Positions 1 through 47,002 of a stretch of DNA of 47,002 nt are shown here, piece by piece (within the stretch, counting starts at the first letter, position 1; each line of letters begins with the position of its first letter). Source of the stretch: Chloroflexota bacterium (lineage in GTDB: Bacteria; Chloroflexota; Dehalococcoidia; CAUJGQ01); assembly GCA_963170165.1 (NCBI GenBank), contig CAUJGQ010000056.1, positions 1 to 47,002 on the forward strand, written 5' to 3'. Below the pieces are notes generated by a model. The model made no database searches. It had not been told where the DNA came from and worked only from the letters and a program-made list of their open reading frames with translations. Position numbers and translations under genes: made by a program.

Positions 1-494
1 GCGCCCGGAATCAACCCCAGGCAGCTCATCATGCCCATCCACGCATCGCGCTGGCGGTCGTTGGAGCAGACGACGAAGTCGGCCATCGTCAACTGGAGGT
101 TCAGATAGACCCGCTGCGTGTCCAGCCATGCTTGCCGTACCGCCGGCGTCACGTGTTCACGCCGGTACTCCAACCCCTCAATCATGAAGTTGGTGAAGAA
201 GTCCATCACAAAGCGTGCGCCGTAGAACGCGGGCAGAGTGGTAGGCGGGAAGCCCGAGGAGATGATCACGTCGTAGCCAAGCACCAGCCGTGGCAGGGAG
301 CGGGTGGTATACGTTACCACCTCGAAGGGCGCATCAGGCACGAGGTCTGTGGCGCCGGGGACCGCCAGCACGACACGCGAGCCGGGCAGATGGCGGCTGA
401 GCACGCGGGCGATATTGAGTGCCCGGATGCCGGGGCTGGACATCATCGAGCCGGCGCCTGCCTTGGAGAGAACAAGGATGCGGTGGCTGGGCAC
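1..494 (-). CDS. Glycosyltransferase, C-terminus missing (window edge)
   Basis: This open frame runs off the left edge; about 164 codons are present. It starts at a GTG (494-492) preceded by a strong GGGAGG six bases upstream. Its translation begins V-P-S-H-R-I-L-V-L-S-K and contains MSSPGIRALNIARVL, YDVIISSGFPPTTLPAF and ADFVVCSNDRQRDAWMGMM. All have direct counterparts in the neighbouring gene at 511-1785 (for example MSAPGIRAYHMAQVL and CNNDRQRDAWLGMM), so the two are tandem paralogues. By that similarity it is the N-terminal domain of a GT-B fold glycosyltransferase (GT4-like) acting on surface polysaccharide at the cytoplasmic face of the membrane. The nucleotide-sugar-binding half is outside the window, so donor specificity cannot be judged. 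Confidence 0.75.
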   Translation of the reverse strand, partial: MPSHRILVLSKAGAGSMMSSPGIRALNIARVLSRHLPGSRVVLAVPGATDLVPDAPFEVVTYTTRSLPRLVLGYDVIISSGFPPTTLPAFYGARFVMDFFTNFMIEGLEYRREHVTPAVRQAWLDTQRVYLNLQLTMADFVVCSNDRQRDAWMGMMSCLGLIPG

Positions 495-510
495 ATGCGC
501 CTCCCGTGCG

Positions 511-1785
511 TCAGCGAATCAACTTCTGCATCGCCCGCCAGAACAGATAGCCCGCCGTTCGCCGGAGCAGCGGCACGCTCCGATTGCGCTTGGGCGACGC
601 CACCGGTCGGGGATCGCGGCAGAAGGCGACCAGCTCGGCGAGCGTGTCATCCCAGGTCATGCCTGCCTTCAATGCGCGCAGGTTCGCGCGACATTGTTGA
701 TAGAACGCTTGATCGTCGAGCAGCCGGCGCAGAGCCGACACGACTGCTGCCACGTCGCCCTCCGGCACCACGATCCCCAGCCCATCCTGCTCGACCATCT
801 CCGACAGGATGTCACCGCGTGTGCAGATGATCGGCAGTTCCGCCCAGATCAGGTCGAGGAAGCGCGTGCGATGGGAATAGTGCGTTTCAGCGTTGTTGAA
901 GTACGTTGACAGGCCCAGGTAAGAGTCGAGGAGGTAGCCTTTGACCTCCTCGTATGGAAGCCAGCCACGAACGAAGAACACACAGCGGTCGGTGGCGCCA
1001 AGCGCTTCCGCTGTCTCGATGGCGGCCTTAAAGGTGGGGTTCTCCTCCAGAAAACCGGGATCAGGGTACTTGCTGCCCATGAACACCAACTTGACGTCGT
1101 CCCGCTGCCTGGACAGCTCATCGACGGCGCGGATGGCGGTGACCGGGTCATACCAGCCAACGATGCCGGCGTTCCACAGCAAGACGGTATCGTTGGGGCG
1201 GATTCCGGGGATCACCCCACGGATCGCCGGTCCGGCCGCGACCATCGCGTCGGTGCGGACGCCGTGCGGCGCGACGGCAACCAGCCGGCGCAACGACGGA
1301 TCGCGGTCATAGACCTCGCCGGTCACCAAGCCGAGGCTCTGCATCATCCCCAGCCAGGCATCGCGCTGGCGGTCGTTGTTGCAGATGACGAAGTCCGCCG
1401 CCGTCAACTGGTAGTTGATGTACTGACGCGCTGTCTCATACCACGCCCACCGCTTCCGGTAGTTGCGCTGGGTCTTGCCGACCTCCATCCACTCCATGGC
1501 GAAGTTGGAGAAGAAGTCCAGCACGAAGATACGGGAAAGGAACGCCGGCAGTGCCATCGGCGGGAAACCAAGCGAGATGACCACGTCATAGCGGTAGAAC
1601 AGCGGCAGCAGCGACCGGCGGCTGTACTTAACGACCTGGAAGCCCGGCTCGGGCTGGATGTCGCTGTACTCTGGTACGCCCAGCGTCACGCGGGCACCGG
1701 TGACCTGGCGGCCGAGCACCTGGGCCATGTGGTAGGCCCGGATGCCAGGGGCGGACATGCGACTGCCAACAATGGACCGGCTCAA
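511..1785 (-). CDS. GT4-like glycosyltransferase
   Basis: A 424-codon GT-B fold glycosyltransferase, probably transferring a sugar to a growing surface glycan. The N-terminal half resembles its tandem paralogue at 1-494. The C-terminal half has the usual acceptor/donor layout: VLLWNAGIVGWYDP at the start of the second Rossmann domain, KLVFMGSKYPDPGF, a VRGWLPYEEV block and the late segment LPIICTRGDILSEMVEQDGLG. The likely start is TTG, whose bases overlap the flippase stop (TTGA at 1785-1782), implying translational coupling. The frame continues upstream as R-I-L-V-L, matching the paralogue N-terminus, but with no ATG or GTG close by, so the exact start is uncertain. Substrate cannot be read from sequence. 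Confidence 0.85.
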   Translation of the reverse strand: MSRSIVGSRMSAPGIRAYHMAQVLGRQVTGARVTLGVPEYSDIQPEPGFQVVKYSRRSLLPLFYRYDVVISLGFPPMALPAFLSRIFVLDFFSNFAMEWMEVGKTQRNYRKRWAWYETARQYINYQLTAADFVICNNDRQRDAWLGMMQSLGLVTGEVYDRDPSLRRLVAVAPHGVRTDAMVAAGPAIRGVIPGIRPNDTVLLWNAGIVGWYDPVTAIRAVDELSRQRDDVKLVFMGSKYPDPGFLEENPTFKAAIETAEALGATDRCVFFVRGWLPYEEVKGYLLDSYLGLSTYFNNAETHYSHRTRFLDLIWAELPIICTRGDILSEMVEQDGLGIVVPEGDVAAVVSALRRLLDDQAFYQQCRANLRALKAGMTWDDTLAELVAFCRDPRPVASPKRNRSVPLLRRTAGYLFWRAMQKLIR

Positions 1786-3077
1786 GACGAGGATGCGGGT
1801 TCTTCGCGCAGGTATCGCAGCACCGTGGGCGTAAAGATCAGCAGCGACAACGCCGTTGACAGAATCGTGGCGACCGCCGCCCCATTATAGCTGTAGCGGG
1901 GAATCAGCAGGAAGTTGAGTCCGAGGTTCGCTGCCGTCGTCACCACCGAAAGTAGCATCACTAGCCGCATCCGGTCGCCGGAATACAGCACCATGGTGTT
2001 TGCGGTATCGGCAAAGATCAGAAACACCGCGACGGACAGCAGGCGCAGCACCGTGACGCTTTCCTGGAACGCGCTGCCGTACAGCAGCGAGACGACCGGT
2101 CCGGCCAGTACCATCATGCCGGCCATCACCGGCACTCCAGCCGCCGCCAGCAACATGAAAGTGGCGCGGTGAGCCCGACGCAGCGTTGCCCTGGGCTGCT
2201 GATGCAGGCGGGCGAACGCGGGAAATGCCGCCGCCACCAGCACACCGGGGATATCTGTGGCGGCATCCAGCAGGCGGTAGGCAGCGGTGTAAATCCCCGT
2301 GGCTTCCGCACCCTGCATCCATGCCAGCATCAACGCATCCATGCGGAAGTACACCAGGCCAATGAAGCCGAGGATGGCATACGGGTAGGACTCGCGGAGG
2401 GCGTGCCGCCAGAAGCGTAGGTCGACGGCCAGCCGCGGCCCGCCGGCCCGCCGCCGCCAGCTCCACAGCAGGAACAGCAAGGGCGGGAGGTTGGCTGCCG
2501 CGGTGGCGATGATCAGCCCGGCCAGACCAGCGCGACCGGCTGCTGCTCCCAGCACAAACGCCGCCGTGGTGACGCTCGACAGCAGGCCGAACAGCGCCGA
2601 GACACGCATCTCCTCGCGGGCGTTAAAGGCCGAAGCCAGTGCCCCCGCTGCCGCGCCGGTGAACAGGCTCAGCCCTGCGATGGCAACAAATCCGGCCGGT
2701 ACGGCGGCGGTGGCAGTGAGCCACGCCACCACTACCATCGCGACATAACAGACTACCCCCAACACCAGCCGCAGTGCCAGCACGTGCGCCAGCACTCGTT
2801 GTTGCTGGGCGCGATCACGCGCGACGTCGCGGATCAGGTAGCGTCCCAGCCCGGCATCGGCCAGGAAGCCGAAGTATGAGACGTAGGTCATGACGAACAT
2901 ATAGGCGCCGAAGTCGCCTGCGCCGAGATAGCGGGCCAGCACCGTGCCCAGCACGAAGCCGATCAGGCGCGTGCCGCCCTGTGAGATGAGCAGCCACAGG
3001 GCGTTGCGCACCACCCGCCCAGCCGCACCCAGCAGCCCAGGTGGTGGGGCAGAACCGGCAGAAAGCTGACCAGCCAT
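1782..3077 (-). CDS. Wzx/MATE-type polysaccharide flippase
   Basis: A polytopic membrane protein of 431 residues from the ATG at 3077 (an in-frame start at 3149 is possible but its extension looks non-coding). It has about twelve hydrophobic segments, an N-terminal block VRNALWLLISQGGTRLIGFVLG and then LARYLGAGDFGAYMFV, a typical signature of the polysaccharide biosynthesis/export (Wzx, O-antigen flippase) family. Such proteins flip lipid-linked oligosaccharides across the cytoplasmic membrane. It is first in a minus operon with the two glycosyltransferases, with its stop overlapping the next start, and it is divergent from the methyltransferase gene. The transported glycan is unknown. Confidence 0.85.
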   Translation of the reverse strand: MAGQLSAGSAPPPGLLGAAGRVVRNALWLLISQGGTRLIGFVLGTVLARYLGAGDFGAYMFVMTYVSYFGFLADAGLGRYLIRDVARDRAQQQRVLAHVLALRLVLGVVCYVAMVVVAWLTATAAVPAGFVAIAGLSLFTGAAAGALASAFNAREEMRVSALFGLLSSVTTAAFVLGAAAGRAGLAGLIIATAAANLPPLLFLLWSWRRRAGGPRLAVDLRFWRHALRESYPYAILGFIGLVYFRMDALMLAWMQGAEATGIYTAAYRLLDAATDIPGVLVAAAFPAFARLHQQPRATLRRAHRATFMLLAAAGVPVMAGMMVLAGPVVSLLYGSAFQESVTVLRLLSVAVFLIFADTANTMVLYSGDRMRLVMLLSVVTTAANLGLNFLLIPRYSYNGAAVATILSTALSLLIFTPTVLRYLREEPASSS

Positions 3078-3142
3078 GATGGCAGGGTAGCGTACGACGC
3101 TGCAGATGAACGACTGCCACCATCGGGATCGGCATGGCCGTT

Positions 3143-3171
3143 TTCCCATAGCGGGGACCGCTCGGTATACT
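3143..3171 (+). promoter_or_regulatory. Probable promoter for 3219 methyltransferase
   Basis: TTCCCA (3143-3148), a 17-base spacer and TATACT (3166-3171) resemble a housekeeping sigma promoter (4/6 and 5/6 matches). Initiation near 3178 would give a leader of about 40 bases before the ATG at 3219. Confidence 0.5.
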
Positions 3172-3218
3172 CAACCAGACCGAACTGCGCCGTTCGGAAT
3201 TCCCCTGCGCGGTACAGC

Positions 3219-3791
3219 ATGGTAGACGTGCGGCTTGATATCGGCTGCGGCCGCTCCAAATTCAAGGGAACGCTCGGTGTCGATATCGCCGCCGTCCCCG
3301 GTGTGAACGTCCTCGGTGATCTGAACAGCGGCCTGCCGTTTCGGGACAACTCTATCTCCGAAATCTACACGTCCCATACGCTCGAGCACGTCGACAGCTT
3401 CGTCGGCACGATGGAAGAGCTGTGGCGCATCTGCAAGCCTGATGCGCTGATTCACATCTGGGTGCCGCACGCCTCATGCCCGTTTGTCACGTGGATTGAC
3501 CCGACCCACAAGCGCGGGCTGACGATTGAGACGTTTTCGTACTTCAATCCCGCCGCCAACCACCTGAGCTACTACTCGAAGGCGCGGTTCGAAATCGTCC
3601 ATGCCCGGCTCAACATGAGCACGATTGGCATGCGCCGCGCCGGCTTTCGCCGCTCGCGCGGCGTGCTCGCCTCGGCGCTGGAAGCGGTGGCAAACAAGAG
3701 CCGTGGCTGGCAGTACCGGGCCGAACGCTGGTGGGGCCCGATTCTCGGTTTCGACGAAGCGCGGGTGATCCTGCGCGCCATGAAAGACTGA
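3219..3791 (+). CDS. Class I SAM-dependent methyltransferase
   Basis: 190 residues. Motif I for S-adenosylmethionine binding is LDIGCGRSKFKG near the N-terminus, followed by an acidic GVDIA turn, then LPFRDNSISEIYTSHTLEHVD, the post-motif typical of Methyltransf_11-type enzymes. The C-terminal part (WVPHASCPFVTWIDPTHKRG) resembles methyltransferases found in capsule and LPS clusters. It starts a plus-strand operon with the epimerase and the RfbC-like gene, so it probably methylates a sugar or a lipid-linked glycan precursor (inference from context). Confidence 0.8.
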   Translation: MVDVRLDIGCGRSKFKGTLGVDIAAVPGVNVLGDLNSGLPFRDNSISEIYTSHTLEHVDSFVGTMEELWRICKPDALIHIWVPHASCPFVTWIDPTHKRGLTIETFSYFNPAANHLSYYSKARFEIVHARLNMSTIGMRRAGFRRSRGVLASALEAVANKSRGWQYRAERWWGPILGFDEARVILRAMKD

Positions 3792-3819
3792 CGCTCTCCG
3801 GCGTCCGGCGGATCAAACC

Positions 3820-4860
3820 ATGACAGCCTCCTTCCCTTCGCGTGTGCTTGTGACCGGCGGCGCCGGCTACCTCGGCTCGGTGCTGGTCCCCATGCTGCTG
3901 CAGCGGGGCAGCCAGGTGCGGATCGTGGACCGTTTTTACTGGGGGACCGAGCCGCTGGCGCCGGTGCTTGGCCGGGTGGAGCTGGTACATGGCGATGTGC
4001 GCGACCTGCCTGCCGGCGTGCTGGAGGGCGTCGATGCCGTGGTTCACCTTGCCGGCCTGAGCAACGACCCCACGGCCGAGTGGGCGCCGGAGGCCAACTG
4101 GCAGATGAACGCCGTCGCGACGGAGCGACTGGCAGAAGCGTGCCGGGCGGCCGGAGTTCGGCGGCTGACGTATGGCTCGTCCTGCTCTATCTACGACGGG
4201 CTTCCCGGCGGCCGGACCTACGATGAGCGCGCCGAAGTGGCGCCGCGCGGGGCGTACGCCACCTCGAAGAAGTACGGCGAAGAGGCGCTACAGATGCTGG
4301 CCGGGCCGGACTTCTGCCCGGTGATCTTGCGCCAGGCCACGGTATACGGCTATTCACCGCGGATGCGCTTTGACCTGGTGGTGAATACATTCCTGAAGGA
4401 CGCCTTGGTGCGCGGCCGGCTGTCTCTGCATGGCGGGGGTTGGATGTGGCGGCCGTTAGTCGATGTGTCCGACGTCGCGCGGGCCCACGTCGCCTGTCTG
4501 GCTGCGCCGGAGGAGGCCGTACGCGGTGAGGTGTTCAACGTCGTGCACGACAACTACCAGATCCGCCAGCTTGCGATGCTGGTGGCTGGTTCGGCACAGC
4601 TGTTCGGCCACGCCGTTGCGCTGGATGAGGCGCCGCTGCCGTCGCTGGTGCGGGATTACCGCTGTTCGGCGCGCAAGCTCCATGACCGGCTCGGCTTTGA
4701 GGCGACGGTGACACCGCTAGAGTCGATCGCAGACATGCTCGGGCGGCTGACCGAGGCGGGGCAGCCCGAGTTCAGCCATCCCCGTTACTACAACATCGCC
4801 TGGATGACCCTGCTGGCCGATGTTCAGCCGCATCTGGCGCCCTTCGCCTCGGTCATCTAG
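3820..4860 (+). CDS. NAD-dependent sugar epimerase/dehydratase (extended SDR)
   Basis: 346 residues. The nucleotide-binding motif TGGAGYLGS lies at about 12-20, HLAGLSNDP at about 76-84, and the catalytic pair in YATSK is Tyr146/Lys150. These define the extended short-chain dehydrogenase family acting on NDP-sugars. The segment GWMWRPLVDVSDVA before the C-terminal substrate domain is typical of the family. It lies 29 bases after the methyltransferase and five bases before the RfbC-like frame, so the three form one operon for an activated deoxysugar. The precise reaction (4-epimerase, 4,6-dehydratase or 4-ketoreductase) is not resolvable. Confidence 0.88.
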   Translation: MTASFPSRVLVTGGAGYLGSVLVPMLLQRGSQVRIVDRFYWGTEPLAPVLGRVELVHGDVRDLPAGVLEGVDAVVHLAGLSNDPTAEWAPEANWQMNAVATERLAEACRAAGVRRLTYGSSCSIYDGLPGGRTYDERAEVAPRGAYATSKKYGEEALQMLAGPDFCPVILRQATVYGYSPRMRFDLVVNTFLKDALVRGRLSLHGGGWMWRPLVDVSDVARAHVACLAAPEEAVRGEVFNVVHDNYQIRQLAMLVAGSAQLFGHAVALDEAPLPSLVRDYRCSARKLHDRLGFEATVTPLESIADMLGRLTEAGQPEFSHPRYYNIAWMTLLADVQPHLAPFASVI

Positions 4861-4883
4861 CGGGCGTGATCCTGGAGGTACCG

Positions 4884-5441
4884 TTGGAGATTACGGTAAC
4901 GCCGGCGGCGCTGGACGGCGTCGTCATCATCGATACCAAGTTCTTCCGCGACCATCGCGGCTGGTTCATCGAGCACTACCACAAGCAGCGGTTCGCCGAG
5001 CACGGCATCACTGCGGAGTTCGTCCAAGATAACCACTCCCGGTCGGTGGCCGGCGTACTGCGCGGCATTCACTACCAGGACCAATCGGCGCCGATGGGGA
5101 AGCTGGTGCGCTGCACCGAGGGAGCGATCTTCGATGTGGCCGTTGACCTGCGGGTCAGCTCACCGACGTTCGGCAAGTGGGTGGGGGTAGAGCTGACCGA
5201 GGAAAACATGCGGCAGATCTACGTGCCGGCTGGCTTCGGCCATGCCTTCGTCGGACTGACGGACTTCGTCCAGGTGCATTACAAGTGCACCGGCTTCTAC
5301 TCACCGCCCTCTGAGGGCACCATCGCCTGGAACGACCCGGACCTGGCGATTGACTGGCCGGTAAAGGAGCCGATCCTTTCCAGCCGCGACATGAACGGTA
5401 TGTCGCTGCGGGCGTACCGCGACCAGCCAGCATTCCCGTAG
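4884..5441 (+). CDS. rfbC: dTDP-4-dehydrorhamnose 3,5-epimerase-like (RfbC)
   Basis: A cupin-fold sugar epimerase of 185 residues. Family hallmarks are DHRGWFIEHYHKQRF, FVQDNHSRS, GVLRGIHYQ with the catalytic histidine, and PAGFGHAFVGL. The best start is TTG at 4884, because GGAGG at 4874-4878 sits five bases upstream; the GTG at 4866 lacks such a site. RfbC enzymes invert C3 and C5 of dTDP-4-keto-6-deoxyglucose on the way to dTDP-L-rhamnose. No rfbA, rfbB or rfbD is present here, so the exact sugar is uncertain and a related 3- or 5-epimerase is possible. It closes the plus-strand glycan operon. Confidence 0.88.
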   Translation: MEITVTPAALDGVVIIDTKFFRDHRGWFIEHYHKQRFAEHGITAEFVQDNHSRSVAGVLRGIHYQDQSAPMGKLVRCTEGAIFDVAVDLRVSSPTFGKWVGVELTEENMRQIYVPAGFGHAFVGLTDFVQVHYKCTGFYSPPSEGTIAWNDPDLAIDWPVKEPILSSRDMNGMSLRAYRDQPAFP

Positions 5442-5459
5442 CCCGTGCCTGCCCAGGCG

Positions 5460-5495
5460 GCTGAGCGGGCAGCCTACCTGGACTGCCCGCCCAGC
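5460..5495. terminator. Bidirectional terminator-like hairpin
   Basis: GCGGGCAG (5465-5472) pairs perfectly with CTGCCCGC (5483-5490) around a ten-base loop. After one mismatch the stem extends by GCTG/CAGC (5460-5463 with 5492-5495). It lies between convergent genes. No clear T tract follows on either strand. Confidence 0.6.
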
Positions 5496-5502
5496 GGCGT
5501 AG

Positions 5503-6774
5503 TCATCGGGTGACGCCTGCCTGCTTGAGCGCCGCGATTCGGGCGGAATCATAGCCGAGCCGTGCAAGCAGTTCATCGGTGTGCTGGCCGAGCGCCGGCG
5601 ACGGTCCCTGCACCTCAGTAGGTGTATCCGTCATCTTTACGATCGGGCCAACCATCTCCAGCGGCCCGGCAAGCGGGTGATCAAGCTCCACCACCAGATC
5701 GTTGGCGCGCACCTGCGGGTCTTCGAACAGCTCCTCGATGAATCGCACCGGACCCGAGGGGACACCGGCCGCATCCAGCACGCTCAACCACTCGTCCGTC
5801 GTCTTGGTCTCGAATAGCGCTTCCGCGTCTGCCACGAGCTTCATGCCGGCTGCCTGCGCTGCCGGAGTGGTGGGGTCCCAGGCCAGGTCCTCGAACCGCG
5901 GATCATGGAGCCCCAGCGCCCCGGCCATCTTCTTGCGCAAGGCGTTGGACAGGTTACCGACAGCGATGTACCCGTCCTTGGTCTTGTACGTGCGGTAGTA
6001 GATGTTGCCCACGGTCGCCATTGGTCGGGCATTGAGCTGGATGTTCGCCAGCTCATCCCATTCGGCGCTGCGGTCACGGGCCGCCTTGAGGTTGGCGAGG
6101 TACTCTGGCATCCACTGAGCGTCATAGGCGTGGATGTTCGTGAAGCGGCTGGTCTGGAGGGCGAGGGCGGTGGCCAGCAGGGTCGCCTCGACCTTCTGCC
6201 CCTTGCCGGTGCGCTCTCGGGCGAACAGCGCCGCGGAGATTGCCCAGGCCATAGTGATGCCGGTGGCGAAGTCGGCGGCGGCGTGATTCGGCACCTGCGG
6301 CACGCCGTTCATCGTCTTATTGATCGCCGCCATCAGGCCGCTCATCGCCTGAATGATGATGTCATAGCCCGGCCGGTAGCTGTCCGGTCCCTTGCGGCCG
6401 AACGCGGTGTTCTCGCAGTAGATCAGCCGGGGGTTGAGCTTGGCCAGCGTCTCGTAATCCAGACCGACCTTGGCGGGCACGTCCGGGCGGTAGTTGAGGA
6501 TGACGACATCGGCCTGCTCGATCAACTTGTGGGCGATTTGCTGCGCCTCCGGGCGGTTGAGGTCCAGAGGCAGGCTCTTCTTGCCGCGGTTGAGCGAGAT
6601 GAACGTCTTGCTCTCGTTGGGGATGAACTGGGCGAAGATGCGCCACGGTTCACCCTCCGGGGGCTCAACCTTGATCACCTCGGCGCCCATGTCTGTCAGC
6701 AGCATCCCGCAGAATGGTGCCGCGATGATCTGAGAAAACTCAATGACCGTGATTCCTTCGAGCGCTCCCGCCAC
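5503..6774 (-). CDS. Class III (CaiB/BaiF) CoA-transferase
   Basis: 423 residues, full length for the family. The N-terminus GITVIEFSQIIAAPFCGM, then DMGAEVIKVEPPEGEPWR and the probable catalytic aspartate Asp168 in NHAAADFATG, identify a family III CoA-transferase. Such enzymes move CoA between carboxylic acids (formyl-CoA/oxalate, carnitine, succinyl-CoA/hydroxy acids) through an aspartyl-CoA anhydride. It begins with GTG behind a very strong GGAGGAGGGG site and follows the acetyltransferase gene after 15 bases, so both share the promoter at 7429-7457. The acyl substrate cannot be assigned. Confidence 0.9.
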   Translation of the reverse strand: MAGALEGITVIEFSQIIAAPFCGMLLTDMGAEVIKVEPPEGEPWRIFAQFIPNESKTFISLNRGKKSLPLDLNRPEAQQIAHKLIEQADVVILNYRPDVPAKVGLDYETLAKLNPRLIYCENTAFGRKGPDSYRPGYDIIIQAMSGLMAAINKTMNGVPQVPNHAAADFATGITMAWAISAALFARERTGKGQKVEATLLATALALQTSRFTNIHAYDAQWMPEYLANLKAARDRSAEWDELANIQLNARPMATVGNIYYRTYKTKDGYIAVGNLSNALRKKMAGALGLHDPRFEDLAWDPTTPAAQAAGMKLVADAEALFETKTTDEWLSVLDAAGVPSGPVRFIEELFEDPQVRANDLVVELDHPLAGPLEMVGPIVKMTDTPTEVQGPSPALGQHTDELLARLGYDSARIAALKQAGVTR

Positions 6775-6789
6775 GCCGTCCCCTCCTCC

Positions 6790-7389
6790 TCATCTTGATC
6801 CGCTCTGCTCGGCAGCCCGGCGCGCCTCAGCACCGCTGCCGGCGACAATCCGCGCCGGCACGCCGGTCACCGTGGCGCCCTCCGGCACGTCATGAATCAC
6901 AACCGCGTTGGCGCCGATCTTGACGTGGTCGCCAACGCGGATGCCACCGAGCACCTTGGCGCCGGTGCCGATGAACACGTGATCACCGATGGTGGGTCCC
7001 GCCACCGACCCGTTCACACCGATGGTTACCCATGGTGCAATGACACAGTAGGCGCCGATGCGCACAATACCGTCTACCACCACATTCCCATGCGGCAGAT
7101 ACAGCCCCGGTCCAATCTCGGTGTGATTGCCGAGATTGACGTTCCAGCCGACGATCGCCAGCCGATCACAAACTGCGGGCAAGACCGGCACATGGTGGCG
7201 TCTGAACCATTGCTTGAACCGGAATAGCATCACCGCGATAATGCGTGACTTCACCAGCAGGCCGGCGCTGATCCACACCTGCCGCCAGACCGGCGCCTCA
7301 CCGAGCGGCTCCCAGCGGTTGCCGGCCGTCCAGGCGAAGTCCCGGCGGATCTGGTCGGCGAGGCTGCTCACGACCCGCTCCCGCTCCAA
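6790..7389 (-). CDS. Serine acetyltransferase-like hexapeptide acyltransferase
   Basis: 199 residues from a TTG at 7389; a GTG at 7371 with GGGAG at good spacing is an equally likely start. The C-terminal half from about residue 85 is a left-handed beta-helix of hexapeptide repeats (IGPGLYLPHGNVVVDG, IGAYCVIAPWVTIG, IGDHVFIGTGAKVLGG, VGDHVKIGANAVVIHDVP), with the family His in LPHGN. The closest familiar families are CysE-type serine O-acetyltransferases and the acetyltransferases of polysaccharide clusters. Beside a glycan island, O-acetylation of a sugar is as likely as a role in cysteine synthesis (inference). Confidence 0.8.
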   Translation of the reverse strand: MERERVVSSLADQIRRDFAWTAGNRWEPLGEAPVWRQVWISAGLLVKSRIIAVMLFRFKQWFRRHHVPVLPAVCDRLAIVGWNVNLGNHTEIGPGLYLPHGNVVVDGIVRIGAYCVIAPWVTIGVNGSVAGPTIGDHVFIGTGAKVLGGIRVGDHVKIGANAVVIHDVPEGATVTGVPARIVAGSGAEARRAAEQSGSR

Positions 7390-7428
7390 AGTCTCCGCCG
7401 GACAGGCACATCCGTATGCGGCGTACCA

Positions 7429-7457
7429 GTGATAGCCCCCACGCGCGGTAGTGTCAA
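7429..7457 (-). promoter_or_regulatory. Promoter for acetyltransferase/CoA-transferase pair
   Basis: On the minus strand, TTGACA (7457-7452) is separated by exactly 17 bases from TATCAC (7434-7429). The -35 box is a perfect consensus and overlaps the end of the preceding terminator. The predicted start near 7422 leaves a leader of about 33 bases. Confidence 0.65.
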
Positions 7458-7489
7458 ACCGCCCTCCTCGCGTAACGGAAGAGGGCGGT
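7458..7489 (-). terminator. Terminator of peptide importer 1 operon
   Basis: A perfect nine-pair stem (ACCGCCCTC at 7458-7466 with GAGGGCGGT at 7481-7489) has a 14-base loop and lies 24 bases past the binding-protein stop. On the minus strand it is followed by a short TTT. Confidence 0.7.
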
Positions 7490-7513
7490 CTGATGCCAGG
7501 CGGTGCCGCAGTC

Positions 7514-9232
7514 CTACGCGTCGCGCCAGGTCTTCATCACGTGCGTATACGGGAAGAATGAGGTGGGCCGGTAGTTCTCGATCTTGCTGTCCCAGAAGTA
7601 GGTGCGGGTATCGGTCGAGAAGTAGATCTCATACTGCTCTTCGGCGCAGATGGACTCGATCTCCTTGACCGTCGCCTTGCGTGCCTCGACATCGAACTGG
7701 CCGCGCTGCTTGTCGAGCAGCGTATTGAGTTGCGCGTTGTTGATGTAGGACAGGTTGATGCGGCCGCGCTGCCCCGCGGCGCTCATGTACAGCCGCTCGG
7801 ACAGGAAATCCATCTTGTCGAAGACGGCGCGCGGACTGTGGCCGATGCCCTCGTAGTTGCCCTGGTACGTCGTGGAGATGTACTGGGCATACGGAGCCTG
7901 CTTGTCGTTCGCCGTGACGCCGATTTCCTTCCAGTGCGCCTGCGTTAGCGTGGCTGTGTCGACATACGCCTGGGTGTAGACGGCGGCGTCGGCATGGTGC
8001 CAGTCGAACTCCAGTTTGGGCGACCCCGCCGCTTCGAGCAGCTTCTTTGCCTCGGCCGGGTTGTGGTCCCAGTACTTCGCGGCAGCGCCCAGATCCTTCA
8101 CCTGGCGAGCCCAGCCGGCGAACCCGACGAAGATGATTTGGTCCGGCACACCCTCGCCCTTGGAGATAGCGTCGCGGATCGCCTTGCGATTGATCCCCAT
8201 CGACAATGCCTGCCGCACCCGCTTGTCATTGAACGGCGGCTTGTCTGCGCGCATGTAGATGTAGCCGCCGATGCCCTGCGTCTCCTCGAACTTGGCATCC
8301 GGCCGCTGCTTCTTCAGTTGGTCGCGCTCCTCCGGCAGAAACAGCCAGGACAGGTCAACGGACTTCGCGGAGAAGTCGGCCACACGCTTGGCGGTGTCCG
8401 TGACGATGAATACCGTGACATCGTCGAAGTAGGGGTACGGCTTGTCGTAGTAGTCAGGGTTCTTCTTGAACTTCAGACTAACACCCGTCTGGTATTCGGT
8501 GTGGATGAATGGCCCAGAGCCGACCATCTTGGTGGGTGCGTCGTTGCTCTCGGCGTGCTCCTTTGGCGAGATATACGCGCCGAGCATGCCGCCCACCTGC
8601 TGGATGGCGTCGGCGTACGGATACTTGGTCTTGATGGTGAACGTCTGGGCGTCCGGCGTCTGCAGGGAGTCAACGAACGACCAGAGCGACTTGTGCACCG
8701 ACTTGTCGAAGTTGAGGTAGCGGTCGATGGTGTACTTGACGTCCTCTGACGTCAAGTCCCGACCGTTATGGAACTTGGTCTTCTTCAGCTTGAAGGTCAG
8801 CGTCTGCTGGTCAGGCTGCTCCGGCATTGCCTGGGCCAGGTCCGGCTCCATCGAGAAGTCACCCGGGGCAACCTCGGGGACGCCCGCCTTGAAGCGCAGC
8901 AGGCGGCTGTACGTCAGACCGTTGACATAGGAGTTGAGAAAGCTGGTCTGCGTGTATGGGTCCAAAGACGGCGGCGGCGCGCTGATCTGGAAGGCGAACG
9001 AGCCGCCGGGCTTGGGCTGTTTGGTCGTCGCCGGTTTCGCCGTGGCGGACGCCAGCAGGCCGGTATTACCGCCGCCTCCACCGCTCCCACTGCTGGTGGT
9101 GCCGCTGCTCTTCTTGTCATCGCTGCCGCAGGCCGCCAGGAAGGCCGCTGAGGCGGTAGCCAGCGCACCACCACGTAGGGCCGCCCGGCGGCTGATCCCT
9201 CGGCGCAACCATCTGTCCACGTACTGAGCCAT
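7514..9232 (-). CDS. Peptide ABC importer 1, substrate-binding lipoprotein
   Basis: 572 residues from the ATG at 9232, chosen because GGAGGAGGGA lies upstream and a signal peptide begins there. The N-terminus WLRRGISRRAALRGG followed by a hydrophobic stretch and LAACG looks like a Tat-type signal with a lipobox, so the mature protein should be lipid-anchored outside the membrane. A Ser/Gly/Thr-rich linker precedes the SBP_bac_5 (DppA/OppA) fold, with FKLKKTKFHNGRDLTSEDVK, typical of this family, near the start. It binds di/oligopeptides, or less often other ligands. The gene is last in a permease-permease-SBP operon with no ATPase gene. Confidence 0.9.
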   Translation of the reverse strand: MAQYVDRWLRRGISRRAALRGGALATASAAFLAACGSDDKKSSGTTSSGSGGGGGNTGLLASATAKPATTKQPKPGGSFAFQISAPPPSLDPYTQTSFLNSYVNGLTYSRLLRFKAGVPEVAPGDFSMEPDLAQAMPEQPDQQTLTFKLKKTKFHNGRDLTSEDVKYTIDRYLNFDKSVHKSLWSFVDSLQTPDAQTFTIKTKYPYADAIQQVGGMLGAYISPKEHAESNDAPTKMVGSGPFIHTEYQTGVSLKFKKNPDYYDKPYPYFDDVTVFIVTDTAKRVADFSAKSVDLSWLFLPEERDQLKKQRPDAKFEETQGIGGYIYMRADKPPFNDKRVRQALSMGINRKAIRDAISKGEGVPDQIIFVGFAGWARQVKDLGAAAKYWDHNPAEAKKLLEAAGSPKLEFDWHHADAAVYTQAYVDTATLTQAHWKEIGVTANDKQAPYAQYISTTYQGNYEGIGHSPRAVFDKMDFLSERLYMSAAGQRGRINLSYINNAQLNTLLDKQRGQFDVEARKATVKEIESICAEEQYEIYFSTDTRTYFWDSKIENYRPTSFFPYTHVMKTWRDA

Positions 9233-9260
9233 CCCGTCCGTCCCTCCTCCACTGACGAAC

Positions 9261-9287
9261 GCCGCCCCGTTCCCTCGGCGGGGCGGC
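9261..9287 (-). repeat. Intercistronic hairpin before SBP gene
   Basis: GCCGCCCCG (9261-9269) pairs perfectly with CGGGGCGGC (9279-9287) around a nine-base loop. It lies between the second permease and the binding-protein gene and may stabilise or partly separate the SBP transcript. Confidence 0.55.
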
Positions 9288-9293
9288 CACACA

Positions 9294-10190
9294 TCACGAG
9301 CCGCGCAGCCGCGGGTCGAGCACGTCCCGCAGCGCATCCCCAAAGAGGTTGAAGCTGAGCACCGCCAGACTAATGGCGGCGCCAGGCATCACGGCTGTCC
9401 ACCAGGCCGACTGCCAAAACTGGCGGGTGTCCTGGAGCATCTTGCCCCAGCTCGGGTGCTCTGCCGTGGCGATGCCGAGGCTGAGAAAGCTGAGTGCAGC
9501 CTCCGCCAAGATGGCATTGCCGATCTGGATGCTGGCGATAACGATGATCGGCGCCACGACGTTCGGCAGGACGTGGCGGGCCATGAGCCGTGTGTGCGAG
9601 GCGCCGACCGATGCCGCGGCCTCCACATACTGCTGCGCCCGCACGCTCAGCACGGCGCCGCGCACGATCCGGGCGGTGGTCGGCATGATGATGATGCCGA
9701 TTGCAGCGGACACGGTGATCCACGTTGGTTTGAACACCGACAGCGCGAACATCGCCAGAATCAGTGGCGGAAAGGCCATGACGGTATCCATCAGCCGGTT
9801 CATGAGCAGATCGGCCCAGCCACCGGCGTAGCCACTGGTCAGGCCTACCAGCGTGCCCAGCACCGTGCCTACCGCCACGGCTGCGAAACCGATGCCAAGG
9901 GAGATGCGACTACCGACGAGAATACGGCTGTACTGATCCCGAAACAGATTGTCAGTGCCCATCCAATGCTCGGCGGCCGGCGGCTTGAGCCGCTTGGCTG
10001 TGGTCTGTGCAGGGCCAAATGGCGCCAGCACATCGGCGAACGCTGCCACGGCCACTAGCGCCAGGCACAACAGGCCGGCCACCGCGCCCACCGGCTTGCG
10101 CCGGGCGGTGCGCCACAGCGTCGCCAGGCGTGGCGGGCGTGCATGGCCGGTCACGCTACCAAGCGCCGCAGATGCGGTCGTTGTCGTCAT
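9294..10190 (-). CDS. Peptide ABC importer 1, DppC-type permease
   Basis: 298 residues. An N-terminal cytoplasmic tail with WRTARRKPVGAVAG precedes the first membrane segment, followed by a periplasmic-type block with HWMGTDNLFRDQYSRILVGSR, typical of DppC/OppC. The EAA loop that contacts the ATPase is visible as YVEAAASVGASHTRLMARHVLPN. The C-terminal motif LSFNLFGDALRDVLDPRLRG is the family signature. It forms the transmembrane pore with the DppB-type partner 45 bases upstream. Confidence 0.92.
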   Translation of the reverse strand: MTTTTASAALGSVTGHARPPRLATLWRTARRKPVGAVAGLLCLALVAVAAFADVLAPFGPAQTTAKRLKPPAAEHWMGTDNLFRDQYSRILVGSRISLGIGFAAVAVGTVLGTLVGLTSGYAGGWADLLMNRLMDTVMAFPPLILAMFALSVFKPTWITVSAAIGIIIMPTTARIVRGAVLSVRAQQYVEAAASVGASHTRLMARHVLPNVVAPIIVIASIQIGNAILAEAALSFLSLGIATAEHPSWGKMLQDTRQFWQSAWWTAVMPGAAISLAVLSFNLFGDALRDVLDPRLRGS

Positions 10191-10235
10191 GGTCGCGGTC
10201 CTCTATCCAGGTCGGTCATGGCGGCTACGAGGCGA

Positions 10236-11183
<948 letters not shown>

Positions 11184-11416
11184 AGCATCTTCCGGTTCAA
11201 GATGGATGCAGATTCTTGCCGTCCCCGCTCGGCAAGGCTGCTTGGCAGAGTCGCACAATTTCCGCAGATCAGCAAGAGCGAAAATTTCTTGGCGCTCATG
11301 CTGGGCACAAGTGCATTACCAGCACGACTATCTGCTGTTCACGGAAGATGTATACTGTATACGGAGTGTTCCGGTGCCACGACTGCCGGTGGGGTTGGTC
11401 GCGGCATGAGGGTGTG
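11184..11416. other. Divergent intergenic region with two inverted repeats
   Basis: This 233-base stretch separates the DppB-type gene (minus) from the Nudix gene (plus). Near the DppB start, CTTGCCG (11215-11221) and CGGCAAG (11230-11236) form a seven-pair inverted repeat in the probable leader. Near the Nudix side, GTATACTGTATAC (11350-11362) is a palindrome around a central base and includes TATACT, a good -10 box for the Nudix gene. No convincing -35 box was found for either gene. Confidence 0.5.
11350..11362. promoter_or_regulatory. Palindromic operator-like site over a -10 box
   Basis: GTATAC-T-GTATAC is symmetric around one base and overlaps the possible -10 box TATACT (11351-11356) of the Nudix gene. 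It is a candidate repressor site; no regulator gene is nearby. Confidence 0.4.
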
Positions 11417-11911
11417 ATGGAGTTTCGCTACTGCCCGATGTGCGGGAAGATGCTGGGCCGCCGCCACGCCGCAGATCAAGAGCGGCCCGCCTGCGATGGT
11501 TGCGGCTTCGTGCAGTACCGCAATCCTGCGGTCGGGGTGGCCGTGGTGGTGCGTGAGGGCGCGGCGGTGCTGCTGGGCCGTCGCGCGGGCTCCTATCACG
11601 GCCACTGGTGTATTCCCTGCGGATACGTCGAATGGGACGAGGATGTTCGCCAGGCCGCCTGCCGCGAATTCCGCGAAGAGACGGGGCTGGAGGTGCAGCT
11701 GACCGGGATCTACGCCGTGCACTCCAACTTCCACAATCCCAGGCAGCATACGGTCGGAATCTGGTTCGCCGGCGAGGTGACCGGCGGTTCGCTGGCGGCC
11801 GGTGATGACCTGCTGGAGGTGGGCTTCTTCCCGCTGGACACGCTGCCCACGCCGCTCGCATTCCCCACGGACCGGCTCGTGCTGGAACAACTACGCCGTG
11901 ACCTCGGCTGA
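11417..11911 (+). CDS. Nudix hydrolase with N-terminal zinc ribbon
   Basis: 164 residues from the ATG at 11417. The N-terminus has two CxxC knuckles, CPMCG at about 6-10 and CDGCG at about 26-30, forming a zinc ribbon. A complete Nudix box follows, running from GYVEWDE to REFREETGL and fitting G-x5-E-x7-REUxEExGU, so the Mg-dependent pyrophosphohydrolase site is intact. Zinc-ribbon Nudix proteins include NADH pyrophosphatase relatives and ADP-ribose or nucleotide-sugar hydrolases; the substrate is not identifiable. The gene ends six bases from the stop of the convergent alanine racemase gene. Confidence 0.88.
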   Translation: MEFRYCPMCGKMLGRRHAADQERPACDGCGFVQYRNPAVGVAVVVREGAAVLLGRRAGSYHGHWCIPCGYVEWDEDVRQAACREFREETGLEVQLTGIYAVHSNFHNPRQHTVGIWFAGEVTGGSLAAGDDLLEVGFFPLDTLPTPLAFPTDRLVLEQLRRDLG

Positions 11912-11917
11912 CCGCTG

Positions 11918-13051
11918 CTATACCCAGACGCGGGGCACGCTCGGGTGGATGCGCGTCACGACCTCGTAGTTGATGGTATCCAGCAGCGCCGCCATGTCAT
12001 CCGCCGGGATGCCCGGCCCGATGATCACCGCCTCGTCACCGGGGGCAACGTTGGGGATGTCGGTCACGTCCACCATTGTCATGTTCATGGCGACGCGGCC
12101 CACTACCACCGCGCGACAACCCCGTACCAGCACACGGCCGCGATTGGACAGACCCCGGTCGAAGCCTTCGTAATAGCCGACCGGCAGCACAGCGATCCGG
12201 CGGGGCCGGGTGGCGACGTACGTGCAGCCATAGCCGACCGGCTCACCGAACGGCACATCGTTGATGTGGACGATGCGCGCCTTCCATGTCAGCACCGGCC
12301 GCAGGTCGAGCGTGCGACCAGCACGCTTCGCTGCCGTCTCGGTTTCAGCCGAGGGCCACAGCCCGTACAGGCCGATGCCGGCTCGCACCAGGTCGAAGTG
12401 AGTTTGCGTATAGAGAATGCTGGCCGCGGTGGCTGCAGAGTGCTTGAGCAGTACGGCGCCGCTGCGCTCAACATCGGTCGCGACGTCGAGGAACCGGCGC
12501 AGCTGGTGCTCGGCGTAAGAGCCGTCAATCGTGTCTTCGACGTTGGCGTAGTGGGTGTACAGCCCCTCTAGCTGCAGCGCGGGGTGAGCACGCACTGTCT
12601 CTGCCAGTGCCACCAGCGCCGCATGCCGGGCACCCAGGCGGTTGGTGCCGGTCTCGACCTCCAGGTGTACCTCGGCAGTGCTGCCGGCAGCGGTTGCGGC
12701 GTGCCCCAGCGCTTCCGCGCCCGCCTGGTCAAAGACGACCTGGCGAAACCCAGCAAGAACCACCTCGGTCAAGCGCTCTGTCGTGGTGCCGCCCATGATC
12801 AGGACGGGCTGGGTCAGGCCAGCCCGCCGCAGCGCCAGCGCCTCATCCAGCGAGTTGACGCCGTACCAGTCCGCCAGTGGTGACAACGCTCGCGCCACCT
12901 CAGCCATCCCGTGGCCGTAGGCGTTGCCTTTGACCACGGCCATGAACGCGGCCGGATGGATCAGCCGCCGCATTGCCCGCGCGTTGTGCAGTAGCGCATC
13001 GCCATCGATCTCCACCCACGCGGTCAAGGCGCTGACCGATTGATGCGTCAT
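11918..13051 (-). CDS. alr: Alanine racemase
   Basis: 377 residues, usual length. The PLP-binding lysine is Lys41 in VVKGNAYGHG and the second catalytic base is the tyrosine of GYGCTY (about residue 274). ETGTNRLG and THYANVED are typical of the barrel domain. The enzyme interconverts L- and D-alanine for peptidoglycan. Its start overlaps the IMPase-like stop by four bases (ATGA), so it is the last gene of the minus operon that begins with the M20 peptidase. D-alanine supply fits the D,D-carboxypeptidase-like gene elsewhere in the window, though the two are unlinked. Confidence 0.95.
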   Translation of the reverse strand: MTHQSVSALTAWVEIDGDALLHNARAMRRLIHPAAFMAVVKGNAYGHGMAEVARALSPLADWYGVNSLDEALALRRAGLTQPVLIMGGTTTERLTEVVLAGFRQVVFDQAGAEALGHAATAAGSTAEVHLEVETGTNRLGARHAALVALAETVRAHPALQLEGLYTHYANVEDTIDGSYAEHQLRRFLDVATDVERSGAVLLKHSAATAASILYTQTHFDLVRAGIGLYGLWPSAETETAAKRAGRTLDLRPVLTWKARIVHINDVPFGEPVGYGCTYVATRPRRIAVLPVGYYEGFDRGLSNRGRVLVRGCRAVVVGRVAMNMTMVDVTDIPNVAPGDEAVIIGPGIPADDMAALLDTINYEVVTRIHPSVPRVWV

Positions 13052-13959
13052 GGCGGCCCGCCTGTTGTGATCAGCGGGCAGGCCACAGCCTGGACCGGGC
13101 CGAGATACCGGCCGTGCAGGTCCAGCACGGCATCATGCACAGCGGTGCCGTTGCTGGCGAGGTAACCGCCGCGATAGCCCGTGAGTTGCATCTCGTCGAT
13201 GCGCCCGCCCGCTTCGGCCACAAGCAGCACACCGGCGGCCACGTCGTGCAGGTTCAATCCAAATTCCCAGTGCGCCTCCAGCCGGCCGGCCGCCACATAC
13301 GCCAGGTCGAGCGCGGCAGAGCCACTGCGCCGGAACATTTGTACCCGCTCAATGACGCGGGCGGATAGATCGGCCACCGCAGCCCGGTGGGAGGGCGGCT
13401 CGTACGGGAAGCCGGTGGTGACCATCGCACGGTCCAGCGCGTCGATGGTCGAGACACGCAGCCGGCGGCCACCTTGGTGTGCCCCCCGGCCCGCCCCGGC
13501 GGTGAACAGTTCACCGCGCATTGGGTCGTAGATGACGCCGATGCGGGACCGGCCATGGTGCAGCAGCGCCACCGAGACGCAGAAGTGAGGAAAGCCATGA
13601 GCGAAGTTAGAGGTGCCGTCCAGAGGATCGACTACCCAGAGGAATTCGGACTGATGGGGGCTGCTCCCGGCCTCCTCCGACTGCCAGGCATGTTCGGGGT
13701 AGCGTGCGCGCAGCAGGCCAAGCACTGCGCGCTCGGCGGCAAGATCCGCCTCGGTCACCACATCGCGCAGACTGCTCTTGATGCGGGCTTCCGGCCGGGT
13801 GCGAAACATCCGCCGCAACACGGCCCCGCCGGCGCGGGCTGCCTCCACAGCACTGGCGAGTAGGGCGCGGTCGTCGATGGTGGGGACGGATTGGACGGCG
13901 CGCGGCATGCGCGTATCGTAACAGGCGGCGGGCACCACGCGCTCGGCACAGCCGCTCAC
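13048..13959 (-). CDS. Inositol monophosphatase family phosphatase
   Basis: Up to 303 residues. Metal-binding motifs of the IMPase fold are present: EE in WQSEEAGSS, the WVVDPLDGTSNF block, and the late aspartate in LHDVAAGVLLVAEAGG. Family substrates include inositol phosphates, histidinol phosphate, fructose 1,6-bisphosphate and PAP, and sequence alone does not choose. The GTG at 13959 overlaps the upstream stop (GTGA), supporting coupling; the ATG at 13908 is an alternative with no visible ribosome binding site. It sits between the ABC1 kinase and alr genes. Confidence 0.88.
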   Translation of the reverse strand: MSGCAERVVPAACYDTRMPRAVQSVPTIDDRALLASAVEAARAGGAVLRRMFRTRPEARIKSSLRDVVTEADLAAERAVLGLLRARYPEHAWQSEEAGSSPHQSEFLWVVDPLDGTSNFAHGFPHFCVSVALLHHGRSRIGVIYDPMRGELFTAGAGRGAHQGGRRLRVSTIDALDRAMVTTGFPYEPPSHRAAVADLSARVIERVQMFRRSGSAALDLAYVAAGRLEAHWEFGLNLHDVAAGVLLVAEAGGRIDEMQLTGYRGGYLASNGTAVHDAVLDLHGRYLGPVQAVACPLITTGGPP

Positions 13960-15317
13960 GCCCCGGCGACGTCACGTTCGCCGCTGTAGGCGACGCGCAT
14001 CTTCGTCTGTCCGTCCGCTGTCATGGCGCGCTTGGCTACATATGGCATCATCGTTTGGAGCAGGTCCACCTCCGAGCCCAATGTCTTGTTGAGGCCGGCC
14101 ACCAGCCCGGTAACGCGGCCGACCAGCACGATGTCGCCCGGAACTTCCGTGACAGGGTTCTCTCGCAGCACCCGCGTGAGCATCGCGTTGATCTCGCCCG
14201 CCATTTCTGGGTCGGCGTACGTGCGGTTTTCGCGGACGGCGCGGCCCAGGAAGGCATCGCCCAGTGTCACCAACGTCTTTGGGTCGTCGTTCTTCGTGCG
14301 GAAGCCCAGATCCCGGAATGCCTCAGCGGTCTGGCCGTGGTCGTTGTGCAGGATGGCATATGTCAGCTTGACGAAGGCGGACAAGAACGCCGGCGTGAAG
14401 CCCTTTGACAAGCCGAAGTCAACGAACGCCAGCTTGGGACCAGGCAGGACGATCAGGTTGCCGGGATGCGGATCAGCGTGAAAGAAACCGTTGATCAACA
14501 GCATCTCGCAGTATGCTTCAGCGAGTAGCTGCGCCACCATCTTCGGCTCGATACCCGCCCGCTCCAGTTCTGCAACGTGCGTGATCTTGAAGCCATCAAT
14601 GAAATCCATTGTGAGGACGCGGCGGGCGGTAAGATCCCAGTTGATGCCGGGAACGACGAACTCCGGACGGATGGCCAGATCGGCCTTGACGCGCTCGGCA
14701 TTGTGGCCTTCGTTGATGAAGTCCAGCTCCAGCGGCAGCATCTTCTCCAGTTCGCGCACAATCACCCGGAAATCCCAGGACGGTTCGATGCGTGCCAGCA
14801 CGCCGGTGAGCAGCGCCATGTTCTTCAGGTCGGCAACGGCGATGCGGTCCACGCCCGGATACTGCACCTTGACGGCGACCTCGTGGCCGCCGAAGGTGCG
14901 GGCGCGATGCACTTGGGCCAGCGATGCCGAGGCGATAGGCCTCCGGTCAAACCGGGCAAACAGCTGTTCTGGCGCTGCGCCCAGCTCGCGGCGGACCTGT
15001 GCGGCGACAGCGGCGTAGGGCCGCGGTGGCACCCGGTCCTGCAGGCGCGACAGCACGTCGATGTACTCCTCCGGCGTGAGATCGGCCCGGCTGCTGATGA
15101 ACTGGCAAGGCTTGATCATCAGTCCCTGGAGACGGGTGGCGAGGTTGTACAGCAATACGGCGTTGCGCCGGTGCCGGGCGCTGAGCCGCTCAGGAGTGTC
15201 GTGGTGTAGCTTGAGCCGGCCGAGCACCTGCGGGATCTTGTAGTTGAGGTAGATGCGCGCCACAACAAATGCGAACACGCTCAACCGGACGGCGCGGAAG
15301 CGAAGGAGCACACCCAA
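13956..15317 (-). CDS. ABC1/AarF (UbiB-like) atypical kinase
   Basis: About 453 residues. ABC1-family landmarks are visible in order: the N-terminal KxGQ-like motif (here IKPCQFISSR), the Ala-rich loop IASASLAQVHRA, the lysine of VAVKVQYPGV, FFHADPHPGN with the catalytic-loop residues, and FVDFG as the metal-binding segment. Members are atypical protein kinase-like ATPases linked to quinone biosynthesis or lipid homeostasis. The KxGQ glycine is replaced by cysteine. Start is TTG at 15317 or GTG at 15311. No quinone genes are adjacent, so its role here is unassigned. Confidence 0.87.
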   Translation of the reverse strand: MGVLLRFRAVRLSVFAFVVARIYLNYKIPQVLGRLKLHHDTPERLSARHRRNAVLLYNLATRLQGLMIKPCQFISSRADLTPEEYIDVLSRLQDRVPPRPYAAVAAQVRRELGAAPEQLFARFDRRPIASASLAQVHRARTFGGHEVAVKVQYPGVDRIAVADLKNMALLTGVLARIEPSWDFRVIVRELEKMLPLELDFINEGHNAERVKADLAIRPEFVVPGINWDLTARRVLTMDFIDGFKITHVAELERAGIEPKMVAQLLAEAYCEMLLINGFFHADPHPGNLIVLPGPKLAFVDFGLSKGFTPAFLSAFVKLTYAILHNDHGQTAEAFRDLGFRTKNDDPKTLVTLGDAFLGRAVRENRTYADPEMAGEINAMLTRVLRENPVTEVPGDIVLVGRVTGLVAGLNKTLGSEVDLLQTMMPYVAKRAMTADGQTKMRVAYSGERDVAGA

Positions 15318-15338
15318 CCCCCGTGACTGCTGCTGAAC

Positions 15339-15923
15339 TCAGTGTAGCGTGCCTGCGCGAAGCACAACCGGCGGCGGCTCCTCGCTATCCCACCGGCCGT
15401 GGGGAGTTCGTACGTCTGTCGCGCGCCGCTCAATTGCCAGCAGCAGCGGCCGGCTGAGCACGCCGCCGGCGTACCCTTTGAGGGTGCCATCGGCGCCAAT
15501 GATTCGGTGGCAGGGGATTACCACGCACACGGGATTGATGGCGTTGGCGGCGCCCACGGCCCGCCAGGCGCTCGGCCGCCCGACCTCCCGCGCGATCTCC
15601 GCGTACGAGCGCGTCTCGCCAAACGGAACCGCGAGCACGGCCTGCCATACGGCACGCTGGAACTCGGTGCCGTACAGGTCCAACGTCACGCCGAAGTGCT
15701 GTAATCTCCCCGCGAAGTAGGCGGTCAGCTGCGCCTGCACCGGTTGCGCGGCGGCCGGATCCGGCACGAGCTCCGCACCGGGCAGACAGCGACCGGCCCA
15801 GGAATGGAGTTCCTCCAGCCCATGGCCGGGAGGAAGCAGCCGGCACAGTCCATGCTCGGTCACTGCGGCGAGCATCGTTCCATGGGGGGTGTGGCAGCTT
15901 GCGAAGCGGATGCGGCCGGTCAA
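15339..15923 (-). CDS. ogt: Methylated-DNA--protein-cysteine methyltransferase
   Basis: 194 residues. The suicide alkyl-acceptor site is PCHRI with Cys138, preceded by AVGAANAINP and by the helix-turn-helix block FQRAVWQAVLAVPFGETRSYAEIA. This is an MGMT/Ogt protein that repairs O6-alkylguanine by transferring the alkyl group to itself. The initiation codon is TTG, overlapping the stop of the HAD gene (TTGA at 15923-15920). The N-terminal domain is short and poorly conserved, as usual for Ogt. Confidence 0.93.
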   Translation of the reverse strand: MTGRIRFASCHTPHGTMLAAVTEHGLCRLLPPGHGLEELHSWAGRCLPGAELVPDPAAAQPVQAQLTAYFAGRLQHFGVTLDLYGTEFQRAVWQAVLAVPFGETRSYAEIAREVGRPSAWRAVGAANAINPVCVVIPCHRIIGADGTLKGYAGGVLSRPLLLAIERRATDVRTPHGRWDSEEPPPVVLRAGTLH

Positions 15924-16330
15924 CCGGCTGCTTCCTGTTCACCAGTGCGGCGCGCGAGGTGAGATTGAATGTGGTCGTACACGCGCAGCATCTCGTCGTC
16001 CTCGTGCAGCGGTGTGCGCGGTGACGGGATGTGGTATCCGCCGAACACCTCGACCGGCTCGGCGTGATCGTCGATCACGTAATCGGGCCAGACGCTGACA
16101 CCCAGCTCTGGCAACCGTGCCACGTGGTTGTACAGCGGCTTGTCAAAGCAGCCGGCGATTACGTCATGGAGAGCAAACCGCTCCACGACCTCCCAGCGCT
16201 TGCCCATCCCCGACCACAGGTACACTGTGTGTCCCTCGCTCTGCAACCGGCGCAGGACGTCGTGGGTATGCGGCCGCAGCCGGTAGTCCCAGGTGATCAG
16301 GGTGTAGTCCACGTCAAAGAAGATATTCAT
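15920..16330 (-). CDS. HAD-superfamily hydrolase
   Basis: 136 residues from the ATG at 16330, which overlaps the M20 stop (ATGA). HAD motif I is FFDVDYTL with nucleophile Asp6 and general acid Asp8; motif II is the serine of LWSG (Ser40); Lys64 can serve as motif III; motif IV is VIDDHAEP (Asp87/Asp88). It is a small cap-less phosphatase, likely cytosolic and Mg-dependent. Substrate unknown. It lies between a peptidase and a DNA repair gene, which gives no functional hint. Confidence 0.82.
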   Translation of the reverse strand: MNIFFDVDYTLITWDYRLRPHTHDVLRRLQSEGHTVYLWSGMGKRWEVVERFALHDVIAGCFDKPLYNHVARLPELGVSVWPDYVIDDHAEPVEVFGGYHIPSPRTPLHEDDEMLRVYDHIQSHLARRTGEQEAAG

Positions 16331-17538
16331 GCTCGGGTGAGTCCTGCTCGGCGGTCGCTCAGCGCCAGCATTGCCAGCACCAGCTGCTGTACGCCACGCG
16401 CCATGGGCTCCGTATCGATCCACTCCCCGCGAGTGTGAGCGCCGCCACCGCGGGTGATGCCCAGCGTCACAGCGGGAATGCCCCGGCTGAGCGGGATGTT
16501 GGCATCGGTGCTGGCTGGTGCGCATTGCGGGCTGACATGCATGCTCTTGAGGATAGCCTGACATATCTGTACCAGGGGATGCTGGGCAGACAGGCCACCG
16601 GCCGGACGGCGGCCGACTTCGTCGATGTCAACCCGCACCTGGCCTCCGCCAAAGCCCGCCACCAGTGCCTGCACGTCGGAGGAGAGTGTCTCCAACGCGG
16701 CACTGTCCACCGAGCGCATGTCCACGACCATCCGCGCCTGCTCGGCAATCACGTTGACACCGGTGCCACCCTGGAACGTGCCGATGTTGAGCGTCGTGCG
16801 CGGCTCCTGCGGCGGGGTAAGCCCGGCCACCGCGGCTGCTGCCCTCGCCAGCACGTGAACGGCGCTAGGGCGGCCGTAGTCATGCCAGGAATGACCGCCG
16901 GGTGCGTGGCAGGTGATCGCCAGCCGGCGGCTGCCCACCCCTTCGTAGCTCAGCCGCCCGAAGAAGCTGCCCTCGACCGCGATCATCGCGTCAACCTCGC
17001 CGCCGAGCCGGTCCGTGGCAGCGATTGCCCCGCGCAGGTTACCCAGCCCCTCTTCGCCGACGCTGGCCACCAGCCAGATCGGCCGCTCCGGCGTGACCCC
17101 CGCCAGCTGCAGCGCCTCAACCGCGCCGAGCACACCAGCCAGGCCGGCAGCGTTGTCGCCAATGCCTGGAGCGTACAGCCGTCGCTCGCGGCGCACGACG
17201 GTGTGTGGGACGTCGGAGCCGAACACCGTGTCCAGATGCGCGACGAGTGCGATGGCGCTCTGCCCGCTGCCGGCCCCTGGCATGAGCGCATAGACGTTGC
17301 CGGTGGCGTCCTGTTCCACCTGGTGGAGGCCAAGCTGCTGGAAACGTTCGGCCGTGTAGTCTGCACGGGCGCCTTCTGCGAAGGTGGGCGCCGGAATCTC
17401 GGCCAGGCGGGCAGCCTCGCTGGCGAAGTGCTCCGCTTGTCTGCTTGCCCAGGTAACAGCGCGATGCACCGCCGGCAGCGCAGCTACCTCCTGGACCAGA
17501 GCCTTCGCCTCGGGAGATCCGCCGCTCTGACCGCCCAT
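16327..17538 (-). CDS. M20-family metallopeptidase
   Basis: 403 residues. The zinc site is recognisable: HLDTVF (His101, Asp103), GIGDNAAG (bridging Asp128), GEEGLGN (Glu162 base, Glu163 ligand) and a C-terminal histidine in GGGAHTRGEW. A dimerisation-type insert with GGHSWHDYGRPSAVHV lies between. This matches the M20 group that includes peptidase T, carboxypeptidase G2 and acetylornithine deacetylase; a dipeptidase or tripeptidase role fits the many peptide importers in the window (inference). It leads a six-gene minus operon reaching alr. Confidence 0.9.
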   Translation of the reverse strand: MGGQSGGSPEAKALVQEVAALPAVHRAVTWASRQAEHFASEAARLAEIPAPTFAEGARADYTAERFQQLGLHQVEQDATGNVYALMPGAGSGQSAIALVAHLDTVFGSDVPHTVVRRERRLYAPGIGDNAAGLAGVLGAVEALQLAGVTPERPIWLVASVGEEGLGNLRGAIAATDRLGGEVDAMIAVEGSFFGRLSYEGVGSRRLAITCHAPGGHSWHDYGRPSAVHVLARAAAAVAGLTPPQEPRTTLNIGTFQGGTGVNVIAEQARMVVDMRSVDSAALETLSSDVQALVAGFGGGQVRVDIDEVGRRPAGGLSAQHPLVQICQAILKSMHVSPQCAPASTDANIPLSRGIPAVTLGITRGGGAHTRGEWIDTEPMARGVQQLVLAMLALSDRRAGLTRA

Positions 17539-17564
17539 GTCGCCCCCCGCCGTTGCGTTTCGCC

Positions 17565-17593
17565 ATGCTATGTGCCGGTCTTTGCTGGGTCAA
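17565..17593 (-). promoter_or_regulatory. Promoter of the M20-to-alr operon
   Basis: On the minus strand, TTGACC (17593-17588), a 17-base spacer and TAGCAT (17570-17565) match a housekeeping promoter at 5/6 and 4/6. A start near 17558 leaves about 20 bases before the ATG at 17538, where GGGGGG provides a ribosome binding site. Confidence 0.6.
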
Positions 17594-17635
17594 CACTTGT
17601 GCCCGGCCGTCGCTCGCGGCAGAGGCTCGCGTATC

Positions 17636-18364
17636 ATGGCCCGGATGGTATCGATCCACGTGGAAGGCACGTTCACCGGCACGCTCGATGAGCTGGAGCA
17701 GGCGGTCGAGCAGGGCAGCGTCGACCTCGCATCACTGGCCATGGCTGACGTGAGCGCTCAGGCGCTTGCAGCGGCGCGCCGCGGGAGCGCAGATGCGATC
17801 GCGCTGGCTGATGCCGCCGCGCTGCTGGCCCGCCTGATCGAGCGGAAGGCTGCGGCACTGTTGCCCAACCTGCCACCGCCGGAGGAACCTGCTCCGGATG
17901 AGCCGGAACCCGCTGCGCTCGGCCGGTTGATCGAGGAGTACCGGCTGTTCCGCGCCGCTGCCGAGGAGTTCCGCGGGCGCGAACAGGACGGGTTGCGCTC
18001 ATTCCCCCGGCTTGCACCACCGCCGATCATGCCGCTGCCCACCGGCTTGGGCAATCTCTCTCTCGACCGGCTGTTAGGCGCCGTTACTGAAGCGCTTGCG
18101 CGGCGTCCTCCGGACCCGGTCGAGGCCGTACCGCGCTATACGGTGACGGTTCGTGAGCGGCTTGAGGCGATGCAGCGCGAGCTAGCCGGTGCGGGGCGGT
18201 TCAACTTCAGCGGCTACATCCGTTCCTGTCGCAGCCGCATCGAGATCATCGTCGGCTTCATGGCCGTGCTGGAACTCATCAAAGATGGCCGCGCCCATGC
18301 CGAGCAGCCAGAGCCATTCGGCGACATCGTCGTCGTGGCAGGAAGCCTAGAGATAACTGGCTGA
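17636..18364 (+). CDS. scpA: Segregation and condensation protein A
   Basis: 242 residues from the ATG at 17636 (a second ATG at 17645 is possible). The N-terminus VEGTFTGTLDELEQAVEQG resembles the kleisin domain that grips the SMC neck, the central part is acidic and proline-rich, and the C-terminal winged helix ends IVGFMAVLELIKDGRA, the clearest family block. ScpA bridges SMC heads in chromosome condensation together with ScpB. The usual partner scpB is not next to it; ribF follows instead after about 100 bases. Confidence 0.85.
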   Translation: MARMVSIHVEGTFTGTLDELEQAVEQGSVDLASLAMADVSAQALAAARRGSADAIALADAAALLARLIERKAAALLPNLPPPEEPAPDEPEPAALGRLIEEYRLFRAAAEEFRGREQDGLRSFPRLAPPPIMPLPTGLGNLSLDRLLGAVTEALARRPPDPVEAVPRYTVTVRERLEAMQRELAGAGRFNFSGYIRSCRSRIEIIVGFMAVLELIKDGRAHAEQPEPFGDIVVVAGSLEITG

Positions 18365-18466
18365 CCCAGACCGGGCGTTCAGACACTGCCCTGCCGGAAT
18401 TGATCGCATCCGGCACGCGTGCGAGCATGAGTCCAGGAACGGCGGTACACAGCCACGGAGGCCGGT

Positions 18467-19426
18467 ATGCTCACCGATCTGGCCCGCGAGGAGTTGCGCG
18501 GGGCCGCGACCGGGCGGCCGTGTGCCGTGGCCATTGGGGTGTTCGATGGCGTGCACCTCGGCCATGAGCTGCTGATCGGGCGGCTGCGTGAGCTTGCGGG
18601 CGAGCGGGGCCTGGCCAGCGTCGTGCTGACATTTCATCCCTCTCCCATCACCGTACTCCGCCCGGAGGTCCGCATTGCCTACCTCTCCACCCTGGAAGAG
18701 CGGTTGCGCTTGCTCGCTGGCTTGGGTGTGGATGAGGTGGCGCGGCTGACCTTCACCTCGGATTTGGCTCAGGTTTCCGCGGCCGACTTCGTGACCGGCT
18801 TGCGCCGTGAGCTCGACATGCGCCTGATCGTGGGCGGGCCGGATCTCTCGATTGGCCGCGGTCGCGAGGGCAACGTCGATTGGCTGCGCGCTCATGGACC
18901 GGATCTGGGCTTTGCCGTGGAGACGGTGGATTTCTTGGCGGAGGGCGGCCACAAGCTCGGCTCCACCTCAATTCGCGAAGCGCTGACGCGCGGCGACGTT
19001 GACCTGGCAGGGCGCATTCTTGGCCGGCCGTTCGCGCTCCACGGCCCGGTCGTGCACGGCGCCCACCGGGGCAAGACCATCGGCTTCCCAACGGCCAATA
19101 TGGCGGTCGGAGCAGACCTGGCGGTGCCAGCGTTCGGGGTATACGTCTCCCGTGCTCATACCGGAGAGACATCGTACCAAGCGGTCACCAACATCGGCCG
19201 GCGGCCCACCTTCGACGACGGCGCGCCCTCGATAGAGCCACACCTGCTTGACTTCGACGGCGACCTTTACGGTCAGGAGATCCGGCTGGAGCTGCTGGCG
19301 AGGCTGCGTGGCGAGCAGAAGTTCGGCGGTATCGACGCGCTGGTCGCCCAGATTCACCAGGATGTGCAGCAGACGCGCCGGTGGTTCGACCAGCACCACA
19401 AACGCTCACCACAGCGGCTCACTTGA
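18467..19426 (+). CDS. ribF: Bifunctional riboflavin kinase/FAD synthetase
   Basis: 319 residues with both domains. The N-terminal FMN adenylyltransferase domain has GVFDGVHLGH (nucleotidyltransferase HxGH-like motif) and GSTSIREAL. The C-terminal riboflavin kinase domain has GKTIGFPTANM and a late EIRLELLARLRGEQKF. It converts riboflavin to FMN and then FAD in the cytosol. GGAGG lies five bases before the ATG. The flavoenzyme at 33112 would need its product, but the genes are not linked. Confidence 0.95.
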   Translation: MLTDLAREELRGAATGRPCAVAIGVFDGVHLGHELLIGRLRELAGERGLASVVLTFHPSPITVLRPEVRIAYLSTLEERLRLLAGLGVDEVARLTFTSDLAQVSAADFVTGLRRELDMRLIVGGPDLSIGRGREGNVDWLRAHGPDLGFAVETVDFLAEGGHKLGSTSIREALTRGDVDLAGRILGRPFALHGPVVHGAHRGKTIGFPTANMAVGADLAVPAFGVYVSRAHTGETSYQAVTNIGRRPTFDDGAPSIEPHLLDFDGDLYGQEIRLELLARLRGEQKFGGIDALVAQIHQDVQQTRRWFDQHHKRSPQRLT

Positions 19427-19451
19427 CATACTCAACCGGCCATGCTGCAAT
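19423..19451 (+). promoter_or_regulatory. Promoter overlapping the ribF stop codon
   Basis: A perfect TTGACA (19423-19428), a 17-base spacer and TGCAAT (19446-19451, 4/6) form a housekeeping-type promoter whose -35 box includes the ribF stop. It would drive the unknown gene at 19528 with a leader of about 70 bases. Confidence 0.6.
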
Positions 19452-19527
19452 CGCTGGCGATACGCGGGTGGCGTAGCCGATCCAACCGGCGCACGGGCCC
19501 GCGTTGCGTGTGGACGGGAGCGCGATC

Positions 19528-19977
19528 ATGGACCGCGAGCACCCACTGGATCTCGACGAAGCCCGCACGTACATCGAGCAGGCCGAGACCGTGGCGCTGT
19601 ACTTCCCGTACTTCCGCAGAACTTTGCTGCTCGATATGCGCACTACACCGCTGGACCCGCCGTTGGCCCGCGTCGTGCCCATGGTGCGCTCCGGCGAGGA
19701 ACGCCTGCGGGTGCTCGCGCGCCTACGACCACGGCTAGGCCGGCCGGCAGGCGTGACAATGATTCCGTGGCCCCGATTTGTCAGCAGCGCCAAGGCGCTC
19801 GGACTGTGGCAGGCGATCGTCGATCGCATGTCTGGCACGGGCTGGCGGCAGGCGGAAGCGTCACTCGAGCGCTGCTACCGCGAGCTACTGGCGGAAGAGC
19901 GGGCGGAGCTGCAGCGCGCCTGCACAGGCGACGGATACCGCACGATTTGGGAACAGCCGCGCCGCTCCAGCGTCTAG
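19528..19977 (+). CDS. Conserved-looking hypothetical protein
   Basis: 149 residues from the ATG at 19528, which has GGGAG seven bases upstream. I do not recognise the family. The N-terminal third contains ETVALYFPYFRRTLLLDMR, which looks like beta strands, then LARVVPMVRSGEERLRVLARLRPRLGRP and a tryptophan-containing block WPRFVSSAKALGLWQAIVDRM; the C-terminus is helical and charged. There is no signal peptide or membrane segment. It has its own promoter and precedes another unknown gene by 40 bases, so the two may be co-transcribed. Confidence 0.7.
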   Translation: MDREHPLDLDEARTYIEQAETVALYFPYFRRTLLLDMRTTPLDPPLARVVPMVRSGEERLRVLARLRPRLGRPAGVTMIPWPRFVSSAKALGLWQAIVDRMSGTGWRQAEASLERCYRELLAEERAELQRACTGDGYRTIWEQPRRSSV

Positions 19978-20017
19978 CCAGCATCCACGCAATTTAGCCA
20001 GTTTGGGAGGAACTGAC

Positions 20018-20326
20018 ATGGCCGACCCCGCGCTCGACGAAGCCCTGAAGCGAAACTGCGAGGCGTTGGTGGCTGGGAACATCGCCCAGCTATTCGTTGA
20101 CCTCTCTCCCCAAGCGGTTGTCAAGCTGTCCCAATCCGCAGCCGCTCAGGTAGCCGGTTCCATGCCCAAGCTCACTGCCTACGAGGTGATCGGCCGCGAG
20201 AGCAACGGCGATTTGGAGCTGTGCGACGTGCGCTTCACCGGCGAGGTAAACTTCGGCATCAAGGCGTCCTGGCAGCGGTTCGACGGCGCCTGGAAGATCG
20301 TCGACTTCGACTCATACCAGTGGTAG
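20018..20326 (+). CDS. Small hypothetical protein, possibly NTF2-like
   Basis: 102 residues from the ATG at 20018, preceded by GGGAGGA. It starts with a helix (LDEALKRNCEALVAGNIAQLF), passes through AYEVIGRESNGDLELCDVRF, and ends WQRFDGAWKIVDFDSYQW. This helix-then-strands pattern with a closing 'W-x-F-D-G-x-W-K-I-V-D' resembles SnoaL/NTF2-like folds that often end in such a strand, but similarity is weak and function unknown. It is followed by a strong hairpin that ends the transcription unit. Confidence 0.7.
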   Translation: MADPALDEALKRNCEALVAGNIAQLFVDLSPQAVVKLSQSAAAQVAGSMPKLTAYEVIGRESNGDLELCDVRFTGEVNFGIKASWQRFDGAWKIVDFDSYQW

Positions 20327-20378
20327 CAGTCCGGCGGTGAGCGTGCGCGCGCTCGATACCCGCATCCATCAGAAGTGA

Positions 20379-20429
20379 CGAGCCACCCGCGCCGGACCCC
20401 ACCAAGGGAGCACGGGCGCGGGTGGCTCG
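20379..20429. terminator. Strong bidirectional terminator hairpin
   Basis: A perfect 15-pair GC-rich stem (20379-20393 with 20415-20429, arms CGAGCCACCCGCGCC and its complement) has a 21-base loop. It lies between the convergent unknown gene (plus) and EF-G2 gene (minus). There is no long T tract. Confidence 0.7.
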
Positions 20430-20452
20430 CGGGTTAGGTCCGCCTGCGCGCG

Positions 20453-22537
20453 CTAGCCGTGTACCCCGGCTGCCTCACGTTCCTTGCTCGCCTCATCGGC
20501 GACCTTCTGCGCCAGGTGGTGCGGCACTTCCTGGTAGTGATCGAACTCCAGCTCGAAACTGCCCCGTCCTTGGGTCAGCGCCCGCAGGTCGGTGGCGTAG
20601 TCCATCAACTCCGCTAGCGGCGCCGTTGCCTCAATCACGGTGACGCCGTCCTCCGGTGACATGCCGGCGACGTGCCCTCGCTTCGTGTTAAGGTCAGACA
20701 TCACGTCACCGGTGCGGCTGTCGGGGACGCGCACACGCAGCCTCATCACCGGCTCCAGCAGCACCGGGCTGCCCTGCTGCATCCCCTTCTTGACGGCCTG
20801 GGCCGCCGCCAGCTCGAACGCGATAGCCTTCGAATCCACCGGATGCGAGGAGCCGTCGTAGAGCGTGACGCGGAGGTCAGTGATCGGATAGTGGGCGATC
20901 ACCCCCTCCTTGAGCGCCTCACGCACGCCCTTTTCGACCGCCGGGAAGAACTCGCGTGGCACCGAGCCGCCGACGACCCGCTCGGTGAATTCGAATCCCG
21001 AGCCCCGGGGCAGCGGCTCAAGCTCGAGGAAGACGTGCCCGTACTGCCCGGCGCCGCCGGTCTGCTTCTTGTGCTTGTACTCCGCGTTGGTCTTGTTCGA
21101 CACGGTCTCGCGGTACGGCACCTTTGGCCGGCGCAGTTCAACTCCCACGTTGAACTTGCGCTGCATCCGGTCTGCGGCCACGTGCAGATGGACGTCACCG
21201 ATGCCGGACAGGACGATCTCACCAGTGTCGGGATCGCGACCGAGGATGAGTGTTGGGTCCTCTTCGGCGATGCGTTGCAGGGCTGGGCCAAGCTTATCCT
21301 GGTCGGCCTTCGTCTTTGGGCCAACGGCCATGCGGTACGCCGGCCGGGGGAAGGTGAGCGGCTTGAGCAGGTACTGCCGGTCGGCGTTGCAGATCGTGTC
21401 ACCGGTTGCCGTTTCGGACAGTTTGGCAACCGCGGCGATGTCACCGGCCACGACCTGGGCGGTGTTCTCCTGCTGCTTGCCGCGCAAGAAGAACAACTGG
21501 CCGATGCGCTCGTCCTTGTGCCGGTTGACGTTCTGGACGTGCGAGTCGCTCTTGAAGGTGCCAGAGTACACGCGGAAGTAGTTGAGCCGGCCAACATACG
21601 GGTCGGCCGTGGTCTTGAAGATCTGCGCCACCAGCGGCCCGCCTGGGTCGGCGGACAGCGCCACCGGCGCACCCCCGCCCGCGGGCGTTGCCTGCACCGG
21701 TTGCGCGTCCGCTGGTGACGGCAACAGGTCTACGATTTCGTCGAGCAGGGCGGCGACGCCAACGTTCTTGAGCGCGCTGGCTGCAGCCACCGGCACAATC
21801 AGGCCGGCGCAGGCGCCGGTACGCAGTGCAGCCACTAGCTCGTCGCCGCTGATCTCCTCACCCTCAAGGTACTTGAGCGTGAGTTCCTCATTGGTTTCGG
21901 CGACCGCTTCAATCAGCTTCTCCCGATACGCCTGCACCGCATCCGCCATATCAGCGGGGATCGGCTCCTCGACGGCCTTCTCGCCTGTGTAAGCCTTCTG
22001 CTTGATCAGGTCAATCACGCCACGGAAGCTGTCCTGCGCGCCGATGGGGATCCGCACCGCGGCGCAGCGATTGCCAAAATGGGAGCGCAGCGCCTCCATC
22101 GACTGGTCAAAGCTGGCGTTCTCGCGATCCATGCGGTTGACCACGACCATCCGCGGTAGCTTTCGTTCCTCCAGGTATGCCCACGCCGCCTCAGTACCGA
22201 CCTGCACACCGGCGGTGGCATCGAGCAGTAGCACGGCGGCATCCGCCGCGCTTAGCCCGGCCTTCTCTTCGCCAACGAAGTCAGCGTAGCCGGGGGTGTC
22301 CAGCAGGTTGATCTTGACACCCTTCCACTCGACCGGGATGAGCGAGAGCGAGACGGAGCTATGGCGTTTGATCTCATCCGGATCGAAGTCGGAGGTGGTG
22401 TTGCCTTCTTCGACACGCCCCAGGCGGGTGATGGCGCCGGACTCAAACAGCATCGCCTCGGCCATGGAGGTCTTGCCGTTGCCGCCGTGCGAGACGAGTG
22501 CGACGTTGCGGATGTTGTTGGTGGAATACTCCTTCAT
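20453..22537 (-). CDS. Elongation factor G-like GTPase (EF-G2 type)
   Basis: 694 residues with full EF-G architecture. The P-loop is SHGGNGKTS (16-24), the switch II motif is DTPGYAD (80-86) and the base-recognition motif is NRMD (134-137). Canonical EF-G has His after DTPG; here it is Tyr, and switch I (RHSSVSLS) also differs, as in the EF-G2/FusA2 group. Domain IV-V blocks such as GGAGQYGHVFLELEP and NTKRGHVAGM are intact. The family binds the ribosome with GTP; the in vivo job of EF-G2 is not settled. It has its own promoter after purS. Confidence 0.88.
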   Translation of the reverse strand: MKEYSTNNIRNVALVSHGGNGKTSMAEAMLFESGAITRLGRVEEGNTTSDFDPDEIKRHSSVSLSLIPVEWKGVKINLLDTPGYADFVGEEKAGLSAADAAVLLLDATAGVQVGTEAAWAYLEERKLPRMVVVNRMDRENASFDQSMEALRSHFGNRCAAVRIPIGAQDSFRGVIDLIKQKAYTGEKAVEEPIPADMADAVQAYREKLIEAVAETNEELTLKYLEGEEISGDELVAALRTGACAGLIVPVAAASALKNVGVAALLDEIVDLLPSPADAQPVQATPAGGGAPVALSADPGGPLVAQIFKTTADPYVGRLNYFRVYSGTFKSDSHVQNVNRHKDERIGQLFFLRGKQQENTAQVVAGDIAAVAKLSETATGDTICNADRQYLLKPLTFPRPAYRMAVGPKTKADQDKLGPALQRIAEEDPTLILGRDPDTGEIVLSGIGDVHLHVAADRMQRKFNVGVELRRPKVPYRETVSNKTNAEYKHKKQTGGAGQYGHVFLELEPLPRGSGFEFTERVVGGSVPREFFPAVEKGVREALKEGVIAHYPITDLRVTLYDGSSHPVDSKAIAFELAAAQAVKKGMQQGSPVLLEPVMRLRVRVPDSRTGDVMSDLNTKRGHVAGMSPEDGVTVIEATAPLAELMDYATDLRALTQGRGSFELEFDHYQEVPHHLAQKVADEASKEREAAGVHG

Positions 22538-22567
22538 CCGGCCAAACCTCTTCCGAAAAGTGCTGAG

Positions 22568-22596
22568 ATTGTAGACCTGTGCCGCACCGTGGACAA
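22568..22596 (-). promoter_or_regulatory. Promoter of the EF-G2 gene
   Basis: On the minus strand, TTGTCC (22596-22591), a 17-base spacer and TACAAT (22573-22568, 5/6). Initiation near 22561 gives a leader of about 24 bases carrying GGAAGAGG before the ATG at 22537. Confidence 0.6.
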
Positions 22597-22630
22597 GGAA
22601 GCGGCGGTGGTAGCGGTGAGTACCGTGTGA

Positions 22631-22885
22631 TTAGGCTGGGGGTAGCAGGTCAAATCGAAAGTCCTCGATCACGGGATTCGCCAGCAGCCGGCGACACATC
22701 TGTGTCACCTGCTCGCTCGCCTGCGTTTCGGAGTCTGCCGCGAGTGTCAGCTCCAGGTACTTGCCGGCGCGCACTGACGCGACGTGTCCGAATCCCAGGG
22801 AATGCAGGCCATCACGAACCGTCAGACCCTGCGGGTCGTTGATGTCCGGGCGGAGGGTGATGTAGACCCGGGCCAAGTAGGTCAT
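22631..22885 (-). CDS. purS: FGAM synthase subunit PurS
   Basis: 84 residues, the normal size. It has the PurS pattern: ARVYITLRPDINDPQG at the start, VRDGLHSLGF, then KYLELTL and a C-terminal LLANPVIEDFRFDLLP. PurS bridges PurL and PurQ in the formylglycinamidine ribonucleotide synthase complex of purine synthesis. Its ATG overlaps the purC stop (ATGA at 22885-22882). purQ and purL, which usually follow, are absent from this window. Confidence 0.93.
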   Translation of the reverse strand: MTYLARVYITLRPDINDPQGLTVRDGLHSLGFGHVASVRAGKYLELTLAADSETQASEQVTQMCRRLLANPVIEDFRFDLLPPA

Positions 22886-23796
22886 GCGTGCTCCTTTCCG
22901 CCAGCCGGGCGGACCTCAGCGCCGGTCAGCTGCCGGTAGGCATCGCGATAGCGCTCCGCGGTGGCTGAGACCACCTCAGGCGGGAGATGCGGCGCCGGCG
23001 GCTGCTTGTTCCATCCGGACGCTTCCAGCCAATCGCGCACCGGCTGCTTGTCATAGCTCAGCTGGGCACCGCCGGGCCGGTATGCGCCGGCCGGCCAGAA
23101 ACGGCTACTGTCTGGGGTCAGGCACTCATCGATCAGGATCAGCTCACCGTCGCGCTCGCCGAACTCGAACTTGGTGTCGGCGATGATGATCCCGCGCTCC
23201 ATTGCGTACTGCCAGGCAAAGCGGTACACGGCCAGGCTGCGCAGCTTGAGCACATTGGCCGCCTCGGCGCCCACGGCCTCCTGCAGCTGCTGAAAGGTGA
23301 TCGGCTCGTCGTGGCCGGACTCCGCCTTGGTGGTGGGCGTGAAGATCGGCTCCGGCAGCGCCTCACACTCTTGGAGCCCCTCAGGCAGCGGGATGCCGCA
23401 CACCCGACCGCTGCGTTGGTACTCCGCCCATCCGGATCCAGCCAGATACCCGCGTACGACGCATTCCACATCCAGCCGCCGGGCCTTGTGCACGATGGTA
23501 GACCGGCCAACCAGCTCAGGTGGCAGGGACGGCGTCAGGTCATCAGCCGCCGTGCCATCTGCCAGCCGGATGAAGTGCGTCGGAACGACCCCACCCACCT
23601 TGCCAAACCAAAAAGCCGAAAGTTGGGTGAGCACCGCGCCTTTGTCGGGAATCCCTTCCGGCAGCACTACATCGAAGGCGGAGATGCGATCCGTTGCCAC
23701 GATCAGCAGACGATCGCCGAGGTCGTACGTATCACGGACCTTTCCCCGGTGCCACCGGCCGGTGAGCGGGGAATCCATCATTACAGAACCGGTCAT
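22882..23796 (-). CDS. purC: SAICAR synthetase
   Basis: 304 residues. Recognisable blocks are GKVRDTYDLGDRLLIVATDRISAFDVVLPEGIP split across the N-terminal ATP-binding lobe, CVVRGYLAGSGWAEYQ, and the late DTKFEFG and DECLTPDSSRFWP segments. The enzyme ligates aspartate to CAIR using ATP. The start overlaps the stop of the membrane protein gene (ATGA at 23796-23793), and the stop overlaps purS, so the genes are translationally coupled. The length with a C-terminal extension is typical of the longer bacterial/eukaryotic-like form. Confidence 0.95.
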   Translation of the reverse strand: MTGSVMMDSPLTGRWHRGKVRDTYDLGDRLLIVATDRISAFDVVLPEGIPDKGAVLTQLSAFWFGKVGGVVPTHFIRLADGTAADDLTPSLPPELVGRSTIVHKARRLDVECVVRGYLAGSGWAEYQRSGRVCGIPLPEGLQECEALPEPIFTPTTKAESGHDEPITFQQLQEAVGAEAANVLKLRSLAVYRFAWQYAMERGIIIADTKFEFGERDGELILIDECLTPDSSRFWPAGAYRPGGAQLSYDKQPVRDWLEASGWNKQPPAPHLPPEVVSATAERYRDAYRQLTGAEVRPAGGKEHA

Positions 23797-24563
23797 CGTT
23801 CAGTCACCTCCGGGGGAGGCAGCGGCGGCCGGCCCCTGCTCCGCCGCGCGTCCTGATACAGCAGGGTCAGGCCGGCGCCAACAAACGGCGCGCCTGCCAG
23901 CGCCGCGATGCCTGATCCGGCACTCGCAGCGAGCTCAGAGCCGCTGCGTCCCACAACCTGCGCTACGACGATCTCGGGAAGCAGCGACAGCAGCATCACC
24001 GCTGCGCTGACCCCGAAGGTGCGCCACCACTGTCCGGCGACCAGCCGCCGGCTGGCGCTCAGCGCGCGGAGAGGACCGGAACGCTCCTCCACAATCAGCT
24101 GGGCGGAGAACACCCAGCCTACGAGCAGGTACAGTGCCAGCGGCAGCAGCAGGATCGTGGCGCTCAGCAGGGAGACAGCGAGCAGCATCACCAGGAAGGA
24201 CAGCAGCGCCACCGGCAGCGCACGAAGCCCGCCGGACAGCGCCGCACGGGCTGTGGCAGGGCGGCCCTGGATGATGGTGAGCACGGCAGCGACCAGCGCA
24301 ATATGCGTGAACACGCGACCAATCGCCGCCACTGCCAGCCACGGCGCTGCCTCTAGCATGCCCCGCTGCAGCTGTTCGGCGGAGGGGTCCGCGCCGTCCA
24401 CGGGGGCCGGGGCGGTAGACAGTAGCGCGTATGACCCGGCCGCGGCCAGCAATGCGCCGGGGATGGCGAGCGGCAGCAACACCCGGGCATGCCTGACGCA
24501 CATTGTGGCCGCGGCCGAAACGAGGTCCGGCAGGCTGGGTCTGCTGGACACAGGTGCTCTCAA
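23793..24563 (-). CDS. Integral membrane protein of unknown function
   Basis: Up to 256 residues starting at TTG (24563) or GTG (24551). About five or six hydrophobic segments are visible: VLLPLAIPGALLAAAGSYAL, a segment around WLAVAAIGRVFTHIALVAAV, LLSFLVMLLAVSLLSATILL, LPLALYLLVGWVFSAQLIV, FGVSAAVMLLSLLPEIVV and a final glycine/alanine-rich one. The central EERSGPLRALSASRRLVAGQW resembles the conserved loop of 'glycerophosphodiester phosphodiesterase membrane domain-like' proteins. It is embedded in a purine operon with a four-base overlap to purC; no functional link is evident. Confidence 0.75.
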   Translation of the reverse strand: MRAPVSSRPSLPDLVSAAATMCVRHARVLLPLAIPGALLAAAGSYALLSTAPAPVDGADPSAEQLQRGMLEAAPWLAVAAIGRVFTHIALVAAVLTIIQGRPATARAALSGGLRALPVALLSFLVMLLAVSLLSATILLLPLALYLLVGWVFSAQLIVEERSGPLRALSASRRLVAGQWWRTFGVSAAVMLLSLLPEIVVAQVVGRSGSELAASAGSGIAALAGAPFVGAGLTLLYQDARRSRGRPPLPPPEVTER

Positions 24564-24604
24564 CTGCGGCTGCCTCTCGCTGCGAAGTGCGATGCCGGCG
24601 GGAG

Positions 24605-24925
24605 CTACCGGTACTCCTCGCGCGGGGGCGAGAAGATATCGATGGCGATTGAGTCTTCAAGGGCGGTGACCACGTGGGGAATGTTCGAAGGCACTAACCA
24701 AGAGTCTCCCTCACCGATCTCCCGTTCCGCGTCTCCGATGACGAAGTGTAGCCTCCCCCGAGACAGATAGCCGATCTGCTCGTGGGGATGGGTGTGCAAC
24801 GGTACCACGGCGCCCTTGGCCAGCTCGATTTCGCAAAGCATCGTCCGGTCGCCGGCGTTGAGCGTGCGCCGAACGACGCCGGGGAACATCTCCACCGCGG
24901 TTGCCTCTGCCCGTTGAGTTAGCAT
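24605..24925 (-). CDS. Single-domain cupin protein
   Basis: 106 residues. Cupin motif 1 is PLHTHPHEQIGYLSRGRL (two His, one Glu as metal ligands) and motif 2 is GDSWLVPSNIPHVV with the third His. A divalent metal site is therefore likely. Small cupins of this type include sugar isomerase-like and dioxygenase-like proteins as well as simple binding proteins, so no reaction can be assigned. It lies between purD and the membrane protein gene, with GAGAGG five bases before its ATG. Confidence 0.85.
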   Translation of the reverse strand: MLTQRAEATAVEMFPGVVRRTLNAGDRTMLCEIELAKGAVVPLHTHPHEQIGYLSRGRLHFVIGDAEREIGEGDSWLVPSNIPHVVTALEDSIAIDIFSPPREEYR

Positions 24926-24976
24926 GGGTACCTCTCAGCCGCCTGTACGGCGCCTGCCGGCATGGTATCGCGCCGG

Positions 24977-26278
24977 CTACAGCCGGGGCGAGTTGGGCGC
25001 CGTGGCGATCTCGCGCAGCGCGATATCGGTCCGGAAGGTCACCCCATCGAATCGGATGCGCGTGGCGTTCTCGTAGGCACGGGCGCGGGCTTCGGCGATC
25101 GTGCTCCCTGCAGCGACAACTGTCAGCACCCGGCCGCCGGCGGTCAGCGCCCTGCCGTCACCCGATAGCCGGGTACCGGCGTGGAAGGCGACCACATCGG
25201 TATCCAGCGTATCCAGCCCGCTAATCGGCAGGCCGGTCTGGTAATCCCCGGGATATCCGCCGGAGGCGAGCACCACCCCGACCGCCGGCCGGTCAGACCA
25301 GCCGATGGAGATGTCAGCCAGCGCACCGCGTGTCACGGCGAGGCAGATTTCCAGCAGGTCAGTGGTGAGCCGTGGCATCAACACCTGGGTCTCTGGGTCT
25401 CCCGACCGGCAGTTGAACTCGACGACACGCGGGCCACACGGGGTAAGCATCATGCCGGGGTAGAGCGCTCCACGGAACGGCCGTCCACGGCGCGCCAGCT
25501 CGGCGATCACCGGCTCGATCACGTCACGGCGGATCCGCTCTTCGTCCGCCTGTGTGAGGAATCCTGGCGGCGAGTAGGCTCCCATGCCGCCGGTATTGGG
25601 GCCCGTGTCTCCGTCGCCGATGCGCTTATAGTCGCAGGAGTACACCATCGGTACCGCGGTCACGCCATCGCTAAAGGCGTGAGCGGACACCTCCGGGCCG
25701 GTCATGCGCTCTTCGATCAGCACCCGCAGCCCGGCGTGGCCGAACACCTGCCGTTGCAGCGCTGCCGCAACGGCGGCGCGGGCCGTGGCAAAGTCATCGC
25801 ACACCGCGACACCTTTGCCTGCGGCCAGCCCGTCCGCTTTCACCACCGGTGGTCCGGCGCCCTGCTGTTCGAGCTCATCGAGGTACTGCATCGCGGCGTC
25901 AAGGCCGTCGAATGACCGCGCCGCAGCTGTGGGCACGCCTGCGCTGGCCATGACTTCCTTGGCAAACGACTTGCTGGACTCAATCGCTGACGCCGCTCTT
26001 GTCGGGCCATAGGCAGCTACGCCATGCTCGGTCAGGTAGTCCACCAGGCCGTTTGCAAGGGGCTCCTCCGGTCCCACAACCACCAGTTCGACGCGATGGA
26101 CACGCACGGCGTCGAGTAGCCCGGCGAAGTCTGATGTCTGCACCGGCAAGTTGCTGCCCAGCGCAGCCGTACCCGCATTGCCCGGGGCGATGAAGAGATC
26201 AGTAAGCCGCGCGCTCTGGCGTAGCTTCCAGGCCAGCGCATGCTCGCGCGCGCCGTTGCCGACCACGAGAACGTTCAT
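24977..26278 (-). CDS. purD: Phosphoribosylamine--glycine ligase
   Basis: 433 residues. The N-terminus VLVVGNGAREHALAWKL, the ATP-grasp segment VVKADGLAAGKGVAVC, and GGMGAYSPPGF followed by PFRGALYPGMM are diagnostic of GAR synthetase. It joins glycine to phosphoribosylamine in the second step of de novo purine synthesis. It lies 57 bases after guaA on the minus strand with GGAG seven bases before the ATG, so the purine genes form one unit. Confidence 0.97.
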   Translation of the reverse strand: MNVLVVGNGAREHALAWKLRQSARLTDLFIAPGNAGTAALGSNLPVQTSDFAGLLDAVRVHRVELVVVGPEEPLANGLVDYLTEHGVAAYGPTRAASAIESSKSFAKEVMASAGVPTAAARSFDGLDAAMQYLDELEQQGAGPPVVKADGLAAGKGVAVCDDFATARAAVAAALQRQVFGHAGLRVLIEERMTGPEVSAHAFSDGVTAVPMVYSCDYKRIGDGDTGPNTGGMGAYSPPGFLTQADEERIRRDVIEPVIAELARRGRPFRGALYPGMMLTPCGPRVVEFNCRSGDPETQVLMPRLTTDLLEICLAVTRGALADISIGWSDRPAVGVVLASGGYPGDYQTGLPISGLDTLDTDVVAFHAGTRLSGDGRALTAGGRVLTVVAAGSTIAEARARAYENATRIRFDGVTFRTDIALREIATAPNSPRL

Positions 26279-26335
26279 GCGGTCGCTCCGTCAGGTGTGG
26301 GGCCGGCGGAACCTGCGCCGGCGGACCGAGGGCAG

Positions 26336-27955
26336 CTACTCCCACTCAATCGTGCCGGGAGGCTTGCTGGTGATGTCGTACACCACGCGATTGACGCCGG
26401 CCACCTCATTGACGATCCGGCTGGAGATGATCGCGAGCACATCGTAAGGCAGCCGGGCCCAGTCAGCGGTCATCGCGTCCTCAGCGGTGACGCAGCGCAA
26501 AGCCACGGCATACCCATACGTGCGGAAGTCGCCCATCACGCCCACGGTGCGCGACTCGGTCAGCACGGCGAACGCCTGCCACAGCTCCCGCTCTAGCCCT
26601 GCGGCGCGAATCTCGTGTGTGACAATCGCATCGGCCTCGCGTACCATCCGCAGCTTTTCACGAGTCACCTCGCCGAGCACGCGGATGGCGAGGCCCGGGC
26701 CAGGGAATGGCTGGCGGAAGACGATTTCCTCCGGTAAGCCGAGCGCCAGCCCCACGCGCCGCACCTCATCCTTGAATAGGTACCGCAAGGGCTCGACCAG
26801 CTTCAGATGCATCCGCTCGGGAAGGCCGCCGACGTTGTGATGGGACTTAATCACAGCGGCTGCACTGGCCCCAACGCCAGCGCTCTCTACAACGTCCGGA
26901 TACGTGGTGCCCTGGGCGATGAAATCGACCTGGCCGAGCTTGGCCGCCTCGGCTTCGAACACACGGATGAACGTCTCGCCGATGCGCTTGCGCTTGGTTT
27001 CTGGGTTAGTCACCTCGGCGAGTTGGGAGAGAAAGCGCTCCGTGGCGTCCACGTGAATCAACGGGATGTGGAGATGGCGGCGAAAGGTCTCGACGACCTG
27101 GTCCGCCTCGCCCGCCCGCACCAATCCGTTGTCCACAAAAATGCAGGTCAGCTGATCGCCGATCGCTCGGTGGATTAGCGCGGCGGCCACCGCCGAATCG
27201 ACCCCGCCGGATAGCCCGCAGATGACCCGGCCGGTGCCCACCTGATCCCGGACCGCTGCGACCGCCTCATCGATGAAGCTGCCGGCCGACCAATCGCCCG
27301 TCAGCGCGCAGGTTCGGTAAAGGAAGTTCTCAAGTACCTGGCGGCCATCGCGCGTGTGCACAACCTCAGGGTGAAACTGAATGCCGATGATCCCCTGGTC
27401 GTTGCTCATGGCCGCCAACGGCGAGTTGTTGGTGTATGCCAGGGGACGGAAGCCCTCCGGCAGGCGCGCAATGCGATCGCCGTGACTCATCCACACCGGG
27501 ATCTCCACCGGCAATCCGGCAAAGATGCTGGTGCCATCATCGGCACACGTCACCAGTGCGTGGCCGTACTCGCGCTTGGCGCTGGGCTCGACCTCGCCGC
27601 CGAGTTGGTGCGCGAGCGCCTGCATTCCGTAACAGATACCCAGGATCGGCAGGCCGGAGCGTAGCACCCACTCCGGCACCAGAGGAGCGCCGTCCTCGTA
27701 CACCGAGGCCGGACCGCCGGACAGGATAAAACCACGTGGCCGCAGCGCCTCGACCCGCTCCCGCGGTGCGTTCCATGGGACCAGCTCGCAGTAGACATTG
27801 CACTCGCGCACCCGCCGGGCGATGAGCATGCTAAATTGCGAGCCGAAGTCGATGATGACGATGGTCTCTGGCTGGGTCAGGCGCGCCGCCGCGGCGGGAA
27901 CGGCGGGCCCGGGCACGTGGCCCGTGGGGTTCTGCTCCTGGGCCTGCGCTGTCAT
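26336..27955 (-). CDS. guaA: GMP synthase (glutamine-hydrolysing)
   Basis: 539 residues. The class I amidotransferase nucleophile is in [15 protein letters not shown], the ATP-pyrophosphatase loop is [16 protein letters not shown], and the C-terminus ends PPGTIEWE as in nearly all GuaA proteins. It converts XMP to GMP using glutamine. An N-terminal extension of about 29 residues (Ala/Pro/Gln-rich) precedes the amidotransferase domain. The ATG at 27955 has GAGGAG upstream and a good promoter, making it the leader gene of the purine operon. Confidence 0.97.
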
Positions 27956-27978
27956 GGACGCTCCTCGTTACCCTCGCG

Positions 27979-28008
27979 AGTGTACCAGGGGCTCGGAAGA
28001 GCCTTCAA
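27979..28008 (-). promoter_or_regulatory. guaA promoter with inverted repeat in the spacer
   Basis: On the minus strand, TTGAAG (28008-28003), an 18-base spacer and TACACT (27984-27979). Inside the spacer, GGCTC-N4-GAGCC (27990-28003) is a perfect inverted repeat that could be an operator. No PurR-type regulator is encoded here. Confidence 0.5.
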
Positions 28009-28059
28009 ACAGGAACCGGCAGCCAGCGCACCATCAACTCCACATCCGGCTGGCGTCCC

Positions 28060-28680
28060 ATGCCCCGAGTACTGCGCGTTTCGCTCGATGCCCCGGACTG
28101 GCGTGTAGGTGCGTTGGACTTGCTGCGCGCCGGCCGTACCATGGTTGTCCCCACGGACACCGTGTACGCCGCCGTGGCGGCGCCGGCCGGCCCGCGGGCA
28201 GTACGGCGGCTGCTGCAGACGATGGCGGTGCCGGCCGGCACGGATCCCCCCCTGCTGCTGGCCTCCGCTGAGGCACTCGGCCGGTTCGCCGCGCACAACC
28301 CACCTGCAGCGCGACGGCTGGCGGCGGCCTTCTGGCCGGGGCGGCTGACGATGGTGCTACGCCGCGCGCCCGGCGTGAGGGGGGAGGCGGCCGGCTACTC
28401 CGAGACTGTCACCCTCCGCGTCCCAGCAAACGCGGCGCTGCGCGAGCTGATCAGCGAAGCCGGCGGAGCGCTGCTTGCGATTGGTGTGCCCGGCGCCCAA
28501 ACGCTCGATGAGGCGCTCAGCGGGCTCGCGCTGGCGCCGTCACTGGCACTCGACGGTGGTCGCTGCCCCGGCGGAGAATCCAGCGTCGTGGATTGCTCAC
28601 GTGCGCCGCTGCGACTGCTGCGCGAAGGTGCGATTGCGCGGGAACGGCTGGCCAGTGTGGCACGCAGCCGCCTGTATTGA
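28060..28680 (+). CDS. Divergent YrdC/Sua5-fold protein
   Basis: 206 residues. The YrdC fold is recognisable from AGRTMVVPTDTVYAAVAAPAG and AAAFWPGRLTMVLRRAPGV, and the end SSVVDCSRAPLRLLREGAI aligns with the family's PSTVVD...iLReGai. In the tRNA threonylcarbamoyladenosine enzymes TsaC/Sua5 a Lys-Arg-Pro motif follows the first helix and a Ser-Ala-Asn stretch lies later. Here these positions read PAGTDPPLLLAS and AIGVPGAQT, so the usual ligands for threonine and ATP appear lost. It may be a non-canonical paralogue. The gene diverges from guaA. Confidence 0.75.
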   Translation: MPRVLRVSLDAPDWRVGALDLLRAGRTMVVPTDTVYAAVAAPAGPRAVRRLLQTMAVPAGTDPPLLLASAEALGRFAAHNPPAARRLAAAFWPGRLTMVLRRAPGVRGEAAGYSETVTLRVPANAALRELISEAGGALLAIGVPGAQTLDEALSGLALAPSLALDGGRCPGGESSVVDCSRAPLRLLREGAIARERLASVARSRLY

Positions 28681-28782
28681 CCGGCGGCATGGTTGCGTTC
28701 TGTCATTCTTGTGAGACAATTAACAAGCCGGGACGTGCTCCCCTCACCCGAGCAATCCCAGTATTACTGGTCGGAGGCGGTC

Positions 28783-29256
28783 ATGCGGTTTGATACTGCG
28801 CGGCGGCGCGCGGCATTGTTGCTTATTCCAGCGATGCTCATCACGGGCGTGGCATGTGGGAGCACGGACAAGCGGCCGGTTGGGGCGGCCGAGGCAAAGA
28901 CCCCGGCACCAGCCCAGGCAGCGGCGGCCACTGCCGCACCGGGTGGCAGCAGCGCCGGTGCGCCGGCCGCGGGCGGCGAGAAGATCGTGATCGTCGGCAC
29001 GGACAACAAGTTCGACAAGACGGCGATCACGATCAAGGCCAAGGAGCCAGCCACGGTCGAGTTCCAAAACAAGGGCTCGGCGATTCACAACTGGCATGTG
29101 CTCAGTGTGAAAGACAGCGCCGGCAAGGATATCACCACCAAGCTGATTACCGGCAACACCACGGAAGTGATCACGTTCACCATCGACAAGACGGGAGCCT
29201 TCGACTACCTGTGCGATGTGCACCCAGAGATGAAGGGCAAGCTCACCGTCCAGTAA
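28783..29256 (+). CDS. Plastocyanin-like cupredoxin lipoprotein
   Basis: 157 residues from the ATG at 28783, with GGAGG five bases upstream. A signal peptide ends at TGVACG, making Cys25 the likely lipidated residue, then an Ala/Pro/Gly-rich tether leads to a single cupredoxin domain. The type 1 copper ligands are visible: His102 in IHNWHVL, and Cys144, His147 and Met150 in YLCDVHPEMKG. It probably carries electrons or copper on the outer face of the membrane. The next gene encodes a His-rich thioredoxin-like lipoprotein, which suggests a copper-related pair. Confidence 0.9.
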   Translation: MRFDTARRRAALLLIPAMLITGVACGSTDKRPVGAAEAKTPAPAQAAAATAAPGGSSAGAPAAGGEKIVIVGTDNKFDKTAITIKAKEPATVEFQNKGSAIHNWHVLSVKDSAGKDITTKLITGNTTEVITFTIDKTGAFDYLCDVHPEMKGKLTVQ

Positions 29257-29303
29257 GCCGCGCCGGGTCGCATCCAACCCGGGTGTGGCTCGCGTACGAT
29301 CCT

Positions 29304-29333
29304 GAGAGGCGCAGGTCACGGCCTGCGCCTCTC
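29304..29333 (+). terminator. Hairpin 1 (terminator or anti-sequester)
   Basis: GAGAGGCGCAGG (29304-29315) pairs perfectly with CCTGCGCCTCTC (29322-29333) around a six-base loop. The 12-pair stem lies 47 bases after the cupredoxin stop and shares its right arm with a second hairpin that covers the next ribosome binding site. Confidence 0.65.
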
Positions 29334-29345
29334 CGATAGAGGCGC
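29325..29345 (+). promoter_or_regulatory. Hairpin 2 masking the RBS of 29349
   Basis: GCGCCTCT (29325-29332) pairs with AGAGGCGC (29338-29345) around a five-base loop. AGAGG (29338-29342) is the ribosome binding site of the gene starting at 29349. The same GCGCCTCT also pairs within hairpin 1, so the two structures exclude each other. Confidence 0.5.
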
Positions 29346-29348
29346 GAT

Positions 29349-30353
29349 ATGCGGGTTGACGGTTCACGCTGGTGGGCGACGCTGGCTGTCGTGGCTATGA
29401 CGGCGCTTGCCGTTGCTTGTGGTGGCTCGTCCGACGAAGCGAAGCAGCTCACGGGCGGCGCTGCTACCGCGCAGCCTGCGACATCTGCCACAGCAGAGGC
29501 ACAGGCCACCCCTGCCAATCCGTTCGCCCCGGTGATCGCTTTTGCCGAGCAGATTGTTGGTAGCAACCGCTTTGCCCTCGGCCTGCTGGACAGCAAGACC
29601 AACACACCCATCCCCGACGCACAGATGAAGCTGCGCTTCTTCACGGTGGAGAACGGTCAGGGCACACTGCGGTTTGAGGCCAACGCCACGTTCCGCGCAC
29701 CGGCCCGCGAAGCGGGACTCGCCTCCTCAGTGCCACACACGCACGTCGATGGCACGCTGCACACCCACAGCAACGCCGAGGCGGATGTCGGCGTTTACAC
29801 GGCACAGGTCTCCTATGACCGGGCGGGGCAGTGGGGCGTGCAGGCGATCTTTGCCACCCCTGACGGCCGCCAGGGACAGGTAACGGCGGCGTTCCAGGTG
29901 CTTGAGAGCAGCAAGGTGCCGAACGTTGGGCAGCCGGCGCCCCGAAGCCGGCAGCCGTTGCTCAAAGACGTCAAGGACATTGCGGAGATTGATTCAGCCG
30001 TGACGCCCGACCCGGCGCTGCACACGATCACCATTGCCGACGCAATCGCCTCAGGAAAGCCATCGCTGGTGATGTTTGCCACACCGGGCTATTGCTCCAG
30101 CCGGTTTTGCGGGCCGTCGTACGAGATCGTCCGCGGACTGATGCCCAAGTACAGCGGGCAGGTCCACTTCATACACGTCGAGGTCTACAAGGAGTTCGTC
30201 AAGCTGACGCCCTCCGATACCTTCCTTGAGTGGAACCTGCGCACGGAGCCATGGTTCTTCATCGTCGACGGCAAGGGCATCATCAGTGCCCGCTTCGATG
30301 GCGCAACCACCGGCGCCGAACTGGGGGCTGCCCTCAGCCAGGTAGCGCCGTAG
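29349..30353 (+). CDS. YtkA-like/thioredoxin-like lipoprotein
   Basis: 334 residues. The signal peptide ends ALAVACGG, so Cys24 is probably lipidated. After a Thr/Ala linker, residues about 57-185 form a beta-sandwich resembling YtkA-like domains (FALGLLDSKTNTPIPDAQ, GVYTAQVSYDRAGQWGVQA) with a His cluster PHTHVDGTLHTH at 129-140. Residues about 235-334 are thioredoxin-like, with Cys249 and Cys254 in GYCSSRFCGP (CX4C instead of the usual CX2C or Sco CX3C) and a cis-Pro-like TEPWFFIVDGKG. Next to a cupredoxin, a role in copper delivery or thiol reduction outside the membrane is plausible (inference). Confidence 0.78.
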   Translation: MRVDGSRWWATLAVVAMTALAVACGGSSDEAKQLTGGAATAQPATSATAEAQATPANPFAPVIAFAEQIVGSNRFALGLLDSKTNTPIPDAQMKLRFFTVENGQGTLRFEANATFRAPAREAGLASSVPHTHVDGTLHTHSNAEADVGVYTAQVSYDRAGQWGVQAIFATPDGRQGQVTAAFQVLESSKVPNVGQPAPRSRQPLLKDVKDIAEIDSAVTPDPALHTITIADAIASGKPSLVMFATPGYCSSRFCGPSYEIVRGLMPKYSGQVHFIHVEVYKEFVKLTPSDTFLEWNLRTEPWFFIVDGKGIISARFDGATTGAELGAALSQVAP

Positions 30354-30380
30354 CCGGCAGAACGTCCGCCATGCCTATGC

Positions 30381-31973
30381 TCACGACGGAATCAGCCGTG
30401 TGACCGGCCGGGTATACGATCCAAACGTCGGTTGCCACGATGAGTGCTTCCCAGGCCCACCCGCGACAATCACGGTAAGGTCCTCCGGCTGCGCCATGAT
30501 GCAGGCATGATCGGGACAGATGCCGGCGTTCAGCGCCGCCAATTCGGCGCGGTACTCAGGCGACAGCCGGGCATGCGGATACCTGGCCTGCTCAAACACG
30601 TAGGCTTTGACATCTTCTTTGCGGTAGCCGTCTTCTGCGATGGTGGCGGCGTGTTCCGGCCCCAGAGCGAGCAACGGCCAGCCGTGGCGCAGGATGTTAT
30701 TGCTGCCGGCCTGACCCATCGCACCGGCGATGGTCTGCAGAATGCCTTCGCCCGTGTTGCTGACGTGCTCCTGAATGTTGTGCGGTCCTTCGCAGCCGAT
30801 AACCGTCACGGTCGATTGCTCGGGGTGATAGCCGCGCTCCACGTGCAGCGGCCCCCACGGGTTGGCGGCTTCGTTCTCGGCGATGCAGTAGCTGTACTTG
30901 GACGGGCTACCCTGGGTGGCACGGTCGCCGGTGCCGGGCAGCCCGCCTCCAACGTTCATCAGCAGCAGCCGCATCGCCCGACCGATGGTGGCGTTGGCGC
31001 GATGGCCCGGACCAAAGCAGTTGTACCCAGAGGCAATGCCCAACTCCACCGCCACCGGACCGTTGACGATGATCAGCGGCGCAACGGGATGGGTCGTCGC
31101 CTGCACGCCGTCCAGGTTGAAGGCGGGATCGGCCACGGCTTCAATCGCGGAGATGAGAAGCGGCAGGTACTCCGGCCGGCACCCTGCCATCGCGGCGTTG
31201 ATGGCGATCCGCTCGATGGTTGCCTCTCCCTGTCGAGGCGGCAACACGGCGACCACCTCCCGCCGATCGCGTTTGACGGCAGCTAGCATCGACTCGACGG
31301 CCACCTCCGTCGGCGCTAGCACCGGTAACCCGTCCGTCCAACCTCGCTCACAGAACCACTCGAACAGCGACAGCGGGTCAGCGTGTACCTCCGTCAGTCT
31401 CGAGGGCTGCCCGCTGGTGGTTGCATCACGGACCGCGCTGGGTCCTGGAGGGGTCACCAGAGCAGCCGCCACTACATCCACCAGGCCCGCCGCCTTGGTG
31501 GTTACCGCCGGAGGTCGCAGACCGCCGATGGGATGCTCTGTCAGCACGACCGGCAGTTCGGCCACCCCGCGGGCCCGGCTCTCCAACGCGACCAACCCGG
31601 CGAAGGCATCAGTTCCGATGACCAGCGAGGGAAGGCCCTCTTTTTCCAGCTGGATGGCGGCGTGGACACTCCACGTCGTGCACGAGCCTCAATCAGCGCT
31701 GCCGACGAGGATGGCATCCGCACCGGCTTTGAAATCGGCGATGATCGCGGCAGAGGCCGGGCCGTTCACCGGCTTCCGGCGGACGAGCACTTCACGGACG
31801 CCGTAGCGCTGCTGAAGGCCCTCGGCCACTGAAGTCATCAACAAGCCGGCGTTGGCCTTGCTGTTGTCCAGGATGCCGAGGCGCAGGCCCGCCAGCGCAA
31901 GCGGACGCGGCGCCGGTTGAGCATGGCGCACGCTGGTCGGCGCCGTCGGGTCGTAGACGCGGATGCTGGCCAT
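30381..31973 (-). CDS. UGSC-family selenoprotein fused to a Cys-rich domain
   Basis: A single 530-residue frame from the ATG at 31973 (AAGGAG upstream) contains an in-frame UGA at 31691-31689, read as selenocysteine 95 and followed at once by Gly-Ser-Cys: the UGSC motif. The frame stays open on both sides with continuous domain sequence: ILDNSKANAGLL and ADAILVGSAD before, then TTWSVHAAIQLEKEGLPSL and VVLTEHPIGG after. Residues about 1-172 form the UGSC domain; an Ala/Pro-rich linker leads to an uncharacterised domain (about 197-530) with GLPVLAPT, AGCRPEYLP, NCFGPGHRANATIGRA and cysteines at 208, 265, 319, 363, 394, 486 and 491. A SECIS-like hairpin follows the UGA. Probably a thiol/selenol redox enzyme; the reaction is unknown. 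Confidence 0.88.
31658..31678 (-). promoter_or_regulatory. Bacterial SECIS-like hairpin after the Sec UGA
   Basis: In the mRNA, CGUGG (31675-31671) pairs with CCACG (31665-31661) around the loop AGUGU, whose second base is G. Two further pairs (CG with CG at 31678-31677 and 31659-31658) flank one A/C mismatch. The stem begins 10-13 bases after the UGA, within the coding sequence, as SelB-dependent SECIS elements do. Confidence 0.7.
31689..31691 (-). other. In-frame UGA, selenocysteine codon
   Basis: TGA on the minus strand at codon 95 of the 30381-31973 gene. The following codons GGC TCG TGC give the UGSC redox motif. Other family members carry Sec or Cys here. Confidence 0.85.
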
Positions 31974-32012
31974 TTGCTGTGCTCCTTGCGCGTGCAGGTT
32001 GCGGGCACCGGC

Positions 32013-32041
32013 ATCTTAAAGACTGACAAGGGCGGCGTCAA
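32013..32041 (-). promoter_or_regulatory. Promoter of the selenoprotein gene
   Basis: On the minus strand, TTGACG (32041-32036, 5/6), a 17-base spacer and TAAGAT (32018-32013, 4/6). Initiation near 32006 gives a leader of about 33 bases. The gene is thus separately transcribed, divergent from the SDR. Confidence 0.65.
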
Positions 32042-32157
32042 AGCCAGCGCAATCACAACTGCTTGCCTGCACGCCGTGGACGGCCGTGAGTGGCCGGCCG
32101 TATCGTGGGAATCCGTGGACCCGCGAACAAGTGGTCTCGCCGGGAGTGAGGGAGCAG

Positions 32158-32955
32158 ATGGCCGGACGTGTTGAAGGCAAGGTTGCGATTGTGACCGGTG
32201 CCGGGCAGACACCGGGAGCGACGATCGGGAACGGGCGTGCGACTGCGATCCTGCTAGCGCGGGAGGGCGCGCACGTCGTGGTCGTGGATCGCGACGCCAG
32301 CTCTGCTGCCGAGACGGTGAAGCTGATTGAGGCGGAGGGCAACGCCGCCACTGCGCACACCGCCGACGTCACCAGTGCAGTGGCAGTTCAGCGACTGGTT
32401 GCAGAGACGCTCACCCAGCTCGGCCGGCTCGATATCCTGCACAATAACGTCGGCGCCAGCATCACGCTGGGCGATGCAGCGGCGGCGGAGATGACCGAGG
32501 AGGCGTACGACCGGAGTTTCGCAGTCAATCTCAAGAGCGCCTGGCTGACCTGCAAGCACGCGCTCCCTGCCCTGCGGGAACGCGGCGGGTCGGTGGTGAA
32601 CATCTCCTCGATGGCCGCCTGGGAAGCCTACCCGCTTGTGGGCTATAAGACGATGAAAGCCGCCGTCATCGCGCTGACCGAGAACCTGGCCGCGGCGAAT
32701 GCGGCGTATCTGGTGCGCGTTAATGCCATTCTGCCAGGCCTGATCAACACGCCGATGGCGATTGAAGCGCGTGTTGCACAGGGAACCCCGCGCGAAGAGG
32801 TGGTAGCGATGCGTGACCGGCGCATTCCCCTGGGGCGCAGGATGGGTACCGCCTGGGACGTCGCTCACGCCGCGCTCTTCCTACACTCGGACGATGCCCG
32901 CTTCATCACGGGCGTCGCCCTGCCAGTGGACGGTGGCGCAAGGATTGCTCAGTAG
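32158..32955 (+). CDS. Classical short-chain dehydrogenase/reductase
   Basis: 265 residues from the ATG at 32158, with GAGGGAG just upstream. The cofactor motif is extended: TGAGQTPGATIGNGRA at about 13-28 instead of the usual TGxxxGxG spacing, as in a subset of SDRs. Later motifs are standard: HNNVG, VVNISSMAAW with the catalytic Ser, and YKTMK with Tyr and Lys. An Asp after the second strand (VVVDRDA) predicts preference for NAD(H). The substrate is unknown. It is divergent from the selenoprotein and upstream of the thioredoxin-reductase-like gene. Confidence 0.9.
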   Translation: MAGRVEGKVAIVTGAGQTPGATIGNGRATAILLAREGAHVVVVDRDASSAAETVKLIEAEGNAATAHTADVTSAVAVQRLVAETLTQLGRLDILHNNVGASITLGDAAAAEMTEEAYDRSFAVNLKSAWLTCKHALPALRERGGSVVNISSMAAWEAYPLVGYKTMKAAVIALTENLAAANAAYLVRVNAILPGLINTPMAIEARVAQGTPREEVVAMRDRRIPLGRRMGTAWDVAHAALFLHSDDARFITGVALPVDGGARIAQ

Positions 32956-33111
32956 CCGGCGGACAGGCGGGGTATCGGGTGCGGGAGCGCCCGGTCGGGC
33001 CGCCTGCTCCCAGTGGTTCGTAGTCAGTGCTGGCCCGGCGCACAAGCCACGAGCTAGCTGCTCACAACAGATGCTCCGACGGGCGAGCCGGCGCAGACGT
33101 GCGAGGTGGCG

Positions 33112-34032
33112 ATGCCAAGCGTTGAGCTGGCGATCATCGGTGGCGGCGCAGCGGGCCTGACAGCGGGACTGTATGCGTCGCGCCTGCGGCTCGATGTGGT
33201 GATGATCGAGCGGATGGGTACGGGCGGCCAGATCATCAATGCCGCCACCATCGACAATTTCCCCGGCTTCCCCGGCGGTATCAAGGGGTACGAGCTCGGG
33301 CCGCTGATGGCGCAGCAGGCGCTGGATGCCGGTCTACGGATCGAGTACCAGGAGGTGCAGCGCATCTCCCGCCAGGGCGAAGGCTTCCTACTGGAGACGG
33401 ACGGCGCGCCGGTTACCGCCCGCGCCGTGCTGCTGGCGTCCGGCTCGTCGCTCACGCGCCTCGACGTGCCAGGTGAGTCTGAATTTGAGGGCCGGGGCGT
33501 ATCGTATTGCGCCACCTGTGACGGTGAGTTCTTCCGCGATCAGCCGGTAGCGGTCGTCGGTGGCGGCGACACAGCCATGGACGAGGCGCTGTACCTAGCA
33601 GACATCGCGGCGTCGGTGTCGGTGCTGGTACGCGGTAGCGCATTGCGCGCCCAGCCGGTGCTGGTCGAGCGCGTGCGGGCGCAGCCCGCCGTCTCCATCC
33701 GGCTCGGCACGTCCGTCCTAGCGATTACCGGGGATGCTGCAGTTGAGGCGGTCACCATCACATCCGGGGGTATGACGGAGCAGTTGCCGGTCAGTGGTGT
33801 GTTCGTCTCGGCTGGGCTGACGCCCAACACTGCGCTCCTGCGCGGCTTGCTCGCGCTCGACAGCGGTGGGTATGTGCCTGTGGATCTGTGGATGCGCACC
33901 GTAGTGCCCGGGCTGCTGGCGGCCGGTGACCTACGCCAGGACTCTGCGCGTCAACTGGTCAGTTCCGCCGGTGATGGGGCAACGGCGGCGCTGGCGGCAG
34001 CGCGGTACCTGCGCGGCGGCGAGTGGCGCTGA
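33112..34032 (+). CDS. Thioredoxin reductase-like flavoprotein
   Basis: 306 residues from the ATG at 33112 (GAGG five bases upstream; GTG 33106 is possible). FAD binding is shown by IIGGGAAGLTAGLYASRL and by the C-terminal LLAAGDLRQ. The redox-active pair is CATC (Cys133/Cys136), as in bacterial TrxB. The nucleotide domain has VVGGGDTAMDEALYLA, but the NADPH-specific HRRxxxRA segment is replaced by VRGSALRAQ, so cofactor preference may differ. Located two genes from the selenoprotein; it could supply reducing power to it or to a thioredoxin-like partner (inference). Confidence 0.88.
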   Translation: MPSVELAIIGGGAAGLTAGLYASRLRLDVVMIERMGTGGQIINAATIDNFPGFPGGIKGYELGPLMAQQALDAGLRIEYQEVQRISRQGEGFLLETDGAPVTARAVLLASGSSLTRLDVPGESEFEGRGVSYCATCDGEFFRDQPVAVVGGGDTAMDEALYLADIAASVSVLVRGSALRAQPVLVERVRAQPAVSIRLGTSVLAITGDAAVEAVTITSGGMTEQLPVSGVFVSAGLTPNTALLRGLLALDSGGYVPVDLWMRTVVPGLLAAGDLRQDSARQLVSSAGDGATAALAAARYLRGGEWR

Positions 34033-34216
34033 CAGCGGTTAGGTGATACCGACCGGCCGGCGATTCGCAGCCGATTGATGCGGAGTGGGGGCAATCCGCT
34101 GGCCTAAGCTGCGGATCTCTTTTGCCGATAGCAAATGGGAGAAGCTAGCGATGGTCCCAACGGTCCGACCGTGTGTCGACACGGGGAAGGGGTTGAGCGG
34201 CAGCCGGGGGGTCTCG

Positions 34217-35161
34217 ATGGTCGCCATCTCAAGCGCGTTGCAGCACCGAATCATCAAGGCGGCAGAAACGCATCTCGGCCCGCAGGCAGACGAGTTTGTG
34301 CGGGATGTGTGCCGTAACCGGCTGGACACCCCATTCGAGGCGCTGGAGTTCACGAGAATCAACGCGCTGCTCAAGGCCATCGAGCAAGATGCCGGCGAGG
34401 TATTGGGCTGCCGCACCGCAGAGGCGCTGGCGGAGGCGATCCTCCAGATCAAGGCTGACGTCGAGGCGGGGCTTGCCGGGCGGCTGATCGGCAGCCTGGC
34501 CAGGGTGATGGGACCTGCGGCCGAACCGTTCATGCGCAACGTCTGTCAGAAGTCCGGCACATCGCTCGATGCGGTCACACGCGACGCCCTGCCAGCGCTG
34601 GCCCGCACCGCGAAGACTGAGGCATTGCCGCTGCTGGGCGAGGAAACGGCCGGCGCGGTGGAACATGTCATCGCCCGCGCGGCCACTGCCCGCCCCCCAG
34701 CAATGCTGGCAGGCATCCTGGCCGCGGCGAGGGACTGCCTGGGCGCGCGGGGTGAGGAGATCCTTCGCCAGTTGTGCCGCTCGCGGCTCGAAACCGACCT
34801 GGACGAAATCGAGCCGGAGGCGCTGGCATTGCTGGCAGACGCCATCCGCGTGCAGTCTGTCGACCTGATTGGTAGCGCAAATGCCGCAGCTTTCGCCCAA
34901 GCCGTAGCAGCGGCGCTGATGTCGCCGAACGTAGCGCTGCGCGGCCGGCTGGCCGAAACCGCCCGCAAGTACGTCGGACCCGCCGGCGAGGACTTCCTGC
35001 GCCGCTCCTGCCGCCGGGCGGGTATGCCGTGGGAGGCCGTCGACGTCGAGCACATGATGTGGCTGGCCGAGGTGGTGCGGACCGAGTCAACGGCCCTCAT
35101 CGGCAAGAAGCAGGCGGACGACTTCGCGCGCGTGGTGCGCGGCTTCCTCACCGGCAAGTAG
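34217..35161 (+). CDS. Four-repeat helical protein of unknown function
   Basis: 314 residues from the ATG at 34217; an in-frame ATG at 34151 with GGGAG upstream would add 22 residues. The protein consists of four tandem repeats of about 78 residues. Each opens with a Gly-(Pro)-x-(A/G)-E/D-x-(F/I)-(V/M/L)-R-x-x-C block: LGPQADEFVRDVC, MGPAAEPFMRNVC, LGARGEEILRQLC and VGPAGEDFLRRSC. The cysteines fall at 32, 110, 187 and 265, spaced 78, 77 and 78. Each repeat then has about three predicted helices and a LLG/LIG segment. No signal peptide. It faintly recalls helical DUFs found beside signalling domains, but I cannot name it. Confidence 0.75.
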   Translation: MVAISSALQHRIIKAAETHLGPQADEFVRDVCRNRLDTPFEALEFTRINALLKAIEQDAGEVLGCRTAEALAEAILQIKADVEAGLAGRLIGSLARVMGPAAEPFMRNVCQKSGTSLDAVTRDALPALARTAKTEALPLLGEETAGAVEHVIARAATARPPAMLAGILAAARDCLGARGEEILRQLCRSRLETDLDEIEPEALALLADAIRVQSVDLIGSANAAAFAQAVAAALMSPNVALRGRLAETARKYVGPAGEDFLRRSCRRAGMPWEAVDVEHMMWLAEVVRTESTALIGKKQADDFARVVRGFLTGK

Positions 35162-35184
35162 CAGCGAAATCCTGCATCCGCCCG

Positions 35185-35214
35185 GTGCCATCTCTCCCGG
35201 TCTGCGGCTATACT
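35185..35214 (+). promoter_or_regulatory. Probable promoter of peptide importer 2
   Basis: GTGCCA (35185-35190, 4/6), an 18-base spacer and TATACT (35209-35214, 5/6). Initiation near 35221 gives a leader of about 23 bases with GGGGGGA before the ATG at 35244. Confidence 0.5.
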
Positions 35215-35243
35215 GAGCGCTGCATTCCGAGGGGGGATTGTCG

Positions 35244-36947
35244 ATGCACGAGGAAGACGGCTACCAGACGCGTCGCGCGATCAGCCGGCGTCGGGCGCTA
35301 CGTGGAGGGGCACTGGGGGTGGCGGGGCTGGCCGCCTTCGCGCTGGCGTGCGGTAACGACGACAAGAAAGAGCAGGGCGCGGCTACCACCACCGGCGCAG
35401 CCACCGCGACCGGCGGGCAGGCCGGCGCGGCCACGGCTGCGCCCAGCGCCGAGCAGCCCAAGTACGGCGGCATCCTCAACCAGCGCTTGCCCAATGACCC
35501 CGACCGAATGGACGCCCACCAATCCACGACGTACGTCACGGTGTGGCCGTTCGCCGCACCCATCTTCAACCAGCTCGTGCAGTTCGACCCGGACAAGCCC
35601 GGTGACAAATTCGAGGACATCACCGCTGACCTGGCCACCAAGTGGGAGCAGCCCGATGGCCAGACCGTGCGCTTCACGCTCAAGCCCGGCGTCAAGTTCC
35701 ATGACGGCGGGATCCTCACATCCGAGGACGTGAAGGCGCAACTGGAGTGGATTATCACCCCGCCCCAGGGCAAGGTCAGCCCTCGGCGGCAGGCGCTGGC
35801 CGCCATCGACAAGATTGAGACGCCCGACGCCACCACGGTGCTGATCAAGCTCAAGCGGCCCAATCCCTCGCTGCTGATGAACCTGGCCAGCCACTACTTC
35901 GGCATTGGCTCTGCCAAGGATCTCAAAGAAAACGGCGAGATCGGCCCGAAGCTAATCGGCACCGGCCCGTTCAAGCTCAAGGCCTACGAGCGCGGCAACT
36001 TCATCGAGCTGGCCAAGAACCCTGAGTATCACATGCAGGGCCGGCCGTATTTGGACGGTATGAAGTTCTTCATGGTGCGCGACTATACATCGGCGCTCAC
36101 CAACTTGATCGGCGGCCAGTACCACCTGTTCTACGAGAGCGTTTTCACACCATCGGATCAGGAGCGGGTGAAGAAGGAGTCCGGCGGCAAGTTCGAGGCC
36201 GAGGCCGTGCCCAGCACGCTGCGCAGCCCGGTATTCATGAACGCCCGGCGCAAGCCCTATGACGACGTCCGCGTCCGTCAGGCGATCAGCCTGGCAATCG
36301 ATCGCGACGCCGCCATCAAGGTGGTGAAGGAAGGGTTTGGGCGGCGAGGAGGCTACATGCAGCCGGGCGGCGCCTGGGCCATCTCCGAGGCTGATCTGAA
36401 GAAATTCGACGGCTACGACAAGCCGGACCTCACAAAGGCCAAGCAACTGCTTCAGGCCGCTGGTGTCACCAGCCTGAAGGCGGCGATGCCCACCCGCACC
36501 GACTTCAAGCCATTCGCCGAGCTGATCAAGGATCAGCTGGCCAAGATCGGCATTGATGTCACCATCGACCTTTCCGACACCGCCACGGCCCAGCCCAAGC
36601 TCCAGAACGGCGACTTTGATGTCTCGGCCTGGCTGATCGGCCTCAACGTCGATGACCCGGACGCCACCTTCGCCGAGGTTTCCACCAGCAATGCCGTGCG
36701 CAACTGGTCGGCCGTGAAGGACCCGAAGATAGATGAGCTGTACGACAAGCAGAGCGTGATCACCGACACCGCCGAGCGCAAGAAGGCGGTGCAGGAGCTG
36801 GAGAAGCTGGCGCTGGAGCGGTTCCAGATCGTCACCGCCTTCTTCGATGACCTGCCCTTTGCCCGCGCCAAGACGGTGCGTAACTTCAAGTTCCACTCGT
36901 CGCTGTACACCAGCCGGCGGATGGAGAGCGTCTGGCTGGCCGGGTGA
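35244..36947 (+). CDS. Peptide ABC importer 2, substrate-binding lipoprotein
   Basis: 567 residues. The N-terminus carries RRAISRRRALRGGALG followed by a hydrophobic stretch and ALACG, a Tat-like signal with a lipobox Cys. A Thr/Ala/Gly linker precedes the SBP_bac_5 fold; YGGILNQRLPNDPDRMD is the start of the mature domain and VRFTLKPGVKFHDGGILTSED... (written here in part) is the usual early signature. It delivers peptides or similar ligands to the permeases downstream. The gene is first in an SBP-DppB-DppC operon that lacks ATPases. Confidence 0.9.
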   Translation: MHEEDGYQTRRAISRRRALRGGALGVAGLAAFALACGNDDKKEQGAATTTGAATATGGQAGAATAAPSAEQPKYGGILNQRLPNDPDRMDAHQSTTYVTVWPFAAPIFNQLVQFDPDKPGDKFEDITADLATKWEQPDGQTVRFTLKPGVKFHDGGILTSEDVKAQLEWIITPPQGKVSPRRQALAAIDKIETPDATTVLIKLKRPNPSLLMNLASHYFGIGSAKDLKENGEIGPKLIGTGPFKLKAYERGNFIELAKNPEYHMQGRPYLDGMKFFMVRDYTSALTNLIGGQYHLFYESVFTPSDQERVKKESGGKFEAEAVPSTLRSPVFMNARRKPYDDVRVRQAISLAIDRDAAIKVVKEGFGRRGGYMQPGGAWAISEADLKKFDGYDKPDLTKAKQLLQAAGVTSLKAAMPTRTDFKPFAELIKDQLAKIGIDVTIDLSDTATAQPKLQNGDFDVSAWLIGLNVDDPDATFAEVSTSNAVRNWSAVKDPKIDELYDKQSVITDTAERKKAVQELEKLALERFQIVTAFFDDLPFARAKTVRNFKFHSSLYTSRRMESVWLAG

Positions 36948-36986
36948 CGGCGCTTCCCCCGCCGTGCTATCCTCCCCGCACCCTCG

Positions 36987-37014
36987 GGCCGGCCCGTTCC
37001 CGCGCGGGCTGGCC
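36987..37014 (+). repeat. Intercistronic hairpin after SBP gene
   Basis: GGCCGGCCCG (36987-36996) pairs with CGGGCTGGCC (37005-37014) with one G-U pair and an eight-base loop. It lies 40 bases after the SBP stop and before the DppB-type gene, where it could protect or partly terminate the SBP message. Confidence 0.5.
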
Positions 37015-37053
37015 GCGCTGTCAAATGGCAAGGACAAGGAGCGCCTCACCGCT

Positions 37054-38007
37054 GTGCAGCGCTACGTGATCGGCCGCGTGCTGCTCATTGTGCCGACGAT
37101 CATCGGCGTGTCGCTGATCGTGTTCGTGATCATGCGCATGCTGCCCGGTGATGTGGCCGTGGCGGCGCTGGGTGGCGGCCAGGGGGTGAGCCAGGAGCAG
37201 ATCGCCAGGTACCGTGAGCAACTGGGGCTGGACGACCCGCTGCCGGTGCAGTACGCCGAGTGGGCGGGCGGGCTGCTGCGGCTGGACTTCGGCCGGTCGC
37301 TGCTTACCGGCCAATCGATCAACGAAGACATCACCAACCGCTTGCCCGTTACCGCCGAGCTGGCGTTGGGGGCGATCCTGCTCTCGTTGGTGATCGCCCT
37401 CCCTACCGGCATCCTGTCTGCCGTCTACCAGGACCGGCCCGCCGACTACCTGATCCGCCTCTTTTCCATCGCCGGGCTGGCGCTGCCGGTGTTCTGGATT
37501 CAGACACTCGTGCGCAACCTGCTGTTGCCCAAGTACTTCGACTGGATTCCGCCGCCCGGCTACGCCAGGCCATGGGAGGATTTCCTCACCAACCTTGAAC
37601 AGATGTGGCTGCCAGTGCTGATCCTTGGCTACTTCCAGTCCGCCGTCATTAGCCGCCTGGCCCGCTCCACCATGCTCGACGTGCTGCGCGAGGACTACAT
37701 CCGCACCGCCTGGGCCAAGGGGCTGCGCGGCCGCGCCGTCATCATCCGCCACGCCGCCCGCAACGCCCTGCTGCCCGTGCTGACGCTGGCTGCCGTGCAG
37801 CTCGGTGTGCTGCTGGGCGGCGCTGCCATCACCGAGAGCGTCTTTGCTCTGCCCGGCATCGGCCGGTTCGTGGTGGACGCCATCAACAACCGTGATTACC
37901 CCGTGGTTCAGGCCATCGTCATGCTGGTGGCGGCGATCTACGTGCTGCTCAACCTGGCCGTGGACCTGCTGTACGGCGTGATTGACCCGAGGGTGCGGCT
38001 GGCATGA
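37054..38007 (+). CDS. Peptide ABC importer 2, DppB-type permease
   Basis: 317 residues from the GTG at 37054, with AAGGAG twelve bases upstream. The long in-frame extension back into the SBP gene is not real. Features are the first helix VIGRVLLIVPTIIGVSLIVF, LDFGRSLLTGQSI, the EAA loop DYIRTAWAKGLRGRAVIIRH and the C-terminus VDLLYGVIDPRVRLA. Its stop overlaps the next start (ATGA). Confidence 0.92.
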   Translation: MQRYVIGRVLLIVPTIIGVSLIVFVIMRMLPGDVAVAALGGGQGVSQEQIARYREQLGLDDPLPVQYAEWAGGLLRLDFGRSLLTGQSINEDITNRLPVTAELALGAILLSLVIALPTGILSAVYQDRPADYLIRLFSIAGLALPVFWIQTLVRNLLLPKYFDWIPPPGYARPWEDFLTNLEQMWLPVLILGYFQSAVISRLARSTMLDVLREDYIRTAWAKGLRGRAVIIRHAARNALLPVLTLAAVQLGVLLGGAAITESVFALPGIGRFVVDAINNRDYPVVQAIVMLVAAIYVLLNLAVDLLYGVIDPRVRLA

Positions 38008-38903
38008 GCACGAGCGCGCTGCCGGCAGCCGGCGACCTGGTCATCAGCCCGCGGCGGGCGCCGCGCACGCTCAGCGCCACCGCTCGCTTTATCCGGCGTA
38101 AGCCGTTGGGGGCGGCTGGGGCGCTGCTGCTGTTGGTGGTAACCATCACCGCTCTGTTCGCGCCACAGATCGCCCGCTTCAACCGGCTGGAGTTCCACGC
38201 CGCCGATGCCTACACCGAGCCGAACCGCACCTACTGGTTCGGTACGGATCAGAACGGCCGCGACATCTTCTCGCGGGTGGTGTGGGGAGCACGCATCTCC
38301 TTGCATGTGGGCGCGCTCACCGTGCTGTTTGGCACCACCTTTGGGCTGGCGTTCGGGCTGGTCTCGGCCTATGCCGGCGGCAAGCTCGACTTCTGGGCGC
38401 AGCGCGTCGTCGATAGCTTCCAGGCATTTCCGGCGCTGTTCCTGGCGCTGGCGCTCACCACTGCCCTGGGCAGGACCATCACCAACGTCGGCATCGCCCT
38501 GGCGGTCGTCACCTGGCCCGCCGCCAGCCGGGTGATCCGCTCTGCCGTCCTCTCCCAGAAGCAGATGACGTACGTGGAGGCCGCACGGGCCACCGGCGCC
38601 GGCACCATGCGTATCCTGCTCCGCCACCTGCTGCCCAATGTCATGTCCGTGTTCATCGTCATGGCCACGGCAGCGCTGGCTCAGGCCATCCTGGTGGAGG
38701 CCTCGCTCTCGTTCCTGGGGGTGGGCGTGCCACCGCCGGAGCCGTCCTGGGGGTTGATGCTGCTGGAGGCGCAGGCCAAGGCGGTGCGCGCGCCGTGGCT
38801 GGCAGTCTTCCCCGGGCTCGCCATCACCGTCGCCGTCTTCGGCTTCAACCTGTTCGGCGATGCCCTGCGCGACTTCCTCGACCCGCGGCTGCGCGGGCGC
38901 TGA
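38004..38903 (+). CDS. Peptide ABC importer 2, DppC-type permease
   Basis: 299 residues. FIRRKPLGAAGALLLLVV forms the first helix, YWFGTDQNGRDIFSRVVWGAR is the family block (longest pieces quoted separately elsewhere), the EAA loop is YVEAARATGAGTMRILLRH, and the C-terminus is FGDALRDFLDPRLRGR. It pairs with the DppB-type partner. The stop codon lies only three bases from the stop of the convergent gamma-glutamyltransferase gene, which leaves no room for ATPase genes in this operon or for a separate terminator. Confidence 0.92.
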   Translation: MSTSALPAAGDLVISPRRAPRTLSATARFIRRKPLGAAGALLLLVVTITALFAPQIARFNRLEFHAADAYTEPNRTYWFGTDQNGRDIFSRVVWGARISLHVGALTVLFGTTFGLAFGLVSAYAGGKLDFWAQRVVDSFQAFPALFLALALTTALGRTITNVGIALAVVTWPAASRVIRSAVLSQKQMTYVEAARATGAGTMRILLRHLLPNVMSVFIVMATAALAQAILVEASLSFLGVGVPPPEPSWGLMLLEAQAKAVRAPWLAVFPGLAITVAVFGFNLFGDALRDFLDPRLRGR

Positions 38904-38906
38904 GCC

Positions 38907-40499
38907 TCACCAGCCGGCCGGCTGGCCCTCGCCGCGCAGGTCGGAGGCGGCGGCCAGCGCGCCGGTGCGCGGGTCGCGGCGGATGATCTGGGCCCGCCCA
39001 GCGCGGGGGGCCCAGCGCTCCAGGTGCTCTACCTGCCAGCCCTTTGCCACCAGCCCGGCCTCCACGTCCGGTCCGAATCGTGGCTCCAGCTCAAGTGTGC
39101 GGCCGCGAGAGATGGACCAGCGCGGCCGGTCTTGTGCCTCAGCCGGGTCCGCGCCGAAGTCGAGCATGGCGCTGATCATCTGGGTGTTGGTCTGCACCTG
39201 ACGGTCGGCGCCGGGGGTGCCACCCACGATCAGCGGCCGGCCGTCCTGCAAGACCATGTAGCTGTTGAGGGTGTGGACAGTGCGCTTGCCGGGGGCCAGC
39301 TCGTTGGGGTGGCCCGGCTCCAGGGTGAAGCCGGTGAGACGGTTGTTGAACAACACACCCGTCTCCCCTGCCACAAACCCGGAACCGAAGGCGGCGAACA
39401 CGCTCTGAATCAGCCCGGCGGCGTTTCCCTCTGCGTCCATCGCCGCGATGTACGTCGTGTCGCCCGGCACGGGGAAGTTAGCAGGCGGGCTGAAGTCGCG
39501 CACCTTGCCATCGCGCAGCAGCGCCCGCAGCTCGGCGGCCCGCTCCTTGGAGCACAGCCACTCCGTGGGCATCGCCACCTGCCGGGGGTCGCCGGCGTGG
39601 GCGAAGCGGTCCTCAAAGGCGAGCTTGAGCGCCTCCGCCATCACGTGAACCCGCTCCGTCTCGCTCATCGCCGCCAGGTCGAACCCCTCCAGGATGTTGA
39701 GCGCGGCGAGCACGATGAACCCCTGGGAGACCGGCGGCTGCTCGGCGACGGTGTAGCCCCGGTACGTACACGTCACCGGCGCCAGCACCTCTGCCGCCGC
39801 CATGCGCAGGTCATCCTCGTCCAGGAGCCCGCCTGCTTCCCGAAAGGCCGTGGCGATGCGGCGGGCCAGCGGTCCGGTGTAGAACCCATCGCGTCCGCCT
39901 TCGGCCACGGTGCGCAGCGTCGCGGCGACGTTGGGCTGGCGCACGGTCGCGCCAACCTCGGGGGCGCTGCCGCCGGGCAGGAACTGGGCCGCGCTCGCCG
40001 CAAAGGGCGCCAGCACGCCGGCCAGGCCGGAAGCGATGCGATGGAAGCGCACCGAGGCGGGAAACCCACCCTCGGCGTAGTCAATCGCCGCGTCGAACAG
40101 CCGTGGCCAGGAGAGCCGCCCATGGCGGGAGTGCGCCTCCGCCCAGCCGGCCACCACGCCCGGGACGGCCACGGCCAGCGGCCCGCGCATGGGGATACCG
40201 CCCAGCTCCCGGTAGCGCGCGGCGGTGGCAGCGCGGGGGGCGGCGCCGCTGGCGTTGATGGCCTCCAGCGTGCCTGTGCGGGCGCTGAACGCCAGTACAA
40301 AGGCGTCGCCGCCCAGCGTGCTCATCTGCGGCTGGACGACTGTCATTACTGCTGCGGCGGCAAGTGCGCCGTCCATCGCCGTGCCGCCCGCCTGCATCGC
40401 CGCCAGCCCAGCCTGCGACGCCAGGAAGTGATCGGTAGCGACCACGCCGCGGGAGGCGATCAACGGCACCCGCTCGGGGATGTGTCCGTGCACGGTCAT
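38907..40499 (-). CDS. Gamma-glutamyltransferase family protein
   Basis: 530 residues from the ATG at 40499, preferred over GTG 40505 because GAGGAG is then correctly spaced. The N-terminus has SRGVVATDHFLASQAGL and QPQMSTLGGDAF; the autoprocessing/catalytic threonine is Thr348 in GDTTYIAAMDAEGNA (canonical enzymes have TTH, here TTY), and the C-terminus has GGTPGADRQVQTNTQM. The enzyme is an Ntn-hydrolase that cleaves itself into two subunits and moves or hydrolyses gamma-glutamyl groups. No signal peptide is evident, so it may be cytosolic. Adjacent to a peptide importer, it could process imported gamma-glutamyl peptides (inference). Confidence 0.92.
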   Translation of the reverse strand: MTVHGHIPERVPLIASRGVVATDHFLASQAGLAAMQAGGTAMDGALAAAAVMTVVQPQMSTLGGDAFVLAFSARTGTLEAINASGAAPRAATAARYRELGGIPMRGPLAVAVPGVVAGWAEAHSRHGRLSWPRLFDAAIDYAEGGFPASVRFHRIASGLAGVLAPFAASAAQFLPGGSAPEVGATVRQPNVAATLRTVAEGGRDGFYTGPLARRIATAFREAGGLLDEDDLRMAAAEVLAPVTCTYRGYTVAEQPPVSQGFIVLAALNILEGFDLAAMSETERVHVMAEALKLAFEDRFAHAGDPRQVAMPTEWLCSKERAAELRALLRDGKVRDFSPPANFPVPGDTTYIAAMDAEGNAAGLIQSVFAAFGSGFVAGETGVLFNNRLTGFTLEPGHPNELAPGKRTVHTLNSYMVLQDGRPLIVGGTPGADRQVQTNTQMISAMLDFGADPAEAQDRPRWSISRGRTLELEPRFGPDVEAGLVAKGWQVEHLERWAPRAGRAQIIRRDPRTGALAAASDLRGEGQPAGW

Positions 40500-40523
40500 G
40501 GGCACTTCTCCTCAGGCGCGGTA

Positions 40524-43072
<2,549 letters not shown>

Positions 43073-43366
43073 GCCGGCCGCGCCATCCACAGATGTGTCA
43101 TCTTCGACGTCATCAACGACCGCCACTCGCTCCCGGATCTAAACGCGTACGGCGCCAGGTGCATGCCCGGATCGTAGCGGATCGGTACGGAGCGTGGGGG
43201 ATCGGCAACAGGGTACGGGCGTGAGGTTCTGATCCTGCCGGTACGGCATCCCTCCTCTCTGACCGACCGGCCGGTTCGTTTCGGTGTCGTTCGCGTCCGA
43301 TAGAACAGCTATCGATGCATGACCGGACGGCGGTCAGGTGCGGAACCATGGGAGGGATGGGAGAAG
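43073..43366. other. Divergent intergenic region with inverted repeats
   Basis: About 290 bases between the S11 gene (minus) and SBP 3 (plus). It contains the palindrome ACCGGCCGGT (43266-43275) and CGATAG-N5-CTATCG (43298-43303 with 43309-43314), both of which could be regulator sites. The part from 43073 to 43126 is open in frame with the S11 gene. No clear promoter pair was identified. Confidence 0.45.
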
Positions 43367-45094
43367 ATGACGGTGTACGGGGGAACTGGCAACCGCCGGC
43401 AACGGCATGTCAGCCGCAGGCGGGCGCTCGGACTGGGGCTGGGCGCGGTCAGCGCCGCCTGGCTGGCGGCGTGCGGCACGAATGAGGGCGGTGACCGTGG
43501 CCGAGCCACCCAGGGGCCGGCGGCCACGACGGCAGCGCAGCCCGCGGCTCAGCCCGGTGGTCCAAAGCAGGGTGGCACGGCGCGGACCCGCATGAACGGC
43601 ACGCCGCCACTCGACCCGATTGCCAACACGTCGTTTCGGGCGCAGCAAATGGCTGGCTTCACCTACAGCCGCCTGTTGCGCTTCCGCACGGGCACCGATC
43701 CAGCGGTCGCGCAGAACTACGAGGTGGTGCCGGATCTGGCGGCCTCGTGGGAGATCGCCGGAGATGGCACCGCCATTACCTTCAAGCTGCAGGCCAGTGC
43801 GGCGTTCCATCAGAAGGCGCCGGTGAACGGGCGCAAGGTGGACAGCGAGGATGTCAAGTTCGCCTTTGAGCGTTTCCGCACCGAGCCCAAGAACTCCAAC
43901 CGAGCGGCGTTCGATGGCATCGTCTCCGGCATCGAGACGCCGGACCCGGGGACTGTGGTTGTCAAGCTGGCCAAGCCGTACGGGCCGATCCTCAACCTCT
44001 TCGCCAACCCGCAGTACCTGTGGATTCTGCCACGCGAGTCGGCGGGCGGCTTCGACCCGGCGAAGGAGCAGATCGGCAGCGGGCCGTGGGTGCTCGAGTC
44101 GTTGCAGCCCGACAGCGAGATCCGGCTGAAGGCGAACCGGCGCTACTTCCAGGCAGAGCGACCGTGGGTGGATGCCTGGACACTGGCGATCATTCCAGAC
44201 AACATCATGGGCAAGTCCCAGTTCCAGGCGGAGCGGCTCGATCTGGAGGCGATCCAGTACGAGGACCGCAACGAGGTGGCCACCTCAAACCCGAAGGCCT
44301 CGCTGGTCAGCTATACCCCGACCACGACGCCGTTCATCGGCTTCCAGGTGCGGGGATCGTCCCCGTTCCGGGACGAGCGAGTTCGGCAGGCGTTTTCGAT
44401 GGCGTTTGACCGCGACGCCATGCTGACGCTCAGCTATGATGGGCAGGGCCAGTACCATAACATCGTACCGGCGTATCTCGGACGCTGGTGGCTTGACCCG
44501 AAAGGCAGTGAGATCGGGAGCGGCGGCAAGTACTTCCAGCGCAACATTCGGGAGGCGAAGCAACTGCTGGAGGCGGCGGGCCAGAGCGGAATCAAGCCGC
44601 GGTTCATCTACACGAACAACGCCTACGGCGAGCGGTTCAACCAATGGGCAGAGGCCGCGGCGGCGATGATGAAGGATCTGGGCATCACGCCACAGATCGT
44701 CGTCCAGGATTATCAGCGGGAGTACATTTCCGCAGGCGGAACATTCTTCGGCAACTTCGAAGGCCTGTTCTTTGGGCTGCAGACGCCGTTGACTGATCCA
44801 CACGATTTCCTGTTCAATATGGCCCATTCGGCCAGCAAGCGAAACCATGCGGGGGTGAGTGACTCCTATCTGGACCAGTTGATTGACAAAGAGGGCGCCA
44901 CGCTGGATGAGAGCGCACGGGTCAAATTGGTGCGTGACATACAGCGCTATATGAGCGAAAAGATGTATTATGCCCCCGGGTTCGTGGGCCCGGCGTACAC
45001 CGCCGTCCAGCCCTGGGTGCGAGGATACCGGTACAGCGCCACGTACGGCGCCGGCACGGAGGCATACGCCGAGATTTGGGTTGACCGCGGCTGA
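43367..45094 (+). CDS. Peptide ABC importer 3, substrate-binding lipoprotein
   Basis: 575 residues from the ATG at 43367, which follows GGGAGAAG. The N-terminus RRQRHVSRRRALGLGLG plus a hydrophobic segment and LAACG is again a Tat-like lipoprotein signal. The mature domain is SBP_bac_5-like, with ITFKLQASAAFHQKAPVNG, VDSEDVKFAFERFR and a later NIREAKQLLEAAG. Compared with importers 1 and 2 it shares the leader type but diverges in the ligand-binding body, so a different ligand is likely. It heads an SBP-DppB-DppC operon cut by the window edge. Confidence 0.9.
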   Translation: MTVYGGTGNRRQRHVSRRRALGLGLGAVSAAWLAACGTNEGGDRGRATQGPAATTAAQPAAQPGGPKQGGTARTRMNGTPPLDPIANTSFRAQQMAGFTYSRLLRFRTGTDPAVAQNYEVVPDLAASWEIAGDGTAITFKLQASAAFHQKAPVNGRKVDSEDVKFAFERFRTEPKNSNRAAFDGIVSGIETPDPGTVVVKLAKPYGPILNLFANPQYLWILPRESAGGFDPAKEQIGSGPWVLESLQPDSEIRLKANRRYFQAERPWVDAWTLAIIPDNIMGKSQFQAERLDLEAIQYEDRNEVATSNPKASLVSYTPTTTPFIGFQVRGSSPFRDERVRQAFSMAFDRDAMLTLSYDGQGQYHNIVPAYLGRWWLDPKGSEIGSGGKYFQRNIREAKQLLEAAGQSGIKPRFIYTNNAYGERFNQWAEAAAAMMKDLGITPQIVVQDYQREYISAGGTFFGNFEGLFFGLQTPLTDPHDFLFNMAHSASKRNHAGVSDSYLDQLIDKEGATLDESARVKLVRDIQRYMSEKMYYAPGFVGPAYTAVQPWVRGYRYSATYGAGTEAYAEIWVDRG

Positions 45095-45095
45095 C

Positions 45096-45163
45096 CCGCT
45101 CTGTAACAGAGCGGCGGGTGGTAGCGGCGGCGCCCTGGGGTCATACACCACCAGGGCGCCGCC
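45096..45163 (+). repeat. Two intercistronic hairpins after SBP gene
   Basis: CCGCTCTG (45096-45103) pairs with CAGAGCGG (45107-45114) around TAA. A second, stronger stem pairs GGCGGCGCCCTGG (45126-45138) with its complement (45151-45163), 13 pairs, with three more possible inside. They separate the SBP gene from the permease genes and may cause partial termination or protect the SBP message. Confidence 0.6.
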
Positions 45164-45179
45164 ATGTGTGAGGGGTGGG

Positions 45180-46124
45180 ATGCGACGGTACATCATCCAA
45201 CGGCTGTTGCTGCTGGTGCCGACGGTGCTCGGTGTGAGCATTCTCGTCTCAGCGCTGGTGCGGCTGATTCCGGGCGGCGCCGAGGTGCTGTTCTGCCAGG
45301 AAGGCTGCACTGAGGAGCAGCGCCAGCAGATCAAGAAGCAACTGGGAACCGACAAGTCGTTCCCTGAGCAGTACGCCCGCTGGATCGGCAACGCCGTCCG
45401 TGGCGACTTGGGCGAGTCTTTCCAGACCAAGCGTGACGTCGCCGCCGACATCGGCACCCGTCTGCCGGTCACCTTTCAGCTCGGCGCCATGGCGCTGATC
45501 GTGGGCCTGCTCGTTGCTCTGCCCGTCGGCGTCATTTCCGCTATCCGCCAAGACTCATTAGTAGACTACGTCACCAGAAGCATGGCCATCGCGCTGTTGT
45601 CGGTGCCCACCTTCTGGGTGGCGACGGTGATCATCGCCTACGGCGGCAAGCTGTATAACTGGGCGCCACCGCTTACTTGGAAAAGCTTCCTGGATTCGCC
45701 CAGCGAGAACCTGACGATTACGGTCATCCCGGCCTTCATTCTTGGCTTTGCCCTCTCCGGTACCGTCATGCGCCTCACCCGCGCGCAGATGCTGGAGGTG
45801 ATGCGCCAGGACTACATTCGGACGGCGTGGTCCAAGGGTCTGCGCGAGCGCACGATTGTGCTGCGCCACGGAATCCGAAACGCCTTCATCCCGGTCGTCA
45901 CGCTCATCGGCCTGCAGGTGCCGGTGCTCGTCGGCGGCTCCGTGATTCTCGAGCAGATCTTCAACATCCCGGGCATCGGCCGTTATCTGCTCACCGCTAT
46001 CAACCAGCGTGACTACCCGATCGTTCAGGGGGTCAATCTGGTAATCGCCTCAACGATTGTGTTGGTCAACTTGCTGGTCGATCTCAGCTACAGCGCGCTG
46101 GACCCGCGCGTGCGCTACAGCTAA
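45180..46124 (+). CDS. Peptide ABC importer 3, DppB-type permease
   Basis: 314 residues from the ATG at 45180, preceded by GAGGGG. RRYIIQRLLLLVPTVLGVSI is the first helix, GDLGESFQTKRDV follows in the external loop, the EAA loop is DYIRTAWSKGLRERTIVLRH and the C-terminus is VDLSYSALDPRVRYS. It carries two Cys in the first external loop (CQEGC), an unusual place that could form a disulfide. It is followed by the DppC-type partner after 15 bases. Confidence 0.92.
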   Translation: MRRYIIQRLLLLVPTVLGVSILVSALVRLIPGGAEVLFCQEGCTEEQRQQIKKQLGTDKSFPEQYARWIGNAVRGDLGESFQTKRDVAADIGTRLPVTFQLGAMALIVGLLVALPVGVISAIRQDSLVDYVTRSMAIALLSVPTFWVATVIIAYGGKLYNWAPPLTWKSFLDSPSENLTITVIPAFILGFALSGTVMRLTRAQMLEVMRQDYIRTAWSKGLRERTIVLRHGIRNAFIPVVTLIGLQVPVLVGGSVILEQIFNIPGIGRYLLTAINQRDYPIVQGVNLVIASTIVLVNLLVDLSYSALDPRVRYS

Positions 46125-46139
46125 GGAGTGGGGAAGGCG

Positions 46140-47002
46140 ATGAGCGCAACCTCTGATGTCAGCCTGGGCGGCGGAACCATTCGTGCCCGCCGCGACCGCA
46201 ACCGGCTGTTGACCCTGCCCGGCTCCATCTGGAAGTTCATGCGGCGCAAGCCACTGGGTGGCATCGGCCTCACTATCGTCGTGGTGCTTTTTGCCGCGGC
46301 GATCCTGGCGGACGTGATCGCCCCGTTCGGATATGACAAGCAGAACATCCGGGAGCGCCTGCAGGATCCGTCTGCCAAGCACTGGCTGGGCACCGATGAC
46401 CGCGGCCTCGACATCTACAGCCGCATCCTTTACGGCGCCCGCGTTTCGATCTTCGTCGGCTTCGGCGTGATCTTCACGTCCACGATTATCGCCACGACCA
46501 TTGGCACGATCTCCGGCTACTTCGGTGGCAAGGCCGATATCGTCGTGCAGCGCGTCGTGGATATCTTCCTCGCGATTCCGTTCTTGATCCTGGCGCTGAC
46601 GCTCACAGCTATCATCCCCAAGCCGGACCGGGTACGTTCGATTGGCCCGCTAGAACTAGAGCCCGCGGCTCAGGGAGGCCTCGCGCTGGTGCTGGCGCTC
46701 GGCATCGGCCTGTCGTTTGGCTCCAGCCGTGTGATTCGCGGCGCGGTGCTCGCTATCAAGAGCAACCAGTACATCGAAAGCGCGCGGGCGCTGGGCGCCT
46801 CCAACGCGCGTATCCTGTTCCGTCACATCCTGCCCAACATCTTCCCGACGATCATTGTGCTCGCCAGCGTCCAGCTGGGTGGCGCCATTCTGGCCGAGTC
46901 GTCCCTGTCGTTCCTGGGCTACGGCGTGCCGCCGCCCTTCCCCTCCTGGGGCCGCATGCTTTCCGGTGTCGGCCGCACCTATATCACCCAGGCGCCGTTG
47001 CT
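46140..47002 (+). CDS. Peptide ABC importer 3, DppC-type permease (partial)
   Basis: About 287 residues are present; the C-terminus is beyond the right edge. FMRRKPLGGIGLTIVVVLF is the first helix, HWLGTDDRGLDIYSRILYG the family block, and YIESARALGASNARILFRH the EAA loop that docks the ATPase. LSFLGYGVPPPFPSWGRML is the usual last conserved segment, so little more than a final helix is missing. GGAAGG precedes the ATG. Whether ATPase genes follow cannot be seen. Confidence 0.92.
   Translation, partial: MSATSDVSLGGGTIRARRDRNRLLTLPGSIWKFMRRKPLGGIGLTIVVVLFAAAILADVIAPFGYDKQNIRERLQDPSAKHWLGTDDRGLDIYSRILYGARVSIFVGFGVIFTSTIIATTIGTISGYFGGKADIVVQRVVDIFLAIPFLILALTLTAIIPKPDRVRSIGPLELEPAAQGGLALVLALGIGLSFGSSRVIRGAVLAIKSNQYIESARALGASNARILFRHILPNIFPTIIVLASVQLGGAILAESSLSFLGYGVPPPFPSWGRMLSGVGRTYITQAPL

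Follow-up and report, generated by a model that had tools for sequence, protein, structure and literature searches.

The minus strand of a Chloroflexota contig carries a reading frame that is interrupted by a single UGA directly before codons for Gly-Ser-Cys. Is this UGA a stop codon between two genes, or does it encode selenocysteine (Sec) in one protein, and what would such a protein do? We studied the locus in the window, the whole stretch of 47,002 nucleotides analysed (contig CAUJGQ010000056.1, assembly GCA_963170165.1), together with the rest of its genome and with related loci.

Results and discussion

Organization of the gene

The coding sequence and its start signals are as follows.

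30381..31973, minus strand: whole coding sequence, 530 residues with predicted Sec95, UGSC domain fused to a partner domain; open frame through one TGA, full-length homology
31689..31691, minus strand: in-frame UGA, codon 95, predicted selenocysteine and first residue of U-G-S-C; relatives have UGA or a Cys codon at this column
31987-31982, minus strand: AAGGAG ribosome-binding site, 8 nt upstream of the ATG, from the sequence
32041-32013, minus strand: promoter-like TTGACG-17-TAAGAT, from a consensus scan, 9 of 12 bases, 0.3 chance matches expected

The minus frame runs from the ATG at 31973 through an in-frame TGA at 31691-31689 (codon 95) to a terminal TGA at 30383-30381. The preliminary description had proposed that two frame-compatible segments are joined here by a UGA and Gly-Ser-Cys codons, which is confirmed with its coordinates. 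Reading through the TGA yields 530 residues containing VGSADUGSCTTW. Translation table 11 yields a 94-aa ORF and a 404-aa ORF, the latter starting at a TTG in mid-domain. Automatic annotation would therefore split the gene, as had been expected, and the downstream segment indeed has no proper start, since under table 11 its only candidate is this TTG inside the domain. Genes of this sort are easily cut in two at the UGA. The homology said to continue past the UGA does so: the Pfam UGSC match spans the codon, and tblastn alignments to ~45 loci cross it. Both start signals described earlier lie ahead of 31973, and the promoter is the sole sigma-70-type match in the region by consensus scan. 'Strong' is a fair word for it, though an unproven one.

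Selenocysteine decoding

The genome containing the window (4.41 Mb in 213 contigs, 97% complete) encodes the machinery for selenocysteine. Matches to selB (318 bits), selA (503 bits) and selD (355 bits) each exceed the curated cut-off, as does that to tRNA-Sec (70 bits), whose anticodon tca (UCA) was confirmed by ARAGORN. All four components named in the preliminary description are thus present, including selB and selC, whose absence it had listed as an argument against selenocysteine. The selD match (contig C150:16052-16984) itself contains one in-frame TGA, so SelD may also be a selenoprotein here.

The codon at the Sec column is UGA in nearly all relatives fetched. Cys codons (TGC or TGT) were confined to archaea, with five loci from Methanobacteriaceae and relatives, and to a single actinobacterial locus, in agreement with the earlier statement that the family carries Sec or Cys at exactly this position. 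Two further UGSC genes in the window genome have UGA at the same codon. An assembly error, raised earlier as another way for the proposal to fail, is excluded because TGA at this codon recurs in independent contigs of unrelated phyla and in these two paralogues. A Syntrophaceae cluster (L064, 453-10218) contains at least four UGSC domains and three partner domains, and one of its UGSC copies has lost Sec (GDRCS).

A bacterial SECIS is a hairpin shortly 3' of the UGA with a small apical loop containing G (PMC1088965). The window has a hairpin directly 3' of the UGA, with the loop GUG:

31675-31661, minus strand: candidate SECIS hairpin CGUGGA-GUG-UCCACG, 6 pairs, apical loop 31667-31669 beginning with G; from folding and covariation

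Its local fold is unremarkable (z = -0.14 against synonymous recodings, that is, no extra stability), and a comparative test was therefore used. UGA-containing relatives have a three-base loop with G as its first base, ~20 nt downstream of the UGA. The stem bases change in step, being GGA/UCC in one group and GCA/UGC in another. Among 30 distinct UGA rows, 80.8% of the cells are paired compared with 70.8% in shuffles, and double-change cells number 22 compared with 8.1; neither value was reached in any of 500 shuffles, a control that does not amount to a probability for a SECIS because the relatives share ancestry. Better arguments come from sliding the register of the hairpin alignment, which leaves only 18-50% paired, and from the six Cys-type rows, in which 47.9% of the cells are paired and double changes number zero. 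The mean folding z against synonymous recoding is -1.5 in 51 UGA loci and -0.2 in the six Cys loci. Chloroflexota loci retrieved via the partner domain alone mostly have the same hairpin. The comparison supports the assignment of the hairpin as a bacterial SECIS, apparently kept by paired changes in UGA genes and missing in Cys genes.

These data bear on the alternative that the TGA is a genuine stop codon or an assembly error, leaving two genes or a pseudogene and no Sec. TGA does mean stop in table 11, and the stability of the hairpin in the window is unexceptional; set against the recurrence of the UGA in relatives from several phyla and in two paralogues, the complete Sec machinery, the covarying SECIS and a second part that lacks a proper start site, this reading is very improbable. 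By these comparisons, the UGA at codon 95 is almost certainly decoded as Sec.

The UGSC domain

31455..31958, minus strand: UGSC domain, residues 6-173, PF24696; predicted flavodoxin-like Rossmann fold from an AlphaFold2 model and PDB fold matches

The Pfam UGSC model PF24696 matches residues 6-173 across the UGA with 148 bits (gathering cut-off 25), which bears out the family assignment made in the preliminary description and places the protein with the UGSC proteins to which an alignment had been suggested. The NCBIfam UGSC equivalog NF041046 gives 116.3 bits and its cut-off of 125 is not reached, so by its profile scores the protein is a divergent UGSC member that belongs to Pfam UGSC but not to the NF041046 equivalog. 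Zhang and Gladyshev described the UGSC selenoprotein family in 2008, together with a fusion of UGSC to an unknown domain (PMC2398784). UGSC is thus already a known selenoprotein family, fusion included, and the novelty of the present gene is modest.

By sequence, the UGSC domain has no significant match in the PDB. An AlphaFold2 model built from 31 window and locus sequences (mean pLDDT 95) has five strand-helix alternations. Sec95 is predicted to lie directly ahead of a helix starting at residue 96, and Cys98 one turn on. By fold, the model resembles receiver-like, flavodiiron and flavodoxin-like proteins in the PDB, although the TM-scores of about 0.4-0.5 are modest. The domain is thus predicted to be flavodoxin-like. 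The thioredoxin fold guessed in 2008 (PMC2398784) was considered and set aside, the predicted model being flavodoxin/receiver-like instead.

Probable relation to selenoprotein B of the glycine and proline reductases

The preliminary description called the function of the family essentially unknown. The family is indeed functionally unsolved, but its function can be narrowed through a relation to the Grd/Prd selenoprotein B. The NCBIfam model for GrdB matched 11 of 58 relatives and those for PrdB, GrdF and GrdH no more than 4 each; the best E-value was 1.6e-7, and the aligned region is the Sec-bearing part of the models. Scanned singly, the relatives reach at most 31 bits, compared with curated cut-offs of 65 to 602 (TIGR01917, TIGR01918, TIGR04483), and the window protein itself matches none of these three models. 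When the UGSC alignment was compared by hhalign with PrdB-like proteins from the same phylum, the E-value was 6.9e-6 and the probability a moderate 85%, with the UxxC motifs aligned. The same comparison with GrdE/PrdA-like proteins gave E 0.014 and a probability of 3%.

The two UGSC paralogues in the genome have UGSCSSC and UGSCTTC, a UxxCxxC pattern, and the UGSC of the window gene corresponds to UxxC; UxxCxxC is required in GrdB/F/H (PMC6778437). The profile comparisons make it very likely that the UGSC domain and the Sec domain of the glycine/sarcosine/betaine/D-proline reductase selenoprotein B are distant homologues. This relation is not stated in the open-access literature searched. The window genome has no match to the GrdE/PrdA proprotein (PF09338). 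The same genome, without GrdE/PrdA, carries on another contig (C47:74394-75092) a PrdB-like gene that contains a single in-frame TGA.

The partner domain

30384..31406, minus strand: partner domain, residues ~190-530, with conserved AENE..NPW, TDGLP, NATIGRA and PEHA motifs; a family without Pfam, NCBIfam or PDB match

Across 31 relatives, the partner domain gave no significant hit to Pfam or NCBIfam, and a search of the PDB by sequence gave nothing significant. The model of the whole protein is confident (pTM 0.92), and its fold search against the PDB found nothing convincing for the partner domain; the four fold matches at E <= 0.001 place ~190 columns on hydrolase structures, which the UGSC domain alone also matches. 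GrdE/PrdA was considered as the source of the partner domain and rejected on sequence (hhalign E 0.26). No viral contigs encoding the partner domain were found.

With the partner domain alone as the query, it was found in 32 of the 301 genomes of the phylum. A UGSC domain adjoins it in 26 of 29 loci found in this way; of the three loci without one, two are situated at the end of a contig. The motif contains UGA in 25 of these 26 loci (20 UGSC-type, 5 USTC) and has lost it in one. Three arrangements are seen: UGSC first, partner first, and fused. A tree of 89 partner domains pairs the window copy with a split copy from the same class as its sister (98/98). The fused state changes at least six times on well-supported branches of this tree, in which some deep joins are long-branched and unsure. 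Because the fused or split state changes repeatedly and in both orders, UGSC and its partner appear to be one working unit, and we regard a two-part enzyme as very likely. In the partner domain columns, the best Cys is not invariant and neither is any Lys. An obligatory pyruvoyl group of the GrdE type is unlikely because GrdE/PrdA is absent, no relation of the partner to it was seen, and there is no invariant Cys or Lys. The partner therefore probably binds the substrate without a GrdE/PrdA-type pyruvoyl group.

Several related loci have features of their own. One Chloroflexota subgroup (L119-L123) carries U-S-T-C instead of U-G-S-C, with a distantly related partner domain in the same protein, and may be a separate subfamily. 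Another genome of the phylum (G079) has five partner-domain genes within 52 kb (contig C29:202976-254880; L126 and L127). In an archaeal Cys-type locus (L069, 6001-7009), the partner is split by a frame change, either because of an error in the assembly or because the gene has decayed. A fused copy in a sequence titled Bordetella parapertussis (L036) is near-identical to that of an unclassified betaproteobacterial MAG (L055), and the title is probably a mislabel.

Neighbouring genes and possible functions

32158..32955, plus strand: divergent short-chain dehydrogenase, Pfam adh_short_C2; a neighbour only
33106..34032, plus strand: thioredoxin-reductase-like flavoprotein with a CATC redox motif, Pfam Pyr_redox_2; second divergent neighbour

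The thioredoxin-reductase-like neighbour is a possible electron source. Farther on, 34085-35161 encodes a 358-residue protein with apparently about four internal repeats of ~80 residues and no Pfam match. At betaproteobacterial fused loci (L029-L037, L045, L055, L071), 42 of 79 neighbours are TctC receptors and 5 are MmgE/PrpD, compared with one TctC among 60 genes in the other loci scanned, these being raw counts. In Chloroflexota, CoA-transferases, short-chain dehydrogenases and transporters occur among the neighbours. Scans of the window, betaproteobacterial and Chloroflexota neighbourhoods point to no single pathway and the hints are mixed, but they are compatible with small organic acids as substrates.

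Redox selenoproteins typically show U-x-x-C spacing, and together with the thioredoxin-reductase-like gene nearby this spacing would suit a general thiol-disulphide oxidoreductase, in which Sec95 and Cys98 act like the CxxC of thioredoxin or peroxiredoxin in redox defence and the partner is accessory. This role is a published guess, and papers from 2008 and 2026 place UGSC among the thioredoxin-fold proteins (PMC2398784, PMC13188914). We consider it rather unlikely: the confident model predicts a flavodoxin-like fold made of five strand-helix units, the profiles favour GrdB/PrdB, and so many invariant residues in a partner of 340 residues point to a dedicated substrate. Metal ligation has been proposed for other, functionally uncharacterized Sec families (PMC13188914), and the Sec/Cys pair and partner might likewise bind a metal or a selenium or sulphur compound, for detoxification or metal handling, with no substrate cleavage. 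Such a role is improbable, as no metal transporter or resistance gene is prominent among the neighbour families listed and the Grd/Prd relation does not suggest metal binding.

Proposed mechanism

As a whole, the observations are explained best by a UGSC selenoprotein whose Grd/Prd-like Sec domain reductively cleaves a substrate held by the partner, an explanation that we favour by a modest degree. In the mechanism proposed for D-proline reductase, the PrdA pyruvoyl group holds the substrate, the PrdB Sec attacks the alpha carbon and a PrdB Cys resolves the selenoether (PMC3091704). Because the UGSC domain appears homologous to PrdB, the same division of labour would make the partner the substrate holder. 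SelB and Sec-tRNA would read the UGA at codon 95 as Sec, guided by the SECIS hairpin downstream. The partner domain, occupying the place of GrdE/PrdA in the known reductases, would hold a small, probably carboxylated, substrate. The Sec95 selenolate could then attack the substrate, leading to reductive cleavage of a bond as proposed for PrdB, and Cys98, as the partner thiol, would form a selenide-sulphide bond with Sec95. A thioredoxin-type system might reduce this bond, and such an electron supply is plausible. By analogy with these reductases, the reductive-cleavage chemistry is a tentative assignment, with chances slightly short of even. It is conceivable, though we think it unlikely, that UGSC and its partner form an additional branch of selenium-dependent enzymes for reductive cleavage, alongside the glycine- and proline-type reductases, one that has no GrdE/PrdA and a partner fold new to the PDB, and with which environmental bacteria open small organic acids.

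Our study adds a flavodoxin-like fold prediction, the relation to the Grd/Prd selenoprotein B and a near-constant, so far unnamed partner to what is known of UGSC. The link to Grd/Prd and the definition of the partner make the function of UGSC testable.

Comparison with known systems

The window protein shares with the UGSC family (PF24696, NF041046) the predicted Sec in U-G-S-C, the prevalence of Sec among relatives and the fusion to a further domain, but differs in scoring under the NF041046 cut-off. The 'Unknown_1' domain of the fusion described in 2008 (PMC2398784) may or may not be the partner domain found here. GrdB/F/H (PF07355, TIGR01917, TIGR01918) and PrdB (TIGR04483) resemble UGSC in their Sec domain, the UxxC motif and the need for a second, substrate-handling part. 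In contrast to these selenoprotein B families, UGSC scores far under the family cut-offs, occurs in a genome with no GrdE/PrdA and has a partner unlike GrdE/PrdA. The PrdB-like selenoproteins of the same phylum share with UGSC the Sec in UxxC and the class of domain, but they are encoded by a separate gene and form a separate subfamily.
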